Shown piece after piece: positions 1-64,000 of a stretch of DNA of 64,000 nucleotides. Location of the stretch: the NCBI RefSeq assembly GCF_012027635.1, contig NZ_SNUS01000001.1:992001-1056000 (forward strand). The letters run 5' to 3'. The notes under the pieces were generated by a model. The model was not told the origin of the DNA, made no database searches, and saw nothing but the letters and a program-made list of their open reading frames with translations. Positions within the stretch are counted from its first letter, which is position 1; each line of letters opens with the position of its first letter. Origin of the DNA: Thermococcus sp. 21S9 (GTDB taxonomy: Archaea; Methanobacteriota_B; Thermococci; Thermococcales; Thermococcaceae). Both the position numbers and the translations under genes were made by a program.

Positions 1-1063
1 CTAGCGTTCCTGGAAGCTCGTCCGGCGTTCTGCTGGCGAGTTTCTCGTCAACCTCAACCGCGAGAACCCTCACGCCGGGTATCGATGCCACGAGGCCGAG
101 CGCCTTTTCGCCCCTCGTCGCGAAGACTATCCTGTCGGCCGTAGCGACCTCCGGGCTGACCGCCACTATCCCTGCCCTCTCGAACATCGCTATCAAATCG
201 CCGTCGTGAACCACCGCGAAGGTCCTCTCTATTCCCCACTCCCTCGACACCATAGCTCCCATCAGCGTCCTCTCGTCCTCGTCGAAGGCCGAAACCGAAA
301 CCTCGGCTTCGTCAAGCTCTTCATCGCGCCAGAGCGACCTGCTGAAGGGGTTTCCGACGATTACCGTCGCGTCCTCCAGAAGGGAGGAAACCTCCTCGGC
401 CCTCTCCCTGTTCCTCTCAACTATCTTGACGTCACAGCCCTTCCGGATTAGCATCTCTGCGAGCATAACGGCGACCTCGCTTCCGCCAAGGATTAGGACG
501 TTCCTCGGCTTCCTCGGCCTGTAAGCCCGCTTCAGCTCCTCCATGGTGGCAACGATGATTTTCCTGCCCCCGACTTCGGTGTGCCAGAGCCCCTCGGGAA
601 CCTCGATGGCGTCGCCGACGTAAATTCCATCGTAGAGGTTTCTCAGCTGTCTCAGCTGGGGAAACTCGATGACGTTCGCGATGCTCTTGGCAACCAGCGG
701 AACCGCGCTCACCATCAGGTTGACTCCGAGCGCTTCCCTTCCGCGCCCCCAGAGCCTTATGTAATCGAGCCTTCTCACCCTCGCGACCGTGAAAGGACTT
801 CCGAGCGTCTTTCCAAGGGCGCAGACGACTATGTTGGTCGTGTCGTCCTCGGTCGTGGCAATCAGGTAGTCTGCCTTCCCGACATCTGCCTCCTCGAGCG
901 TCTCGGGAAGCGTCGCGTCGCCAACAACCGTTAGAACGTCCAGATGAGAAACCTCGGCTATCGCTTCTTCGTCCTGGTCAACGACAACAACGTCGTGGTT
1001 CTTCGACAGGTGCTCCGCGACCCTTTTGCCGGTTCTCCCGGCTCCGACAACAATCACTCTCAT
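1..1063 (-). CDS. trkA: TrkA-type potassium channel regulator, C-terminus cut by window edge
   Basis: NAD-binding regulatory subunit of a Trk/Ktr potassium uptake system, cytoplasmic face of the membrane. The frame starts at an ATG read from 1063 and stays open to the window edge, giving 354 residues. The start VIVVGAGRTGKRVAEHL is a Rossmann nucleotide-binding motif, followed by DATLPETLEEADV and IATTEDDTTNIVV, typical of the first TrkA-N domain. A second Rossmann motif (VLILGGSEVAVMLAEML, about residue 205) begins the second TrkA-N repeat. TrkA-C domains lie between and after them; the last part is missing. It follows the metallophosphoesterase gene by 32 bases on the same strand, so it is probably co-transcribed. 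Confidence 0.9.
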   Translation of the reverse strand, partial: MRVIVVGAGRTGKRVAEHLSKNHDVVVVDQDEEAIAEVSHLDVLTVVGDATLPETLEEADVGKADYLIATTEDDTTNIVVCALGKTLGSPFTVARVRRLDYIRLWGRGREALGVNLMVSAVPLVAKSIANVIEFPQLRQLRNLYDGIYVGDAIEVPEGLWHTEVGGRKIIVATMEELKRAYRPRKPRNVLILGGSEVAVMLAEMLIRKGCDVKIVERNRERAEEVSSLLEDATVIVGNPFSRSLWRDEELDEAEVSVSAFDEDERTLMGAMVSREWGIERTFAVVHDGDLIAMFERAGIVAVSPEVATADRIVFATRGEKALGLVASIPGVRVLAVEVDEKLASRTPDELPGTL

Positions 1064-1095
1064 GAAAACCGCCGTAGATATTAGGGTGTTCTCCT

Positions 1096-1743
1096 TTAAA
1101 GCCTCACCCTCCCGAGGTAGAGGCCCTCGGGAAGGAAAAGCTCGACCTCCTCCGCTTTCCTGAGAAACGGGACGAGCTTAAGCCCCTCCCTCACGTCGAA
1201 GCCCTCGATGTAAGGGTTGACCGTCGGGAGGACGAGGAATTCATTAACCCTCGCGAAGACCTTCACCTTCCTCGCGACACCGCCGGATTTCAGGGTGTAG
1301 GCCGGGTGCGCGTGGCCGAGGAAGGCCTCCTCAAACTCCACCTCCGGCAGTCTCGTGTGGCCGTGGAGGAAGAGCTTTCCGTCGAGCAGGAAGTGCTCCC
1401 GAACCTCGACGTTGGTGAACTTCCCGGCTACCTCCTCGATTCTTCCGTCGTGGTTGCCCTTGGCAATGAGAACACTCACATCTTTCAGCGAGGAGAAGAA
1501 GCGCAGGAGCATTTCCTTCAGGCGGAAGCTCAGGCCGAGCGGTTCCTTCACGTCGCCGAGGATTATCAAGGCGTCGGCACCGCTCTCAAGGACGAACTCC
1601 GCTAAACTATCCTCGAAGCCCGTTTTAATCCTCAGGCCCCGGGAAAGCTCGAAGCCGATGTGTGGGTCGGCAATGAGAAGGGTCCTTCCAAGGGAGGTGT
1701 CAAGCAAAAGGGATAAACTCTCAAAGTCGGAAAAAGGAGACAT
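1096..1743 (-). CDS. ICC-like metallophosphoesterase (COG1407 type)
   Basis: Calcineurin-like metal-dependent phosphoesterase, 215 aa. Visible metal-ligand motifs in order are ADPHIG (D-x-H, about residue 26), ILGDVKEP (GD), AKGNHDG (GNHD, about 95) and the late FLHGHTR and LGHAHP (GH). This motif set and length fit the COG1407 group of predicted phosphoesterases; the true substrate is unknown. The start is supported by GGTGGT just upstream of the ATG. It lies between the L41e gene (14 bases upstream) and trkA, in one probable minus-strand transcript. Confidence 0.85.
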   Translation of the reverse strand: MSPFSDFESLSLLLDTSLGRTLLIADPHIGFELSRGLRIKTGFEDSLAEFVLESGADALIILGDVKEPLGLSFRLKEMLLRFFSSLKDVSVLIAKGNHDGRIEEVAGKFTNVEVREHFLLDGKLFLHGHTRLPEVEFEEAFLGHAHPAYTLKSGGVARKVKVFARVNEFLVLPTVNPYIEGFDVREGLKLVPFLRKAEEVELFLPEGLYLGRVRL

Positions 1744-1757
1744 AGAACCACCGGGCT

Positions 1758-1871
1758 TCAGATGAGCCCGCGCTCCTTCCTGCGCTGTTTCTTGAGGCGC
1801 CTAATCCTCTTCTTAATCCACTTCCACCTCATCCTTCCCTTCTTCTTCCACTTCCTTGGGCGTCTCTTCAT
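1758..1871 (-). CDS. rpl41e: 50S ribosomal protein L41e (37 aa)
   Basis: A 37-codon reading frame on the minus strand begins [18 protein letters not shown], ends RKERGLI, and is about half Arg/Lys plus several Trp. This composition and size match the tiny L41e protein of the large ribosomal subunit known in eukaryotes and annotated in Thermococcales. It starts at the ATG read from 1871 and stops with TGA at 1760-1758. It is first in a likely operon with the phosphoesterase and trkA. It is too short for standard ORF cut-offs and easily missed. The alternative is a chance basic ORF, unlikely given the composition and placement. Confidence 0.75.
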
Positions 1872-1915
1872 GAGCATCACCCCTGAGTTTCTCTCCGGGG
1901 TTAGCTCCGGGAGTC

Positions 1916-1934
1916 CCTTTTTAAGCTTTTCCCA
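1916..1934 (-). promoter_or_regulatory. Probable promoter of the L41e operon
   Basis: Read on the minus strand, an AT-rich box (AAAAGCTTAAAAAGG) lies about 50-60 bases before the L41e start codon. This is the expected distance for a TATA box plus a short leader. Position inferred from sequence only. Confidence 0.45.
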
Positions 1935-2213
1935 TCGGGTCGAGAAGCCCTCTCAGCCCTCCAATTGAGGCGTGAGCGGTTCAGAAACTCCTTTCGGTCC
2001 GCGGTATTTTTCTCGGTTTTGTCCAATCCGTTCAGATTTTTAACTATGCTTCGCCCTTTGTTCTGGCTTTGCGTTGTTGGGGCTATAGCATTCAGTGAAC
2101 GAGTGGTTTTTACTGAATTTATGCTGAGTTCGGCCCATTAACGTCGCGGATACGTTTCGTTTCCGCCTCCGCTAAGCTTATCTATTCCGGGGCGAACCCT
2201 ATGCGGTGGTATC
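1935..2213. other. Intergenic region between L41e operon and nitrilase
   Basis: No convincing gene on either strand. It holds a short imperfect hairpin candidate (ATTCAGT at 2091-2097 pairing with ACTGAAT at 2114-2120) and, nearer the nitrilase, an AT-rich box around 2175-2183 that may be its promoter. Nothing else is recognised. Confidence 0.4.
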
Positions 2214-3008
2214 ATGAAGGTCGCCTATGTTCAGATGGAGCCCGCCTTCCTCGACCCCGAAAAGAACTACTCGAAGGCTGAGAGGCTCATCGGTGAGGCG
2301 GTTAATGAGGGGGCAAAGCTTGTAGTTCTGCCGGAGCTCTTCGACACCGGCTACAACTTCGAGAGCAAAAGCGAAATAACGGAAGTCGCCGGTGAGATTC
2401 CCGACGGCCCAACCACGGAGTTCCTTGTCGAGCTCGCAAGGGAGAAGGAAGTCTTCATAGTCGCGGGAACGGCCGAAAAGGACGAGCGCGGAAACCTCTA
2501 TAACTCCGCTGTAATAGTTGGCCCGATAGGCTGGGGCTACATCGGGAAGTACAGGAAAATACACCTCTTCAACCGCGAGAAGCTCTTCTTCAAACCCGGG
2601 AACCTCGGCTTCCACGTCTTCAACATCGGGGTCGCTAAGGTTGGGATAATGATATGCTTTGACTGGTTCTTCCCTGAGAGCGCGAGGACTCTGGCTTTGA
2701 AAGGAGCCGAGATAATAGCGCACCCGAGCAACCTCGTCATGCCCTACGCTCCAAGGGCAATGCCGATTCGAGCTTTGGAGAACCGCGTTTACACTATAAC
2801 GGCCAACAGAATCGGCGAGGAGCGGGGCTTGAAGTTCATAGGCAAGAGCACGATAGCATCTCCCAAAGCCGAGGTCTTGGCGATGGGAAGCGAGGATAGT
2901 GAGGAGGTTGCCGTCGTTGAGATAGACCTTGAGCTGGCGAGGGACAAGAGACTCAACGAGCTCAACGATATCTTCAAGGACAGACGGCCACAGTACTACG
3001 TCCTGTAG
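2214..3008 (+). CDS. Nitrilase / carbon-nitrogen hydrolase
   Basis: Cytoplasmic hydrolase of the nitrilase superfamily, 264 aa, closely resembling the well-studied Pyrococcus abyssi nitrilase, which prefers small aliphatic nitriles. The catalytic Glu-Lys-Cys triad is visible: E41 in VVLPELFDTG, K115 in KYRKIHLF and C148 in IMICFDWFFPE. The start is the ATG at 2214 with GGTGG immediately upstream. The 3' end overlaps the end of the convergent methyltransferase gene by 13 bases. The substrate cannot be assigned from sequence alone; amidase activity is the main alternative. Confidence 0.92.
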   Translation: MKVAYVQMEPAFLDPEKNYSKAERLIGEAVNEGAKLVVLPELFDTGYNFESKSEITEVAGEIPDGPTTEFLVELAREKEVFIVAGTAEKDERGNLYNSAVIVGPIGWGYIGKYRKIHLFNREKLFFKPGNLGFHVFNIGVAKVGIMICFDWFFPESARTLALKGAEIIAHPSNLVMPYAPRAMPIRALENRVYTITANRIGEERGLKFIGKSTIASPKAEVLAMGSEDSEEVAVVEIDLELARDKRLNELNDIFKDRRPQYYVL

Positions 3009-3760
3009 GGCTTCCCGAGGTAGATTATATCGCCGACGTTCACAACGCCGTGCTCGCCTTTCCTTATTATCCTCGCCTCCTCGAAGAGAGCCTTGCCGAT
3101 GCCTGCCAGGCCAGCCAGGTCCCAGTAGCGCGTCTCGATTTCTCCAATCCTCTCCCAGCCCGGCAACTTGTAGTAGCCCCTCCTGATAACGCCCCTCATC
3201 GGGTTGTAGCCTTCATCAAGCGAGATTACCGTGTAGTCCTCGCCCCGAACTTCCGGCACAATCTCGCGGTAGGCCCTCCTGTAGAAGAACGCCCCGAAGC
3301 GGTCCATCTCTTCAAGCATGAAAACACCATCGCTCTCGAGAACCCTTGCGACGTTCCTGAAGAGTTCGGCCGTTTGGAAAGGGTCAAAGTGGGGCATCGT
3401 GTAGCCGAAGATTAAAGCTATATCGAACCTCCCGAGCCTTCTCAAATCGTCGAGGCAGTCCATAACGGCCCCGTAAACCTCCCCGCTCACCCACTCCTCG
3501 ACGAGGAGCAAATCCTCTTTCCTCTTGTCAACGACCGTCAGGGAAGCCTCGTAGCCCCACTCGCGGAGCGTCTCGTAGAGTGCTCCACCGGCTATGCCCG
3601 TTCCGGCGCAGAGGTCGAGGATTCTGAGCTTTCTCCTCTCTGGGAACAGGCCCTCCTTGACAGCCCAGTTGAAGAAGGAGCGCAGTCCGATGAAGCGGTT
3701 TTGAGCCACCTCGCTCTTGGGGTCCATGAAGGTTCTCAAATAGCGGTAGAGCTCCTCCAT
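2996..3760 (-). CDS. Class I SAM-dependent methyltransferase
   Basis: 254-aa cytoplasmic protein with a clear SAM-binding motif I (RILDLCAGTGIAGGAL, about residue 50) followed by an acidic strand end (LTVVDKR) and a motif IV-like segment (DIALIFGYTMPHFDP). An ATG at 3760 preceded by GGTGGGACG is taken as the start; the frame is open for 96 codons further upstream, but that extension is compositionally odd and runs over the neighbouring promoter. The substrate is unknown. It is transcribed towards the nitrilase and shares 13 bases with its end. Confidence 0.8.
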   Translation of the reverse strand: MEELYRYLRTFMDPKSEVAQNRFIGLRSFFNWAVKEGLFPERRKLRILDLCAGTGIAGGALYETLREWGYEASLTVVDKRKEDLLLVEEWVSGEVYGAVMDCLDDLRRLGRFDIALIFGYTMPHFDPFQTAELFRNVARVLESDGVFMLEEMDRFGAFFYRRAYREIVPEVRGEDYTVISLDEGYNPMRGVIRRGYYKLPGWERIGEIETRYWDLAGLAGIGKALFEEARIIRKGEHGVVNVGDIIYLGKPYRT

Positions 3761-3851
3761 CGTCCCACCGTTGAACGTTCTCACGGATGGTTTTAAACCC
3801 ATCGAAAGGCTTAAGAGCTTTGTCAACTTACATAGGTTGACAGGTGATGGT

Positions 3852-4508
3852 ATGAAGCTCGACTGCTTTCCCTTCCCATCGGCCGGAAAACCGCTGGTCC
3901 TGAGGGTGGTCGGGTGGCTCCTGATAGCTGTCTCCCTCCTGACAGAATCTGGAAGTGCGTTCCTCGCAGGGGTTGTCCTCGTAATCGCCTCCACGGGGAG
4001 GGACGTCGTAATCGACGGGGGTCTGGTTCTAAGGTACGCCCTCTTCAAAATCCGGGTCTCTGACGTTGACGAAATCCTTTGCCTGAGCGAGCTTGAGCGG
4101 GGGAGGCTGGTTAAGTGGGTGACTCCCCTGGTTCTGGAGCCTTTCTTCCTCGTCCTGAGTCTGCTGATTCTTTTGAAGAGGGGGACTGAAGTTTCCGTTC
4201 TTCTTCCCGCTCTCCTCTACTGGATAGCCCTGTACTCCGAGATGTTAATCTTCCCGCTGAAGGTGCTGAAGGAAAGGCTTGGTCTCTCGGTTCTCGTTCC
4301 TCTCCTGGTGTCGCTTCCACTTGCTCTCCTTCACAGAGAAGCCCTGCCCGCGATGCTCTTCGTCTGGGGTACTGGAACACTTTCGCTCATGAACCTGCTT
4401 CTGAGGGACGGTGTTGTAATACGGACGAAAGGGAGGAGCTATTTGCTCCTCTGCGGTGACTCCAGAAGGTTGATGGGGGTGCTGGCCAATGTCCCTAAAG
4501 ATGATTGA
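3852..4508 (+). CDS. Thermococcales membrane protein, paralogue of the next gene
   Basis: 218-aa integral membrane protein of unrecognised family. Hydrophobic segments occur near residues 15-50, 90-130 and 150-185. Between them is a polar strand-rich stretch (DVVIDGGLVLRYALFKIRVSDVDEIL) resembling a PH-like bPH domain. It ends with VVIRTKGRSYLLLCGD, mirrored in the downstream protein by VIIRTERERIVFLGDS. The ATG at 3852 has GGTGATGG upstream and is preferred over a start 81 bases earlier. It overlaps the next gene by 20 bases, implying translational coupling. Function unknown. Confidence 0.65.
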   Translation: MKLDCFPFPSAGKPLVLRVVGWLLIAVSLLTESGSAFLAGVVLVIASTGRDVVIDGGLVLRYALFKIRVSDVDEILCLSELERGRLVKWVTPLVLEPFFLVLSLLILLKRGTEVSVLLPALLYWIALYSEMLIFPLKVLKERLGLSVLVPLLVSLPLALLHREALPAMLFVWGTGTLSLMNLLLRDGVVIRTKGRSYLLLCGDSRRLMGVLANVPKDD

Positions 4509-5187
4509 CCACCCCCTTCTGCTCCTTCCCTTCCTCCTGCTCGCGGTCTCCTTCCTCCAGGGTGGTAACGTCGGCTGGGCGCTCATGGCACTCGCCTTCT
4601 GGCTCGTGGTTTACATATCTCTGACCGGCGATGCCAGAATCGAGCGTGGCCGGATAGTTGTGAGGATTGGCCGGCCCGTTCCGCTTGCGATAAAGGAAAT
4701 CCCGCTTGACGAAGTGGTGGAGGTTATTAAACTCCCCTCCGCTTCGGGAGTCCGGCTTATCGAGCAGTTCCAGAGGCCGTGGGTTCCGCTGGGCAATCTT
4801 GTGATTGGAGTTTCAATAGGGGCTCTCTTCCTTCACAGGGGCGAGTTTTACGGCCTCCTCTGGATTTACGTCTCCATACTCTCGGCTCTCAACTTCCTCT
4901 TCCGGCCCTCTGAGAAAAGAAACCGTGTTTTAGCTTCGGTGGTTGTGTCCCTCCTAACGGTCCTGGCACTCCTGTACATGGGGCGTCCGGAGTTCGTTCT
5001 GGTGGTTGCCCTCTATGGTCTCTTTGATGCAACGTTTGCCAACGAAAACTACGGCCAGGATGCGGTCATAATCAGGACCGAGCGGGAGAGGATAGTCTTC
5101 CTCGGGGATTCAACAGCTACCGAGGGTTTTATGGAGAACATTAAATCCCTCCTGAGTGCGGGTGGTTCAAATGTTCCGGCTCCCTGA
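4489..5187 (+). CDS. Thermococcales membrane protein, paralogue of the previous gene
   Basis: 232-aa membrane protein with the same plan as its upstream neighbour: two N-terminal helices, a strand-rich middle (DARIERGRIVVRIGRPVP, then EIPLDEVVEVIKL), four further hydrophobic segments and a closing IIRTERERIVFLGDST motif. The middle resembles bacterial PH-like membrane domains, which is inference. The start codon overlaps the previous gene, and its own end overlaps the HTH gene by 17 bases. A second ATG four codons in (4501) is possible but has a weaker ribosome binding site. Function unknown. Confidence 0.65.
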   Translation: MSLKMIDHPLLLLPFLLLAVSFLQGGNVGWALMALAFWLVVYISLTGDARIERGRIVVRIGRPVPLAIKEIPLDEVVEVIKLPSASGVRLIEQFQRPWVPLGNLVIGVSIGALFLHRGEFYGLLWIYVSILSALNFLFRPSEKRNRVLASVVVSLLTVLALLYMGRPEFVLVVALYGLFDATFANENYGQDAVIIRTERERIVFLGDSTATEGFMENIKSLLSAGGSNVPAP

Positions 5188-5563
5188 GGCGATGGAGCGA
5201 GTCTGGCTCATGAAGGCCAAGGGAATGCGCGAGGTGGATATAGCGAGGGAACTCGGGGTTTCAAGGCAGGCCGTCAACAAGGCCCTGAAGGACGCCCGGG
5301 TGAAGCTCTTCGAGGCGTTCTTTGGCCTGGCCGAGGTCTTCTCGTGGGAGATAGCTAGAGTCAACGCGGAGAAGGGCTTCATGGTCGCGAGGGGGAGGTG
5401 TCTCGATAAGAACGTCCGGGTTTACGCATTCTACATTCCCGGAAAGGGAATCAGGGCGTTTTTTGATGCGGAGTTTCCGGACTACGTTCTAATGCACGCT
5501 CTCGAGCTGGGAATCGTTGACGAGCCCGAGCCGAAGAAGCTAATCAGAGCCCTTGAGGGCTAA
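5171..5563 (+). CDS. Helix-turn-helix DNA-binding protein
   Basis: 130-aa protein. The N-terminal 60 residues carry a sigma-70 region 4-like HTH (MREVDIARELGVSRQAVNKA, about residues 19-38), similar to archaeal Tfx-type regulators. The remainder is a mixed domain with one notable cysteine (GRCLDKN). The ATG at 5171 is chosen because GGGTGGT lies five bases before it; a GTG at 5156 is the alternative. The gene overlaps the end of the membrane-protein gene, so it probably regulates or responds to that pair. Its end meets the end of the opposing SdpI-like gene. Confidence 0.7.
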   Translation: MFRLPEAMERVWLMKAKGMREVDIARELGVSRQAVNKALKDARVKLFEAFFGLAEVFSWEIARVNAEKGFMVARGRCLDKNVRVYAFYIPGKGIRAFFDAEFPDYVLMHALELGIVDEPEPKKLIRALEG

Positions 5564-6303
5564 TAATAACCCTCCTCGTAGGCGCTCGTCAAAGCTATGA
5601 AGACCGCGTAGAAGATTGCACCGAGCGAGACGAGGGGCAGGAGAACCACAAGGAGCGGGCTTGCCCTGGGTTTTAATGCAACAACTACCAGCTGAAGCGC
5701 TACCATCGCCGAGACAATAGTCATCGCCCTCGCGAAGCCGAGCGCCATCTTTCCCTTAAACTTCGGCGCCAGCTGGAAGACGAGGGGTCGGGAAACGAGA
5801 ACAGTGAGCGCAAGGAGGAAGAGCTGGAGGCTGGCGACCAGGAGAATCCCCAGGTCCCTTGGGACTTCTCCGGTGAGGATGAGCGTGAAGGAAACCCCGG
5901 TGAATATGAGCTGAAGGGTGATGTGCTTTCCAACCTTCGGTGGCTCTATCCCACTCCCCGGTTTCTCCGGCGCTTCCGTTGAGAGTTCCTCAAGCTCGTA
6001 CTCGCGCTTTGCCGTTAGGTAAGCAAGGGCAAGGGTTCCACCGAGGCCGAGGAGCAGAACGACGAAAAGGCCAGCCATTGGGATGAAAGGCGAGAGAATA
6101 ATGAGCGCTACTCCCGTCAGAACCGTTCCAATCCCTGAAACGCGGTTGGCTTTTCTCCGCGCCCGCTCCGAGAGGTAGGTGTAGCCTATCCTGAAGCCTA
6201 TTCCCGGCTCGCCCTTTGATGTTAGCGTTAGGGCTCCCGCGATTATGATGAAGGTGCCGAGGAACAGCCCGTAGAGGATTCTCAGGAGCTCATAACCGTT
6301 CAT
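5560..6303 (-). CDS. SdpI-like membrane protein (shorter paralogue)
   Basis: 247-aa integral membrane protein with about seven hydrophobic segments. The segment IGFRIGYTYLSERARRKANR is the conserved SdpI-type loop seen also in the next gene (IGFRVGYTWHSERVWRKVN). Both proteins share REYELEELS after the second helix pair. The start ATG follows GGTGAGACCAG and overlaps the upstream SdpI-like gene by 14 bases. In Bacillus subtilis SdpI gives immunity to a secreted killing factor; no such toxin is visible here, so the role is open. Confidence 0.7.
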   Translation of the reverse strand: MNGYELLRILYGLFLGTFIIIAGALTLTSKGEPGIGFRIGYTYLSERARRKANRVSGIGTVLTGVALIILSPFIPMAGLFVVLLLGLGGTLALAYLTAKREYELEELSTEAPEKPGSGIEPPKVGKHITLQLIFTGVSFTLILTGEVPRDLGILLVASLQLFLLALTVLVSRPLVFQLAPKFKGKMALGFARAMTIVSAMVALQLVVVALKPRASPLLVVLLPLVSLGAIFYAVFIALTSAYEEGYY

Positions 6304-7096
6304 CTGGTCTCACCGTGAGGAGTCTGTATGTGCCGAGCCCGATGAGGACAAACAGCCCTATAACTGCGTAGTTTATGGCGTTCGCCGAAATGACACCTAC
6401 GTTGTAGATGAGCACCGAGATGAACACCATCACCAGGCCAGCGCTCATGATTGTGTTGAACTCGAACCAGCCCCTCCGGGTTACGCCCGCGCTCAGCCTC
6501 GCGAAGAAGCCCGGGTCTTTGGCGAGGAACGTCAGGGAGAAGGGAATGAGCCAGCCGAGGACCGGGAACACAACCAGTCCAGAGAGCCTGTCCATGTAGC
6601 CGTTTGGTTGCCCGCTCGCGCTGAAGTGAACCGCCACCCGCTCCGGGAGCTTATCCCAGAAGAGGGCAACTAAAATGAGGTAGAACCCCAGAAGGCCAAG
6701 CTGGACGAGGAGATAGGGCTTTATACTGGTCATCGGTATTCCCACTTCGGTTGCCGGCGGTTTATCGGGGGCCTCCTTCGAGAGTTCCTCAAGCTCGTAT
6801 TCCCTCTCTGCCATCCACGTTCCTATGAGTGATTCTGCCACAACGAAAACAACAACTGCAATTGTGAAAGCGTTCATTGAAACGCCGTAAATGGCCAAAC
6901 AGAGGAGTATAATGGAATAAACAATCAGGGACAGTCCCCCGAAGGTGTTCACCTTCCGCCAGACCCTCTCTGAGTGCCACGTGTATCCGACGCGGAAGCC
7001 TATCAACCGGTTCCTCCTGTTCCGGAAGGCGAGGGTTACCAGCCCCGCCCAGAGCAGGAGGAGCGACACGAATACCTCAAAGGTCTTTTCGTTCAT
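6290..7096 (-). CDS. SdpI/DUF1648 family membrane protein
   Basis: 268-aa membrane protein. It combines the SdpI loop (RLIGFRVGYTWHSERVWRKV, about residues 31-50) with a DUF1648 motif (LPERVAVHFSASGQPNGYMD, about 150-169) typical of SdpI-family proteins. About seven hydrophobic segments are visible. The ATG overlaps the stop of the PadR gene by four bases (ATGA), so the two are translationally coupled. The family is linked to immunity and cell-envelope stress in bacteria; in archaea its role is not established. Confidence 0.75.
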   Translation of the reverse strand: MNEKTFEVFVSLLLLWAGLVTLAFRNRRNRLIGFRVGYTWHSERVWRKVNTFGGLSLIVYSIILLCLAIYGVSMNAFTIAVVVFVVAESLIGTWMAEREYELEELSKEAPDKPPATEVGIPMTSIKPYLLVQLGLLGFYLILVALFWDKLPERVAVHFSASGQPNGYMDRLSGLVVFPVLGWLIPFSLTFLAKDPGFFARLSAGVTRRGWFEFNTIMSAGLVMVFISVLIYNVGVISANAINYAVIGLFVLIGLGTYRLLTVRPDERL

Positions 7097-7470
7097 TCCA
7101 ACCCCTCCAGCCTCTCAAGGGTAACCTCAATAGTTCTGATTTCATCTTTCAGTTCCAGCAGAACCTCCCTTCCGAGGTCCGTAAGGCGGTAGTACTTCCT
7201 CGGCCTTCCGCTCACCTCGACCCAGAAGTCCTCGACGAGCTTGTACTTCTTCAGGCTCTTCAAAATGTCGTAGAGGGCCCCTTCACTCGGGACGAGTTTG
7301 CCGTCGCTCAGTTCGCCGAGCTTTTTCCTTATCGCGTAGCCGTGAAGCTCGCCCTCCCTCTCGAGGAGCGATAGGACTAAGTAGGAGTAGAGTCCGGAGC
7401 GCAGGTCCTTTCTCAGCTTCTTCAGTGCTTTCTCACGGCTTCCACCGAGCACTTCGTAACCTCCGTCCAT
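7093..7470 (-). CDS. PadR family transcriptional regulator
   Basis: 125-aa winged-helix regulator. The PadR signature is clear: SYLVLSLLEREGELHGYAIR, then PSEGALYDILKSLKKYKLVE and RPRKYYRLTDLGREVL in the wing, ending with a short helix for dimerisation. It is the first gene of a probable operon with two SdpI-like membrane proteins, overlapping the next gene by four bases, and is likely an autorepressor of that operon. The start at 7470 has GGTGGAG about ten bases upstream. Confidence 0.88.
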   Translation of the reverse strand: MDGGYEVLGGSREKALKKLRKDLRSGLYSYLVLSLLEREGELHGYAIRKKLGELSDGKLVPSEGALYDILKSLKKYKLVEDFWVEVSGRPRKYYRLTDLGREVLLELKDEIRTIEVTLERLEGLE

Positions 7471-7495
7471 TGGATTTTCTCCACCCTAAAAAGCT

Positions 7496-8476
7496 TCACC
7501 ACCTCACCTCCGGTTCCTCGTTCTCGGTTTTCGCCAGCGGGAGGAGCTTTGAGAGTATCGCCAGGACCGTGAGGAGCATCACCACGTATCCGGCCACGAG
7601 TACCGTTGTTGACGGGTTGGTGTGCCAGTAGGTCGCTATGCTGTCAGTTAGCCAGTGGACGAGCACCATCGCGAGCAGTGCCTTTCTTCCCCAGCTGTTC
7701 CTGTGGGAGTAGGCGAAGAGGGCCGTCGTCGATGCGTGGAAGAGGAGTGCGAGGGTTCTCTCGATGAGTCCAATCCAGGAACCCCCTCCGATGGAGGCAA
7801 TAAACGCCACGTAAACGGCCTCGCCAAGTCCAAAGCCGGCGCCGATGTAAACTGCCCTTCCGAGGGTCTTGTCGCGGGAGAAGTAGTACTTGAGCGGTTC
7901 CTGGAAGAGGCCCGCTATCAGACCCGTCCAGACCACGAGGAAGGCGGTGTTGGTAACTCCGAGGAATCCCGGGAGTTCCTGAACCAGGGGCTGGAAAATC
8001 AGCACCGGGATTACGAGGAGCGCCCCGAGGATTAGTTCGCCCGCGTGGAACTTCCTGAGGTATGCCCAGAGGAGGAGTAAACCGAGCAGTCCGCCGAGGA
8101 GTGGATAGACGGCTTTTTCAGGGCTGAATCCCGGGACGAGGTGGAAGCCCTCGACCTTTCCGTCCTTCACGGTCACGCTGACGGTGTAGCCTCCTTTCTC
8201 TGCCGTGACGCGATAGAAATAGATTTGGTAGCCGTTCTTCTCCTCGGTCTTCTCGAGGGTGTATCCTTTGATGGGTCCGTAAAGCTTAACCAGCTCGTCC
8301 CTCACGGTCGTGAACGTTTTCTCCGTGAAAACCCGTTTCATCTCGGGGCTCAGGTAGGGCTCGACGATGGAGTAGTTACCGGTTTTCCAAGCCTCCATCA
8401 TCGCCTTCTGCGGGGTCAGCGCGGAGGCGTAGCCGATGAAGAGCAGAAAAACGAGAACCGCCAGAAGGCGTTTCAT
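7496..8476 (-). CDS. DUF3887 domain fused to YhfC-like intramembrane protease
   Basis: 326-aa exported membrane protein. A signal peptide (MKRLLAVLVFLLFIGYASAL) precedes a soluble DUF3887-like domain (about residues 22-110) and then about seven membrane helices. In the membrane part, GLFQEPLKYYF, GFGLGEAVYVAF, ALLFHASTTALF and LVHWLTDSIA give paired Glu and His residues inside helices. This is typical of YhfC and related CAAX-protease-like enzymes. The ATG at 8476 follows GGAGTGAT; GTG 8485 and ATG 8482 are alternatives. Substrate unknown. Confidence 0.7.
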   Translation of the reverse strand: MKRLLAVLVFLLFIGYASALTPQKAMMEAWKTGNYSIVEPYLSPEMKRVFTEKTFTTVRDELVKLYGPIKGYTLEKTEEKNGYQIYFYRVTAEKGGYTVSVTVKDGKVEGFHLVPGFSPEKAVYPLLGGLLGLLLLWAYLRKFHAGELILGALLVIPVLIFQPLVQELPGFLGVTNTAFLVVWTGLIAGLFQEPLKYYFSRDKTLGRAVYIGAGFGLGEAVYVAFIASIGGGSWIGLIERTLALLFHASTTALFAYSHRNSWGRKALLAMVLVHWLTDSIATYWHTNPSTTVLVAGYVVMLLTVLAILSKLLPLAKTENEEPEVRW

Positions 8477-8481
8477 GGACA

Positions 8482-8802
8482 TCACTCCGGCTCGATTACC
8501 ACCGCGGTCCCAAAGGCATAGACCTCGGCCATTCGCTGGCCGACGTTCGAGGTCATGAAGCGCATTCCGATTACCGCGTTGGCGCCCATCTCCTCGGCCT
8601 GCTGAATCATTCTCTGGAGGGCTATCTCCCTCGCCTGAGCCATCATCTCGGTGTACTCCTTCACCTCCCCTCCAACGAGGTTTCTAAGGCCGGCTATAAT
8701 GTCCCTGCCCAGGTGGGTGGCCATAACCACACCGCCCCTCACGAGGCCCTTCACCTCGACGACCCGGTAGCCGGGGACTTCCTCAGTTGTCACGACAATC
8801 AT
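8482..8802 (-). CDS. YbjQ/UPF0145 family protein (DUF74)
   Basis: 106-aa soluble protein of the YbjQ family. Characteristic stretches are IVVTTEEVPGYRVVEVKGLV at the N-terminus, the GGEVKEYTEMMAQAREIALQ helix and GANAVIGMRFMTS followed by AEVYAFGTAVV. The family forms pentameric rings and has been called a heavy-metal-binding domain, but the function is not settled. The start ATG at 8802 follows GGGGTGAT; GTG 8811 and ATG 8808 are alternatives. It lies just upstream of the protease gene on the same strand. Confidence 0.88.
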   Translation of the reverse strand: MIVVTTEEVPGYRVVEVKGLVRGGVVMATHLGRDIIAGLRNLVGGEVKEYTEMMAQAREIALQRMIQQAEEMGANAVIGMRFMTSNVGQRMAEVYAFGTAVVIEPE

Positions 8803-8893
8803 ACCCATCACCCCGATGCATCGAACTTCGAGGTATTGTTGAGCTTAATGACATAAAAACCTTGCGCCGGAAGAAAAAGAAGGGAATGGCCAT

Positions 8894-9508
8894 TCAGGCC
8901 TCGTGGTAGTAGATGGTGTAGGTCATCGGGTCGTCGTAGACCTCCTGTGGGGCGACCGCGTAGCCGTACTTCCAGCTCCAGGCCCCGTCGTTCTCGTCAA
9001 GGTTGACGGTGAAGTTGCTGGCGACAAGGTAAGATGCCCAGACGAGCTGGGAGCAGTAGTACTTGTCCGAGTAGACCTTTGGCTTGGTGAAGTAATCGTA
9101 GTTGTAAGGCTTTCCGAGTTGCTGGTAGGCGAAGGCAACGGCCCTCTCCCTTACGGAGTCGTCAACCTTTACCCTCTGAATGGCAACGTCCTTGTACCTG
9201 CTGAGGAAGACCTTCAGAGGGGTGAGTATGACTCCTTTTCCAATTTTAGCCTCGATAACCATCCAGTCACCGATGCTCTGGTTGTACCAGGCTATTATGG
9301 CAACGTGAACCCAGTAACCGGGAATCAGGGCGTTGAACAGGTCATCGTTGTGACCGTACACGAGGTCTCCGGGCTTTACGTCCGTTGGATACGGGTGTTC
9401 GTAGGTCTTTGTGTTCCAGATGTAGTTCAGAAGGTCTCCGGCGCTGACCGCCGGCAGGCTGGCGACGAGCACCAAAAGTACCAGGGCCATTATTCCAGTC
9501 TTCTTCAT
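8894..9508 (-). CDS. Secreted YiiX-like papain-fold (NlpC/P60-related) protein
   Basis: 204-aa exported protein with a signal peptide ending near VSAGD (residues 1-24). A permuted NlpC/P60, YiiX-like domain follows: KPGDLVYGH, H68 in WVHVAIIA, E86 in MVIEAKIGKGV, AFAYQQLGKPYNYD and the likely nucleophile C152 in DKYYCSQLVWASY. The ATG is preceded by GGAGGTGG. The archaeon has no murein, so the substrate is not peptidoglycan; amide or thioester cleavage is inference from the fold. It is a close paralogue of the next gene upstream, with its own AT-rich promoter near 9549-9570. Confidence 0.78.
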   Translation of the reverse strand: MKKTGIMALVLLVLVASLPAVSAGDLLNYIWNTKTYEHPYPTDVKPGDLVYGHNDDLFNALIPGYWVHVAIIAWYNQSIGDWMVIEAKIGKGVILTPLKVFLSRYKDVAIQRVKVDDSVRERAVAFAYQQLGKPYNYDYFTKPKVYSDKYYCSQLVWASYLVASNFTVNLDENDGAWSWKYGYAVAPQEVYDDPMTYTIYYHEA

Positions 9509-9641
9509 TAAAACCACCTCCACGTTGTGGCGTTTATACTGACACCTGAGATTTTAATAAAATTATGCCGTCGTTTCGTATCAATTTCCCCGAAGAAGTG
9601 TTCACAACCGTCAAAGACAAAGAGAAAAGTTGGGGAAAACG

Positions 9642-10229
9642 TCAGGAGTCAGAGTCGTAGTAGATGACGTAGGTGTCGGAGTCATCGTAGATTTCCTGCG
9701 GGGCGACACCGTCTGCGTAGGTCCAGCTCCATCCGGGGTTGGCGTCGAGGTCGGGCCCACCTGCGGCCATATATGAAGCCCAGACGAGCTCGGAGCAGTA
9801 GTACTTGTCCCCGTAGACCTCCTTGGTGTACCAGGCGTAGTCGTAGGGCTTTCCGAGTTGCTGGTAGGCGAAGGCGACGGCGTTCCAGCGGACGGTGTCG
9901 GTGGTATCAACGCGGAGGACGGCGACGGTGTCATACCTCTTCAGGAACTCGCTGAGGGGAGTGAGAACAACTCCGTCAAAGGTGGCCTCGATGACCATCC
10001 ACTCGCCGATGGAGGTGTCGTAATAGGCTATGAGTCCCGTGTGGGTCCAGTAGCCGGGGATTATGTAGTCGGTGACGGGGTTGTGGCCTATGACGATGTC
10101 TCCAGGAACGAGGCCGGTTGGGTAGGGGTGGTAGTAGTCGCCACTTCCCGAGCTACTTGAGGACGCGGAAACGGGGCTCAGGGTCACGAGCAACAGGAGC
10201 AACCCAACAATCGTTGTAAACCTCTTCAT
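9642..10229 (-). CDS. Secreted YiiX-like papain-fold protein, paralogue
   Basis: 195-aa exported protein, paralogous to the gene at 8894-9508. After a signal peptide (MKRFTTIVGLLLLLVTLSPV) and a Ser-rich spacer come VPGDIVIGH, H63 in YWTHTGLIAYY, E81 in MVIEATFDGVV, AFAYQQLGKPYDYA and C145 in DKYYCSELVWASY. The Cys/His/Glu set expected for activity is thus kept in both copies. The start has GGAGGTGCATCAA before the ATG, and a TATA-like box (CTTTATTAAG on the minus strand) lies near 10273-10283. Confidence 0.78.
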   Translation of the reverse strand: MKRFTTIVGLLLLLVTLSPVSASSSSSGSGDYYHPYPTGLVPGDIVIGHNPVTDYIIPGYWTHTGLIAYYDTSIGEWMVIEATFDGVVLTPLSEFLKRYDTVAVLRVDTTDTVRWNAVAFAYQQLGKPYDYAWYTKEVYGDKYYCSELVWASYMAAGGPDLDANPGWSWTYADGVAPQEIYDDSDTYVIYYDSDS

Positions 10230-10441
10230 TTGATGCACCTCCAGGTCCGTTTGAGTATTTGTTTGTGCATTAACGCTTAATAAAGTCTTCGAATGAATTT
10301 TTGGTGTCTCAAAAGAATTTTGTGGTTCACCTGGTTACACAGAAAAGTTTCTGACTTTTTCTTGCGTTTCACTTAACTTTCCTTAGTAATGCCTCCGATG
10401 GCGATTTAAACCCTAATCCCCAACTGTTGGACGGTGGTCGA

Positions 10442-11482
10442 ATGCACGAGGTTCCGCACGGCGAGGTGTTGAAGGAACTGAGGAAACTTGGTGCGAGATG
10501 TGTTCTCGTACAGTCCCCGGAGGGGCTTAGACGGGAAGCCGAAGAGCTCGCTCGCTTCCTTGAGGAGAACGGTTTAGCTGTCATCCTGCACGGCGAGGTA
10601 AACTACGGGGCCTGCGACCCCGCCGATTCCGATGCCAAAAGGCTCGGTTGCGACGCCTTAATCCACCTCGGGCACAGCTACATGCGCCTGAACCTTGAGG
10701 TGCCAACAATCTTTGTCCCCGCCTTCGCGAAGGTTGAACTCGTTCCGGCATTGGAGAAGAACCTCGACGAGATTCGGAAGCTCGGGAAGAGAATAGCGCT
10801 CGTGACAACGGCACAGCACGTTCACAGGCTCGACGAGGCGCGGGAATTCCTTGAGAAGAACGGCTTCGAGGTGGTAATCGGGAAAGGCGATTCAAGGGTG
10901 AGCTGGCCCGGTCAGGTGCTCGGGTGCAACTTCTCGAGCGCTAAAGTTGATGCAGATGGCGTTCTCTTCATCGGGGCCGGTTACTTCCACCCGCTCGGCG
11001 TCGCGCTGGCGGTTAAGAAGCCCACCCTGGCGATAAACCCCTACTCCGGCGACGCGCTCTGGATGGATGAAGAAGCGGAGCGCCTGGTAAGGAAGCGCTG
11101 GGCGCAGATAGCCAAGGCAATGGACGCGAGGAGCTTTGGGGTCGTGGTTAGCACCAAGAAGGGACAGCTCAGGCTTGCCGAGGCCAGAAGGGTAGTCGAG
11201 CTCCTCCGCGAGCACGGCAGGGAGGCGAGGCTCATAGCGATGGACCACATAAGCTATCCGAAGCTCGAGGGCTTTCCCTTTGATGCGTACGTCGTAGTTG
11301 CCTGCCCGAGGGTTCCGATAGACGACTACGAGAACTGGCGCAAGCCCGTTTTAACGCCGAGGGAAGTGGAGCTCCTCCTTGGCATGAGGGAGGACTACGA
11401 GTTCGATGAAATCCCCGGTGTTGAACGGGGCCGGGACGAGCCCTTAGGGGTGTCGGTTCATGGACCTAAGGCCGGTCTTTGA
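10442..11482 (+). CDS. dph2: 2-(3-amino-3-carboxypropyl)histidine synthase Dph2
   Basis: 346-aa radical enzyme that performs the first step of diphthamide synthesis, transferring the aminocarboxypropyl group of SAM to a histidine of elongation factor 2. The three cysteines that hold its [4Fe-4S] cluster are present: C58 in VNYGACDPAD, C162 in VLGCNFS and C288 in VVACPRVP. This matches the three-domain archaeal homodimeric enzyme. The ATG at 10442 sits right after GGTGGT; a TTG 15 bases earlier is less likely. Its end overlaps the next gene by 23 bases. Confidence 0.95.
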   Translation: MHEVPHGEVLKELRKLGARCVLVQSPEGLRREAEELARFLEENGLAVILHGEVNYGACDPADSDAKRLGCDALIHLGHSYMRLNLEVPTIFVPAFAKVELVPALEKNLDEIRKLGKRIALVTTAQHVHRLDEAREFLEKNGFEVVIGKGDSRVSWPGQVLGCNFSSAKVDADGVLFIGAGYFHPLGVALAVKKPTLAINPYSGDALWMDEEAERLVRKRWAQIAKAMDARSFGVVVSTKKGQLRLAEARRVVELLREHGREARLIAMDHISYPKLEGFPFDAYVVVACPRVPIDDYENWRKPVLTPREVELLLGMREDYEFDEIPGVERGRDEPLGVSVHGPKAGL

Positions 11483-11840
11483 GGTCACTGAGTTCGGCCT
11501 CCTTACTCTTTCCGCATACTGGGGCCTGAAGGTTTCGGCGGAAACGCTGACCTACGTTAAAATTCGTGGGGCTACTCTGGCCGTTCCCCTTCTCACCGCC
11601 ATCGTCTTCAGGGAACTGGGTATCGTACCCTCTTTTCTGCTTCTGCTTGGCTTTTTCTTGAGCAGGAGAACCGGTGTGGTTCTCTCGGTTATAACCGCGG
11701 TCTTTGCCTTTGCCCTCTTTCTCATGGGTGCGATGGCAACGGGCATAGGCCTCGGTCTCCTTGGCACATACCTTCACGTTCCCGGTTACGAGATTCACGG
11801 CACCCTCCAGGACCTCCTGCACAGGGCGGTGATGAAATGA
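11460..11840 (+). CDS. Small membrane protein in Dph2 operon
   Basis: 126-aa hydrophobic protein with about three to four membrane segments (roughly residues 10-28, 38-65, 68-100) and a polar C-terminus (HVPGYEIHGTLQDLLHRAVM). No family is recognised. The ATG lies inside the end of dph2 and follows GGGGTG; its stop overlaps the start of the METTL5-like gene (ATGA), so the three genes form one coupled unit. Function unknown. Confidence 0.65.
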   Translation: MDLRPVFEVTEFGLLTLSAYWGLKVSAETLTYVKIRGATLAVPLLTAIVFRELGIVPSFLLLLGFFLSRRTGVVLSVITAVFAFALFLMGAMATGIGLGLLGTYLHVPGYEIHGTLQDLLHRAVMK

Positions 11841-12448
11841 GGAAGAAGCACCTCGCGATGCTCCTCTCAAAGCTTGAGGGTTTTCCCGAGCCAAAGCCTG
11901 AGCTGGAGCAGTATAGGACCCCTGGAAACGTCGCTTCGGAGCTCCTGTGGCTGGCCCACTCTGCAGGGGACATCGCTGGAAAGGTCGTTGCCGACCTTGG
12001 AACCGGGACCGGCGTTCTCGCGATAGGGGCGAAGCTCCTCGGTGCTGAAAAGGTCTACGCGGTCGAGGTCGACGGGAAGGCCCTTGAGGTCGCGAAGAGA
12101 AACGCCGAGCGGACCGGTGTTGAGGTGGAGTTCATAAACGCCGACGTCTCTGAGTTCGACGAGAGGGTTGATACGGTCATAATGAACCCCCCATTCGGGA
12201 GCCAGAGGAAGCATGCTGACAGGCCGTTCCTGCTCAAGGCCTTCGAGGTCGCGGATAGGGTTTACTCAATCCACCTCGCGAAGCCCGAGGTTAGGAACTT
12301 CATCGAGAAGTTCTCGGCCGACAACGGGTTCACCGCGATTCGGTTGACAACGGTTCCCTTCGAGATTCCCGCCCAGTTTCGATTTCACAGGAAGAGACTG
12401 GAGAGGATTCCAGTTGACATTTATCTCATCAAAAGACGCATCCCCTAA
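11837..12448 (+). CDS. METTL5-like rRNA/DNA N6-adenine methyltransferase
   Basis: 203-aa SAM-dependent methyltransferase. Motif I is VVADLGTGTGVLAIGAKLL (about residues 50-68), the acidic loop is VYAVEVDGKALEVAK, and the catalytic motif IV is NPPFGSQ, the [DNS]PP[YFW] signature of N6-adenine methylation. The length and the following KHADRPFLLKAF are typical of the archaeal METTL5 group, whose eukaryotic member modifies one adenine of small-subunit rRNA. The archaeal target is inferred, not shown. Its start overlaps the previous stop by four bases. Confidence 0.85.
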   Translation: MRKKHLAMLLSKLEGFPEPKPELEQYRTPGNVASELLWLAHSAGDIAGKVVADLGTGTGVLAIGAKLLGAEKVYAVEVDGKALEVAKRNAERTGVEVEFINADVSEFDERVDTVIMNPPFGSQRKHADRPFLLKAFEVADRVYSIHLAKPEVRNFIEKFSADNGFTAIRLTTVPFEIPAQFRFHRKRLERIPVDIYLIKRRIP

Positions 12449-12461
12449 TCCAGCGCTGGCC

Positions 12462-12480
12462 GAAAAAAATATATTTGGTT
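12462..12480 (+). promoter_or_regulatory. Promoter of the HEAT-RsmB-HEAT gene group
   Basis: A strong A/T run (AAAAAAATATATTT) about 45-60 bases before the ATG at 12523 fits an archaeal TATA box with purine-rich BRE-like bases ahead of it. Confidence 0.6.
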
Positions 12481-12522
12481 CAGACCATAATCTAAGTGAT
12501 ATAATCAAGGTCGGTGACGTGA

Positions 12523-13443
12523 ATGCCCCGGGGTAAGCTCGACTCCCTGCTTAGAAAGTGGGAAATGAGGGATTTAATCAGGCTCGCGAGAGAGAGCGAC
12601 GAGGCCCTAATGGAGATTCTCAGGGCCGTTGAGTCAGATGACCCTGACGTTAAGCTTGCCTCGCTGTCTGCCCTTCTGGAACTCGTTCAGACTGCCAACT
12701 GGCGCGAGAGGAAGAGAATTCTCGAGCTGGGTTTTGACACACTCGTTGAGGCGCTCTCGGACGACGACCCGCGTGTTCTGTGGAGGACGCTCGCCATACT
12801 CTCGGCGCTCCTCAAGAACAACCCGCTCAACGGAGCAAGGTTGCTCAAGCTCGTCAGGGCCATAACGTCCCTTGCCGAGACGAGGAACGCCGTCGTTTGG
12901 GACGAACTCCTCAATGTGGTTGACAACGTCATGGCGCCATACATAGATGACAGCGTTGCCGACGAGCTCAAGACCCTCCTCAAGTCTGGAACTGCGGGTG
13001 AGGCGATAATAGTGGCGATGGTCCTCCTTGAAACCGGGGCCATAGACAAGGACTGCTGGGTCACCCTCGTTGAAAGGGTTGCAGGGGCACTGCTGAGCGG
13101 GGAGCCGAGGCTCGTCGACGCCGGCCTGGTAGCATCAATGAAGATTTCGAAGCTTCCGCCGGTATACTCGATGGACGTCCTCATAAAGGAGCTCCTTCCT
13201 GCGCTCAGAAAGACTATAGTTGACTGCGACGACCAGATTAGAAAGGCCAGGGCCGTTGAGGTCTTTGACAGGCTCAGGGAAACCCTGGTTCGCTACTACC
13301 GCGTCAGGCCGAGGGAGGCCCAGAGGGTCGTCGAGGAGCTCATGCGCCTTGGGCTCGTGGATGAGGCATACATGATTTCCTCCGCTATAGGGACAATACC
13401 AACGGCACCCTGGGAGGCCTACGGAAACAGGGGTAGGCTCTAA
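12523..13443 (+). CDS. HEAT-repeat protein
   Basis: 306-aa all-helical protein built from HEAT/ARM-like repeats, for example VESDDPDVKLASLSALLELV, ALSDDDPRVLWRTLAILSAL and GEPRLVDAGLVASMKI. No catalytic motif is visible, so a scaffold or binding role is likely. The C-terminal part (ETLVRYYRVRPREAQRVVEE, then GLVDEAYMISSAIG) is echoed in the larger HEAT protein at 14792, where it reads ALYYSSHPGEAMRTIAEL and [14 protein letters not shown]. The gene abuts the RNA methyltransferase gene with a one-base overlap. Partner unknown. Confidence 0.75.
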   Translation: MPRGKLDSLLRKWEMRDLIRLARESDEALMEILRAVESDDPDVKLASLSALLELVQTANWRERKRILELGFDTLVEALSDDDPRVLWRTLAILSALLKNNPLNGARLLKLVRAITSLAETRNAVVWDELLNVVDNVMAPYIDDSVADELKTLLKSGTAGEAIIVAMVLLETGAIDKDCWVTLVERVAGALLSGEPRLVDAGLVASMKISKLPPVYSMDVLIKELLPALRKTIVDCDDQIRKARAVEVFDRLRETLVRYYRVRPREAQRVVEELMRLGLVDEAYMISSAIGTIPTAPWEAYGNRGRL

Positions 13444-14765
13444 TGCCAAAGCTCAAGCTCTCGGACAGACAGCTCTACGCACTTATTGAAGCGGTGAAGC
13501 TCGGCGAGGTAATCAAACCGAGCCAGAGCGCCAAGAGGAAGGCCTTCTCGCGCTATAAAATCGAGGGCTGGGAGAACTCCAAGCTGACCGGAATATTCTA
13601 TTCAATCCAGCGCAGGCTCGGCCTAATAGACGAGATTATCGAGGAACTGGTCGGCGTTTCTCCCCTAATCCTCGACCCCTGGCTGAGGGCGACGCTCAGG
13701 GTTGCGGTTGAAGTAGCTGTCTTCAGGGAGCCGAGCGGGAGAACGGTCCAGCACCTCAAGGGCCTCGCCAAGTTCCTCTCGGGTAAAACGCACCCGTATG
13801 TTGGCTATTACTACTACGAGCTACTGCCGAGAATCATAAACTACGTCCCAAAGCTCGACTCCGAGGAGAAGAGGTTGAAGTGGGAGTACCTCTTCCCCGA
13901 GTGGTTCATAGCGAGGATGAGGGGGCTTTTGGGAGAAGAAGCCGAGGAACTGCTGAAGGCCCTCAACGAGACCCTTCCCGTCAGTCTTCGCGTCAATCGC
14001 CTTAAGGCGAGCGTTGAAGACGTTGAGAACTACCTGAGGAGGAAAAACCTCCGCTTCGAGAGGAGCGAGCGCGTTGAAACCGTAATCCGCGTTCTGGACC
14101 CCTTCAACCCCGGAAAGCTGATGGAGACGGGTCTCGCCTTACCTCAGGAGGAAGCCTCTGCCGTCGCTTCCCTGATACTCTCTCCCGAACCGGGGGAGAC
14201 CGTGGTTGACCTCGCATCGGCCCCCGGCGGAAAGACCGCCCACATGGCCGAGCTTATGGGAAACGAGGGGAAAATCTACGCCTTCGACATCGATTCCGAG
14301 AGGATTAAGCGCATGAGGCAAATCCTCCGCTGGGCCGGCGTTGAGATTGCCGAAGTTAGGAAGCTTGACGGCAGGAAGGCCCCCGAAGTTTTGGGCGAGG
14401 GAATCGCCGATAGGGTTCTCCTGGATGCACCGTGCACGAGCGACGGAACCATCGCCAAAAACCCCGAGCTGAGGTGGCGCCTCCGCGAGAAGAACATACC
14501 GAAGGTCGTCGCGCTCCAGAAAGAACTCATAGAGAGCGCGTGGAGACTTTTAAAGCCCGGTGGTAGGTTGCTCTACTCAACCTGCTCTATGCTCCCGGAG
14601 GAAAACGAGGAAGTCGTGCGGTGGTTCCTTTCGAGGCACGACGACGCTAAACTTGTTCCGCTCGGCGGGCCCTACGATTCCGGATTTTTGCCCGGTACTA
14701 TGAGGGCCTGGCCCCACCAGCATAAAACCATAGGCTTCTTCTACGCGCTGATTGAGAAAGCCTAA
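13443..14765 (+). CDS. NusB-RsmB type RNA m5C methyltransferase
   Basis: 440-aa SAM-dependent RNA cytosine-C5 methyltransferase. Residues 1-130 form a NusB-like helical RNA-binding domain (VSPLILDPWLRATLRVAVEV). A PUA-like/linker segment follows (SLRVNRLKAS), then the Nop2/RsmB catalytic core: motif I VVDLASAPGGKTAHMAELM, catalytic motif IV LLDAPCTSDGT, and motif VI YSTCSMLPEENE with the general-acid cysteine. Whether it acts on rRNA or tRNA cannot be read from sequence. It is coupled to a HEAT-repeat gene upstream. Confidence 0.92.
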   Translation: MPKLKLSDRQLYALIEAVKLGEVIKPSQSAKRKAFSRYKIEGWENSKLTGIFYSIQRRLGLIDEIIEELVGVSPLILDPWLRATLRVAVEVAVFREPSGRTVQHLKGLAKFLSGKTHPYVGYYYYELLPRIINYVPKLDSEEKRLKWEYLFPEWFIARMRGLLGEEAEELLKALNETLPVSLRVNRLKASVEDVENYLRRKNLRFERSERVETVIRVLDPFNPGKLMETGLALPQEEASAVASLILSPEPGETVVDLASAPGGKTAHMAELMGNEGKIYAFDIDSERIKRMRQILRWAGVEIAEVRKLDGRKAPEVLGEGIADRVLLDAPCTSDGTIAKNPELRWRLREKNIPKVVALQKELIESAWRLLKPGGRLLYSTCSMLPEENEEVVRWFLSRHDDAKLVPLGGPYDSGFLPGTMRAWPHQHKTIGFFYALIEKA

Positions 14766-14791
14766 TATAGGAGTTCGTCGTAAGGACTACC

Positions 14792-16396
14792 ATGCGGGAC
14801 TACCGTGACGTTTTGCGTGAGATGCTCCTCGCGTGGAGAACTTCGAACGCCGTGGAGCTTGCGGTCTCGGACGAGGATGCGTTTTCTTCGCTCTTGGTTC
14901 TCCTTCGCGATGGTGACGACCGCGTTAGAAGGCGTGCGCTCATAGCGCTAAGGGAAATCCTCCGGCGCAAACCTGAACCGGGGTACACCCTTCCCCTTTT
15001 CAGGAACCTCGGAACTGTCCTCGGTCTTTTGAGGGACACCGACGAGGTCGCCATCGAGGCGCTTCGGCTTCTCGCGGTTCTGTTCTCACTCGTTCATCCA
15101 GAGGAAGGGGACTACATCGAGACCGTTGAAGCCCTCGCCGACCTCGTGCGCTCCGGTAGAAACGAGGTAGTTCTCCTTGAGATTCCCCCGGTTCTTGAAC
15201 GGCTGAGGCCCGCGAAGGCATCTTCTCTGGCCCGCTCGAGGGCAATGAGTCTTCTTTCCTCCGGCAACCCGAGGCTCCGGGCAATGGGCCTCAGACTGCT
15301 CGCCAACATGAGCGTTGGGGACTCGCGGGTTCTCTCGCTCCTGCTGGATGAGATTGACGAGGCCCTTCTCGGGGAGGACGTTCCCCTTCAGGACTTCACC
15401 CTTAATCTGCTATCTGAGGTCCTTGTCCCTCCAAGCGAGGAAAACGTTGGCAAGTACTGGGAGCTCCTCCGGGCCCTTGAGGTTGTTTCCCACCGCTCAC
15501 CTGTTCCCGGGGTCAGGAGCAAGGCCAGGGACCTGGCGTTTCGGGTTAGAAAGCTCCTCGCCCTCTACTATTCCTCCCATCCGGGTGAGGCGATGAGAAC
15601 AATAGCCGAGCTCCTCGCTGAGGGTAAGGTTGACGAGGCGATGGAGCTCGCCCTTGAGGCAGGTGAGGACGTTCCAAGGGGATTTTCAAAGCTACCTTCT
15701 CGCGGGGGTTCTGTTGTTCCGGGGCCCAAGTACGTTGAGCACCCCGCTGGGTCGGGAACCGCCGGCGGTTCATCCTCGTGGGGAACCGTACGGAAAAAGA
15801 AGCCGGAACCGCCGGAGAAGCCCGAAACACGGGTTCCCTTTGAGCGGGTGGCCGAGCTCGTGAATGCCCTCTCCGGAAGTATTGAGGAGAAGATGGACGC
15901 CCTGTGGGAGCTCCACAGGCTTGCGAAGGAGCTCCCTGAGAAGGGGCTCGTGGCACTGGAACCGGCGGTTGAACCCCTGCTCGGTGTTCTCGCCTCCAAA
16001 AACTGGTGGGCGAGGGACAGGTCCGCGAGAATCCTTGCGAGGCTGGCGTTGAGGGCTCCTTACGGTGCCAAAATAGTGAGTTCCATCATCGGCCTGCTTG
16101 AGGAGCGGAGGGCGGTTCCGGGAGCGCTAACATTCCTCAGTTACTATTTCTCCAGGCGCTGGGACGGGGAACTCGCCGGAAGAGTTCTTCCTCTCCTGAG
16201 GGCCCTGCTCAGGGAGTATCCATTTGAGGTCCTTCTAACCCTTGAGGCCATGACGAGGACAGTTCCGAGGGAAGACGCGGTTCTCTTCGCGCAGTTCGTT
16301 CCCCTCCTGAAGGAGATAAAGAGAACAGAACTCGCGCCGATTGCGCTCAGGGTTCTGGAAAACATAGCGGAAAAGGAGCGCTCACTCGTCCTCTAA
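14792..16396 (+). CDS. Large HEAT-repeat protein
   Basis: 534-aa helical repeat protein with HEAT units in two blocks (about residues 10-290 and 345-530), for example LLRDGDDRVRRRALIALREI, LASKNWWARDRSARILARLA and ERLRP near residue 145. A Gly/Ser/Pro-rich linker (about 298-340) separates the blocks. The end of block one resembles the C-terminus of the HEAT protein at 12523, so the two are paralogous. Its 3' end overlaps the convergent mscS gene by 15 bases. Function unknown. Confidence 0.75.
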   Translation: MRDYRDVLREMLLAWRTSNAVELAVSDEDAFSSLLVLLRDGDDRVRRRALIALREILRRKPEPGYTLPLFRNLGTVLGLLRDTDEVAIEALRLLAVLFSLVHPEEGDYIETVEALADLVRSGRNEVVLLEIPPVLERLRPAKASSLARSRAMSLLSSGNPRLRAMGLRLLANMSVGDSRVLSLLLDEIDEALLGEDVPLQDFTLNLLSEVLVPPSEENVGKYWELLRALEVVSHRSPVPGVRSKARDLAFRVRKLLALYYSSHPGEAMRTIAELLAEGKVDEAMELALEAGEDVPRGFSKLPSRGGSVVPGPKYVEHPAGSGTAGGSSSWGTVRKKKPEPPEKPETRVPFERVAELVNALSGSIEEKMDALWELHRLAKELPEKGLVALEPAVEPLLGVLASKNWWARDRSARILARLALRAPYGAKIVSSIIGLLEERRAVPGALTFLSYYFSRRWDGELAGRVLPLLRALLREYPFEVLLTLEAMTRTVPREDAVLFAQFVPLLKEIKRTELAPIALRVLENIAEKERSLVL

Positions 16397-17425
16397 CTTC
16401 ACCTTCAGCTCGTTGGCGAACCAGTTGACCCTCTGCGGGAACGGTATCTCGATTCCCTCCCTGTCAAGGGCCTCCTTGATTCTCCTCACGACCTCTGTCC
16501 TAACGTCGAACCACCTCTCGCTCGGTGCCCACGCCCAGACCCTCAAAACCACCGAGCTGTCGCCGAGGTTCTCGACGTAAACCTTTGGCTCCGGTTCAGC
16601 AAGGACGAGGGGCATCTCATCGAGGGTCTTAAGTATGGCCTCTATGGCCCTTCCCGCGTCCTCGGCGTACGCTATGCCGACGCTTACGTCGACTCTCCTC
16701 ACTGGGTACCTCTGGAGGTTGACTATATTGCTGTTAAAGAGCATTTCATTTGGAATCCTGACGAGTGTTCCGTCCCACGTTCTAATTCTCGTCGATAGAA
16801 TTCGTATGTCCTCGACGACTCCCTGGACATCGCCGACCTGAACCGCGTCCCCTATCTGGAGGGGTTTGTCGAAGTACATGAATATTCCTGAGATGAAGTT
16901 TGCGACCACGGTTCTCGATGAGAAACCGAGGACTATGCCCGTTATTCCAGCCGCCGCGAGTAGCGCCCCGAGCTCTCCCATAACACCGGCAAAGCTCAGG
17001 GCAAGGAAGAACGTTACCGTGACGAAGAGGTAGTAGAAGAGCTTGGCCTTTATTATGTCCTCCGGCCCCCTCTTCGTCTGGAGCAGGTAGTCCTTGGACT
17101 TCTTGGCTATCAGGTAGGAGATGTAGAAGAAGCCAACTGCGAAGGCGAGGTTTCCTATCGTGGTGGGGCCGAGGGTGTACTTCATGACTCCAAGGGCGTA
17201 GAGGGCTCCGATTATTCCCCCCAGGACGAAGAGCCTGAAGATGAGCTCAGCGGTGTCCTCGTTGAGTATCCAAGTTAAGTCGGTCTCCTTGGAGGCGCGG
17301 ATTATGCCCTTCTTCGTCACTTCCCCGAGGAAAGCCAGAATCACAACGGTCAGGAGGGCCTTGAGCAGACTCTCAAGCGTGATTCCCGGGACGAACGGAA
17401 TCGGTAGCGTCGCCGTCGTGTTCAC
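16382..17425 (-). CDS. mscS: MscS family small-conductance mechanosensitive channel
   Basis: 347-aa membrane channel that releases solutes on osmotic downshock. Hydrophobic helices span about residues 8-160. The pore helix and beta domain signature follow: GALLAAAGITGIVLGFSSRT, then ANFISGIFMYFDKPLQIGD, VQVGDVQGVVEDI and RTWDGTLVRIPN, ending with the alpha/beta vestibule domain. The GTG at 17425 overlaps the stop of the DUF432 gene (GTGA) and has GAGGTGG upstream; a GTG nine bases earlier is possible. Co-transcription with DUF432 is a known archaeal arrangement. Confidence 0.92.
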   Translation of the reverse strand: MNTTATLPIPFVPGITLESLLKALLTVVILAFLGEVTKKGIIRASKETDLTWILNEDTAELIFRLFVLGGIIGALYALGVMKYTLGPTTIGNLAFAVGFFYISYLIAKKSKDYLLQTKRGPEDIIKAKLFYYLFVTVTFFLALSFAGVMGELGALLAAAGITGIVLGFSSRTVVANFISGIFMYFDKPLQIGDAVQVGDVQGVVEDIRILSTRIRTWDGTLVRIPNEMLFNSNIVNLQRYPVRRVDVSVGIAYAEDAGRAIEAILKTLDEMPLVLAEPEPKVYVENLGDSSVVLRVWAWAPSERWFDVRTEVVRRIKEALDREGIEIPFPQRVNWFANELKVKLEDE

Positions 17426-18069
17426 GGCCACCACCTCATCCTGAAGTTCGGGAGCGGTTCGGCCCGGTGGGTGGCCTTTAACCTTCCGTCGGGGGGATTC
17501 CCAGTGTTGTTGACCTCGTAGGGTTCCTTTGTCGTGAGGATGATGAGGGGATAGTAAGCTTTCCCGTCTGAGTAGAACATGACGCTGTTCCTTATCGGGA
17601 TTACAACCCTTTCAACGAGCTTCCACTCCTTCGTGGGGTTTCTGACGGCGAGCTTGATTACACAGAGGGAATCGGGTTCCTTCTCATGAAAACCGCTGAC
17701 GTGGTACCTTGCGATTACTCCTATTGCGTGCTCGCCGTAGAGCGCGTACTTCTCCCGCCCGACGATGAAGCGGTCTATGGGTGCGTTCCCTGCCTTTACC
17801 ACAACGTCCACTGGGGCGCTCAGGTAGCCATGAACGGTCTCCCCTGGGGGAACCGCGAGCCTCTCCTCCAGTTTCACCATTAGGAACTTTACGCCGTAGC
17901 CCTCAGCAGGGGCCGGGAGAACCCACAGGTGCCTTCCACCGAGGAGTTTAACCCTGACATCGTCCCGCCGGTACGTGAACGTCCCGTCTGGGTTCTCAAC
18001 GACGTGAATCTTCCTCTCGCCGACGTGGATGAACTTTGTTTTAAGCTCGTGCTCGCCGAAGGTTTTCAT
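17422..18069 (-). CDS. DUF432 family protein
   Basis: 215-aa soluble protein of family DUF432, largely beta-strand, with VENPDGTFTYRRDDVRVKLL near the start and VVIPIRNSVMFYSDGKAYYP near the end. The function is unknown, but the gene is coupled by a four-base overlap to mscS, suggesting a role with the channel. The ATG at 18069 lacks a ribosome binding site but has a TATA-like CTTTAAATTTT about 28-38 bases before it on the minus strand, which would give a leaderless transcript. An in-frame TTG at 18090 is the alternative. Confidence 0.75.
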   Translation of the reverse strand: MKTFGEHELKTKFIHVGERKIHVVENPDGTFTYRRDDVRVKLLGGRHLWVLPAPAEGYGVKFLMVKLEERLAVPPGETVHGYLSAPVDVVVKAGNAPIDRFIVGREKYALYGEHAIGVIARYHVSGFHEKEPDSLCVIKLAVRNPTKEWKLVERVVIPIRNSVMFYSDGKAYYPLIILTTKEPYEVNNTGNPPDGRLKATHRAEPLPNFRMRWWP

Positions 18070-18104
18070 GCTGAAAAATAGAGGGCCCAAAAATTTAAAG
18101 TTTC

Positions 18105-19229
18105 CTAAGGGGCCTTCGCGAGGTCCAGCTGTTCAACCTTGAAGTAGCCATAGATGGTTTGGGGATTTCCGTTGTTGTCCACGAAGGTGAAGTGGCCGTC
18201 CACCTCGAGGGGAATGAATATCTTCGGTGCGACCTTGGCTTTGCCCGTCATGGAAACGCCCTCTGGCCCGGCGTAGCTCCAGGTGCCCTCGACAACCCTG
18301 AACTTAACGCCCGAGAACTCAACTGTTCCGTCCGGTTTGGTTTCCCAGCTCCAGACGTGGCCAAAGAAGTCGCTCCAGGTTCCACTCTGGGGCACGAGTA
18401 AGTTCCTGTCGCTCCAGTCCGCCCATATGCCCACGTGGAGAACTGCAAACCAGCCGTAGTAGAGGTTCATCAGGTCGGTGTTCAGTTCGTCCATTATGTT
18501 CTGGTCACCGCCCATGTAGGGAACCGCCGACTTCCCAACGGCCATGGGGTTCGTGTAGAGGAGTTGCTTCCCCTTGTAGTCCATCTCGAAGCCAACCACC
18601 TTGTTCTGGCCGTAGTTGGCCGAGGCCCAGCCCATGTCCCAGGGGTATATGAAAGCGTCGCTTGCCCTCGTGGTGTACCACACCTTTATCGTGAGCGGTT
18701 CTTCCATTGCGAAGGCTTTAACCGGCGTTATCACGGTCTCGTACTCGTACACCTCGAAGGTTCCCACCTCGACCTTTGAACCCGAGAAGTCCATTCCATA
18801 GACAGTGATGTTCGTCTTCCGCTCGGTTTTTTCAATTCTGTACTCGTAAAGCGGGCTCGTCTCGTTGGGTCTGACCTTGTAGATAACGACGTAGTGCGTT
18901 ATGATGTATTTCTCCCCGTTCACGCTTATCGGCGAGTACTCCCAGGGGTTCGTCCAGTAGAGTTCCTCAGTTTGAGTTGAGGTTGAGGTGGTCGTGGTGG
19001 GGGTTTCGGTTTGGGACGGTGTGGAAGTTGACGTTGAGTGCGTCCCTGACGAAGTCTCCGTGGTCCCGGGTGATGACGGTTGGGGCTGGGTGGTGGAGCT
19101 GGTCCAGCTTGGGGAGGAAGTTGTGCCGGGAGTTTCTGTGGTTTGAGTTTGAGAGGGGCCCGAACCGACGCATCCGCTCGCGAGTGTGACAATTGCCACG
19201 AGCAACAGGACTATTGCGAACTTTTTCAT
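18105..19229 (-). CDS. Putative surface lipoprotein with Thr/Ser-rich linker
   Basis: 374-aa exported protein. The N-terminus is a lipoprotein signal (KKFAIVLLLVAIVTLASGC) with the lipobox ending at about residue C20. About 65 residues of Thr/Ser/Pro follow, probably a glycosylated stalk, then a globular domain of about 280 residues rich in Tyr and Trp without a recognised family. The ATG at 19229 has AAGGAGATG upstream. A strong TATA box (AATTATATAAAG, minus strand) lies at about 19280-19291. Cell-surface anchoring is inferred; substrate or ligand unknown. Confidence 0.75.
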   Translation of the reverse strand: MKKFAIVLLLVAIVTLASGCVGSGPSQTQTTETPGTTSSPSWTSSTTQPQPSSPGTTETSSGTHSTSTSTPSQTETPTTTTSTSTQTEELYWTNPWEYSPISVNGEKYIITHYVVIYKVRPNETSPLYEYRIEKTERKTNITVYGMDFSGSKVEVGTFEVYEYETVITPVKAFAMEEPLTIKVWYTTRASDAFIYPWDMGWASANYGQNKVVGFEMDYKGKQLLYTNPMAVGKSAVPYMGGDQNIMDELNTDLMNLYYGWFAVLHVGIWADWSDRNLLVPQSGTWSDFFGHVWSWETKPDGTVEFSGVKFRVVEGTWSYAGPEGVSMTGKAKVAPKIFIPLEVDGHFTFVDNNGNPQTIYGYFKVEQLDLAKAP

Positions 19230-19304
19230 AACCAACATCTCCTTGGCCGTTGATTTTGGCCCAGAAAAGCAAAGGGCATCTTTATATAATTCGCGTTTAT
19301 GCTA

Positions 19305-19979
19305 TTAAAGCTTTTTCAAAAGTTCAGATAAACTTGAAGTTTTTAAAATCTCTTTGAGGTGAATGGGTCTTGTCCCGGCGCTCTTCCCGGCGAACCCCGC
19401 GAGGTCGAAAACGTGGTTGACCTTCTCAATAACACCAACGTCGGCGGTCGCCACCGTTTCGAACGCCTTGAGCTCGTGGTCTGGGCTTCTAACGAGTCTG
19501 ACCTCCCCGGAAACACCAAACTTGTCAAGGAGTTCCTCCGTAAGCTTCTTAACGACCCCGCTTCCGGGATTGTTCTTCCCGTAGAAGAAAACCGCCTTCT
19601 CGGGTGAAAGCTCCGCCAGGGCCGAGACGATGAGTCTCAAGTTGTTCCGAGTTTCCCCGTGCGGTCTGTACTTTCCTTGGTAGGCCAAGTCCCTGATGAG
19701 GCCGTCCTCGCACAGGATAGCCCTCCCCGCGAGGAGCGATTCGAGGGTTATAAGGACGTTGAAGCCGTCTATTCTGAGAACCCTAACCTTAATTTCTTCC
19801 GGCGGGAGGAGCTTTTGCTTAACTTCCTCAATCCAGGAATCCGGGAAGATGCACCTCGCGAGAAGATGTCTCTCTTCCTTCCTCAGCCTGTAGTGGTTGG
19901 CCACGAAGTTCAGAGCAACGCTCTTCCGGTAGCCCCTGTTGAGGAGGTACTTCAGGTCTCTGTACGCCTCAATCAGCAT
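19305..19979 (-). CDS. DUF434 family protein
   Basis: 224-aa soluble protein of the DUF434 group. The N-terminal helical part reads AYRDLKYLLNRGYRKSVALN and the central part KVRVLRIDGFNVLITLESLL followed by GRAILCEDGLIRDLAYQGKY, with Asp/Glu residues suggesting a metal site in a nuclease-like fold (inference). The frame is open upstream across the HD gene, but that part is a shadow, so the ATG at 19979 is chosen although no clear ribosome binding site precedes it. It follows the HD-domain gene by 20 bases, probably as an operon. Confidence 0.75.
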   Translation of the reverse strand: MLIEAYRDLKYLLNRGYRKSVALNFVANHYRLRKEERHLLARCIFPDSWIEEVKQKLLPPEEIKVRVLRIDGFNVLITLESLLAGRAILCEDGLIRDLAYQGKYRPHGETRNNLRLIVSALAELSPEKAVFFYGKNNPGSGVVKKLTEELLDKFGVSGEVRLVRSPDHELKAFETVATADVGVIEKVNHVFDLAGFAGKSAGTRPIHLKEILKTSSLSELLKKL

Positions 19980-19999
19980 GGTGAAAAATTGGGAAGAGC

Positions 20000-20776
20000 T
20001 CAGATAACCTTTTCGAGGGTCTCGCCGTCCTTGCCGGTGTGAATCCTGAGCCTTATCTTGCCGGCCAGCAGGGAGCTCTTGACCTTCTTCGTCAGAATCT
20101 CGTCCACCTGGAAGATTCCGGCGGGGTGCTTCATCCATATCTCGATGAGTATGGGCTGTCTCTCGTTCCCCTCTCTTATCTCCACGCGCTCTATTGCTAG
20201 GGCCGAGACGGCGTGTATGTCAACGCGGTCCTTCTTGTGGACGAGCCTGCTCCTTCCTGCCTCCATATCGCAACCGTCCGCGATGGTGACGAGCGAGCCC
20301 TCTATTGTCGTGCACGGCACGTGCTCGTCGTGAGTGTATATTGCGTTGAGCGTCAGGGCCTTCAGGAGGAGCGGGTCGCGCCTCTCGAACTCCCTCACGA
20401 GCTTCTCGACTATCGGCTCGGCTAAGAAAACGCTGAACTCGTAGTGGTTTATCCTGTGTATCATGTTGCCGATGTCGTGCAGGAGCGCTCCGAAGGCAAC
20501 GATGAACTTGCTCCACCAGTGGGGCTTTCCGAGCTTTTCAGCCGTCGTCTGGATTCCGAACTTCCTGAGGATTCTCAGCAATTCCAAAGCCCTTCTCGTC
20601 GTCAGGAGGACGTGGACCGGCCCGTGGTCGTTGAACTGGTAGACGTTGAGCACTATGTAGTTGGTGGTGTCGAAGTAGTAGTGGTACTCCCTGAAGGTTC
20701 TCTCGTAGGCCTCGAAGAGCCTGTCGTCGTCGAGGAGTTCTCTAATCTCCTTCAGAAGTTCCTCCTCGGTGTACAT
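20000..20776 (-). CDS. HD domain metal-dependent phosphohydrolase
   Basis: 258-aa protein with HD-domain metal ligands: H55 in DHGPVHVLLTTRRAL, H100-D101 in AFGALLHDIGN and a late Asp in TIADGCDMEAGR. The family hydrolyses phosphoester bonds of nucleotides or RNA. The ATG at 20776 follows GGTGGGAGA; a start four codons earlier is possible. It is the upstream partner of the DUF434 gene. The exact substrate is unknown. Confidence 0.85.
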   Translation of the reverse strand: MYTEEELLKEIRELLDDDRLFEAYERTFREYHYYFDTTNYIVLNVYQFNDHGPVHVLLTTRRALELLRILRKFGIQTTAEKLGKPHWWSKFIVAFGALLHDIGNMIHRINHYEFSVFLAEPIVEKLVREFERRDPLLLKALTLNAIYTHDEHVPCTTIEGSLVTIADGCDMEAGRSRLVHKKDRVDIHAVSALAIERVEIREGNERQPILIEIWMKHPAGIFQVDEILTKKVKSSLLAGKIRLRIHTGKDGETLEKVI

Positions 20777-20874
20777 TCTCCCACCCAAGGGCCAAACGGC
20801 GGGGAGAATTTAAGGGTTTTGAACGGGATTCGGTGAAAAAAGCTGGCGTTTGCGGGGCGGTTTTGACGTCTCTG

Positions 20875-20891
20875 CTCAAATTCGATTTGAG
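20875..20891. promoter_or_regulatory. Palindromic operator candidate of hicBA
   Basis: A perfect inverted repeat, CTCAAAT-TCG-ATTTGAG (7-3-7), lies directly upstream of the TATA box of the hicBA genes. Its place next to the core promoter is that of a repressor or autoregulator site. The binding protein is unknown. Confidence 0.55.
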
Positions 20892-20892
20892 A

Positions 20893-20906
20893 AGTTTTTA
20901 TAACCC
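20893..20906 (+). promoter_or_regulatory. TATA box of hicBA
   Basis: AAGTTTTTATAACC about 35-45 bases before the GTG start of hicB matches an archaeal TATA box and touches the palindrome. Confidence 0.6.
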
Positions 20907-20937
20907 TCCACGTTGAAACCTCAATGGGGTGTGTAAG

Positions 20938-21165
20938 GTGAAGCTGAAAGTTGTGCTTGAGCCCCAGCCGGAAGGTGGGTACGTCGCGTACGTTCCCGCG
21001 TTGCCCGGTTGCGTGAGTCAGGGTGAGACCGTAGAGGAAGCTCTCAAAAACATCAGGGAGGCAATAGAGCTGTACCTCGAGGTAGCTGAAGAAATGAAGC
21101 TTCAAGAGACCCTGCGCGAGATAAAGCGCAAGAATAACGTTCAAATTGCGGAGGTTTCGGTGTGA
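20938..21165 (+). CDS. hicB: HicB-like antitoxin
   Basis: 75-aa HicB-family antitoxin with the partial RNase H-like fold signature GGYVAYVPALPGCVSQGETV followed by EEALKNIREAIELYLE. It neutralises HicA by covering its active site. The short C-terminus has no obvious DNA-binding domain, so autoregulation would need another protein or a non-standard surface. The GTG at 20938 follows GGGGTG; a GTG nine bases upstream is the alternative. Its stop overlaps the hicA start (GTGA). Confidence 0.88.
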   Translation: MKLKVVLEPQPEGGYVAYVPALPGCVSQGETVEEALKNIREAIELYLEVAEEMKLQETLREIKRKNNVQIAEVSV

Positions 21166-21389
21166 GACTTCCACGTGATGTTTCGGGGCTTGAACTTATA
21201 AAAGCCCTCCAGAAACTGAACTACAAACCAGTAAGACAAAAGGGCTCTCACGTCGTTCTCGTCAACGATTCGGGCAAGATGGTCGTTGTCCCTCTACACA
21301 AGCGCCTTAAAACTGGGCTCTTAAAGGCCATAATGCGTGAGGTGGGGATAACAACCGACGAACTGTTAGAACTGCTTGATGACCCGTAA
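21162..21389 (+). CDS. hicA: HicA-like mRNA interferase toxin
   Basis: 75-aa HicA family toxin with a double-stranded RNA-binding-like fold. It has SGLELIKALQKLNYKPVRQK, then the catalytic histidine in GSHVVLVND and VVVPLHKRLKTGLLKAIMRE, complete for the family. Expected to cleave mRNA when free of HicB. It is translationally coupled to hicB by a four-base overlap. Its end directly abuts the end of the convergent PIN gene. Confidence 0.88.
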   Translation: MRLPRDVSGLELIKALQKLNYKPVRQKGSHVVLVNDSGKMVVVPLHKRLKTGLLKAIMREVGITTDELLELLDDP

Positions 21390-21806
21390 TCACTCAAGCA
21401 TGCCCTCGAGCTCGAGTATCTTCTTCGAGCGGAGGTAAACAACCGGAATTCCTTTCTCGCGGAGGCGCTTCTTCAGGCCCTTGTCGTTGGTGCAGACTAT
21501 TACCCTCTCGTTCTTGACGGCGAAGTCGTAAATCTGGTCGTCTATCGGCCTCCTCCCGAACTCCCCGATTTCAACGGTCTCGAACCTCTCCGCTAATTTC
21601 TTCGCCATCCTGACCGCGAGCAAATCTCTTCCGCGCGTTTTTTTCTCTATCACGTTAAGCTCTTCAAGAACGACGTTTGGAACGACCACCTTGAACTTCA
21701 CGTCGAGGATTCTGTCGAGCTCGGAAACTATGTCGACCCCGAACTGGCCGGGGACGAGGAGAAAGTTGGTGTCTGGAAGGACGAACCATTCTCTCCTATG
21801 GGCCAT
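21390..21806 (-). CDS. PIN domain protein (Fcf1/Nob1-like putative nuclease)
   Basis: 138-aa PIN-domain protein. The acidic active-site residues appear as D12 in FVLPDTNFLL, the Glu of PNVVLEELNVIE, and Asp residues in RPIDDQIYDFAVKN and VCTNDKGLKKRL. This fits the archaeal Fcf1/UTP24-like group that sits next to aIF2 gamma in Thermococcales, so a role in rRNA or tRNA processing rather than a toxin is more likely. The ATG at 21806 follows GGTGGT. It lies 31 bases behind the aIF2 gamma gene on the same strand. Confidence 0.82.
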   Translation of the reverse strand: MAHRREWFVLPDTNFLLVPGQFGVDIVSELDRILDVKFKVVVPNVVLEELNVIEKKTRGRDLLAVRMAKKLAERFETVEIGEFGRRPIDDQIYDFAVKNERVIVCTNDKGLKKRLREKGIPVVYLRSKKILELEGMLE

Positions 21807-21837
21807 CGCGACCACCGGGAAGAAAAGGGAAGAAAGG

Positions 21838-23064
21838 TCACTCCTTTATGAAGCCGTAACCGATGAGGCGCCACCTTGAGCCGACCTGCCTGCTGATGGC
21901 AACCCTGTCTCCGACCTCCGCGCAGACGGGAATCTGGAGCTTGAGCTCGACCTCGTCCTTGCCGAGCCCGGTGACGAGGCCCATCGTCCTGGCGGTGCCG
22001 ACGTTGAGGAGGAGAACTTCCTTCCTCTTGATGGGCTCGACCTTGAGCTCGTCCTCGGTTCCGACAACGCGCTCGAGCAGGTGAACTTCGAGGCGGAGCT
22101 CGTCCCACACCGGGGGCAACTTTCCTGGCTTTCCGACGACGTTTCCGGCCATGAGGTCGCCCTTGGTGAGGTAGGGGTCAAGCTTGGTTCCGACGCCGAC
22201 GAGTCCACCGGGGTAGGCCTCCTCGACGAACCTTCCTCCTGCCTGGAGCGAGACAATCTCGGTCGTTATCGGCTCGTACTTGATTCTGCCGTGCTCCTCG
22301 TAGGGAACGCCCGGGCGAATCTCTATCTCGTCGCCAACTCTGAGCTTGCCCTGGACTATCGAACCGCCTATGACACCGCCGATGAGCTTCTCCGGCGGGG
22401 TTCCGGGCTTGTTGACGTCGAAGCTCCTCAGGACGAGCATCTTGGGTGGTTTGTTCGGGTCGCGCTCCGGCGTTGGTATGAACTTCTCGATGGCAGCAAG
22501 CAGAACGTCAACGTTTGCGCCGTGCAGTGCCGAAATCGGGATTATCGGGGCGTTCTCGGCTACGGTTCCAGCTACGAACTCCTTAATCTCCTGGTAGCGC
22601 TTCATAACGGTCTCCCTATCGACGAGCTCAATCTTGTTGAGCGCTATAACTATGTTCCTGTTGCCGACTATCTGAAGGGCCATGAGGTGCTCCCGGGTCT
22701 GGGGCATGACTCCCTCGTTCGCCGCAACGACGAGAACGGCACCGTCCATGAGCGAGGCACCGGCGAGCATCGTAGTCATCAGCGCCTCGTGACCGGGAGC
22801 GTCTATGAAGGAAACGCGCCTCTCGAACTCGGTTTCAGCCCCACAGTACGGGCAGACCGGGGAAGTGGAGTAACGCCCGCACTTCGGGCACTTCCTTATC
22901 TCCGCGTCCGCGAAGCCTATCTTTATCGTGATACCCCTCCTCAGCTCCTCGCTGTGGGTATCTGTCCATATTCCGGTTAGAGCCTTGGTGAGCGTCGTCT
23001 TTCCGTGGTCAACGTGACCTACCATACCGATGTTAACCTCGGCCTGCCTAAACTTCTTGGCCAT
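21838..23064 (-). CDS. eif2g: Translation initiation factor aIF2 subunit gamma
   Basis: 408-aa GTPase core of the aIF2 complex, which carries initiator Met-tRNA to the small ribosomal subunit. G1 is [13 protein letters not shown] (about residues 13-25), G2 lies in [12 protein letters not shown], the zinc knuckle is C59, C62, C71, C74, G3 is [11 protein letters not shown]4 is [10 protein letters not shown]-Tu-like domains 2 and 3 follow. The ATG at 23064 has GGGGTGAG upstream. The TATA-like CCTTAATAAACG (minus strand) lies near 23098-23110. The beta subunit is encoded at 63050. Confidence 0.97.
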
Positions 23065-23140
23065 CTCTCTCACCCCTAAGCTTAGAAAGCGGGGACGTTT
23101 ATTAAGGTTACCGCGGGGAGAAGAGGAAAATCGAAGGAGT

Positions 23141-23521
23141 TCAAAGAACTATCTTCAGGTTGACCTGGACGATGTTCGGGCTTATGGTGTTGCCGTGGAC
23201 GGTCTTCTTCCTCCTCTCACCCTTCTCCCTGGGCCTGAATCCGGGTCCCTTGGAGAGGAGTATCTTGACCCTCCTCGGGCCGTGGACGTCGGGCCTCATG
23301 GGGAATCCGTCCTTGTCGGTTCCGCCGGTTATCTTGAGCTTGGCATCCTCCGGAATGCTCTCGTCGCCGAATATCTCCCTGAGGTTGAGCCCAAGCTCCT
23401 TGGCTGGAATCGTTTCGCCTATGCGCTTTCCTACGAGCTTCTCGGCCTCTCCACCGGTTATCTCAACCTGCTTCGCTATACCGTTCTTCGGGTTCGATAT
23501 AACGAGCTTGAAAGTGGCCAT
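23141..23521 (-). CDS. rps6e: 30S ribosomal protein S6e
   Basis: 126-aa small-subunit ribosomal protein. Characteristic segments are [20 protein letters not shown] at the N-terminus, [20 protein letters not shown] in the middle, and [20 protein letters not shown]. The length matches archaeal S6e, which lacks the phosphorylated tail of eukaryotes. The ATG at 23521 follows GGTGGGAGGA. It sits immediately upstream of the aIF2 gamma gene on the same strand, a conserved archaeal pairing. Confidence 0.97.
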
Positions 23522-23587
23522 TCCTCCCACCTCCATTCATCAGCGGGATTCATTGGGCAGAGCCCTTTCCCGAGCGGTCTTGAACGG

Positions 23588-23624
23588 AGCGTTTAAAAAC
23601 CTTACCGTGAAGCTTAAATATCAT
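23588..23624. promoter_or_regulatory. Divergent promoters of S6e and Sec61 beta
   Basis: Two TATA-like boxes lie back to back: GCGTTTAAAAACC at about 23589-23601 (read on the minus strand for S6e) and GCTTAAATAT at about 23612-23621 (plus strand for the Sec61 beta gene, about 30-40 bases before its ATG). Confidence 0.55.
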
Positions 23625-23651
23625 GGAGAAAACTCAAGGGCAGGTGATAGT

Positions 23652-23822
23652 ATGGCGAAGGAAAAGACCACACTTCCGCCGACCGGAGCGGGACTGATGA
23701 GGTTCTTCGACGAGGACACGAGGGCCATAAAGGTCAGCCCGAAGGGCGTCATAGCGATGACCCTCATCCTGATAGCCGTTGAAATCTTGCTCCACGCCTT
23801 TGGTCCGAGCATCTTCGGTTAA
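23652..23822 (+). CDS. secG: Preprotein translocase Sec61 beta (SecG) subunit
   Basis: 56-aa single-pass membrane protein, the beta subunit of the archaeal SecYE-beta translocon. It has the polar N-terminus KEKTTLPPTGAGLMRFFDED, the motif IKVSPKGVIAMTLILIAVEI that leads into the membrane helix, and a short tail ending PSIFG. The ATG at 23652 follows GGTGATAGT. A longer frame upstream is not supported. Its stop codon shares four bases with the end of the convergent PRC-barrel gene. Confidence 0.93.
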   Translation: MAKEKTTLPPTGAGLMRFFDEDTRAIKVSPKGVIAMTLILIAVEILLHAFGPSIFG

Positions 23823-24469
23823 AGGAAGCTCGTTTTCTTTAATCCCCTTGCGTTCAGTTCCTCGTCTATTATCCCCCTGACAACTTCTTCAAGCTGTCTC
23901 TGAATCAGCGCCTCAACGTCGGCCTTAATCTTGTCTATGTCGCCCCTAATGCCCTCAAGTAGCCTTATGTACTCCCTTGCCATTTCAAGCTGACCCTCCT
24001 GCCTCACAAGCTGTTCCTTGAGGTGCTCGAAGTCGTCCTTCATGACCTGGAACTTCCTTAACTCGCGCTGGAGTTCATCGAGCTCCCTCTTAAGGCGGTA
24101 GTTCTCCTCCTTGAGCTGTTCTATGAGCTTCTCCTTGGCCTCAAGCTCGGCCATCAGGTTGTTGTACTCCTCCGCTATCTGGTGGAGCCTCTCTATCTCC
24201 CTGAGCGGGGGAACTTTCCCGTCACCGAGGATAATGACGTCCGGTCCAACGTTGACTATATCGTTTGGGGTTATCTTGAGCTTTTTCTCGCTCGTGAAGA
24301 TGCTCTGGCCCTTTCCAAGGTTCTCGACTTCCTTCATCTTCAGGATGAAGTAGAACTGGTCACCCTCAACCTCGACGTTTATATCGGTGACGTAGCCGAG
24401 TATTTTGCCATCTATAAGGGAAATCACGAACTTGTTTATCAGCTGGTTGGCCCGCGCTTCTTCAGGCAT
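23819..24469 (-). CDS. PRC-barrel domain protein with long coiled coil
   Basis: 216-aa protein. Residues about 1-85 resemble a PRC-barrel (FVISLIDGKILGYVTDINVE, later KITPNDIVNVGPDVIILGDG). Residues about 90-200 form a continuous charged coiled coil rich in Glu, Leu, Lys and Arg (for example ELEAKEKLIEQLKEENYRLK). This order resembles the plan of archaeal CdvA but without the ESCRT-recruiting tail, so no division role is claimed. The ATG at 24469 follows GGTGGTGACC. It diverges from engB. Confidence 0.7.
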   Translation of the reverse strand: MPEEARANQLINKFVISLIDGKILGYVTDINVEVEGDQFYFILKMKEVENLGKGQSIFTSEKKLKITPNDIVNVGPDVIILGDGKVPPLREIERLHQIAEEYNNLMAELEAKEKLIEQLKEENYRLKRELDELQRELRKFQVMKDDFEHLKEQLVRQEGQLEMAREYIRLLEGIRGDIDKIKADVEALIQRQLEEVVRGIIDEELNARGLKKTSFL

Positions 24470-24561
24470 GGTCACCACCGCTTGGTTTTGTCCAAGGGCC
24501 TACTTAACCTTTCCGCCAAACCTTTTAAAGGGCCGAAAGAACTTCAGCCCGGTGGGGAGAG

Positions 24562-25110
24562 ATGATAATATTCGCCGGGCGCTCCAACGTTGGTAAGAGC
24601 ACCCTCATATTCAGGCTCACCGGTAAGAAGGTTAGGCGAGGTAAGAGGCCCGGCGTGACGAGGAAGCCCGTCGAAATCGAGTGGCGAGGGAAGAAAATCG
24701 TTGATTTGCCAGGCTTCGGCTTCATGAGCGGGCTTCCGAAGCACGTCCAGGAGCGGATAAAGGACGAGATAGTGCACTTCATCGAGGACAACGCCGATGA
24801 GATAGAGCTCGCCGTCCTCGTCGTTGACGGCAAGGCCTCGCCGGAGATTATAGAGCGCTGGGAGAAGAGGGGCGAGATTCCGATTGATGTTGAGTTCTAT
24901 CAATTTCTCAGGGAGCTGGAGATACCTGTTGTGGTGGCGGTCAACAAGGTTGACAAGGTCAAGAACGTCGAGCGGGTCGTCCACTTCCTTGCCGAGAAGT
25001 TCGGCGTCCCCTACTCCGAGATTCCCGAGACCTTCGTTCCAATCTCGGCCAAGTTCGGGAAGAACCTCGACGAGCTCAGAAGGCTGATGGAAAAGAAAAT
25101 GCGTTCATAG
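24562..25110 (+). CDS. engB: EngB family GTP-binding protein
   Basis: 182-aa GTPase of the EngB/YihA family, linked in bacteria to large ribosomal subunit assembly. G1 is FAGRSNVGKSTL (residues 4-15), G2 includes RGKRPGVTRKPVE, G3 is VDLPGFGFM, G4 is VAVNKVDKV and G5 is VPISAKFGKN. The ATG follows GGTGGGGAGAG, and TATA-like CCTTTTAAAG lies at about 24520-24529. Its end overlaps the convergent regulator gene by six bases. Confidence 0.92.
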   Translation: MIIFAGRSNVGKSTLIFRLTGKKVRRGKRPGVTRKPVEIEWRGKKIVDLPGFGFMSGLPKHVQERIKDEIVHFIEDNADEIELAVLVVDGKASPEIIERWEKRGEIPIDVEFYQFLRELEIPVVVAVNKVDKVKNVERVVHFLAEKFGVPYSEIPETFVPISAKFGKNLDELRRLMEKKMRS

Positions 25111-25569
25111 AATCTCCAGAACGAGGTGGGTGTTGGTTTCCTTCACCCCGTCGAGGGAAGCTATCTCCTCGAGGATTTCGTCGAGCTTGGTCTTGTCGGC
25201 CTCGATGATAAGGTCAACGTCGCCGGTGACGCGGTAGATTTTCTTTATCTTGAGCCTCCTTATCGCCTCGTAGACCTGCCTCCTCTTGGTCGGCTCTATC
25301 TTGACGAAGACGAAGACGTCGCCCTTCTTCTCGCCGAGCAGTTCGAGGGCCTTGTCCGTCAAATCGATGAAGCCCCTGCCGGTCCTTATGTAGCCAAGCT
25401 CCTTGAGAACCTTGAGGTGGTTGCTCAGGGCCTGTCTCGTTATACCGAGTTCCCTCGCGAGCTCGTCCTGGGTCTTCTCGACGGTGTGGACCTCGATGGT
25501 CTTTCCGTCGTCGTAGAGCTTCCTGAGAAGCTTAATCTGCCTCGGTGTTAGGGTGTTCCGCTCAACCAT
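25105..25569 (-). CDS. Lrp/AsnC-like transcriptional regulator
   Basis: 154-aa regulator. The N-terminal winged helix-turn-helix reads KTQDELARELGITRQALSNH, then LKVLKELGYIRTGRGF. The C-terminal RAM-like ligand-binding domain reads GDVFVFVKIEPTKRRQVYEA, then KIYRVTGDVDLIIEAD and SLDGVKETNTHLVLEIL. This is the typical Lrp order, though the HTH is closer to TrmB/ArsR in style. Effector and targets are unknown. It diverges from the Clp1-type kinase gene. Confidence 0.85.
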   Translation of the reverse strand: MVERNTLTPRQIKLLRKLYDDGKTIEVHTVEKTQDELARELGITRQALSNHLKVLKELGYIRTGRGFIDLTDKALELLGEKKGDVFVFVKIEPTKRRQVYEAIRRLKIKKIYRVTGDVDLIIEADKTKLDEILEEIASLDGVKETNTHLVLEIL

Positions 25570-25715
25570 GAGTCTTCACCTTACCGTTTTTCCAATTTGA
25601 GCGCGATAAATGTCAAACCTAACTTTTCATTTTCTCACTGAAAGTGGCACATCTTATAAGTTTTTCTAAATTTGCTGGACTCAAGGTTTTTAACTCCCTG
25701 CGGAAACCTTAAACC

Positions 25716-26777
25716 ATGAACAAGGCCATCTACACCCGCGACGTTCCACCGGACAGGCTTGAACTCCTCGCCGAACTCTCATCCCGCGACGCGGTTAAGG
25801 TCATGGTCATCGGTGGTCTCGACGCCGGAAAGAGCACCCTCGTGACGTTTCTGGCCAACGAGCTCCTCAGCATTGGGAGGAGCGTCGCGGTGGTTGATTC
25901 CGACGTCGGCCAGAAGGGCATCCTCCCGCCGGCCACGATAAGCCTCGCCCTTCCTGATGAGAACTTCTCCAGCCTTTCCGAGCTTAATGGAGTCGCGCAC
26001 TACTTCATAGGCACCGTTTCACCGGGCCAGTTCACGGGCGAGATGGCCGTAGGGGTGAAGAGGCTCGTTGAGCTCGCCGAGAGGAGCGCTGAAATTGTTC
26101 TGATAGACACGACCGGCTTCGTAATGGGGCCGGGTTTCGAGATGAAGCGCCTCAAGGCGGAGCTCGTGAGGCCAGACTTAATAGTCCTCCTCGAGCGGAA
26201 CGGCGAGCTGGAATCCCTTGCGAGGGCTTTGAGCCCCTACGGAGAGGTCGTCAGGCTGACCGTCAGCGAGAACGCGAAAACCGTTGCGCGGGAGGAGAGG
26301 CGGGAGATAAGGTTTGAGAAGTGGAGAACCTACTTCTCCAATGCCAGACTGGCGGAGTTCAGCCTTTCGAAGGTTGCCTTAACGGGAACCTCGCTCTTCA
26401 ATGGCCGTCCCCTTGATGAAAGAGAGAAAACCCTCCTCTCGCGGGCCTTCAGGTGGCTCGTTTTAGCGGGCTGGGAAAACGAGGGGCGCTACACTGTAGT
26501 CAAGGCCGACGAGGAGAGCTTCCCAAGGGGCTACCGTTCGATTCACGCTGTTGACTTCGAGAGACTGAGCAACCTGCTCGTGGGTCTCCTCGACGGGAAC
26601 GGGCTGTGTCTCGGCCTTGGAATCCTCAAGTGGGTGAACTTCAGCGCTGAAACGCTTCAACTACTCACCCCGCTCGACGAGGAGGCACTTGGGGAGGTTA
26701 GGGAACTCCGCTTCGGCAGGATGAGGGTCCTTGAGACCGGCGAGGAACTTGGTCTCCTGAGGAGAGACGAACTTTGA
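25716..26777 (+). CDS. Clp1/Grc3-type polynucleotide 5'-kinase
   Basis: 353-aa P-loop kinase that phosphorylates 5'-hydroxyl ends of RNA or DNA, as shown for the Pyrococcus Clp1 homologue. Walker A is VIGGLDAGKSTLVTF (G33-T41 core). It is followed by VAVVDSDVGQKGILPPATIS, with the DxDxGQ motif typical of this family, and VLIDTTGFVMG as Walker B. A C-terminal beta domain closes the protein. The gene is probably leaderless: the TATA-like GGTTTTTAA (25686-25694) is about 24 bases before the ATG, and no ribosome binding site is visible. Confidence 0.88.
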   Translation: MNKAIYTRDVPPDRLELLAELSSRDAVKVMVIGGLDAGKSTLVTFLANELLSIGRSVAVVDSDVGQKGILPPATISLALPDENFSSLSELNGVAHYFIGTVSPGQFTGEMAVGVKRLVELAERSAEIVLIDTTGFVMGPGFEMKRLKAELVRPDLIVLLERNGELESLARALSPYGEVVRLTVSENAKTVAREERREIRFEKWRTYFSNARLAEFSLSKVALTGTSLFNGRPLDEREKTLLSRAFRWLVLAGWENEGRYTVVKADEESFPRGYRSIHAVDFERLSNLLVGLLDGNGLCLGLGILKWVNFSAETLQLLTPLDEEALGEVRELRFGRMRVLETGEELGLLRRDEL

Positions 26778-26824
26778 ACCCATAAGGTTTTAAAGACTAA
26801 CCATAATGGTTGGACGGTGGTAGT

Positions 26825-27658
26825 TTGGAGGCGAGGGCTTTCATCGAAATAACGAGGCCACACAACTGCGTCCTAGCTGGGATAGTCGGCCTGCTCGGTT
26901 CGATAGTGGCGGTAGGCCACTTCCCGGAGCCGGTAAAGGCGTTGCTCGTCTTCTTAGTGGTCACTCTCGGTTGCTCCGCAGGCAACACGATAAACGACTA
27001 CTTCGATTACGAGATAGACAGGATAAACCGCCCTGAGAGACCCCTGCCGAGGGGTGCGATGAGCAGAAAAACAGCCTTCTGGTACGCGATGGCTCTCTTC
27101 GCCATCGGCCTAATCCTCGCCTCGTTAATAAACGTCTACGCCCTCCTGCTTGCTGTTGTCGCCTACACAACGATGTTCCTCTACGCCTGGAAGCTAAAGC
27201 CACTCCCCTTCGTCGGCAACCTCGTCGTCGCCGGCCTTACCGGAGCCACACCGCTCTACGGCGCGATAGCGGTCGGGAAGATAGGCCTCGCAGGCTACCT
27301 CGCCCTGTGTGCGTTTCTCGTTAACGTCGCGAGGGAGGTAATAAAGGACATAGAAGATGTTGAAGGCGACCTCGCCAAGGGCGCGAGGACCCTCCCGATA
27401 GTCATCGGGAAGAAGAAATCCGCCTACGTGGGGGCGTTCTTTGCGTTTCTGACGGTTATCGCGTCCTTCCTGCCGATTAAGGCCGGCGTCGGCCTCAGCT
27501 ATCTCGCGATGGTTCCGGTGGATGCCATAATCCTCTACTCGGCCTTCCTAATCCTCCGCTCGCAGGACAGGGAAACCGCCCACCGTTCGCAAAAACTGCT
27601 CAAAATAAGCATATTCCTTGCCGTTATGGCCTTCATGATAGCTTCGCTTGTGAGGTGA
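26825..27658 (+). CDS. Digeranylgeranylglyceryl phosphate synthase (UbiA family)
   Basis: 277-aa membrane prenyltransferase that adds the second geranylgeranyl chain to geranylgeranylglyceryl phosphate in archaeal lipid synthesis. The UbiA motifs are present: AGNTINDYFDYEIDRINRP (first Asp-rich site) and IKDIEDVEGDLAKGARTLP (second), with about eight hydrophobic helices. A TTG at 26825 right after GGTGGT is taken as start and gives the usual family length; an in-frame TTG 15 bases upstream would place the ribosome site inside the gene. A TATA box (GTTTTAAAG) lies about 26787-26795. Confidence 0.93.
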   Translation: MEARAFIEITRPHNCVLAGIVGLLGSIVAVGHFPEPVKALLVFLVVTLGCSAGNTINDYFDYEIDRINRPERPLPRGAMSRKTAFWYAMALFAIGLILASLINVYALLLAVVAYTTMFLYAWKLKPLPFVGNLVVAGLTGATPLYGAIAVGKIGLAGYLALCAFLVNVAREVIKDIEDVEGDLAKGARTLPIVIGKKKSAYVGAFFAFLTVIASFLPIKAGVGLSYLAMVPVDAIILYSAFLILRSQDRETAHRSQKLLKISIFLAVMAFMIASLVR

Positions 27659-27663
27659 TGAGT

Positions 27664-28044
27664 ATGGAGTTTAAGGACGAGATAATTAAAGAGCTTGAAA
27701 ACGATGAGCTCTGGACCGTTTTGACGTTCAAGACCCCGCACGGTCCGTCTAAAACGTTAAACGAACTCGCCAAGGTCGTTGAGGAAGCCGGCTGGAAGGT
27801 GACCTTCAAGGCCAACTGGTGGACCGCCGACATACCCTACGGCCTCATAAGGCTCGACCTCCAGAAGGACGGGAGGGAAAAGATTCTCCTTGGGAAGTGG
27901 ATACTGGGGAAGGACTGCGAGCTGATTAGGGTTGAGAGCCTTGACCTTGAGCGCGGAAAGGACGAGTTCTTCCGCATGGTGGACAGCATAACGTCGACGC
28001 TGATACACGACCCCGTGATAAGGACGATGCGCGAGCAGTACTGA
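27664..28044 (+). CDS. Conserved archaeal protein of unknown function
   Basis: 126-aa soluble alpha/beta protein with Trp-rich middle (GWKVTFKANWWTADIPYGLI) and a helical C-terminus (FRMVDSITSTLIHDPVIRTM). No family is recognised. The ATG at 27664 follows GAGGTGATGAGT, and ATG 27658-27660 region starts are alternatives. It begins five bases after the prenyltransferase stop, so the two are probably co-transcribed. Confidence 0.65.
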   Translation: MEFKDEIIKELENDELWTVLTFKTPHGPSKTLNELAKVVEEAGWKVTFKANWWTADIPYGLIRLDLQKDGREKILLGKWILGKDCELIRVESLDLERGKDEFFRMVDSITSTLIHDPVIRTMREQY

Positions 28045-28047
28045 CGG

Positions 28048-28072
28048 CCTTTATTTTTGATTTTTCTGGAAA
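28048..28072 (+). terminator. T-rich terminator after the prenyltransferase operon
   Basis: Two oligo-T runs (CTTTATTTTTG, then ATTTTTCT) directly follow the stop at 28044, the form expected for archaeal intrinsic termination. Confidence 0.5.
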
Positions 28073-28091
28073 TTTTGGGAGAAAGAAAGGT

Positions 28092-28898
28092 TTACAGGGG
28101 CTCGTAGAAGCCTATCTCCGGCTCGTAGATTTCCCCATCGGCTAAGAGCTGGCTTATAGCCTCTTCGATGATTTCCTCGTCGAACTCCTTGGAGAGCTTC
28201 TTGACTATGAACTTGTGCGACAGGGCTTTGCCCTTCTCACGGAGGAGGTTCATGACCGCTTCCTTCGCCTTCTCGAGCTCCGGGTTGACAGGTGTCTCCT
28301 CGGCCTCCTCGGTCGTTTCCTCCTCGATTAGCTCCTCCTCAAGGGCCCTCTGCTCGAGCATCATGGTGTAGAGCTCGTCTATAGTCTGGAGGAGCTCCTC
28401 GTCAACGCCCTTGTTCCTGGCTATGACCTTGGCCTTGGCCGTTATTCCGTAGCGGTCGTAGATTTCGAAGGCTATCTTCGCCTTCTCCGCGTGCTCGACC
28501 TTGTCGCGGAGCGTTTCAAAGCGGTGGAGTATCCAGAAGTTCGGACTCACCTTAGCAACTCCCTCGACGAGTATCTGCTTGTCGTCGCGCCACTCTGCAA
28601 CTTTTCCGATTATCTGGACTAAATCCCCTTTCTTCACGAGCCTTATGAAGCGCGTGTCGTCCCTGAAGCCGAGAACCCAGATGGTTCCGGTTCCGTCGTC
28701 AATCTGGAACTTGCCGTAGGTCTCGTCGTCGCTTATCACAGGCTCCCTGACGACTGTGGCAACGACCTTGACGCGGTAGACCTTTCTGGCGTCGCGCGTT
28801 ATGAGGTAGTTGGGCTCGAAATCACCCTCGCTCCTGACGTAGTAGCCGTCGAGGATGTCCTTGATGTAGACCCTGCTCGCCGGAAGGCGCTTCTTCAT
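28092..28898 (-). CDS. rpa32: Replication protein A, 32 kDa subunit
   Basis: 268-aa subunit of the heterotrimeric single-stranded DNA-binding protein RPA of Thermococcales. An OB fold occupies about residues 35-135 (YGKFQIDDGTGTIWVLGF, then LVQIIGKVAEWRDDKQILVE). A Glu-rich linker follows, then a C-terminal winged helix (LSHKFIVKKLSKEFDEEIIE, ISQLLADGEIYEPEIGFYEP) that typically contacts partner proteins. The start overlaps the RPA14 stop (ATGA) and follows GGAGGTGAGG. Last gene of the RPA operon. Confidence 0.93.
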   Translation of the reverse strand: MKKRLPASRVYIKDILDGYYVRSEGDFEPNYLITRDARKVYRVKVVATVVREPVISDDETYGKFQIDDGTGTIWVLGFRDDTRFIRLVKKGDLVQIIGKVAEWRDDKQILVEGVAKVSPNFWILHRFETLRDKVEHAEKAKIAFEIYDRYGITAKAKVIARNKGVDEELLQTIDELYTMMLEQRALEEELIEEETTEEAEETPVNPELEKAKEAVMNLLREKGKALSHKFIVKKLSKEFDEEIIEEAISQLLADGEIYEPEIGFYEPL

Positions 28899-29272
28899 AG
28901 CTCCTCACCTCCGAAGAAGCTGATGACGTTCTCAACCTTTGGCAGTACTTTCCTCTCAAGCTCCCTTATCTCCTCCAGTGCCTCCAGGTCGGCGTCGCTG
29001 AAGTCCTGTATGACCTCGCCGAAGATGTGAACGCTCTCCTCGCTCCTTATGACCCTGCCGATGACCCTGACAACCTGGCCGTTCTCAGGTAAAACGTTCT
29101 CCTCGCTCTCGACGAGTATAACTCCAGTTCCGTCGTCGAGCCAGAAGGTGTAGTCAAGCTTGTCAACCTTGAAGGCCTTGCCTATCAGGGAAACCCTCGT
29201 ATCGTCTTCCCTAATCTCGGCAATCTTCCTCTCGACGGCGGGCTTTCTCCGTCTGAACCTAACCTCTTCCAT
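28895..29272 (-). CDS. rpa14: Replication protein A, 14 kDa subunit
   Basis: 125-aa OB-fold subunit of RPA. Visible features are VSLIGKAFKVDKLDYTFWLD, the DDGTGVILVES turn and VVRVIGRVIRSEESVHIFGE, followed by a C-terminal helix for trimer formation. The ATG at 29272 follows GGTGGTGAGTGAA and lies one base after the RPA41 stop. The middle gene of the three-subunit operon. Confidence 0.92.
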   Translation of the reverse strand: MEEVRFRRRKPAVERKIAEIREDDTRVSLIGKAFKVDKLDYTFWLDDGTGVILVESEENVLPENGQVVRVIGRVIRSEESVHIFGEVIQDFSDADLEALEEIRELERKVLPKVENVISFFGGEEL

Positions 29273-29273
29273 T

Positions 29274-30344
29274 TCACTCACCACCGAAGGCCCTCAAAAC
29301 TTCCCTCAGCTCTCTCCTCGCGAGCTCTATCTCGCGCCTCTCATCAACGTCTTCCCAGGTTCTGGCCTTGAGGAGGGTTCCGAGGAACTTGTCTTCCGTG
29401 ACGTTGCCCCTGACGATTATCTCCCTGCCGAGGAGCGGGTAGTAGGTTTCCTCCGCGAGCTTTCTGCCGGCTTCCCTCATCGTCAGGCCCTCTTCGATGA
29501 GCTTCTTGAGCCTCTCGTCTATCTCTTCTGGGCTTTCGCCGAGCAACTCGCTGGCATCGTCGCCGAAGAGGGTAACGCGGATGTAGCCAGTTGAGTCGTC
29601 CAGGCCAAAGTCGAGGACGACCATCTTCACCGGTTTGACCGGACCGTGCTCCGGGCAGACCCAGCTCTCGCTCGCCGGGTCGTAGTCAACCTTCCTCCTG
29701 CACTCGGGGCAGGAGTCGTAGGTTATGACCCTGTAAAGCCTCGCTATGGTTCCTCTGAGCTCGACGAAGCGCTCGTTTCCTTCGAGGTCCTTAATCTTCA
29801 TCCTCCTGTAATTGTAGGTTCTGACCTCCTCGATGGGCGGTATCTCCTCGACGCGCGGGTCTTCTGGGTCCTTGATGATTCTAGTCCTGTAGTTGGCGTG
29901 GAGCTCTATCCCGCGCATTCCCTCCTTGACGAGGGGGTCTATGACCTTGATGACGTCGCCCGGGTTGAGTTCGTCGTAGTACTTGCTAACGAAGTTGTCC
30001 CAGAGAACGAGCCTCGCCTGGCCAGTGGAGTCGTAGATGATGAGGTTGGCAACCCTTCCGGTCGAGCCGTCCCTCTTCTGGTACTCCCTTGGCGGGAACT
30101 TCCTGAGAACCCGCGCGACGATGTTCACGTTGCTCATTCCCGGGACGAGGTCAGCTATGTGGAGGAGCTCCTCGCCCTCCTCGAGTTTGACGCCGAGCTC
30201 TTCGGCCAGCATTACAGCCGCGGCGTGCTCGGAAATCCCATGGGTTCTGGCCAGCTCGGCAATCCTCTCCTCGATTTCCTCCTTTGAGAGGCCCCGATGC
30301 CGGATGATTCGATTGATTATCTGCTCCTTTGTAAGGCCTACCAT
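29274..30344 (-). CDS. rpa41: Replication protein A, 41 kDa subunit
   Basis: 356-aa large subunit of RPA. An N-terminal helical region (residues about 1-55, HGISEHAAAVMLAEELG) precedes an OB fold (about 65-165, VANLIIYDSTGQARLVLWDN) and a second OB region containing a zinc finger (CPECRR then WVCPEHGP) and VLDFGLDDSTGYIRVTLFGD. The ATG at 30344 follows GGTGAGTGCT. A TATA-like GTTTAAATAC (minus strand) lies at about 30377-30386, giving the operon order rpa41, rpa14, rpa32. Confidence 0.94.
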   Translation of the reverse strand: MVGLTKEQIINRIIRHRGLSKEEIEERIAELARTHGISEHAAAVMLAEELGVKLEEGEELLHIADLVPGMSNVNIVARVLRKFPPREYQKRDGSTGRVANLIIYDSTGQARLVLWDNFVSKYYDELNPGDVIKVIDPLVKEGMRGIELHANYRTRIIKDPEDPRVEEIPPIEEVRTYNYRRMKIKDLEGNERFVELRGTIARLYRVITYDSCPECRRKVDYDPASESWVCPEHGPVKPVKMVVLDFGLDDSTGYIRVTLFGDDASELLGESPEEIDERLKKLIEEGLTMREAGRKLAEETYYPLLGREIIVRGNVTEDKFLGTLLKARTWEDVDERREIELARRELREVLRAFGGE

Positions 30345-30460
30345 AGCACTCACCTTGATGGTAATCCGTTTCTGGAGTATTTAAACTTTTCCCTCCTAAC
30401 TTCTTTTGGCGAGAAGGGGCATTATTTCTGCGCTATCGAAGAAAAGGGATAACTGGGAGC

Positions 30461-31069
30461 TCAAGAAGTTCCATCGCTTTCGGAGCTGTCTCCCCCAGTT
30501 TCGGTACTCTCGTCCCCGGCCTTGCCCTCGAGCTTCGCTATGAGGTCGCTGTACTCCGCATGGACAACCTTCTTGAAGGCCTCCTTGATTATCGCAGGGT
30601 CATTCTCGGGGAAGCCGTAGAGCTCCGCAAACTTCTGGGTCGTTCCGAGGAGCTTCGTCCTCTCGTAGGGCTCGGCATAGATTAGGCCCATCTCCGTCAG
30701 CTTCCTTATGTGCTCGTAGGCCTGGCTTCCGCGGAGCTTTATGATTTTGCTCTGCTCTATAGGCTGGAGGTAAGCAATGAGCGCGAGAGTCTTCAGCTCG
30801 CCGGTTCTTAGGTCCGGTCTCGGCATGAGGTGGATAACCCTCTGACTGTACTCCTGCTTGACCTGCATGACGTACTTGTCGCCCAGAACCTTGACGACCT
30901 CTATTGCGCTCTTTCTCTCCGCGTATTCAGCCGCTATGAGCTCGATGAGCTTTTCAAGGTAGTCGAGGGATTTTATCCCGAGGGCCTTCGACAGTTCCTT
31001 GACGCTGAGCGGTCTTCCCGAAACGAAGAGGGCAGCCTCAACGAGGGCCTTGTCCTCCAACAATCCCAT
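30461..31069 (-). CDS. scpB: SMC-associated ScpB family protein
   Basis: 202-aa winged-helix kleisin partner of SMC complexes for chromosome organisation. It starts LVEAALFVSGRPLSVKELSK and contains the second winged helix LRTGELKTLALIAYLQPIEQ, then GSQAYEHIRKLTEMGLI and LLGTTQKFAELYGFPE, all typical of ScpB. An acidic Ser/Gly tail ends the protein. No ScpA or SMC gene is in the window. The ATG follows GGTGTGAACC. Confidence 0.9.
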   Translation of the reverse strand: MGLLEDKALVEAALFVSGRPLSVKELSKALGIKSLDYLEKLIELIAAEYAERKSAIEVVKVLGDKYVMQVKQEYSQRVIHLMPRPDLRTGELKTLALIAYLQPIEQSKIIKLRGSQAYEHIRKLTEMGLIYAEPYERTKLLGTTQKFAELYGFPENDPAIIKEAFKKVVHAEYSDLIAKLEGKAGDESTETGGDSSESDGTS

Positions 31070-31117
31070 GGTTCACACCTGTTGGGGGTCTCGTTGAGAT
31101 TGGTTATTAAACTTCCG

Positions 31118-32152
31118 TCATTCCCCCGCAAAAATCCGCTTCAGCATGGACAGTTCCTTGGGGTTCCAGGCATTCTCCTCTACAAAGACGAGCAGAAGGG
31201 CATTGTTGACGAGTGCCATGTCCCGGAGCGTCGCGAGGAATTTAAGAACCGGTTGAAGGCCGTTGTAGGTTACGAGGAACTCCACACCGTCAATGACAAC
31301 AACCCCCGTAACGTCCTGGTTAGAGGCCTCGCGCAGGTATCTGCTTACTATTTCGCTCATCCTCGCGAGGTTCGTGGGGTGGATTCTCATCTCCCCGCTT
31401 ACGGCTGTTAGCATATACCCCGTCCACGCAGGAAACGGAGTTGGTTCCCTCAAAAAAGCGAGTACGGGGTAGTCCTTCAGTCCCTCAACGACGCGCTCGT
31501 AGTTCTTTCTGGTAAGTAACTTAACCCCTGGTTTGACTTCGACAGTTGGCTTTGTTCCGATGAAGCGTTCTGACAGCACCATTCTCGCCATCATGTATGC
31601 TGATAGGACCGTTAGTACAGCTCCCAGGGTGAACCCTATGGGGGCAAACCACTGGACGTCCCTGAGAACAGGGTAATCCATCTCGTGGAGACCGAAGAGG
31701 GCGAGCGCTATTCCCGCTCTCCTTGCAGTTGGGAAGTCTCCCTCAGCAGAGGCTATGGTCACGCCCGCGAGAAATACGTAAAACGCTGAGACTCCGTATG
31801 GGATTCCAACGGTTGATTCCCAGCCGTTGCCGAGAAGGAGGCCATAAAACGCACCGATTACCGGAGGAAGGGCCCACATCCACGGCCGTTTAAGGACAAC
31901 CTGACCCTCTTCGATGAGGAACCTCAGGGAGCCGTAGAAGAGGACAGCCGAGAAAACCGAGTAGAAAACGACGACAAGGATTTCATGGCCGAGCGCATCC
32001 ATCAGCACAACGACAGCTGAGAAGAGCCACGCGAGGCCCAGGTGGAGGGCGGATGTTCTCCCCGAGATTCGATAGGCTCGCAGTAACAGAACGGCTACCG
32101 CAACCTTGGCCGTTAGGCTGAGCATTTGACCAGCGAGGAGCAACCCATCCAT
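31118..32152 (-). CDS. DUF835 domain membrane protein
   Basis: 344-aa protein with about six N-terminal membrane helices (residues about 5-195) and a cytoplasmic DUF835 domain (about 205-344) containing YPVLAFLREPTPFPAWTGYM, then VVVIDGVEFLVTYNGLQPVL and ALLLVFVEE. The domain looks like a degenerate RecA/KaiC-type fold lacking a P-loop and is common in Thermococcales; its role is unknown. The ATG at 32152 is preceded by GGTTGAA; a TATA-like GGTTATAAT (minus strand) lies about 32188-32196. Confidence 0.8.
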   Translation of the reverse strand: MDGLLLAGQMLSLTAKVAVAVLLLRAYRISGRTSALHLGLAWLFSAVVVLMDALGHEILVVVFYSVFSAVLFYGSLRFLIEEGQVVLKRPWMWALPPVIGAFYGLLLGNGWESTVGIPYGVSAFYVFLAGVTIASAEGDFPTARRAGIALALFGLHEMDYPVLRDVQWFAPIGFTLGAVLTVLSAYMMARMVLSERFIGTKPTVEVKPGVKLLTRKNYERVVEGLKDYPVLAFLREPTPFPAWTGYMLTAVSGEMRIHPTNLARMSEIVSRYLREASNQDVTGVVVIDGVEFLVTYNGLQPVLKFLATLRDMALVNNALLLVFVEENAWNPKELSMLKRIFAGE

Positions 32153-32331
32153 TTCAACCACTTAACCCTGCTTTGCCGGGTAGGGATTATAACCTTTTTC
32201 CCCATTGTTACGCATTATTGTCCATTCTTGTTATGTATAACTCTGTTCTATCTATCTTTAGAAGTACAACTTTAAACTGTAGTGCTGAGGTACCGTCGGC
32301 GGTTGTTCCACCTCTCTTGATGCCACCTACC

Positions 32332-32349
32332 GCAAAATTTATAAACCCG
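32332..32349 (+). promoter_or_regulatory. Promoter of 5S rRNA and tRNA-Asp
   Basis: GCAAAATTTATAAACCC, a near-ideal archaeal TATA box with BRE-like purines, about 25-30 bases before the 5S rRNA 5' end. Confidence 0.75.
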
Positions 32350-32369
32350 CCACGACAGGTATGAATCGG

Positions 32370-32494
32370 CACGGCGGCCATAGCGGCGGGGTTACACCCG
32401 GTCTCGTTTCGACCCCGGAAGTTAAGCCCGCCTGCGTTCCCGGGTGTACTGCCCTCCGAGAGGGGGCGGGAAACCGGGAACGCCGCCGGCCACT
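32370..32494 (+). rRNA. rrf: 5S ribosomal RNA
   Basis: The sequence carries the conserved archaeal 5S features: GGTCTCGTTTCGACCCCGGA followed by AGTTAAGCC in the beta/loop region, CTGCCCTCCGAGAGGGGGCG hairpin, and complementary ends (GGCGGC near the 5' end with GCCGCC near the 3' end). Boundaries are approximate to a few bases. It stands outside any 16S-23S operon in this window, as is usual in Thermococcus, and precedes tRNA-Asp by about seven bases. Confidence 0.92.
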
Positions 32495-32501
32495 ATCACG
32501 C

Positions 32502-32579
32502 GCCCGGGTGGTGTAGCCCGGCCCATCATACGGGACTGTCACTCCCGTGACCCGGGTTCAAATCCCGGCCCGGGCGCCA
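32502..32579 (+). tRNA. tRNA-Asp (GTC), CCA encoded
   Basis: A full cloverleaf can be drawn. The acceptor stem is GCCCGGG pairing with CCCGGGC. The anticodon stem CGGGA/TCCCG holds loop CTGTCAC with anticodon GTC (32538-32540). The T arm is CCGGG-TTCAAAT-CCCGG. Discriminator G is followed by an encoded CCA. Co-transcribed with the 5S rRNA. Confidence 0.96.
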
Positions 32580-32750
32580 AAGAAACTTTTCTCAGAAACG
32601 TTTCACCAAAGCGAGCGTGCCTTTTGAAAGACAGTTTTTGAGTGGATTCCTTTGTGAGTTGCTCTTTTGGGATGTGGATTCATCTAAGACCCTTCTGAAT
32701 GGGTTCGAGTCTTTTTACACCTCTCCAGAGCGCTGGAAAATGGAAAAAGC
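32580..32750. other. AT-richer stretch between tRNA-Asp and RNA ligase
   Basis: No recognised gene. A GTG-started frame (32617-32811, 64 codons, beginning VPFERQFLSGFLCELLFWD) runs through it into the end of the RNA ligase gene, but it has no ribosome binding site or promoter. It could be degenerate DNA or a small unrecognised element behind the tRNA. Confidence 0.35.
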
Positions 32751-33893
32751 TCAGTCAACAAAAGCCAAGCCGTTCCACAGCTCCCTTATCTCGCGCGTCG
32801 CGTCGGGGTAGAGCCTCTTGAAGGTTATCCTCCAGTAGCCGTTCCCCAAATCCTCTATGTCCTCGATGTGGATTTTGAGGCCGAGCCTCTCGAAGTGGCT
32901 CACCATTCTGTGGGCGGTGCTCACGTTCTTTACCCTCACCCTGAAGGTCTCCTCGACGTCGTGGCCCTGGGATACCTCTTCGATGCTCTCAACGAGGGGC
33001 TTTAGGAGGGCCTCGCCGAGCGCCTTCGCGTAGCTCTCGAAGTCCTCTCCCCTAATCCTTCGCTCGGCTATGTAGAAGGCGAGCCGGCTTATCCGGCCCA
33101 TGAAGTAGCCACCGGGCAAGTCGAAGAAGATTCTGGAGCCTATCCTTATGTCGTTGATGTTCGCGTAGGGCGTCACGTACTTCGCTATCCTCCTCATGTC
33201 CGGCGTCTTCATGACGACGCCTTCCCGCTTCTCCTCGCTGAGCCTATCAACAAGCTCCCTCAGCTCCTCAACCCTTGAGCGGTCGTAGAGTCCAAAGACC
33301 TCAACCTGTGGAATCCCGTACTCCTCGGCGAGTTTATACCTCTCCTCGGCTGGAATGCTCCTGCCGGTTCCCTTCTCCTGGATGTCGAACAGGAAGAACT
33401 GGATGTCCTCCTTAACGTAGGGCGGTCCCTCGACCAGATAAGGACTCTCCGGCCCCGCCATCTCACCGACGAGGATGAGGTTGGGATAATCCCTGAAGAA
33501 CTCCTCGCTGATGAAGTCAAGAATCCTCTCGGTCGTGAAGGGGCAGACGAAACCGCCCCGGGTGAGCGCTAAAATCCTGTCTTTAACTTTGACGACGCGG
33601 ACGTTGTAGCCGTCAACCTTCTCCTCGACGTAGAAGGGCCTGCCCTTGAAAATCCTCTTTACACCGTTCTCGAGCTGGACGATTCGCTTTATGTGAGGAA
33701 ATCCCAAGACGACCGTCCCGTCCTCAAAAACGGCCGTTCCCCTCCTGAAGCCCCTCGCCGAATCGCGGAAGCGGACGTAGCGGATTCCCTCGAAGGTATC
33801 CTCCTCTATCCCTCCTTTGCCTTCAAGAACCTCAAGTCTTTCCTCCGGCAGGCCGAGTTTCAGGAGAAGGTTTCGAAAGCCCGAGCTGACCAT
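32751..33893 (-). CDS. ATP-dependent RNA ligase, Pab1020 (Rnl3) family
   Basis: 380-aa archaeal homodimeric RNA ligase that joins or circularises RNA. The nucleotidyl-transferase motif I is EEKVDGYNVR, with the adenylated lysine at K92. Further motifs follow: LVGEMAG (motif III-like), FFLFDI (IIIa), EKREGVVMKTP (IV) and RIAKYVTPY (V). The C-terminal domain of about 130 residues mediates dimer formation in the Pyrococcus abyssi enzyme. The ATG follows GGTGAGAAT. RtcA, another RNA-end enzyme, is at 55750. Confidence 0.92.
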   Translation of the reverse strand: MVSSGFRNLLLKLGLPEERLEVLEGKGGIEEDTFEGIRYVRFRDSARGFRRGTAVFEDGTVVLGFPHIKRIVQLENGVKRIFKGRPFYVEEKVDGYNVRVVKVKDRILALTRGGFVCPFTTERILDFISEEFFRDYPNLILVGEMAGPESPYLVEGPPYVKEDIQFFLFDIQEKGTGRSIPAEERYKLAEEYGIPQVEVFGLYDRSRVEELRELVDRLSEEKREGVVMKTPDMRRIAKYVTPYANINDIRIGSRIFFDLPGGYFMGRISRLAFYIAERRIRGEDFESYAKALGEALLKPLVESIEEVSQGHDVEETFRVRVKNVSTAHRMVSHFERLGLKIHIEDIEDLGNGYWRITFKRLYPDATREIRELWNGLAFVD

Positions 33894-33936
33894 ATTCTCA
33901 CCGTAGTACCTTGGTCGCTGGGGTTAAATAACGTTG

Positions 33937-34440
33937 TCATCCCGCCGTGACGTTCAGCTCCGCCCACGCCCGCCAGCCTCTATCTGAGACCGCGACGACG
34001 TAAAGGTGGAACGTTCCGCTCCTCCGCGGGGTGATGCTCACGCTGATGTTCTCCCTTCCGTTCGGCTGGAGGTAGAACTCCTCGGGCAGGACGCTGACGG
34101 CCACTCCTTCCGGCGCGGTGAGGTGAGGCTCAAGGGCTATCCACTGAGGGCTATCCCTGGCAGGTCCCCCGTAGACTATCAGCGAGACCCTGCCGTAATA
34201 GGGATACTGGTTTCCGTTAATGGAATAGTACCCGCCCACGAGTTCGCCTTTGACCGTGAGTGACTGGCCGACCTTGAGGTGAACGCTGATGGCGTTCAGG
34301 TGAATAAGTTTGGCGTTGAAGTTCCCGAAGCCCGGAGGGATTGGTTGAGCCTGGGGCTGGGAGTTGTAAGTCATGGCGTAGCCGAGAACCGACAGCGCCA
34401 GCAGTCCTACCACGACGAGGAGCGCTTCGATTCGCTCCAT
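33937..34440 (-). CDS. Membrane-anchored extracellular protein, unknown family
   Basis: 167-aa protein with one N-terminal membrane helix (IEALLVVVGLLALSVLGYAM) that acts as signal anchor. An all-beta extracellular domain follows, with the ordered strands VGQSLTVKGELVGGYYS, NISVSITPRRSGTFHLYVVA and an immunoglobulin-like look. A role in the envelope is inferred from topology only. The ATG at 34440 follows GTGATTGCT. Confidence 0.65.
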   Translation of the reverse strand: MERIEALLVVVGLLALSVLGYAMTYNSQPQAQPIPPGFGNFNAKLIHLNAISVHLKVGQSLTVKGELVGGYYSINGNQYPYYGRVSLIVYGGPARDSPQWIALEPHLTAPEGVAVSVLPEEFYLQPNGRENISVSITPRRSGTFHLYVVAVSDRGWRAWAELNVTAG

Positions 34441-34502
34441 AGCAATCACTAATGATACATAGGATGAAGTGCGTAAAAACGTGTTGGAATGAAAGAAAAG
34501 GG

Positions 34503-35051
34503 TCAGCGCTTCATAGTGGAGAGAACCTTGGTGGTGACGTCGTTGCCGTCCTTGTCATAAATCCTGTAGTAGGCGCTGTAGGGGAGCTTCATCTTGGCCC
34601 TCCTCATGGCCTCGAGGGCGAACTTGAGGTGGTTCTCGTTGACCCAGACGGTGAGTATCTTCTGGTCCTTCCTGACGCGGGCAGCTAAGCCAATCGGCTT
34701 TCCGAAGGGCCTGCGCATACCGTTTCCGTAACGGTCGGCCTTCCTTCCGGTGGCCATCGGGTTCTCACGGAGCACCTGGAACGGGTAAACGCGAATCTTG
34801 AAGTGGTAGTTGCTCCTACCGACGTTCTTCTGGAGGTACCTGTTGACCTGGATACGAATCGCCTCAAGGGCGTTCTGCCTTATCTGCATCGCCTGCTCCG
34901 CCTGAAGGCTAACCTCGTACTGGAACTCGGCCGAGAGGTTGCCCATGTCGAAGATGGTTATCCTCGGTCCGGGAGCACCGCGTATGTATTCCCTCCTCGT
35001 GTAAGCGGGCTTGTCAACGTCCCTATCAATCTTCGCTGGTCTAAGTCCCAT
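34503..35051 (-). CDS. rpl10e: 50S ribosomal protein L10e (uL16)
   Basis: 182-aa large-subunit protein equivalent to bacterial L16, near the peptidyl-transferase centre and tRNA site. It begins [20 protein letters not shown] and includes [41 protein letters not shown]-like residues and [15 protein letters not shown], all characteristic. TATA-like CTTTTATAAGG (minus strand) lies at about 35102-35112. Full length for archaea. Confidence 0.97.
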
Positions 35052-35104
35052 AATCTCACCTCCAAATGAGCGTAACCGGTCTGAACTTAAGCCGTTTGAG
35101 CCCC

Positions 35105-36283
35105 TTATAAAAGTTTTGGACTTTCACCATCTTTCACCCTCGTTCCCTCGATTATCAGCCCGAGCGAAAAGGGCAGGAAGGTTAGGAGCGCAAGGTTCAG
35201 GGTCAGCCCAAGGTGGACCTCCCCGAGCGAGTAAGCCAAGCCGAAGAGCATTCCGCCGATGAAGGTCGAGAGGTTCTGAACCGCGTTCACACCGCCTATC
35301 GCGAGAGAGGAGCGGTGGTAGCTCGCCAGAACCTTCCGCGAAATCGGGCGGAAGCTCTGGAAGGCGAAGAGAGCCAGAAAAATTCCAAGGAAAACCGTTG
35401 GCGCGGTCTTTATCGACGCTAAAATCGGCGATATTCCCGCGAGTAGGGCGGTGAGCTTCACCATCCTTGCCTCGCTCCTAACGTCCGCAACCCACGAGAC
35501 GAAGTAGCTGAGCAACGCCGAGAGGAACCCGGTCCAGCCGAGCAGAACGGCGGTTCTCTCCTTGCTCAGCCCCAAAGCCTCCGAGACGTAGACGTAGGTT
35601 ATCTCGCCCGAGGTGAAGGCCACTATAACCGCCATCAGCGAGGCAATCGTTAGAACCCTCTTCGGATTTAAGCTCGGCCTCTCGCCGTCCGGTGTTTTCT
35701 TCTTCCTCGGCGTTATCAGGTCGAAGAGGAGGTAGTAGCTGAGGAGCATGATAAGGCCGGTCAGGACGAAGAACGCTGAGGAAATCCACATCTGGCCGGC
35801 CAAGCCGAGGCTGACGGTGTAGGCGTAAACGTAGTTGCCGAGGAGAGACGCTATGCTCCCGAAGAAGAAGTAGAGCGCGGTAACGCGCGCCCTTATCTCC
35901 CTCGGCGTCGTTACGGCCAGAACGAACTGGGCCATCGGCCAGCTTATCCCGTTGAGGAAGCCGTTGAGGAGCTTTATCCCAGCGACCTGAAGCCAGCTCG
36001 ACGTGAGCGGGTAGAGCTGAACGGCCACCGCGTTCCCCATCATCGCTATCGCTCCGAGGTAGACGAGCTTTTTGCCCCTCTCAAGGACGAGACCGCCGAG
36101 GACGGACGAGAAGGCCCTCGCAAGCACAAAGGACATCGAGACGAGGGAAACCGCGAACATGCTCGCCCTGAGAATGTCTCGCGTGTAGAAGGCTATGGCG
36201 GGGGTTGCGAGGCGAAATGCAATCGTTCCCGTGAAGGCCGAGATGATGAGGAGCAGAATCCCGGCGAGTCTTCTGCGCTCCAT
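35105..36283 (-). CDS. Major facilitator superfamily transporter
   Basis: 392-aa membrane carrier with 12 predicted helices in two halves around a basic loop ([20 protein letters not shown], about residue 195). The first half contains the typical MFS stretch [20 protein letters not shown], the second [16 protein letters not shown]. Substrate not predictable. The ATG follows AGGTGGTCTG, and TATA-like TCCTTTTAAGTC (minus strand) lies near 36315-36326. Confidence 0.88.
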
Positions 36284-36445
36284 CAGACCACCTTCTGAAC
36301 GTTACGCACTTGACTTAAAAGGATTTGGCCCCCGAAAGTTTTTCGAAAGCCGAACCGATGGGTGCGTTTAGTTTCAGATTTTTCCGCCAATGGCCGAGCG
36401 AAGACTTTTTACCGTCTTCCATCAACACGCTTCGAGGTGATTGGA

Positions 36446-37600
36446 ATGGAACTCCGTTTCGACATGGAGTATGAGGACGCTTACAGGGAAGTCTATGAGA
36501 TGGTGAAGCCGAAGTACAAGCTCTTTACCGCCGGACCGGTCGCCTGTTTTCCGGAGGTTCTCGCGATAATGAGCGTGCAGATGTTCAGCCACCGCTCGGC
36601 CGAGGCGAAAGCCGTTCACGTTGACACCCTCGAGAGGCTCAAGAAGTTCCTTGAGGCCGACAGGGGCGAGATAATCCTCTTCCCGAGCTCGGGAACCGGC
36701 TTCATGGAGTCGGCCGTCAGAAACACCGTCCCGCGCGGTGGAAAGGTCCTCGTCACAATCATCGGCGCCTTCGGAAAGCGCTTCGCTGACGTCGTCGAGG
36801 CCAACGGAAGGAAGGCGGTAATCCTCGAGAAGGAGCCCGGCTACGCAATAAAGCCGGAGGAACTGGACGACGCCCTCAGGAAGAACCCCGACGTCCACGC
36901 GGTCACAATAACCTACAACGAGACCTCAACCGGTGTTCTTAACCCGCTCCCCGAGCTGGCCAAAGTTGTTCACGAGCACGACAAGCTCCTCTTCGTTGAC
37001 GCCGTCTCGGCAATGGGTGGAGCGGACATAAAGTTCGACGAGTGGGGCATCGACCTCGTCTTCGCGAGCAGTCAGAAGGCCTTCGGCGTCCCGCCGGGAC
37101 TCGCGGTTGCGGCTGTGAGCGAGCGCGTTTTCGAGATAGCCGAGAAGATGCCCGAGCGTGGCTGGTACTTCGACCTACCGCTCTACAAGAAGTTCAACGA
37201 GAAGAAGAAGGGAACGCCTTCAACCCCACCGCTCCCGCAGATATTCGGCCTCAACGTCGTTCTCAGGATAATCGAGAAGATGGGCGGAAAGAATGAATGG
37301 CTCGACATGTACAGGAAGAGGAGCGAGATGATACGCGAGGGCGTCAAGGAGATGGGTCTTGGAATCCTCGCCGAGCCCGGCTACGAGAGCCCGACCATCA
37401 CTGCCGTCGTCGTTCCCGAGGGAATGAAGGGCGTCGACGTCTACAACGCCATGCGCGAGAGGGGCTTTGAGCTCGCCAAGGGCTACGGAAGCGTGGCAGA
37501 GAAGACCTTCAGGATTGGAAACATGGGCTACATGACATTCGACGACATCCGCGAGATGCTCGATAACCTCAGGGAGGTCATAGAAAAGCTTAAGGCCTGA
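36446..37600 (+). CDS. Class V aminotransferase (alanine/serine-glyoxylate type)
   Basis: 384-aa PLP enzyme of the AGAT/SGAT family that interconverts glyoxylate and glycine with alanine or serine. The PLP site is DAVSAMGGADIKFDEWGID followed by VFASSQKAFGVPPG with the Schiff-base lysine. The N-terminus has YKLFTAGPVACFPEV, the typical substrate loop, and the C-terminus ends in FRIGNMGYMTFDDI. The ATG at 36446 follows GAGGTGATTGGA; an upstream in-frame ATG at 36362 lacks a ribosome site. A T-rich TATA-like box lies near 36403-36411. Confidence 0.92.
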   Translation: MELRFDMEYEDAYREVYEMVKPKYKLFTAGPVACFPEVLAIMSVQMFSHRSAEAKAVHVDTLERLKKFLEADRGEIILFPSSGTGFMESAVRNTVPRGGKVLVTIIGAFGKRFADVVEANGRKAVILEKEPGYAIKPEELDDALRKNPDVHAVTITYNETSTGVLNPLPELAKVVHEHDKLLFVDAVSAMGGADIKFDEWGIDLVFASSQKAFGVPPGLAVAAVSERVFEIAEKMPERGWYFDLPLYKKFNEKKKGTPSTPPLPQIFGLNVVLRIIEKMGGKNEWLDMYRKRSEMIREGVKEMGLGILAEPGYESPTITAVVVPEGMKGVDVYNAMRERGFELAKGYGSVAEKTFRIGNMGYMTFDDIREMLDNLREVIEKLKA

Positions 37601-37619
37601 TTTTCCCTTCTTTTTAACC

Positions 37620-38357
37620 ATGCGGAGGAGAACGGTTCTACTGGCTCTGTGGCTCGTCGGAAACGTTCTCGTTTTCTGGGCAGTTGCCTTAACCGCGAGC
37701 GGTTACTCACTGGAGGGTTACCTCCCCTGGGAGAGCTCCAAGGTCTTCGCTTACTCTCCTGTTCTCCACTCCAAGCCCGGCGACGAGCCGACCGAGGTCC
37801 TCTACATGGTCGGGAGGAACGGCGAGCTGTACTACTACATCGTCTGGCGCGACGAGTACTTCAGCAACCCTCTCCTCGACAGGCTCTACCGCGTCATGAG
37901 GGGTCTAATCTACGGCACCACGGAGGATGTAGAGGTCTTCGAGATAAACCCTGAAAACGGCTCCTTCTACTTCCAGACCTATGACCACTCGCCCGTTCAT
38001 GGAAAAATATTCCCTGACGGCTCGTGCCTGTGGCTCGAACGCGGGCTGAGCGTTCCCAACTGCACCGTCAACGGAACCCACGTGAAGCTCTACGTGGTCA
38101 CGTGGAACCACATGCTCTCACTCCTCCCCGAGAACGGCACTGTTCGGGTCTCGCCCGAGATGAGGCACATGACTCCAGAGGACTACGTGGCCCTCGGTAT
38201 GGTGAAGCGGACGAAGTACAGTATCGCGGGCATAACCTTCGGCTCGCTAACGGCTTCCCTCGTCGTTACGGTTCTCCTGAACCTCATCCTCTTCGCCCTC
38301 TGGAAGAGAAAGCTTCTCCTGAGGGGAGGAAGAAGAAACGTGAAAAACCGCTGGTAG
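37620..38357 (+). CDS. Two-helix membrane protein with extracellular domain
   Basis: 245-aa protein with an N-terminal helix (VLLALWLVGNVLVFWAVALT) and a C-terminal helix (GSLTASLVVTVLLNLILFAL) ending in a basic tail. Between them lie about 170 residues rich in Tyr and Trp with two cysteines (GSCLWLERG, VPNCTVNG) that may form a disulfide outside the cell. Several N-x-S/T sequons are present. No family recognised. The ATG follows a T-rich stretch without a clear ribosome binding site, so the start is uncertain. Confidence 0.6.
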   Translation: MRRRTVLLALWLVGNVLVFWAVALTASGYSLEGYLPWESSKVFAYSPVLHSKPGDEPTEVLYMVGRNGELYYYIVWRDEYFSNPLLDRLYRVMRGLIYGTTEDVEVFEINPENGSFYFQTYDHSPVHGKIFPDGSCLWLERGLSVPNCTVNGTHVKLYVVTWNHMLSLLPENGTVRVSPEMRHMTPEDYVALGMVKRTKYSIAGITFGSLTASLVVTVLLNLILFALWKRKLLLRGGRRNVKNRW

Positions 38358-38939
38358 CTAAACTATCGGCTCGAGCTCCCCGTTCTTAATCCTGTAAATC
38401 CTGTTTATTTTCTTCATTCCTGTTCTCCAGTCCCTGCTCAGCTCGACGAGAATATCAAAGCGGTCGAAGGTCTTCTCGTCTATACCGAGCCAGTGCATGA
38501 CTTCGGCCTTCAGGTCGTCGCTCATCGCCAGCGAGGTGACAATGAAGGCGTAGTCGTCTATCAGCTCATCGAGAATCCTCGGGACGCTGACGGTGTGGAG
38601 GGTGTCTATCACGACGTAGTCCGGGTTGAGCTTCTTCAGCCTCTCAATAACCTCGTCGGTCCTCTCTTTCGTCGGGCGCTGGTCGAAGGCGGTATCAATG
38701 ACCTCGATGTTCGGCTTGAAGGGCTTGAACTCGCCGTAGGCAGTAACAACGGCCACCTTCCAGTCGTCGGGGACGTAGTGTAGTAGCGCTTCCACGAGCT
38801 TCGTCTTTCCGCTCCTGCTCGTTCCGACGATTAGTATGTCCTTCTTTCCGAGGACCTCTTCCTTCAGGAGCTCCATCTGCTCTGGCCGAGCGGAGCCGTA
38901 GCGTATCAAATCCTCGGGCTTGAAGATGTAGACGCCCAT
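38358..38939 (-). CDS. Minimal PilT/GspE-like secretion-type ATPase
   Basis: 193-aa P-loop ATPase. Walker A is LIVGTSRSGKTKLVEALL (about residue 39), the Walker B-like strand is PDYVVIDTLHTVSVPRI with downstream histidine, and IVTSLAMSD resembles the sensor region of type II/IV secretion ATPases. It has almost no N-terminal domain, unlike the much larger archaellum and pilus motors. It may serve as a stand-alone NTPase. The ATG at 38939 follows GGTGAACCGA. Function unknown. Confidence 0.7.
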   Translation of the reverse strand: MGVYIFKPEDLIRYGSARPEQMELLKEEVLGKKDILIVGTSRSGKTKLVEALLHYVPDDWKVAVVTAYGEFKPFKPNIEVIDTAFDQRPTKERTDEVIERLKKLNPDYVVIDTLHTVSVPRILDELIDDYAFIVTSLAMSDDLKAEVMHWLGIDEKTFDRFDILVELSRDWRTGMKKINRIYRIKNGELEPIV

Positions 38940-38995
38940 TCGGTTCACCGTAAGTATTTCTCGCCGGGGGTTATAACGGTATCTTTTGATGGGTC

Positions 38996-39826
38996 TTAAA
39001 GCCCCTCCACCTCCCTCAGCCTCTCGAAGTCTCCGCGCTTTATCATCTCGACGGCGAAGGCGTAGAGACCGAGCTTCCAGACGGTCTCGGCGGTTACCGG
39101 CCCTTCGATGAGCTCTTCGATTTTTGAGCTCAGAACTTCGAGTGCCCTTTCCCTAGCTTCCTCAGAGAAGCCCGCGAACTCAAGGCCGCGGATTATGGAC
39201 AGGACTTCGAGCTTCGCCTGAGAAAGGGCAATGGGGTTACTTCTATCAGACCTCTTCTCCTTGAACGGGCTGATTTGCTCAAGTTCTTCGGCAATTCTCG
39301 TTATTTCAGGCGCGTACTTATCAAAAGCAGATTCATCTAAGCCGAAATGTACTTTTATATTGTGTAGCGAGCTGGCACGCTCCAGTGTTCCGTGTTTGTG
39401 ACCAATATCTAGATCTTCGAGTATTTCTATTTCTGTTTTTTCGTCAATCTCTGGAATTGCTTCTTTGGTTGCCTGCGCTAGAATCCATATAAGTTCTGCA
39501 ATCTTGCCTGCATGGTTCTCGGGTATGTTGAACTTTTTTACTCTATTTCTTGCAATTTCTTCTATTTCTTTGGGCGTAAGTTCGTGAGGCAGTTTGCCTT
39601 TGAGGACCATGGTGGGGATAATTATTTCTCTTTCCACGAGTTCTGCCGCATCCTCTAGCGGAACTCCATACTTGTAGGCCAGGATTGTGGAAGCGAGCTT
39701 TCCGAGGATGTTAAGCCGCGCTATCTCATGTATGGGTAGATCTTCTTCCCCATAATGCGCATCGGGGCCAAATCCCCCACCAGAATACTTTTCTTGGATT
39801 TCTACGGGGTTCGCCGTAGGGAGCAC
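38996..39826 (-). CDS. Uncharacterised protein, start codon doubtful
   Basis: 276-aa helical protein with no recognised domain. It includes LASTILAYKYGVPLEDAAEL, FNIPENHAGKIAELIWILAQ and IIRGLEFAGFSEEARERALE. The only start in frame is the GTG at 39826, without a ribosome binding site. The frame, however, stays open and protein-like for 34 more codons upstream (including KLGLSTIFKKKGREYAREFA) to a stop at 39929-39931, with no ATG, GTG or TTG in it. The gene may have lost its start by a small indel. Much of it is AT-richer than its neighbours. Confidence 0.5.
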   Translation of the reverse strand: MLPTANPVEIQEKYSGGGFGPDAHYGEEDLPIHEIARLNILGKLASTILAYKYGVPLEDAAELVEREIIIPTMVLKGKLPHELTPKEIEEIARNRVKKFNIPENHAGKIAELIWILAQATKEAIPEIDEKTEIEILEDLDIGHKHGTLERASSLHNIKVHFGLDESAFDKYAPEITRIAEELEQISPFKEKRSDRSNPIALSQAKLEVLSIIRGLEFAGFSEEARERALEVLSSKIEELIEGPVTAETVWKLGLYAFAVEMIKRGDFERLREVEGL

Positions 39827-39993
39827 GTGTTTTACAAGACGCGCGAATTCCCGTGCGTATTCTCTTCCTTTCTTTTTAAAGATCGTGGAAAGTCCCAGCT
39901 TCGCACTACCCGGATTTAGTTTCTTTTTTTATATTTTTTTTGGAGTTTCTTAATCCGTTCCAGAGACGGAACCGTAATCATTCAGTCGCCCCC

Positions 39994-41367
39994 TTAAACT
40001 CGTTCTTTCCGAAGAGACAAAAACCTTTCGAAATCTTCCAAATCCCAGACCAAAAATCCCTCTTCCCTCAGCTCTTCTTTTCCTTCAACCTTCTTGGCCA
40101 CCAGTCCGTAGCTCTTCTCCCCTCCGTCAAGCCCCACGAGCTCGGCTTTCCTCTCCAACCCCCTTAGAATCCCCCGCGCTTCCCGCTCGCTCAAGTCCTT
40201 CCACTTAACCTCAACGAAGAGAGCCTTCCTCCCGCGTTCGTTTAAGGCGACCAAATCAATCTCCTTTCCCTTCCGCCACCAGCGACCGATTTTTGTAAAG
40301 TGGAACGGCAGTTTCCCAGCTTTGTTCAGCTCGATGAGGAACTGCCTGGCAATCTCCTCAAAGGCTTTCCCCACATAGGTGTTGAAGGCGTCCCAGTCCA
40401 TCTCGAACGTTCCGAGCTCTATCTTTCCCCTGTTCGGCTTAACAAACCTGAACCAGAAGGCGAAGAAGTTGTCGTTGAGGTAGTAGCGCGCCTTTTTGCT
40501 CCTCTCCGGCTCGGTAACAGGAACCTCGCGCCTCACGAGTTCGAGGGAGATTAGAGTTCTCAGGTATTTCGGCATGTCCTTGGCCTCGATTCCCGCGAAG
40601 TTGGCAATCTCGCTGACCCTGTGCTTTCCGAGGGCAATCGCCTCAAGAATCAGGTAGTGGCGGTGGACGTCGCCGAGCTCTTCCCTCAAAATGAACTCTG
40701 GCTCCTCGTAGAGGATTGACGTCGGCGAAAAGGCCACCTTGAGGAGCTCTTCCTCGAAGTTTCTCCCCTCAAAGAGCCTAAAGTACATGGGAACACCGCC
40801 GGTAACAGAGTATATCTTCACGACAGTCTCAATCGGTGAATTTTTGAAGTACTCGCGGACGTGGAAGAAGTTGAGGGGCTTAAGCTTGAGCTGTGCTGTT
40901 CTCCTGCCGTAGAGGGGGTTGCCGTACTCCATAAGTCCCTCCATTAGGCCGATTATCGACCCGCTTAGGATTAGGAAGAACCTGTCGTCAAGGATTTCGT
41001 CTATAACGTGCTGAAAAACCGCTGAGGCGTTCTTATCGGTGAGCAAAAGGTACGAAAACTCGTCTATAACGACGACGAGCCTTTCGGGAGCCTTGAGCTT
41101 CAGGAGTTCAAAGGCTTCCCTGAAGTCCCTGACTTCAACCTTTGGCAGGTCAAGAACCTCGGCGGCTTCCCTGTAAAACCTCTTCGCGTTCGACTCTAGC
41201 CCGTCCCTATCGGCCAAAAAGTAAACGGCCTTTTTCCCTTCAATGAACCTTTTCACGAGCTCGGTCTTCCCAACGCGCCTGCGCCCGTAGAGAATCAGGA
41301 CCTCCTTTTTTCCTGAGCGGTAGAGTGAGTCAAGGAACCTCAGCTCATCTTTTCGGTTGACAAACAT
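39994..41367 (-). CDS. Archaeal AAA-type ATPase with DUF234 nuclease-like domain
   Basis: 457-aa protein of the archaeal ATPase/DUF234 family. Walker A is LYGRRRVGKTELVKRF (about residue 28), Walker B is LVVVIDEFSYLL, and sensor-like ILSGSIIGLMEGL follows. A winged helix (GKHRVSEIANFAGIEAKDMP) precedes a C-terminal DUF234 part with the PD-(D/E)xK-like pattern KGKEIDLVALNERGRKALFV then EVKWKDL. Such genes are numerous in Thermococcales and move often; the role is unknown. The ATG at 41367 follows GGTGAAGATA. Confidence 0.85.
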   Translation of the reverse strand: MFVNRKDELRFLDSLYRSGKKEVLILYGRRRVGKTELVKRFIEGKKAVYFLADRDGLESNAKRFYREAAEVLDLPKVEVRDFREAFELLKLKAPERLVVVIDEFSYLLLTDKNASAVFQHVIDEILDDRFFLILSGSIIGLMEGLMEYGNPLYGRRTAQLKLKPLNFFHVREYFKNSPIETVVKIYSVTGGVPMYFRLFEGRNFEEELLKVAFSPTSILYEEPEFILREELGDVHRHYLILEAIALGKHRVSEIANFAGIEAKDMPKYLRTLISLELVRREVPVTEPERSKKARYYLNDNFFAFWFRFVKPNRGKIELGTFEMDWDAFNTYVGKAFEEIARQFLIELNKAGKLPFHFTKIGRWWRKGKEIDLVALNERGRKALFVEVKWKDLSEREARGILRGLERKAELVGLDGGEKSYGLVAKKVEGKEELREEGFLVWDLEDFERFLSLRKERV

Positions 41368-41432
41368 TATCTTCACCAGGATAATCTTGAGCAGGATAAT
41401 AATTTAAGCTTTTCCCCATCTTTGGTAGTTAG

Positions 41433-41549
41433 TGCACAATCTGCCAATAAATCCAAGAAAATTTGTTTAATATCTAAAATAACTCGAAAATTCATGTCAA
41501 AATTTGACTTTCGTCCCAAAATTTCTGCACAAAGGCAATAAACCCGAAG
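41433..41549. repeat. Imperfect direct repeat flanking the asparagine synthetase promoter
   Basis: Two related units lie 93 bases apart: TGCACAATCTGCCAATAAAT (41433-41452) and TGCACAAAGGCAATAAACCC (41526-41545), each followed by a similar C/A/G end. The second contains the AATAAAC box that may be the promoter of the asparagine synthetase gene. Possible regulator sites or promoter duplication. Confidence 0.4.
41496..41508. promoter_or_regulatory. Palindromic operator candidate upstream of asparagine synthetase
   Basis: A perfect inverted repeat GTCAAA-A-TTTGAC (6-1-6) in an AT-rich region about 70 bases before the gene. Regulator unknown. Confidence 0.45.
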
Positions 41550-41577
41550 GCACTCTGACGAAAACTGGGTGATTGAT

Positions 41578-42480
41578 ATGAACGCTCTCCAAATCGTAAG
41601 CAGAAAAATTGACCCAATTGCCGAGGTTCAGACGAGGGCAGTAGCTTACCTCACGGGCGAGCTGTCCAAGAAGGGCTTCCGCTGGTTGCTCCCGATAGTG
41701 CTCAGCTCAATAACCGACCCCCTCTGGCCGGACCCCGCCGCCGAGGAGGCATTAAGACCACCGGAGGTCGAGGTCTACGGGGAAAGACTTAGACTGACGC
41801 ACAGCATGATACTCCACAAGCAGATGGCGATAGCGATGGGAATAGATAAGCTCTTCGTCCTCTCACCCAACATAAGGCTCGAAGGTAAAGAGGCAGACGA
41901 CGGAAAGCACGCCTACGAGTTCACCCAGCTCGACATGGAGATTGCCGGCGCGAGCATGGACGACGTTATGGGCCTAATCGAGGAGCTGATAGTTGGACTC
42001 TTCCGCGAGTTGAGACCAGTCGTCTGGGAGTCCTTCGAGAGGGAGCTTCCGAAGCCCAAGAGGCCCTTCAGGCGCTTCACCATCGAGGAAATCCGCGAGG
42101 AGTTCGGGAGCGAGGAGGAGGCCAGCAGAGCCCTCGAGGAGCCCTTCTGGATAACGGGAATCCCGAGGGAGTTCTACGACAGGGAAGTTGACGGAATCTG
42201 GAGGAACTACGACCTCTACCTTCCGGAAGGCTACGGCGAGGTCTCGAGCGGTGGAGAAAGGGAGTGGGAGTACGAGAAGATACTCGCTAAGATACGCTCG
42301 GCCGGTCTGAGCGAAGAGGCTTTCAGGCCCTACCTTGAGGTGGCTAAGGCCGGTCTCCTGCGTCCGAGCGCCGGGGCTGGGATAGGAATCGAGAGGCTAA
42401 TCCGCTACATTGTAGGGGCTGAGCACATAGCAGAAGTCCAGCCCTTCCCGAGGATTCCGGGCGTTCCGGCTGTTATCTGA
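41578..42480 (+). CDS. asnA: Archaeal asparagine synthetase (AsnRS-related, AsnA type)
   Basis: 300-aa class II synthetase-like enzyme that amidates aspartate to asparagine with ATP and ammonia, as described for the Pyrococcus abyssi AsnRS paralogue. It lacks the tRNA anticodon-binding domain. Class II motif 2 is in DGKHAYEFTQLDMEIAGAS and motif 3 is SAGAGIGIERLIRYIVG. The substrate loop LTHSMILHKQMAIAMGIDKL is conserved. The ATG at 41578 follows GGGTGATTG; a start three codons earlier is possible. Confidence 0.9.
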   Translation: MNALQIVSRKIDPIAEVQTRAVAYLTGELSKKGFRWLLPIVLSSITDPLWPDPAAEEALRPPEVEVYGERLRLTHSMILHKQMAIAMGIDKLFVLSPNIRLEGKEADDGKHAYEFTQLDMEIAGASMDDVMGLIEELIVGLFRELRPVVWESFERELPKPKRPFRRFTIEEIREEFGSEEEASRALEEPFWITGIPREFYDREVDGIWRNYDLYLPEGYGEVSSGGEREWEYEKILAKIRSAGLSEEAFRPYLEVAKAGLLRPSAGAGIGIERLIRYIVGAEHIAEVQPFPRIPGVPAVI

Positions 42481-42532
42481 ACACTTCGAAATTGATTTAA
42501 GCTCTTTTCATATTATCCCTCCGGCGATGCCC

Positions 42533-43705
42533 ATGATGCGGAACCTCTTTCCGGCCCTTGAGAAGTTCAAGGCCTACCTCAACACCGCGAGTACCGGATT
42601 GATGCCCTCAACGGCCCTTCTTGAAGCCACTAAGCTCCTGAGCGACGTGATAGAGTTCAACGGGGAGGTGAACTCCGTTGACTACATGGACGAGCTTGTC
42701 CTAAAGCCCCTCCAAAGGGAAGCGGGTAGGCTCATGAAGGTGAGGCCCGAGAACGTCGGCCTCTCGATTCAGACCACCGAGGGGCTGAGGCGAATCCTGC
42801 TGGCCCTTGAGCCGAAGAGGGAGCAGAACATAGTTTCCCTCGACACCGAGTTCCCCACGATTCCAGCGCTTCTCAAGAGCTATGCCAAGCGCTTCGGCCT
42901 CGAGCTCCGCGTTGTTGAGAACAGGAATGGCCTCCACAGCCTTGAAGATATTGAGAAGGCCATAGACGATAACACCTTCGCGGTCGTCCTCAGCTCCGTG
43001 AACTGGGTCATCGGCGAGTGGATTGACTTGGGCGAGCTTTCAAGAATCGCCCACGAGCACGGCGCGTGGCTTATAGTTGATGCCGTCCAGCACCTCGGCT
43101 CGCTGAGGCTCTTCCCTGAGAAGGAAGGCGTGGATGCCCTCTCTGCCGGCTCGGAGAAGTGGCTCATCAGCCCTGACACGGGAGCCGGTCTAATCTACGC
43201 CTCTGATGAACTCATCGAGGAGGCCAAGCCGATATCTGGGCTCCTCAACAACGAACCGCCCACCGGGGACTGGGGTAGCTGGTGGGGACTGCCGGAGAAG
43301 GACCCCTGGGGCGAGCTGAGGCCTGCGAAGGGGATTAGGAAGCTCGACTTTGGCGGGGGGCCTCCGTATCTAATAGCCTCGGCACTTCTCGCGTCGCTCC
43401 GGTTGATTAACGGGTTGGGAATCGAGAGGATAGAGCGCCACAACACCAAGCTCGCAAAGATTGTCGTTGATGAGGTAAGGGCTCTTGGTCTCGACGTCTT
43501 CTCGACGGACTCGCCGATAGTGACGATAAAGACCGGACTCGACTACAGCGCGGAGGAGGCGCTCTACCAGAGGCTCGTCTCGGAGGGAATTTCAATCAGC
43601 CACAGGGGAGTTCTCGGCCACTACGGGATAAGGGTTTCCCCGCACCTCTACAACGAGAGGGAGGACGTGGAGCTTTTCCTTGAGGTTCTGACTTCTCACC
43701 TTTGA
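42533..43705 (+). CDS. Class V aminotransferase / cysteine desulfurase-like PLP enzyme
   Basis: 390-aa fold-type I PLP enzyme of the NifS/CsdB-like group. YLNTASTGLMP is the typical N-terminal phosphate-binding start. VLSSVNWVIGEWIDLGELS, LIVDAVQHLGSLRL and the Schiff-base lysine in LSAGSEKWLISPDTG follow. No active-site cysteine loop typical of true NifS is evident, so the substrate is open. The ATG at 42533 is preferred because GGCGATG precedes it closely; ATGs at 42527 and 42536 are alternatives. Confidence 0.82.
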   Translation: MMRNLFPALEKFKAYLNTASTGLMPSTALLEATKLLSDVIEFNGEVNSVDYMDELVLKPLQREAGRLMKVRPENVGLSIQTTEGLRRILLALEPKREQNIVSLDTEFPTIPALLKSYAKRFGLELRVVENRNGLHSLEDIEKAIDDNTFAVVLSSVNWVIGEWIDLGELSRIAHEHGAWLIVDAVQHLGSLRLFPEKEGVDALSAGSEKWLISPDTGAGLIYASDELIEEAKPISGLLNNEPPTGDWGSWWGLPEKDPWGELRPAKGIRKLDFGGGPPYLIASALLASLRLINGLGIERIERHNTKLAKIVVDEVRALGLDVFSTDSPIVTIKTGLDYSAEEALYQRLVSEGISISHRGVLGHYGIRVSPHLYNEREDVELFLEVLTSHL

Positions 43706-43768
43706 CTCTCTTTTTGGAGCAGAAAAGTATTTTACCTCCGGGGTCGCAGATTCCGTAAGGGGGTCACA

Positions 43769-44443
43769 ATGGAGGTTACAATCCCTGAACTCCTTGAACT
43801 GGTGAGGCCCGGGGAGACCGTCGTCGTCGAGTACGAGACGTCGTACGTCCCCGAATTCGCCCTCAAGCTTCTCGCCGATTACACGAGGGAGAACAACGTT
43901 CCCTTCGTGATAGACGATAACTTTGATAGTCTCTATACCGTGCTCGTTCACTGTGATATGCTCGGTCTTAAGGTTGATATTGGTCACTCTCATGTCTTTA
44001 AGACCGGTGGCAGAAAGGAGGTCGGTGGTACAATCAGGCGCGTTGATTTCCATCCGGACCCAAGGGTTCTCCTCAGAAATTACGATACAGCGTTCTCCAA
44101 CTCTGTTGGAACACCTGAGAACCCGGCCATAAACTTAACCCTCGGTATCGAGAACCTTTTGTACTTCGTCCGCGACGTTCGTGATTTCTATCGCTTTCTG
44201 CTTGGAATCCAGCGCTACGTTGGCAACAAGAGGAGGAAGGCGTTTTATCTTATTCACACTGGTTTGATACGGAGCCTTCCTCCCTACGTTCACCCCGAGC
44301 TCAGGAGAATAGCCACGAGCGTTTGGGTCTTCCACAGCTATCCTACCGGCGTTAGGCTCTCAATACTCCGCAGTCCAGACCTCGACCTCGTCGGCAGGGA
44401 GTTCACCATAGACGTCGGGGGTGTTTTCCTTGGTGGGAGTTGA
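43769..44443 (+). CDS. DUF257 family protein
   Basis: 224-aa Thermococcales-specific DUF257 protein with a KaiC/RecA-like plan but no P-loop. It contains PGETVVVEYETSYVPEFALK at the position of Walker A, NVPFVIDDNFDSLYTVLVHC, RRVDFHPDPRVLLRNYD and LSILRSPDLDLVGREFTIDV. The ATG follows a purine-rich AAGGGGGTCACA. It overlaps the next paralogue by 20 or so bases. Function unknown. Confidence 0.8.
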   Translation: MEVTIPELLELVRPGETVVVEYETSYVPEFALKLLADYTRENNVPFVIDDNFDSLYTVLVHCDMLGLKVDIGHSHVFKTGGRKEVGGTIRRVDFHPDPRVLLRNYDTAFSNSVGTPENPAINLTLGIENLLYFVRDVRDFYRFLLGIQRYVGNKRRKAFYLIHTGLIRSLPPYVHPELRRIATSVWVFHSYPTGVRLSILRSPDLDLVGREFTIDVGGVFLGGS

Positions 44444-45128
44444 ACTTAAGGGTCTGGCATCAAGGGACGACGTAATTTCTATGTTCAACTCGCTTCGCTT
44501 CGGTGGTCTCACGCTCCTTGAGAACTACTCAACGATGGGCGTTGAGCTCACGATGTACGCCATCCTGAACTACGCCTACGAGAGGGGTCTCCCGGTTCTC
44601 GTGGAGGACATCTTTGACGCGTTCGCCGGCTACGTGAGGCATTTCGAAGTCATGGGCCTCACCCCGCCGATGGAGCACGTTGGCGTCCTGAAAATCGGTG
44701 GCGTTGACGAGGTCGGCCACGTGGTTGACAAGATTCAGTTCGAGGCGGACCCAACTCTCTATCTTCAGAAGAAGGAGAGGGCCATAGAGCGGGCAATGGG
44801 CGACGACAGATACGTTTACATCGTCACGGGCTTTGAGAGGCTCCTCGGCTTCCAGCGCGACGTCAAGGGGGTTTACGTCATCGTCAACCACCTTAGGGAG
44901 AACCTCGGGAACGACAGGAGGATGAGCTTCAACATAATAGAGGGCAACGTCATCAGGGGTTTCCCAACGAACCCGCTTCCTCTCCTTGAAGGCGTCGCCA
45001 CCTCTGTCATCGAGCTTCACGACCACGGAGATATGCTCCGGCTCAGGTTCAGGAAATCCGTCTTCACGTTCCTCGAGGGAAGGGATGAAGTGTTTTTACA
45101 GCCCGCCGACGTCGTGGGATGGTGGTAA
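44421..45128 (+). CDS. DUF257 family protein, second paralogue
   Basis: 235-aa paralogue of the preceding gene: GGLTLLENYSTMGVELTMYA, ERGLPVLVEDIFDAFAGYVR, DKIQFEADPTLYLQKKE and VIELHDHGDMLRLRFRKSVF match position by position. The P-loop is again missing. The GTG at 44421 gives the longest form, but TTG 44430 or GTG 44433 may be the real start because GGGGGTG lies at 44417-44423. The stop is a few bases from the end of the convergent redox gene. Confidence 0.75.
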   Translation: MFSLVGVELKGLASRDDVISMFNSLRFGGLTLLENYSTMGVELTMYAILNYAYERGLPVLVEDIFDAFAGYVRHFEVMGLTPPMEHVGVLKIGGVDEVGHVVDKIQFEADPTLYLQKKERAIERAMGDDRYVYIVTGFERLLGFQRDVKGVYVIVNHLRENLGNDRRMSFNIIEGNVIRGFPTNPLPLLEGVATSVIELHDHGDMLRLRFRKSVFTFLEGRDEVFLQPADVVGWW

Positions 45129-45132
45129 AAAA

Positions 45133-47982
45133 TCAGGAGAAAAGCCCCAGTGGGGAGTAGCCTTCCCTCACTTTTTCAACATTCAGCTCCATTCCGAGGG
45201 CGTTGGTGACCGTTCCGCTCTTCTCGGCCCACCTGCCCGCAGGAACAACGAGGGTCTCGCCGGACAGCTCAACGGGTTCGTTCGAAACGACCACGTAACG
45301 TTCTGCCTTCGGTATCCCAGCCACACCGGCCCTTATCAGCCCCTCAGCGTTCGCCCCCTTCCTGAGTATCAGCGTCGGGACGTTCAAGGCTTCGCCGTCC
45401 TCAGTTACGGCCAGCTCGTAGTTCTCCTCAACGATTTCCTTGCCCCTCAGCAGTATCTTGAGGAGCGGGAACTTCTCCGGGTCTGCCCTGAGCAGGACGC
45501 GCCTGGCTTTCCTGACGTCGTCGAGGGTCGCCGTTGAAGGACTTCCGCTCACGGTCGAGCCTATCGGAACACCCTTACGCTCGGCGAAGGCCTTGAGGGC
45601 TTCTATCTCCTCGTTGGTCAGGTTGGGCGTTAGGATAAGGGCGTAGTTTCCGCTCTTGATGAACTTCTTCGCTTCTTCCCCGCTTACGGGCTTTCCGTTG
45701 AGGAGCGGTCCGCTGAGGGTCTTCTCCCAGGGCCTCTCGAAGCGACAGACGTCGCATAGGTATCCGTTCCACGAGTCCCCGACGCTCGAAGCCCTCACGA
45801 GAAGCCCGGCGTAGACCTCAACCGCCATCTCGCAGGCGAGGGAACAGCCGTTGCAGACGGTTCTTACCTTCTCGGTCTTCCATGGGCCGGGCTTCGTGAG
45901 CGGTGGTTTCTCAACTATCGCGCCGACAGGACAGACGTCGGCCAGCTCTCCAAGGAACTTCCCCTCAACGTCGGCCATGGTGTCGCCGAGCGGTGGCCCA
46001 ACCCTCGTGTTGTAGCCCCTGAAGAGGTAGTCTATCACGCCCTCTCCGGCAATCTCGTGGGTGAAGCGGACGCAGAGGCCACAGAGGACGCACTTGTTGG
46101 GGTCGAGCGTAATCCTCGGGTGGCTTTCATCAATCTCAAAGCGCTTTTCGCCCCTTCCGAGTTCGGGCTTCACGCCGTACAGCGTCGCGTACTCCCTCAG
46201 CTTGCAGTCGAAAACCGCCAGACAGCCACAGCTCATGCACCGTGAAGCTTCGCTCCTTGCCTCACTTTCGCTCAGCGTATTCTCGACCTCTTCAAAGCCC
46301 TTCGCCCTCTCCTTCGGGTCGAGGAGCTTCGGCCTGACCCTCGGCCTCCTCGGCGTCTCGCGGTAGTCCTCCTCCGTAACGTCCCTCCAGTGGTTGTAGG
46401 GTCTAATGTCCAGAAGGAGTTCGTACAGCTCTCTATCCTCTGTCAGCTCCCTGATGTGCTTCTCGGGGTTTGCGAGGACTTCTCTGGCCTTTTCAAGCCT
46501 GCCCCTGAGGTAGAGGTCTATCATCACAGCGGCTCTCCTTCCGGTGGCTATGCTCTCTATTACCGTTGAGGGTCCGAGAACGAGGTCTCCGCCCGCGAAG
46601 ACGCCGGGAACGTTGGTCTGAAGTGTAATCTCGTCAACAACGGCTCTTCCGCGCCTCGCCTCTATCCCAAGGCTCTTCAGGAACTCCTCGTCGCAGTACT
46701 GGCCGATAGCCAGAATCACGTTGTCGGCCTTAACCCTGAACTCCGAGCCCTCGATGGGCACAGGTCTCCTCCTTCCGCTTGAATCCGGCTCGCCGAGGCG
46801 CATTTTGATTAGCTCCACCTCCTCGACCCTGCCATCGCCGATAATCCTCACCGGGTTGGCCAGGAAGAGGAACTCCACGCCTTCCTCGATTGCTTCTTCC
46901 ACTTCGCGCTCGTTGGCGGGCATCTCGGCCTTCGAACGGCGGTAGACGACGGTGACCTTCGCGCCGAGCCTTAGAGCAGTCCTCGCGACGTCCATCGCTG
47001 TGTTTCCACCGCCGACAACTATAACGCGCTCGCCGAGCTTGACCTTTTCGCCCGTGTTCACCTTCCTCAGGAACTCTATGCCGTGCATCACTCCCTCTAA
47101 ATCCTCTCCGGGAATCCCCATCTTCCTGCTCTTCCAGGCTCCGACGGCCAAGAAAACGGCGTCGTACTTCTCGCGCAGTTCCTCAAGGGAAACGTCCCTG
47201 CTGAGGGCGGTGTTGGTTCTCACCTCGATGCCCGTGTTTATCACGGTCGCTATGTCCTTGTCTAAGACGTCCCTCGGAAGCCTGTACTCCGGAATGCCGT
47301 AGCGGGTCATTCCGCCGAGTTCGGGCATCGCCTCGAAGATTGTAACCTCGTGGCCCTTCAGCCTCAGGTAGTAGGCGCACGCCAGTCCTGCAGGCCCTCC
47401 TCCGACGACGGCAACGCGCTTCCCGGTCGACGGCGGTATTTCGGGCATCCACGGACCGTTCTCCAGGTCGTAATCGGCAGCGAAGCGCTTCGCGAGCCTT
47501 ATGCCGACCGGCTCATCGACGAGGTTCCTCCGGCAGGCCTCCTCACAGAAGGCCGGGCAGACCCTTCCGAGAACGGCAGGCAGGATGTACTTCTCTTTCA
47601 TCAGCTTGACGGCCTCGTGGTACTTGCCCATCGCTATCAGCGCGAGGTAGCCCTGTATGTCCGCGTGAGCCGGACAGGCGTCCTGGCACGGACCGATGCA
47701 ATCACCGTAGTGGCTCGAAAGGAGAAGCTCGAGAGCTGTTTTGCGCATCTCGATGACCCTATCGCTCAGGGTCTCTATCCTCATCCCTTCCGTCGGTTTG
47801 AGGGTGCACGCGGTCGTTACTCCCCTCTCGGTCTCTACGAGGCAGAGCCTGCACGAGCCGTAGGGTTCAAGCTCTTCGGTATAGCAGAAGCCGGGAACGT
47901 GGCCAATCTCGCGCAGGAACTCTATGAGGGGCTTATCTGCAGGAGCGTCAACTTCCTTTCCGTCAACGATGAGCCTGACCAT
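45133..47982 (-). CDS. NuoG-NfnB-like fusion flavoprotein with multiple Fe-S clusters
   Basis: 949-aa cytoplasmic redox protein. In order: a [2Fe-2S] NuoG-like domain (C33, C44, C47, C59); a DPYD/GltD-type 4Fe-4S region (C95, C99, C104, then C142, C146, C150); an NfnB-like flavoprotein with FAD motif VAVVGGGPAGLACAYYLRLK (190-209) and NAD(P) motif VIVVGGGNTAMDVA (320-333); further Fe-S ligands (C582-C593, C631-C637, C684); and the N-terminal [4Fe-4S] domain of molybdopterin oxidoreductases (C710, C713, C717, C743). No catalytic Mo domain follows, only about 200 residues of remnant. It probably links NAD(P)H, ferredoxin and a partner. Last gene of a NuoE-NuoF-fusion operon. Confidence 0.82.
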   Translation of the reverse strand: MVRLIVDGKEVDAPADKPLIEFLREIGHVPGFCYTEELEPYGSCRLCLVETERGVTTACTLKPTEGMRIETLSDRVIEMRKTALELLLSSHYGDCIGPCQDACPAHADIQGYLALIAMGKYHEAVKLMKEKYILPAVLGRVCPAFCEEACRRNLVDEPVGIRLAKRFAADYDLENGPWMPEIPPSTGKRVAVVGGGPAGLACAYYLRLKGHEVTIFEAMPELGGMTRYGIPEYRLPRDVLDKDIATVINTGIEVRTNTALSRDVSLEELREKYDAVFLAVGAWKSRKMGIPGEDLEGVMHGIEFLRKVNTGEKVKLGERVIVVGGGNTAMDVARTALRLGAKVTVVYRRSKAEMPANEREVEEAIEEGVEFLFLANPVRIIGDGRVEEVELIKMRLGEPDSSGRRRPVPIEGSEFRVKADNVILAIGQYCDEEFLKSLGIEARRGRAVVDEITLQTNVPGVFAGGDLVLGPSTVIESIATGRRAAVMIDLYLRGRLEKAREVLANPEKHIRELTEDRELYELLLDIRPYNHWRDVTEEDYRETPRRPRVRPKLLDPKERAKGFEEVENTLSESEARSEASRCMSCGCLAVFDCKLREYATLYGVKPELGRGEKRFEIDESHPRITLDPNKCVLCGLCVRFTHEIAGEGVIDYLFRGYNTRVGPPLGDTMADVEGKFLGELADVCPVGAIVEKPPLTKPGPWKTEKVRTVCNGCSLACEMAVEVYAGLLVRASSVGDSWNGYLCDVCRFERPWEKTLSGPLLNGKPVSGEEAKKFIKSGNYALILTPNLTNEEIEALKAFAERKGVPIGSTVSGSPSTATLDDVRKARRVLLRADPEKFPLLKILLRGKEIVEENYELAVTEDGEALNVPTLILRKGANAEGLIRAGVAGIPKAERYVVVSNEPVELSGETLVVPAGRWAEKSGTVTNALGMELNVEKVREGYSPLGLFS

Positions 47983-47983
47983 C

Positions 47984-49783
47984 TCACTCACCCCCGGTAA
48001 CGATTTCTATAGCGTTGAACCGGCATACCTCGTAGCAGGTTCCGCACTTGATGCAGGCAGATTGGTCAATCTCGTGGGGCTTGAGCTTCTCGCCGGTTAT
48101 CGCGTTGGCCGGGCAGAAGATTGCGCAGGCGGTACAGCCGGTGCACTTCTCTGGGATTATGACGTACCTTATGAGGGGCTTGCAGACCTTGGCCGGGCAC
48201 TTCCCCTCGATATGGGCGAGGTATTCATCCCTGAAGTAGCGGAGCGTCGTTAGGACGGGGTTCGGGGCGGTCTGTCCGAGACCGCAGAGTGAACCGGCCT
48301 TGACCTGGTGGGCGAGCTTCTCGAGCCTCTCAAGGTCCTCCTTCGTGGCCTTTCCCTCGGTGAACCGCTCGAGGATTTCGAACATCCTCTTCGTCCCGAC
48401 CCTGCAGAATGTGCACTTACCGCAGGACTCCTTGACCGTGAAGTCGAGGAAGAACTTGGCGACGTCCACCATACAGGTGTCCTCGTCCATGACGACCATT
48501 CCACCGCTACCCATTATCGCACCGGTCGCGTTCACGCTTTCATAATCCACCGGCGTGTCGAAGAGGTACTCCGGAATGCAACCGCCAGAAGGCCCGCCGA
48601 GCTGGACTGCTTTAATCCTCTTCCCTGTCTTCGTTCCACCGCCTATCTCGTAGAGTATCTCCCTCAGCGTCGTTCCCATCGGCACCTCGACGTTTCCGCC
48701 GTGCTTTATCTTGCCCGACAGCGCGAAGACTTTCGTTCCTTTGCTCTTCTCGGTTCCGAGCGAGGCAAAGGCCTTCCAGCCGTGCCTTATTATCCACGGC
48801 ACGTTCGCCCACGTTTCGACGTTGTTTATGTTGGTCGGCTTTCCGAAGAGGCCCTTCTGGGCCGGATACGGTGGCCTCGGCCTCGGCATCCCGCGTTTGC
48901 CTTCAATTGAAGCTATCAAAGCGGTTTCCTCACCGCAGACGAACGCTCCAGCGCCCTCCTTAATCTCGATGTCGAAAGAGAAACCGCTTCCGAGGATGTT
49001 TTCCCCCAGAAAGCCCCTCTCCTTAGCCTGCTTCAGCGCTATCCTCAGCCTCCTTATGGCGAGCGGGTACTCGGCACGGACGTAGATGAAGCCCTTCGTC
49101 GCTCCAATCGCGTAGGCCCCTATTATCATGCCCTCTATAACGCGGTGGGGGTCGCCCTCAAGGACGTTCCTGTCCATGAAGGCTCCTGGGTCGCCCTCGT
49201 CGGCGTTGCAGATGATGTACTTCTCGTCGCCCTCCGCTTCCCTCGTGAACTTCCACTTCAGGCCGGTCGGGAAGCCCGCACCGCCCCTCCCGCGAAGCCC
49301 GGATTTCATAATGATATCTATGATTTCCTCCGGCTCCATCCTGAGGGCCTTTTTGAGGGCTTCATAACCACCGACTGCGATGTACTCGTCTATGTTCTCG
49401 GGGTCTATGTAGCCGGAATTTTCAAGGACTATCTTCACCTGCTTGGCAAAGTAGCCGTCAACGTCCCACGTCTTCCTCTCGCCGTTCTCCCACCAGTCGC
49501 GCTTGACTATCCACTCCTTGACCGGCTTCCCGTTTACCACGTGCTCCTCTATAATCCTCGGAACCTTCTTCGGGTCGACGTGGCCGTAGGTGATAATCTC
49601 GTCCTCGGTGATTATGTCAACGAGGGGCTCGCGGTAGCACATGCCAACGCAACCGACTATCTTGAGCTTCACGTCAAGGTTTCTCCTCTCAAGCTCGGCC
49701 TTTATTGCCTCGTAGGTTTCCCTCGCGCCTGCGGCAATCCCGCAGGAGTTCATGCCGACCGCTATGGCCTTTATCTCAGACAT
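47984..49783 (-). CDS. NuoF/HydB-like NADH-binding flavoprotein
   Basis: 599-aa protein like the HydB subunit of electron-bifurcating hydrogenases. The N-terminal thioredoxin-like domain keeps three candidate cluster cysteines (C14, C45, C49). The FMN/NADH site is SGLRGRGGAGFPTGLKWKFT, then CNADEGDPGAFMDRN and EGAGAFVCGEETAL. The NuoF 4Fe-4S cluster is ESCGKCTFCRVGT with SLCGLG. Two C-terminal ferredoxin clusters follow (CTGCTACAIFCP, CIKCGTCYEVC). It carries the NADH and FMN chemistry of the complex. It overlaps the NuoE gene by eight bases. Confidence 0.9.
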   Translation of the reverse strand: MSEIKAIAVGMNSCGIAAGARETYEAIKAELERRNLDVKLKIVGCVGMCYREPLVDIITEDEIITYGHVDPKKVPRIIEEHVVNGKPVKEWIVKRDWWENGERKTWDVDGYFAKQVKIVLENSGYIDPENIDEYIAVGGYEALKKALRMEPEEIIDIIMKSGLRGRGGAGFPTGLKWKFTREAEGDEKYIICNADEGDPGAFMDRNVLEGDPHRVIEGMIIGAYAIGATKGFIYVRAEYPLAIRRLRIALKQAKERGFLGENILGSGFSFDIEIKEGAGAFVCGEETALIASIEGKRGMPRPRPPYPAQKGLFGKPTNINNVETWANVPWIIRHGWKAFASLGTEKSKGTKVFALSGKIKHGGNVEVPMGTTLREILYEIGGGTKTGKRIKAVQLGGPSGGCIPEYLFDTPVDYESVNATGAIMGSGGMVVMDEDTCMVDVAKFFLDFTVKESCGKCTFCRVGTKRMFEILERFTEGKATKEDLERLEKLAHQVKAGSLCGLGQTAPNPVLTTLRYFRDEYLAHIEGKCPAKVCKPLIRYVIIPEKCTGCTACAIFCPANAITGEKLKPHEIDQSACIKCGTCYEVCRFNAIEIVTGGE

Positions 49784-50240
49784 CGAGCTTCCCCTCCCTG
49801 AGTTTCCTTATGAGCTTCCTAACCCTGTCCGGCGTGAGCTTGCCGAACACCTTGTCGTTTATCATGACTACCGGTGCCAAACTGCAACAGCCGAGGCAGG
49901 CCACCCTTTCGAGGGTTATCAGCCCATCCTCCGTCGTCTGGCCCTCCTCTATGCCGAGCTCCTCCGTTATCGCCTGGGCAATGGTTACCGCTCCGTTCAC
50001 GTGGCAGGCCGTTCCGTGGCAGATTTTGACGACGTACTTTCCGAGGGGCTCGAACCTGAACTGGGCGTAGAATGTTGCGACGCCGTATACCCTGCTTAGG
50101 GGAATTCCGAGGTATTCCGCGATTCTCTCAAGGACTTCCCTTGGAAGGTAGCCGAAGCGCTCCTGAGTCCGCTGGAGAAGGGGGATTAGCGAGCTCGGCT
50201 CGGGGGGATACGAGGTCAGGTAATCGACTTCCGCCTCCAT
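49776..50240 (-). CDS. NuoE/HydC-like [2Fe-2S] protein
   Basis: 154-aa subunit of a NuoEF-type NADH-oxidising module. The helical N-terminus (LIPLLQRTQERFGYLPREVL) precedes a thioredoxin-like [2Fe-2S] domain with C74 and C79 in KICHGTACHVNGA and C115 and C119 in VACLGCCSLAP. VYGVATFYAQFRF is the family hallmark. The ATG at 50240 follows GGTGGTG. First gene of the operon, divergent from the sulfhydrogenase genes. Confidence 0.92.
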   Translation of the reverse strand: MEAEVDYLTSYPPEPSSLIPLLQRTQERFGYLPREVLERIAEYLGIPLSRVYGVATFYAQFRFEPLGKYVVKICHGTACHVNGAVTIAQAITEELGIEEGQTTEDGLITLERVACLGCCSLAPVVMINDKVFGKLTPDRVRKLIRKLREGKLDV

Positions 50241-50274
50241 GAGCACCACCACTTATGGGCGATAGTTGGTTTGC

Positions 50275-50288
50275 CGTGCTTATAAATG
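50275..50288 (-). promoter_or_regulatory. TATA box of the NuoE operon
   Basis: Read on the minus strand, ACATTTATAAGCAC is a good TATA box about 35-45 bases before the NuoE start codon, just downstream of the SurR-like site. Confidence 0.6.
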
Positions 50289-50303
50289 TGCATTGAAGCA
50301 CAA

Positions 50304-50326
50304 GTTTGTAACAAAAGGTTCCCAAC
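50304..50326. promoter_or_regulatory. SurR-type binding site, double palindrome
   Basis: GTT-TGT-AAC at 50304-50312 and GTT-CCC-AAC at 50318-50326, five bases apart, exactly fit the pattern GTTn3AACn5GTTn3AAC. The known motif of SurR, the Thermococcales sulfur-responsive regulator that activates hydrogenase genes when sulfur is absent, is GTTn3AAC, extended as GTTn3AACn5GTT. The site lies upstream of both divergent TATA boxes, the position expected for activation of each. Binding is inferred from the match. Confidence 0.8.
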
Positions 50327-50359
50327 CTCCGGTTTGAAAAATCCTTAAGGGAATCTTTA

Positions 50360-50373
50360 CAAACTTAAAATTA
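50360..50373 (+). promoter_or_regulatory. TATA box of the sulfhydrogenase operon
   Basis: ACTTAAAATTATA about 25-35 bases before the hydB start. The leader would be very short. Confidence 0.5.
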
Positions 50374-50397
50374 TAGCCCGATAGGGGCGTGGTCGAG

Positions 50398-51402
50398 TTG
50401 AGATATGTAAAGCTACCCTCCGGAAACTTTGAGGACTTCTTCAATTCCCTCAAGGGGATAGGCCAAATCTACGGGCCGGTTAAAGAGGGGAAGACCCACC
50501 ACTTCCGAAGGGTCGAGGAAGCCGGCGAAATGGACCTGAAATACACCAGAACGATGCTCCCGCCCAAGAAGTTCTTCGTCAGGCCGAGGGAGAGGCTTTT
50601 CAGCCTCGAGGACGGCTGGTGGCGGAAGGATGGGGACGGAAAGCCCTTCGTGCTCTTTGGAGTTCATTCCTGCGACGTTCACGCCCTCAAAATCCTCGAC
50701 AGAGTCTACCTCTCCGAGCCGGTTGACCCCTACTACGCAGAAAGAAGGAAGAGCGCTTTCATCGTCGGCATAAGCTGTCTCCCCGACGAGCTGTGCTTCT
50801 GCAAAAGCCTTGGAACGCACTTCGCGATGGACGGCTTCGACCTTTTCCTCCACGAGCTTCCCGATGGATGGCTCGTCAGGATAGGGAGTGTGAGGGGACA
50901 CGAGGTGGTCTGGGAGAACGCGAGGCTATTCGACGAGGTGAGCGACGAGGACATAGCCAACTTCAAGGCCTTCGAGGAAAAGCGTGCGGAAGCCTTCAAG
51001 AGGGAGCTCCGCTCGGAGGGTCTGGCAGACACGCTCGATTTGGCCTACAACAGCCCGGTCTGGAAGGAGTACGCCGAGAAGTGCCTCGCCTGCGGGAACT
51101 GCAACCTCGTCTGTCCGACGTGCCGTTGCTACGAGGTCTGCGACCGCTGGGTCGATGCCTACAGGGCCGTTCGCGAGAGGCGCTACGATTCCTGCTTCAT
51201 GGAGAGCCACGGCCTCGTCGCGGGCGGTCATAACTTCAGGCCCACACGCTTGGACCGCTTCAGGCACCGCTACTACTGCAAGAGCTACTTCGACCCTTCA
51301 GCGGGCTTCAACTGCGTCGGCTGTGGCCGGTGCGACGAGTTCTGTCCAGCTGGTATAGAGCACGTTAAGGTTCTCGACGAGATAAGGGGGTCGTTGGAAT
51401 GA
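50398..51402 (+). CDS. hydB: Sulfhydrogenase subunit beta (Fe-S protein)
   Basis: 334-aa Fe-S subunit of the cytoplasmic NADP-linked NiFe sulfhydrogenase. TIMPPKKFF-like (MLPPKKFFVRPRERLF), FGVHSCDVHALKILD and the two cluster motifs CLACGNCNLVCPTCRCYE and CVGCGRCDEFCP are clear. The TTG at 50398, giving the start MRYVKLP as in Pyrococcus, is preferred; a GTG at 50389 is the alternative. First gene of the four-gene hydBGDA operon; its end overlaps hydG (ATGA). Confidence 0.92.
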   Translation: MRYVKLPSGNFEDFFNSLKGIGQIYGPVKEGKTHHFRRVEEAGEMDLKYTRTMLPPKKFFVRPRERLFSLEDGWWRKDGDGKPFVLFGVHSCDVHALKILDRVYLSEPVDPYYAERRKSAFIVGISCLPDELCFCKSLGTHFAMDGFDLFLHELPDGWLVRIGSVRGHEVVWENARLFDEVSDEDIANFKAFEEKRAEAFKRELRSEGLADTLDLAYNSPVWKEYAEKCLACGNCNLVCPTCRCYEVCDRWVDAYRAVRERRYDSCFMESHGLVAGGHNFRPTRLDRFRHRYYCKSYFDPSAGFNCVGCGRCDEFCPAGIEHVKVLDEIRGSLE

Positions 51403-52265
51403 ATCCCTACGAGAGCCATCCGGCGAGAATCCTTGAGGTTAAGGACCTGACCCCGAGGGAGAAGCTCTTTACACTCCGCTTCCTCGACGAGGAGCTCAAC
51501 GAGGAGTTCACCTTCAGGCCGGGACAGTTCGTCATAGTGGACGTTCCCGGCTTCGGCGAGTTCCCGATAAGCCTCTGCTCGTCCCCGACGAGGAGTCCAA
51601 TCCAGCTCTGCATAAGAAAGGCCGGCAGGATGACGAAGTTCATACACGGAATGAAGGAAGGCTCGGTCGTTGGAATCCGCGGGCCGTACGGCAACGGCTT
51701 CCCGATGGAGGACATGGAGGGCTCGAACCTAATCCTCGTGGCCGGCGGTCTTGGAATGGCGCCCCTGCGCTCGGTTCTCTGGTACGCCCTCGACACCGGC
51801 AAGTACGAGCACGTCTGGCTCTTCTACGGCACGAAGGCCTACGAGGACATACTCTTCCGCGACGAGATTCTCCACCTCCTCAAGCACGGGAGTGCGATGA
51901 ACTGCACCGTCAAGCTCGCCTACGAAATCGAGAGCCCCTCGTGCATCTACCTTGAGCAGGGCTTCTCCGACAGGGTCTGCCGTGGAGTGGTTACCGACCT
52001 CTTCAGGGGCGAGAACTTCGACGTCGAGAACTCCTACGCCCTAATCTGCGGTCCGCCAATCATGTACCGCTTCGTCATAAGGGAGCTCCTCAACAGGAAG
52101 CTCTCGCCGGGGAGAATCTACATGACCCTCGAGAGGCGCATGCGCTGTGGAGTCGGCAAGTGCGGTCACTGCGTCGTCGGAACGAGCGTCTCGATGAAGT
52201 ACATCTGCCAGGACGGTCCGGTTTTCACATACTGGGACGCCCTCTCGACGAGGGGGTTGATATGA
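51399..52265 (+). CDS. hydG: Sulfhydrogenase subunit gamma (FAD/NAD(P)H reductase)
   Basis: 288-aa flavoprotein subunit that exchanges electrons with NADP(H). FRPGQFVIVDVPGFGEFPIS is the FAD-binding part; GLGMAPLRSVLWYAL and YALICGPPIMYRF are the nucleotide-binding part, and a C-terminal [2Fe-2S] cluster is RRMRCGVGKCGHCVVG with a later CQD. This is the dihydroorotate dehydrogenase electron-transfer-like fold. It overlaps hydB and hydD by four bases at each end. Confidence 0.94.
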   Translation: MNPYESHPARILEVKDLTPREKLFTLRFLDEELNEEFTFRPGQFVIVDVPGFGEFPISLCSSPTRSPIQLCIRKAGRMTKFIHGMKEGSVVGIRGPYGNGFPMEDMEGSNLILVAGGLGMAPLRSVLWYALDTGKYEHVWLFYGTKAYEDILFRDEILHLLKHGSAMNCTVKLAYEIESPSCIYLEQGFSDRVCRGVVTDLFRGENFDVENSYALICGPPIMYRFVIRELLNRKLSPGRIYMTLERRMRCGVGKCGHCVVGTSVSMKYICQDGPVFTYWDALSTRGLI

Positions 52266-52990
52266 TGAAGCTCGGCGTGTTTGAGCTTACCGACTGCGGT
52301 GGTTGTGCTCTCAACTTCCTGTTCCTCTACGAGAGGCTTTTCGACGTTCTTGAGTTCTACGAGATAGAGGAGTTCCACATGGCGACCAGTCTCGAGGGGA
52401 AGCACTTCGACGTCGGCCTCGTTACTGGAACGGTCTCAAGCCACCGCGACCTTGAGGTTCTTAGAGAGGCCAGAAACCGCTCCGACTACCTCATAGCCCT
52501 CGGAACCTGCGCCACCCACGGTTGCCTTCAGGCGAGCGTCGAGCTTCCGCTCAAGGAGAAGCTGAAGGCCGTTTATGGCGACGAGGGAAACCCGATGAGG
52601 GCACTCGACCCCAAGCCCGTCGTCGAGTACGTTACCGTTGACCTCGCCATACCCGGCTGTCCCTACGATAAAAACGAGCTCTTCCAGGCGCTTATTGACA
52701 TAGCGAAGGGCATCGAGCCTGTAAGACCTGACTACCCAGTCTGCCTCGAGTGCAAGCTGAACGAGTACGAGTGCGTTCTAGTCAAGAAGGGCCTTCCCTG
52801 CCTCGGCCCGATAACGCTCGGAGGCTGCAACGCTGCCTGCCCGCGCTCCGGACTCGGCTGTATCGGCTGCCGCGGGCCCCTGCCCGGTGAGGTGAACCCG
52901 GCTGGAGAGTTCGAAGTTCTCAAGGGCCTCGGCTACGACGAGGAGTACATCATGAGGAAGTTCAAGACCTTCGCGAGGTGGGGGCCATGA
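52262..52990 (+). CDS. hydD: Sulfhydrogenase subunit delta (NiFe small subunit)
   Basis: 242-aa small subunit carrying the electron-transfer Fe-S clusters nearest to the NiFe site. ELTDCGGCALNFLF holds the proximal-cluster C-x2-C. ALGTCATHGCLQA, VDLAIPGCPYD and CLECKLNEYECVL with CLGPITLGGCNAACPRSGLG hold the others. A frame starting at 52160 is a shadow; the ATG at 52262 overlaps the hydG stop. A second ATG follows directly and is possible. Overlaps hydA by four bases. Confidence 0.94.
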   Translation: MMKLGVFELTDCGGCALNFLFLYERLFDVLEFYEIEEFHMATSLEGKHFDVGLVTGTVSSHRDLEVLREARNRSDYLIALGTCATHGCLQASVELPLKEKLKAVYGDEGNPMRALDPKPVVEYVTVDLAIPGCPYDKNELFQALIDIAKGIEPVRPDYPVCLECKLNEYECVLVKKGLPCLGPITLGGCNAACPRSGLGCIGCRGPLPGEVNPAGEFEVLKGLGYDEEYIMRKFKTFARWGP

Positions 52991-54231
52991 TAATCGAGAC
53001 GAGGGAGTTCACCCGCGTCGAGGGGAACGGGAAGGCCGAGATAGTCATCGAGGAAAACGAGGTCAAGGACGTCAGGGTCAAAATCGTCGAGGGGCCGAGG
53101 TTCTTTGAGCTTCTCACCCTCGGAAGGGACTTCTGGGATGTTCCCGACCTTGAAGCGAGGATATGCGCCATCTGCTACCTCTCCCACAGCGTCGCTTCCG
53201 TTTTAGCTATAGAGCGGGCCCTCGGCGTCGAGGTTCCGGAGAAGACGGAGCTCCTCAGGGAACTCGGCCTCATAGGGGAGCTCATCGAGAGCCACTCTCT
53301 TCACCTATACCTTCTCGTCGCGCCAGACCTCTTCGGCTACCCCGACGCGATACGGCTCGCGACGAAGCACGGCGAGCTCGTTAAGGAGGGCATAGCGCTC
53401 AAGGCCTTCGGGAACAGGATTAGGGACCTCATCGGCGGGAGGGAAATCCACGGCATAAACGTTAAACCCGGTGGCTTCGGAAGGTGGCCGGGGTGGGAAG
53501 AGCTTGAGGCGATAGAGCGGGAGGCGAAGGCACTCCTCACGGTGGCGAAGCGCGCGGTGAGGCTCTTCTCGGGAATTGGAGAGTACGGCGGAAAAGCGGA
53601 GCTGTTCGTCGCCACCGACGGCTACCTCACCGGCGACTCGCTCATCTCGAACGTCGAGCGGAACTTCCATTACTTCGAGCGCATCGAGGAGCGCCCCCTC
53701 GTCTACAGCTTCGCGAAGCAGAGCCTCTACAGCGGAAAGCCCTTCCTCGTCGGCTCGCTGGCGAGGCTCCTGCTCAAGGCTGAATCGCTGACCCCCACAG
53801 CTAAGAGACTCTTCGAGGAGAACCGGGAGAGGCTCGAAGCCGGATGGGTGAGCTACAACAACCTCGCCCAGGCGATAGAGCTGGTTTACGCCCTCGAACG
53901 GGCGGGGGAAATAGCGAAAACCCTTCTAGACAAAGGCTTTGAGCCCGAGAACGTTCCGGTCGAGGCCGGGGACGGGGAGGGGATAGGTTATGTAGAGGCC
54001 CCGAGGGGAGTCCTCGTGCACCACTACAGAATAGCCGGCGGAAAAATCGAGTACTCCAACATAATAACGCCCACGGCCTTCAACCACGCCATGATGGAGG
54101 GCGCCCTCCTGTGGGAAGCGAGAAACCTCTACGGAAACGCGCCGGAGGATGAGCTCCTCAGAAGGCTTGAGGAAACCGTCCGGGCCTTCGACCCCTGCAT
54201 CTCCTGCTCGGTGCACTTCGTCAGGGGATAA
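52987..54231 (+). CDS. hydA: Sulfhydrogenase subunit alpha (NiFe large subunit)
   Basis: 414-aa catalytic subunit that binds nickel and iron and reversibly reduces protons or sulfur compounds. The N-terminal ligand motif is ARICAICYLSH (C60, C63) and the C-terminal motif is DPCISCSVH (C404, C407, H410). Only four residues (FVRG) remain after H410; this short tail is likely removed by a maturation protease. The ATG at 52987 follows GAGGTGGGGGCC. Completes the hydBGDA operon. Confidence 0.95.
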   Translation: MIIETREFTRVEGNGKAEIVIEENEVKDVRVKIVEGPRFFELLTLGRDFWDVPDLEARICAICYLSHSVASVLAIERALGVEVPEKTELLRELGLIGELIESHSLHLYLLVAPDLFGYPDAIRLATKHGELVKEGIALKAFGNRIRDLIGGREIHGINVKPGGFGRWPGWEELEAIEREAKALLTVAKRAVRLFSGIGEYGGKAELFVATDGYLTGDSLISNVERNFHYFERIEERPLVYSFAKQSLYSGKPFLVGSLARLLLKAESLTPTAKRLFEENRERLEAGWVSYNNLAQAIELVYALERAGEIAKTLLDKGFEPENVPVEAGDGEGIGYVEAPRGVLVHHYRIAGGKIEYSNIITPTAFNHAMMEGALLWEARNLYGNAPEDELLRRLEETVRAFDPCISCSVHFVRG

Positions 54232-54269
54232 GCTTTTCTCCTTTCTTTCCCACTCTCCCCGGTGGGAGC

Positions 54270-54584
54270 ATGGGACTGTTCGACTTTCTGAGAAGGCCGA
54301 GGGAAGGTGAATCCGGAGAGTTCATAGCGTCGAGGAAACCGGTCGCGAAGTTCAGGGTGGAGCAGGTTCTCAACGTCCTCGGCAGGGAGACGCTGATTGG
54401 AACCGTTGAGGGGATAATCTACCCCGGCTACAAGGTCAAGGGAAGGAGCATCGCCCTAATCCGGGAAATCCAGAGGGAGCGAAAGAGGGTTGACTTCGCG
54501 GTTGACGGCGACAGGGTCGCGCTGATTCTTGAGGGGAAGACAAACGCTAAAAAAGGCGACGTCCTTGAGGTCTACCAGTCGTGA
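54270..54584 (+). CDS. Small EF-Tu domain-2-like beta-barrel protein
   Basis: 104-aa protein. Residues about 28-103 follow the pattern of translation-factor domain 2: VLGRETLIGTVEGIIYPGYK, VKGRSIALIREIQRERKRVD, FAVDGDRVALILEGKTNAKK, GDVLEVY. It has no GTPase domain. The first 25 residues are basic (DFLRRPREGESGEF). The ATG follows GGTGGGAGC. The role is unknown; it lies ten bases before the TatD-like gene and is probably co-transcribed with it. Confidence 0.65.
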   Translation: MGLFDFLRRPREGESGEFIASRKPVAKFRVEQVLNVLGRETLIGTVEGIIYPGYKVKGRSIALIREIQRERKRVDFAVDGDRVALILEGKTNAKKGDVLEVYQS

Positions 54585-54593
54585 GGTGGGAGC

Positions 54594-55439
54594 ATGATAA
54601 TCCTCGATAATCATTTCCACGTTGACCCCTTCAAGGGCCTCTTCCTCGAGGCGGTTAAGCAGTTCCACAGAGCGGGCGGAACGCATCTTATGGTGGTATA
54701 CAAGACGGCCCACGACTACGGCTTCCCGGGCCTCAAGGCTGAGGACTTCATAAAGGCCATGGACTTCCACGTCGAGCTGGTCGAGAGGATAAACCGCGAG
54801 ACGCCAGTCAAAGCCTTCGCTGTCGTCGGCGTCCACCCGGCGGAGTTCGTCTATCTGGCGGAGCAGAAAGGGCTTAGCTATGCCAAAAACGAGGTCATGA
54901 AGGCCATGGAGTACGCGCAAAAGCTATGCCTTGAGGGGAAAGCCGTGGCGATAGGCGAGATAGGAAGGCCCCACTACGAGGTGAGCGAGGAAGTCTGGAA
55001 CGCCAGCATAGAGCTTATGAAGTACGGCATGAGCCTCGCCAAAGATGCCGACTGCGCCGTTCAGCTCCACACCGAGAGCTTTGACGAGGCCAAGTTTAGG
55101 GAGCTCGGCGAGTACGTGAAGGAAGTTGGAATAAAGCCCTACAAAGTAGTCAAGCACTTCTCGCCACCTCTGGTGAAGGTTGCTGAAGAGGTCGGCGTCT
55201 TTCCGAGCATAATCGCGAGCAGGAAGAACATCGAGGAGGCAATAAAGCAGGGCAACCGCTTCATGATGGAGACGGACTACATAGACGACAAAAGACGGCC
55301 GGGGGCGGTTCTCGGCCCGAAGACGGTCCCGAGAAGAACGAAGGCCTTCCTCCAGAACGGCCTGTTTACGGAGGAGGACGTCTACAAAATCCACGTCGAG
55401 AACCCGGAGACGGTTTACGGGGTGGAGATGGAGGAGTAA
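54594..55439 (+). CDS. TatD-related metal-dependent hydrolase
   Basis: 281-aa TIM-barrel hydrolase. Metal ligands are visible as DNHFHVD (HxH near residue 7), VVGVHPAEF, AIGEIGRPHYE (Glu), AVQLHTES (His), KVVKHFSPP (His) and MMETDYIDD (Asp). The set matches archaeal TatD-like proteins, whose bacterial members are DNases or deacylases; the substrate here is unknown. The ATG follows GGTGGGAGC. Confidence 0.85.
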   Translation: MIILDNHFHVDPFKGLFLEAVKQFHRAGGTHLMVVYKTAHDYGFPGLKAEDFIKAMDFHVELVERINRETPVKAFAVVGVHPAEFVYLAEQKGLSYAKNEVMKAMEYAQKLCLEGKAVAIGEIGRPHYEVSEEVWNASIELMKYGMSLAKDADCAVQLHTESFDEAKFRELGEYVKEVGIKPYKVVKHFSPPLVKVAEEVGVFPSIIASRKNIEEAIKQGNRFMMETDYIDDKRRPGAVLGPKTVPRRTKAFLQNGLFTEEDVYKIHVENPETVYGVEMEE

Positions 55440-55490
55440 AGCTTAGGAGATGTCTGCAGGGCAGAATGTCACTGCTTTTTATCTACATTT

Positions 55491-55533
55491 TCAGATGAGA
55501 ATGTTGGTGTCAATCAAAAAATCCCTCTCCCAT
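55491..55533 (-). pseudogene. vapC: Remnant of VapC (PIN domain) toxin start
   Basis: The codons for FLIDTNILI, including the first catalytic Asp, match the start of VapC toxins. The usual VapC start pattern would need one G fewer in the run at 55524-55533 (ATGGGAGAGGG); this would separate the antitoxin and toxin frames. No PIN residues follow the TGA at 55491-55493. Confidence 0.5.
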
Positions 55534-55703
55534 TCCTCCCTCAGCTCCCCGAGGCTCTTCTCAAGGTCTTTCCTGTCCTTATAAATACCCCTGTATCTTG
55601 ATGGGTCAAAGAACTCGCTCTTAACTCTCTCCCAAAGTTCTGGCGGTATTATCACACCTTTAATCCGCCCATGCTCGTCGTAAATGTACTCGACACCTTC
55701 CAT
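55491..55703 (-). CDS. VapB-like antitoxin running into remnant of VapC
   Basis: 70-aa protein. The first 60 residues look like a short Thermococcales VapB antitoxin (GVEYIYDEHGRIKGVIIPPE, then LEKSLGELREEWERD). The last residues, FLIDTNILI, are the very beginning of a PIN-domain toxin in the same frame, followed at once by TGA. So antitoxin and toxin start are fused and the rest of the toxin is gone. The ATG follows GGTGGGAGA. The antitoxin part may still be active. Confidence 0.6.
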   Translation of the reverse strand: MEGVEYIYDEHGRIKGVIIPPELWERVKSEFFDPSRYRGIYKDRKDLEKSLGELREEWERDFLIDTNILI

Positions 55704-55749
55704 TCTCCCACCATCTTCACTAAGAACTGTGACCTATTTAACCCCTTCA

Positions 55750-57406
<1,657 letters not shown>

Positions 57407-57426
<20 letters not shown>

Positions 57427-58231
57427 GCTCGACCGCTATTTTCAGCGCCTCTTCCCTCTCAAACCCTTTCCTCACGAGGGCCTCGACGAGCTTCGCGAGT
57501 TTTTCGACGTTGCGCAGGTTCAGCCTGTTCTCGGGGAGGGAAATCAGGCTCACCGGAACGTTGAAGCCGAGCCTCGCAGAGAGTTCGACCGCAAACTCCT
57601 CCCTGCTAAGCGGGGGAATCCTCACGAAGGCCGAAAAATCGAGGTTCCGATACCTGCCCGCGTCCTTCGTCTCGACGATTATCGGCCCGTCCCGCTCCCC
57701 GTTCAGGAGCTCTGCAACGGTCTCAACGCCCGGCTCTCGAAGGATTAGCGCGTTTGCCGGAACGAGCTCGGACAAATCAACTCCCCTCAGGTTCTCGACG
57801 AGCGTATCGACGCCGAGCGAGAGAACTTCCCGCCAGCCAGGGGTTTTCTCCTCGCTTTTTTCCCTCTTTTCCGACGTTACCCTTTCGTAGAGGACCTCGC
57901 TGACGAGGGTTATCTGGTAGACCTCCTCGATGTCCTCGAGGGTCAGGATTCCGTTGGAGAGGAGCTTAAGGCCGAGCCTCGCGAGGGAAGAGCTGAGCTC
58001 CTCCTCGCTCCTCGTCGTTATGGCCTTCTTTCCGGAAACGTCTTCTAGACCACGGCTCACGAGCCGGTAATCCGTCGGAAAGAGCCCCTTGGCGTTGAAG
58101 AACTCCTCCAGCGTTTCCTTGGCTTTTTCCTCGCTGACGGCGTAGACCTTCACGAACTCAACGTTTCCAGCCCTATCAACGCCGATGAAGACCACCGCGT
58201 CCCTCCTCTCGGCCGGCGTCAGTATGTCCAT
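57407..58231 (-). CDS. Uncharacterised protein, possibly degenerate AAA-like
   Basis: 274-aa soluble protein. The N-terminal half is alpha/beta (RRDAVVFIGVDRAGNVEFVK, FFNAKGLFPTDYRLVSRGLE). In the C-terminal half, PIIVETKDAGRYRNLDFSAF, then VRIPPLSREEFAVELSARLG and LRNVEKLAKLVEALVRKGFE, resemble the sensor-1 to lid part of AAA+ ATPases. No Walker A or B motif is present, so if related it is inactive. The ATG follows GAGGTGAGCCG. It lies ten bases behind the phosphodiesterase gene. Confidence 0.55.
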
Positions 58232-58240
58232 CGGCTCACC

Positions 58241-58753
58241 TCATACGCTCATCGCGCCGAGAAGCTCGCCGGTCTCGATGTTGAAAATCTCCACAACCCT
58301 TTTCCTCGTGTCGAGTAAAGCAACGCTCTTGACGCCGGTTAAATAACCGCAGACCTCGCCGGGGTTGACGAGTATCGTCCTGCCCACTTCCCTAATCTCG
58401 TAGCGGTGGGTGTGGCCGACTATAACCACGTCGTAGAGCTTGCTGTAGGCCAAAGCCTTAACGAGAACCTCGTTCGTCCCGTGCGTCACCGCTATCTTCA
58501 TTCCATCCGCCTCGACCTCGATGAGCTCGTCCTCTATCCCTAACGCCTTCCTCAATCCACTCCTCTCGCCGTCGTTGTTGCCGAAGACGCCCCTCAGCGG
58601 GGCCTTGAGCTTTCCGAGCTCCCGTGCGACGAAGGGGGCGATGTAGTCACCCGCGTGGATTACGAGGTCAACGTTCCTCTCGTTGAAGAACTCGACTGCC
58701 TTCCTTATGGCCGGAAGGTTATCGTGGGTGTCGCTCATTATTCCAATCAGCAT
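58241..58753 (-). CDS. YfcE/MJ0936-type metallophosphodiesterase
   Basis: 170-aa calcineurin-like phosphodiesterase. All metal motifs are present: [10 protein letters not shown] (DxH), LVIHAGDYI (GD), GVFGNNDGE (GNND), AVTHGTN and [10 protein letters not shown] (GHTH), and NPGEVCG. Related enzymes hydrolyse bis-p-nitrophenyl phosphate and some cyclic nucleotides; the natural substrate is unknown. The ATG follows AAGGTGAGCC. Confidence 0.93.
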
Positions 58754-58944
58754 TACGGCTCACCTTAATGGGACTGCTCGTTCAGGTTTAAAGGGTTATC
58801 GAGGCCAAAAGCGTCCTCCTGCTCATCTGTGCTCATGAATGCATTCGAGTGGAAATCGAACTGGCATAACTCCGCGCAACACCGTTCTAAGCTGTTCCGA
58901 CAAGGTTTATTAGCCGAAGACCTTAGGTCGTTCAAGGTGGTGGT
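58754..58944. other. Intergenic region with divergent promoters
   Basis: No gene seen. A TATA-like box for the phosphodiesterase (CCTTTAAACC on the minus strand, about 58784-58793) and one for gins23 (AAGGTTTATTAG, about 58900-58911) are the only recognisable elements. Confidence 0.45.
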
Positions 58945-59439
58945 ATGTTCACCGGCAGGGCGCTCATCGCTGTGAAGGTGTTAAAGCCCTTCTCGGACTG
59001 GAATCAGGGCGACATCGTCTTAATCGAGGACTGGAAGGCGAGGGAACTTTGGGAGGCCGGGGTAGTTGAGATTGTGGACGAGACCGACAAGGTAATCGGC
59101 GAGATAGACAAGGCCATAGCCGGGGAGCGTGAGAGTGAGCCGTTAACGGCACTCCCGGCCGGGCTCTATGAGAGGGCCGAGTTCTACCTGTATTACCTGG
59201 AAAACTACGTCAGGCTGAACCCGGGCGAGAGCGTCGAGACGATAAACGTCAAGCTGACTAAGCTTGCCAACCTCAAGAAGAAGCTCCGCGATTTGAAGAT
59301 GATACGCTTCAACAAAATCCTCAAAGCGGTCATGCTGAGGCCCAACAGCCTCGAACTGCTCTCGCGCCTCTCGCCGGAGGAAAGACGGCTCTACCTCCAG
59401 ATGTCCAAGATAAGGAACGAGTGGCTCGGTGATGCCTGA
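58945..59439 (+). CDS. gins23: GINS complex subunit Gins23
   Basis: 164-aa subunit of the replicative helicase accessory complex GINS, corresponding to eukaryotic Psf2/Psf3. The N-terminal small beta domain (VKVLKPFSDWNQGDIVLIED) precedes the helical domain (YERAEFYLYYLENYVRLNPG, then MIRFNKILKAVMLRPNSLEL), the domain order of the Gins23 class. It directly precedes mcm with a one-base overlap (TGATG), the arrangement known from Pyrococcus and Thermococcus. The ATG follows GGTGGTGGT. Confidence 0.9.
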   Translation: MFTGRALIAVKVLKPFSDWNQGDIVLIEDWKARELWEAGVVEIVDETDKVIGEIDKAIAGERESEPLTALPAGLYERAEFYLYYLENYVRLNPGESVETINVKLTKLANLKKKLRDLKMIRFNKILKAVMLRPNSLELLSRLSPEERRLYLQMSKIRNEWLGDA

Positions 59440-62400
59440 TGGACAGGGAGGAGATGATTTCGCGCTTCGCAAAATTCCTCCGCGAGTACGTTGACGACGA
59501 CGGCAACGAGGTCTACATCAACCGCCTCAAGGACCTCCTTACGGTAACGCCGAAGCGCTCCTTGGCCATAGACTGGGCGCACCTCAACTCCTTCGACCCC
59601 GAGCTGGCTGAGGAGCTCCTCAACAACCCAGAAGAGGCGATAGCGAGCTGTGAGGACGCGATTCAGATTATCCTCCGCGAGCCCCCGCTCCTCGTCGAGA
59701 GGGATTTGAAGGTTCACGCGCGCTTTTACAACCTGCCCCACACGATACTCGTCAAGGAACTGGGGAGCGAGCACATAAACAGGCTTATTCAGGTCGAGGG
59801 AATCATCACGCGCGTCAGTGAGGTCAAACCCTTCGTCCAGAGAGCCATCTTCGTCTGCAAGGACTGCGGAAACGAGATGATTCGCCTTCAGAGGCCCTAC
59901 GAGAATCTCGTTAAACCTGCCAAGTGCGACGCCTGTGGCTCAAGAAACGTCGAGCTCGACGTCGAGAAGAGCCGGTTCATCAACTTCCAGAGCTTCCGTC
60001 TTCAGGACAGACCCGAGAGCCTCAAAGGTGGCCAGATGCCCCGCTTCGTTGATGCCATACTTCTCGATGACCTCGTCGATACCGCTCTGCCCGGCGACCG
60101 TGTTCTCGTGACCGGAATCCTGCGCGTTATCCTCGAGCAGAGGGACAAGAGGCCGATTTTCAAGAAAGTCCTTGAGGTCAACCACATCGAACAGCTCAGC
60201 AAGGAGATTGAGGAACTTGAGATTTCGCCGGAGGACGAGCAGAAGATTCGCGAGCTGGCGAAGAGGAAGGATATCGTTGACGCGATAGTGGACTCGATAG
60301 CTCCGGCCATCTGGGGCCACAGGGTTGTCAAGAAGGGAATCGCTTTGGCGCTCTTCGGCGGTGTGCAGAGGGTTCTCCCGGACGGAACGAAGCTGAGGGG
60401 AGAGAGCCACGTTCTGCTGGTTGGTGACCCTGGAGTGGCGAAGAGTCAGCTCCTCCGCTACGTGGCCAATTTGGCTCCGAGAGCAATCTACACGAGCGGT
60501 AAGAGCAGTTCGGCGGCCGGTTTGACCGCTGCAGCCGTGCGCGACGAGTTCACGGGCTCGTGGGTTCTGGAAGCGGGTGTTCTCGTCTTAGCGGATGGCG
60601 GGTTCGCACTAATCGACGAGTTCGACAAGATGAGTGACCGTGACAGGAGCGCGATTCACGAGGCGCTGGAACAGCAGAGCTACCACCACGACTTCGAGCT
60701 TCTCCTCGCTGACGGCAGGAAGGTTAAGATTGGGGAGCTGGTGGATTCCCTCATCGAGGCCAACCGCGATAAGGTGATACTCGGTAAGGACACCGAGATA
60801 CTGCCCGTTGATGACATAGAGCTCCTCGCGTACGACCTCGAGCGGAAGGAAATCGTAAAGGTTAAAGCGGACCGCGTGAGCAGGCACAAAGCACCTGACA
60901 AGTTCATACGGCTGAGGTTCTCGAACGGCAGGGAGATAACCGTAACCCCAGAGCACCCGATTATGGTGTGGGAGGACGGCGAAATAAGGGAGAAGCCAGC
61001 GGAGAATGTGAAACCCGACGACCTCGTCCTCGCGGTCAGGCGCTACCTTTCCCCCGAAGAGAACCGTCTTGATGAGACCACTGCCAAACTCCTTGGCTTC
61101 CTCCTGTCGGAAGGCTTCAGCTACGCTAACCCCGGCAACGGCTACTATGAGGTAGGCTTCACGAACACTGATGAGAAGCTCGTTGAGGAGTTCAAGGGAC
61201 TCCTTGAGGAGCTCGGCGTTAAGTACGGCGTTCAGATTCGCGAGAGGCCTGGCGAGAAGAGGCTCTACACGGTCCGCGTCATCTCCAAGGACTTCTACAC
61301 CAAGCTTCTAAGCGAGTTCCCGGAGGCGTTTCCCGAGAAGGGTGACGAAAGACCTGCTCGCCGGAAGAGGGTTCCTGCCAGGGTTCTCGGCGCCGACGAA
61401 ACCGCGAGAAGGGCCTTCCTCAACGCGTTCTTCAAGGGAGACGGCTTCGTGGACAAGTACCGCGTTGGATTCACAACGTCGTCGAGGGGCATGGTGGAAG
61501 ACCTCCAGGACCTACTGCTGAGCCTTGGGATATACTCCTACATCTTCGAGGAGAAGCGGGGGGAGACGACCTACTACAAGGTCATCGTGAGCGGTACGGC
61601 CGACATGGAGCGCTTCGCTGAAATTGTCCGGGATGACCCGCGGATAGGGAAGATAGAGAAGCTTATCGAGGTCTCCAGGAGAAAGCGCAACTACCGCGAC
61701 ATCGTTCCGACCGAGGTTCTCGAATCCCTGAGGGAGGTTTTAAACGTCCTTCACGTGAACGACGGCGGTCTTACCAACAACATAACCGCCCGCCAGAACG
61801 CCAACAGAGAGCGCGTAATGGACTACCTTGTGAAGGCAGAAGAGAGAATCGCTGAACTTAAGAGCTCCCTTGAGAGGGGGGACGTTGAGGCGCTGAGGGC
61901 CTTCGTTACTGTTAAAGAGCTATCGGAGAAGCTGGGTACTCCCTATTCGACGACCCTTTACAGGCTCAGGAGAGGACATAAAGAGACAACAAACGCTCTT
62001 CTCGAAATTGCGAGGGAAAGGCTTGAGGAGGCCGAGGAAAAGCTCAACGACATAACGGAACTTGTCGAGGGCAATCTCCGCTTCCTCAGGGTTACGAAGG
62101 TCGAAGAAATCCCCAACGACCGCTGGGAGTGGGTCTACGATGTAACCGTTGAGCCGTACCACCTCTTCGTCTCCCACGGGCTGGTTCTCCACAACACGAT
62201 AAGCATCTCCAAGGCCGGCATTACAGCCACCCTCAACGCAAGGACGACCGTTATAGCCGCTGCCAACCCGAAGTTCGGTCGCTTTAACAGGCACAAGTCC
62301 CTCCCCGAACAGCTCGACCTCCCGCCGACCCTGCTGAGCCGTTTTGACCTTATATTCCTCCTCCTCGACGAGCCGGACGAGAAGGTTGACGCGAGCATCG

Positions 62401-63005
62401 CTGAGCACATCCTCAAGGTTCGCAGGGGAGAGGCGGAGGTCGTTACGCCGAAGATACCCTACGACCTCCTCAAGAAGTACATAGCCTACGCGAGGAAGAA
62501 CGTCCACCCGGTCCTGAGCAGGGAAGCCATGGAGGAAATCAAGCGCTACTACGTCAAGATGAGGAAGGGCCTGAAGAGGGGCGACGAGGAAGGCGTCCAG
62601 CCGATTCCGATAACCGCGAGACAGCTTGAGGCCCTCATACGTCTCAGCGAGGCCCACGCGAGGATGAGGCTGAGCGAGACGGTAACGCGCGAAGATGCTA
62701 GAGCGGCGATAGAGCTCATCGAGGCCATGATGAGGACGATAGCAGTTGACGAGGAGGGCAACATAGACGTCTCGATACTGGAGATAGGTAAAAGCTCCAA
62801 GAAGCTCAACAAGATAGAGAAGCTGGTCGATATAATCAAGAACCTCGAAGGTGAAGGCGACTACGGAGCGCCGGCAGAGAAGGTAATCGAGGCCGCGAAG
62901 CAGGCCGGGGTCGGCAGTAAGCGCGAGGTTGAGAAGCTCATCGAGGAGCTCAAGGCAGACGGCAGAATCTACGAGCCGAGGGCGGGCTTTTACAGGGTGC
63001 TCTAA
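59439..63005 (+). CDS. mcm: Replicative DNA helicase MCM with intein
   Basis: 1188-aa precursor: 682 residues of MCM helicase interrupted by a 506-residue intein (residues 414-919). The N-terminal domain has an OB fold and zinc site (CKDCGNEM, CDACGSRN). The AAA+ core has Walker A LLVGDPGVAKSQLLRY, Walker B FALIDEFDKM, arginine finger LLSRFDLIF, and a C-terminal winged helix. The intein sits between EALEQQ and TISISKAG, just after Walker B. The P-loop itself is uninterrupted. Splicing is needed for a working helicase. Coupled to gins23 upstream. Confidence 0.95.
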   Translation: MDREEMISRFAKFLREYVDDDGNEVYINRLKDLLTVTPKRSLAIDWAHLNSFDPELAEELLNNPEEAIASCEDAIQIILREPPLLVERDLKVHARFYNLPHTILVKELGSEHINRLIQVEGIITRVSEVKPFVQRAIFVCKDCGNEMIRLQRPYENLVKPAKCDACGSRNVELDVEKSRFINFQSFRLQDRPESLKGGQMPRFVDAILLDDLVDTALPGDRVLVTGILRVILEQRDKRPIFKKVLEVNHIEQLSKEIEELEISPEDEQKIRELAKRKDIVDAIVDSIAPAIWGHRVVKKGIALALFGGVQRVLPDGTKLRGESHVLLVGDPGVAKSQLLRYVANLAPRAIYTSGKSSSAAGLTAAAVRDEFTGSWVLEAGVLVLADGGFALIDEFDKMSDRDRSAIHEALEQQSYHHDFELLLADGRKVKIGELVDSLIEANRDKVILGKDTEILPVDDIELLAYDLERKEIVKVKADRVSRHKAPDKFIRLRFSNGREITVTPEHPIMVWEDGEIREKPAENVKPDDLVLAVRRYLSPEENRLDETTAKLLGFLLSEGFSYANPGNGYYEVGFTNTDEKLVEEFKGLLEELGVKYGVQIRERPGEKRLYTVRVISKDFYTKLLSEFPEAFPEKGDERPARRKRVPARVLGADETARRAFLNAFFKGDGFVDKYRVGFTTSSRGMVEDLQDLLLSLGIYSYIFEEKRGETTYYKVIVSGTADMERFAEIVRDDPRIGKIEKLIEVSRRKRNYRDIVPTEVLESLREVLNVLHVNDGGLTNNITARQNANRERVMDYLVKAEERIAELKSSLERGDVEALRAFVTVKELSEKLGTPYSTTLYRLRRGHKETTNALLEIARERLEEAEEKLNDITELVEGNLRFLRVTKVEEIPNDRWEWVYDVTVEPYHLFVSHGLVLHNTISISKAGITATLNARTTVIAAANPKFGRFNRHKSLPEQLDLPPTLLSRFDLIFLLLDEPDEKVDASIAEHILKVRRGEAEVVTPKIPYDLLKKYIAYARKNVHPVLSREAMEEIKRYYVKMRKGLKRGDEEGVQPIPITARQLEALIRLSEAHARMRLSETVTREDARAAIELIEAMMRTIAVDEEGNIDVSILEIGKSSKKLNKIEKLVDIIKNLEGEGDYGAPAEKVIEAAKQAGVGSKREVEKLIEELKADGRIYEPRAGFYRVL
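60678..62195 (+). other. Intein in MCM with LAGLIDADG homing endonuclease
   Basis: 506 residues from Ser (after ...EQQ) to Asn (before Thr). The start SYHHDFELLLADG is block A with Ser as nucleophile; ITVTPEHPIMVW is block B with the TxxH motif; YDVTVEPYHLFVSHGLVLHN is blocks F and G ending His-Asn, with Thr at the +1 extein position. Between them are two LAGLIDADG motifs (KLLGFLLSEGFS and AFFKGDGFVD) with acidic residues kept. A helical segment with HTH look (VKELSEKLGTPYSTTLYRLR) may bind DNA. It looks intact for splicing and probably for endonuclease activity. Confidence 0.92.
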
Positions 63006-63049
63006 CAAAGGTTATAAAGCGAAGGGGAAACCTATGAGGGGGTGAGAAG

Positions 63050-63478
63050 ATGAGCGAGAGCATTGACTTTTACGACTTCGAGAAGCTCCTCGATAAGGCT
63101 TACGAGGAGTTGCCCGAGAACGTGAAGTCCCACAAGTCCCGTTTCGAGGTCCCGCCGGCGGTCGTCACAATAGCCGGTAACAGGACGATAATCGAGAACT
63201 TCGTTGACATAGCGGAAGCGATGAACCGCGACCCGAACCATCTCCTGAAGTTCATCCTGCGCGAGGTCGCAACCGCTGGAACGCTCGAGGGCAGGCGCGT
63301 AATCCTGCAGGGACGCTTCACTCCGTACCTGATAGCCAACAAGATGAAGAAGTACCTCAAGGAGTACGTCATCTGTCCGGTCTGTGGAAGCCCAGATACC
63401 AAGATTATCAAGCGCGGACGCTTCCACTTCCTCAAGTGTGAGGCCTGTGGTGCCGAAACGCCAATCCAGCACCTCTGA
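63050..63478 (+). CDS. eif2b: Translation initiation factor aIF2 subunit beta
   Basis: 142-aa subunit of aIF2. The N-terminal helix ([15 protein letters not shown]) binds the gamma subunit, the central alpha/beta domain includes [20 protein letters not shown] and [14 protein letters not shown], and a C-terminal zinc ribbon is [11 protein letters not shown] with [10 protein letters not shown]. The ATG follows GGTGAGAAG. TATA-like GGTTATAAAG lies about 63010-63019. It pairs with the gamma subunit gene at 21838. Confidence 0.96.
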
Positions 63479-63479
63479 G

Positions 63480-63498
63480 GTCTTCCTTCTTTTTTCCA
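63480..63498 (+). terminator. T-rich terminator after aIF2 beta
   Basis: GTCTTCCTTCTTTTTTCC directly after the stop codon, an oligo-T signal typical of archaeal intrinsic termination. Confidence 0.45.
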
Positions 63499-63600
63499 TG
63501 TCATTGGACAAATTATCCGTCTTCGAATGAATTTCGCTCCTCAAAAACCCTTTTAAACTTTACAAACTACAAGCCCAAAGAAATCAAGGGGGTTACTCTT

Positions 63601-64000
63601 ATGGGCATGGAGGAGAAGCTCAACGAGCTTTACGAGAGGAGGGAAAAGATTCTCGCCATGGGCGGGGAGAAGGCCGTCGAGAAACAGCACGCCAAGGGCA
63701 AGCTCACCGCCCGCGAGAGGATTGAGAAGCTCCTTGACCCCGGAAGCTTCGTGGAAATCGGCATGTTCGTCAAGCACAGGGGAACTGAGTTCGGCCTCGA
63801 CAAGAAGGAACTGCCCGCGGACGGCGTCGTTACTGGCTACGGAACCATCGATGGCAGGCTCGTTTTCGTCTACGCGCAGGACTTCACCGTCATGGGCGGT
63901 TCGCTCGGCGAGATGCACGCGATGAAGATAAAGCGCGTCATGGAGCTGGCTTTGGAGGCTGGAGCCCCTGTCATAGGCCTCAACGACTCAGGAGGAGCGA
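63601..64000 (+). CDS. Biotin-dependent carboxyltransferase, N-terminal part, cut by window edge
   Basis: First 133 residues of a carboxyltransferase beta subunit (propionyl-/methylmalonyl-CoA type). [60 protein letters not shown] and [13 protein letters not shown] are the characteristic start of the family's CoA-binding domain. It may be the alpha subunit of a sodium-pumping methylmalonyl-CoA decarboxylase or of a propionyl-CoA carboxylase; the neighbours that would decide lie outside the window. The ATG at 63601 follows GGGGG by eight bases. TATA-like CTTTTAAACTT lies about 63550-63560. Confidence 0.9.

Follow-up and report, generated by a model that had tools for sequence, protein, structure and literature searches.

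An nfnCBA operon of Thermococcus sp. 21S9 predicted to encode a known type of bifurcating transhydrogenase, and its probable exchange with NfnI beside a hydrogenase operon

The system closest to the locus described here is NfnABC (Nfn-Bfu) of T. sibiricus (Tsib1517–1519; PDB 9n5u, 9n5v), which has the same gene set as Thermococcus sp. 21S9, the same truncated C-terminus and the same missing second Nqo3 cluster, and differs from it in sequence only, within the range found in Thermococcaceae (about 69–95% identity). The T. sibiricus complex, produced in P. furiosus and purified, transferred electrons from NADPH to ferredoxin only with NAD+, in a tightly coupled reaction; it is without the A4 cysteines, and the large subunit from Sporomusa is about 200 residues larger (PMC9304861). 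StnABC of Sporomusa ovata (PDB 8oh5, 8oh9) shares the NuoG domain with an inserted GltD domain and the HydBC-type bifurcating core, although StnC is about 220 residues longer than NfnA of 21S9 and has one extra [4Fe-4S] cluster. The Stn structure revealed a GltD/NuoG fusion, in which the FAD of StnC is non-bifurcating and a linear path leads to FMN, and a partial C-terminus was noted in the same work for T. litoralis NsoC and T. sibiricus NfnA (PMC10482914). NfnABC of Caldicellulosiruptor saccharolyticus (PDB 9bov, 9bp5) is alike in architecture and predicted mechanism, but its large subunit runs to 1178 aa, with an FDH-like remnant that is longer and Nqo3 clusters that are complete. T. litoralis NsoABC is alike in domain build and length (955 aa), and the substrate proposed for it at publication was a different one. 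NfnAB (NfnI) of P. furiosus (PDB 5jca) has in common with NfnABC the net reaction and a GltD-like subunit for NADP(H) and FAD, whereas it is made of two subunits, bifurcates at another site and is without NuoEFG parts.

The nfnCBA operon and the build of NfnA

In the window, that is, the whole 64,000-nucleotide stretch of DNA that was analysed, the genes nfnC, nfnB and nfnA (Table 1) can be predicted with high confidence to code for a soluble transhydrogenase of the electron-bifurcating kind, NfnABC (Nfn-Bfu). All three subunits were orthologous over their full length to chains A, B and C of 9n5u, which, like 9n5v, is listed in the Foldseek library under the title "Structure of the Thermococcus sibiricus NfnABC complex", and the match of NfnA to 9n5u_A reached 1618 bits across residues 1–945. 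As expected of a BfuB subunit, NfnB has FMN/NADH (51K), SLBB and NADH_4Fe-4S domains and two C-terminal [4Fe-4S] clusters (Pfam), while NfnC, as a thioredoxin-like [2Fe-2S] protein (PF01257), has the features of BfuC. The NfnL/GltD-kind NADP(H)/FAD domain fused in BfuA is that of a Type 1 Nfn-Bfu, and the short C-terminus lacking the A4 ligands is that of the archaeal complexes. An assignment to NfnAB (NfnI) failed for want of an NfnS beside nfnA. The operon consists of nfnCBA alone, with no membrane or connecting subunits, and has a hydrogenase operon as its neighbour, which does not fit Complex I; a Complex I fragment was also dropped as a reading on the orthology to 9n5u. From this orthology we infer the same activity in Thermococcus sp. 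21S9. The enzyme belongs to the already known Nfn-Bfu/NfnABC/Stn/Nso kind (PMC9304861, PMC10482914, PMC7483475), and both the truncation of its C-terminus and the lack of the second Nqo3 cluster have been published as well; the 21S9 operon adds one more Thermococcaceae genome with a known bifurcating transhydrogenase.

Table 1. Features of the nfnCBA operon and the divergent hydrogenase operon (positions in the window)
Feature	Position	Strand	Basis or remark
nfnA (BfuA)	45133–47982	−	949 aa; ortholog of PDB 9n5u_A
NfnA, NuoG-type [2Fe-2S] domain, residues 3–75 (952 numbering), Cys 36, 47, 50, 62	47767–47985	−	Pfam Fer2_4, Cys map
NfnA, inserted GltD/NfnB-like FAD/NADP(H) domain, residues 99–500	46492–47697	−	Pfam Fer4_20 and Pyr_redox_2, alignment to StnC
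NfnA, remainder of NuoG Fe-S part, residues 585–692	45916–46239	−	Fer4_Nqo3, 9bov_A/8oh5_C alignments, Cys map
NfnA, molybdopterin-oxidoreductase [4Fe-4S] entry domain and short remnant without pterin site, residues 709–952	45136–45867	−	phmmer to NuoG and FDH, Foldseek of model
nfnB (BfuB, NuoF-like), 599 aa	47984–49783	−	Pfam; 1240 bits to 9n5u_B
nfnC (BfuC, NuoE-like), 158 aa, [2Fe-2S]	49776–50252	−	PF01257; 278.6 bits to 9n5u_C
Triplet of overlapping SurR-type long sites, GTTn3AACn5GTT (50304+, 50318+, 50310−)	50304–50334		Motif scan
Cytosolic NiFe hydrogenase operon, divergent	50389–54231	+	Pfam; homologous operon in 57 loci
Hydrogenase beta	50389–51402	+	
Hydrogenase gamma	51399–52265	+	
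Hydrogenase delta	to 52990	+	
Hydrogenase alpha	52978–54231	+	

The plus strand of the nfnA region is full of stops and the coding strand is the minus strand; the coordinates and the length of 949 residues given in the first-pass annotation were correct. A GTG at 47991 offers an alternative start (45133–47991, 952 aa), but the ATG at 47982 is the likely one because its position is present in all aligned relatives. The cysteines of the entry motif are accordingly numbered 710/713/717/743 in the 949 aa form and 713/716/720/746 in the 952 aa form. The fusion architecture was conserved in 41 of the 94 Thermococcaceae genomes, hence it is neither a product of chance nor an assembly artefact. Two further readings of nfnA, as a pseudogene or frameshift product and as a novel fusion, were dropped on the orthology to 9n5u.

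Pfam matches in NfnA were Fer2_4 (3–75), the start of NADH-G_4Fe-4S_3 (83–98), Fer4_20 (101–178), Pyr_redox_2 (192–483) and Fer4_Nqo3 (625–692), so a predicted GltD/NfnL-like flavoprotein is inserted within a NuoG-like chain. The inserted domain has two [4Fe-4S] sites (Cys 98, 102, 106, 145, 149 and 153, with Lys168; StnC alignment and residue map), the individual cysteines being allotted to their putative clusters by homology. The NuoG Fe-S part contains Cys 585, 588, 590 and 596 as well as a single [4Fe-4S] cluster (Cys 634, 637, 640 and 687), while for the second Nqo3 cluster (A4) the ligands are absent: motif 1 of Nqo3 has Thr in place of its fourth Cys, and motif 2 has lost its first three Cys and kept the last (9bov_A/8oh5_C alignments, Cys map). 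Cys 713, 716, 720 and 746 (952 numbering) form the entry motif of molybdopterin oxidoreductases. The combination of a NuoG-like start, a GltD/NfnB unit and ferredoxin-type Cys motifs, proposed earlier from the open reading frame, was thus borne out by Pfam and by the alignments to 9n5u and StnC, and C710, C713, C717 and C743 (949-aa numbering), which had been assigned to the entry domain, are present in the Cys map.

Predicted electron path and alternative activities

By homology to the solved complex, FAD would be bound in NfnA and FMN in its NuoF-like partner, in agreement with the two flavin/nucleotide sites suggested in the first-pass annotation. Hydride would be exchanged between NADP(H) and FAD in the GltD-like domain of NfnA, and the Fe-S clusters of this subunit would carry single electrons to the FMN/Fe-S site of NfnB, where they would be split between NAD+ and ferredoxin, with the C-terminal [4Fe-4S] clusters of NfnB as the predicted point of ferredoxin reduction. 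In vivo, the reaction probably runs in the reverse direction, from NADH and reduced ferredoxin to NADPH.

It is very improbable that the main role of the complex is that of a sulfur/oxygen oxidoreductase dependent on NADPH, which the name of T. litoralis NsoABC would imply. NsoABC was reportedly first described with this activity by Toth in 2008; NsoC shares the domain build, Stn is a close relative of Nso, and the SurR-type promoter sites suggest sulfur-responsive regulation. However, the reduction of sulfur or O2 is a common side reaction of flavoproteins with reduced Fe-S clusters, which weakens the case for it as the main activity. The T. sibiricus ortholog, moreover, bifurcates, and Kremp et al. 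argue that Nso itself may actually be a transhydrogenase. A slightly smaller chance is left for an NfnAB-like mechanism, with bifurcation at the FAD that the GltD-like domain binds. This domain shares about 45% identity with NfnL, and the Arg/Lys close to the flavin are retained (Lys168 aligns with StnC K170, and Arg237 with StnC Arg239), but the complex is without an NfnS partner; in StnC the equivalent Arg lies about 6 Å from N5, and the FAD there is non-bifurcating.

Within the reading as an NfnABC that bifurcates at the FMN/Fe-S site of NfnB, which we regard as almost certain as a whole, the molybdopterin-oxidoreductase remnant at the end of NfnA would be a structural leftover taking no part in pterin catalysis. 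Pfam gave no match for residues 700–949 and none to molybdopterin families, but the C-terminus aligned by sequence with NuoG/Nqo3 and formate dehydrogenases to about residue 765. The model predicted for the C-terminal 260 residues had a mean pLDDT of 66 (about 83 in the core, 66–228, and <50 in the first 65 residues), and Foldseek with this model retrieved T. sibiricus NfnA first, followed by Nqo3/NuoG, HydA of NiFe-Bfu, nitrate reductase, FDH and FwdB. The relation of residues 700–949 to the NuoG and molybdopterin families, on which the first reading depended, was therefore found both by sequence search and by Foldseek of a moderate-confidence model. Complete pterin-binding domains do not follow the [4Fe-4S] domain; the replacement of a full molybdopterin domain by a short remnant, noticed earlier, is upheld by homology, with about 240 residues beyond the entry motif. 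A working molybdo- or tungsto-pterin site, for example that of a small formate dehydrogenase, can practically be dismissed: the Cys of the entry domain are correctly spaced, and FDH and nitrate reductase were matched distantly by structure, but active enzymes have several hundred residues after the motif, and even the longer Stn counterpart has been described as catalytically inactive and without formate activity. A functional formate dehydrogenase remnant was likewise dropped on the orthology to 9n5u.

The hydrogenase-linked slot and its two partners

The hydrogenase operon adjoining nfnCBA is one that we take to be SHII, from the adjacency of NfnI in relatives and from general knowledge of P. 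furiosus. The motif triplet listed in Table 1 lies in the intergenic region (50253–50388) between nfnC and the hydrogenase beta gene and comprises the sole instances of the motif in the window. The consensus GTTn3AACn5GTT is that of the long SurR site (PMC8595942). At least one motif was present within 160 bp upstream of the hydrogenase beta gene in 54 of the 57 loci, with either partner in the slot, while the background frequency was 1.1% of 160-bp pieces, the sites themselves included. Judged by the motif, the divergent promoter region carries putative SurR-like sites common to both operons, and shared ancestry explains part of their conservation.

The 94 Thermococcaceae genomes were searched with NfnI-L of a relative, whose best PDB match was 5jca (P. 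furiosus NfnI), and with the hydrogenase beta subunit of the window. Among the 57 hydrogenase loci fetched, 36 had nfnCBA and 21 an NfnI-kind nfnSL adjoining divergently, and none had both (contig ends truncate the loci G093, G079 and G012, and NfnL of G029 is partial). When nfnB was searched in the 21 NfnI genomes it was found in none, and NfnABC and NfnI co-occurred in 0 of the 94 genomes. The mutual exclusivity of NfnAB and Nfn-Bfu in Thermococcaceae has been reported (PMC9304861), and the adjacency of NfnI and SHII is visible in the gene numbers of T. piezophilus (PMC8595942). For an exchange of NfnABC and NfnI in the same slot, no report was found in a literature search limited to open-licence papers.

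The flanking genes were common to the nfnCBA and NfnI states of the slot. DNA was compared between closely related loci that differ in the transhydrogenase block. L075 and L082 gave flanks of 94.8% and 90% identity around blocks of 2.4 kb versus 5.2 kb, and different blocks also lay between the flanks in the pairs L062/L052 (95.4% and 94.2% identical) and L076/L083 (89.6% and 85.7%). On the hydrogenase tree of 54 loci at least eight partner changes were counted, six of them forced by starred branches (bootstrap, 7–8), a number that refers to the hydrogenase tree rather than the species tree and does not distinguish gain from loss. One origin of the NfnI state was rejected on the same tree. These results make it probable that the hydrogenase-linked slot with its SurR-type promoter is an exchange site, in which NfnABC and NfnI replaced each other repeatedly (at least six to eight switches) with the flanks left intact and no genome keeping both. 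The two complexes share one domain only and bifurcate at different sites. If upheld, the alternation represents a natural experiment, in which close relatives have a different bifurcating transhydrogenase beside the same hydrogenase, and the physiological costs and benefits of two bifurcation mechanisms would be directly comparable.

Distribution and neighbouring genes

A match to nfnB was found in 44 of the 94 Thermococcaceae genomes, a few of the matches being partial or distant, and an alignment-based search of genome contigs yielded 10 loci. Short-form homologs occurred in MAGs that were deposited under the labels DHVE2, Thermoplasmata, Thermodesulfobacteriota and WOR-3, and the second Nqo3 cluster was also missing in the relatives L102–L110 wherever the motifs were resolved. 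In two archaeal MAG contigs (L103, L104) nfnCBA adjoins an NfnSL-like pair. Three genomes (L099, L100 and L101) have nfnCBA without an adjacent hydrogenase, and L101 retains a fragment of the hydrogenase alpha gene. One near-complete genome (G069:C2:79296-80060) gave an NfnA match for residues 699–952 only and has no nfnB, thus this segment is possibly a remnant. The 21S9 genome itself contains two further NfnSL-like pairs (C1:980938-982206 and C1:378752-380023; L002, L003), both of which resemble 5vj7 (Xfn/NfnII) more closely than NfnI. Next to nfnA, an adjacent pair of related, functionally unassigned ORFs occupies positions 43769–45128 of the window, and many loci have relatives of these ORFs close to the hydrogenase operon.
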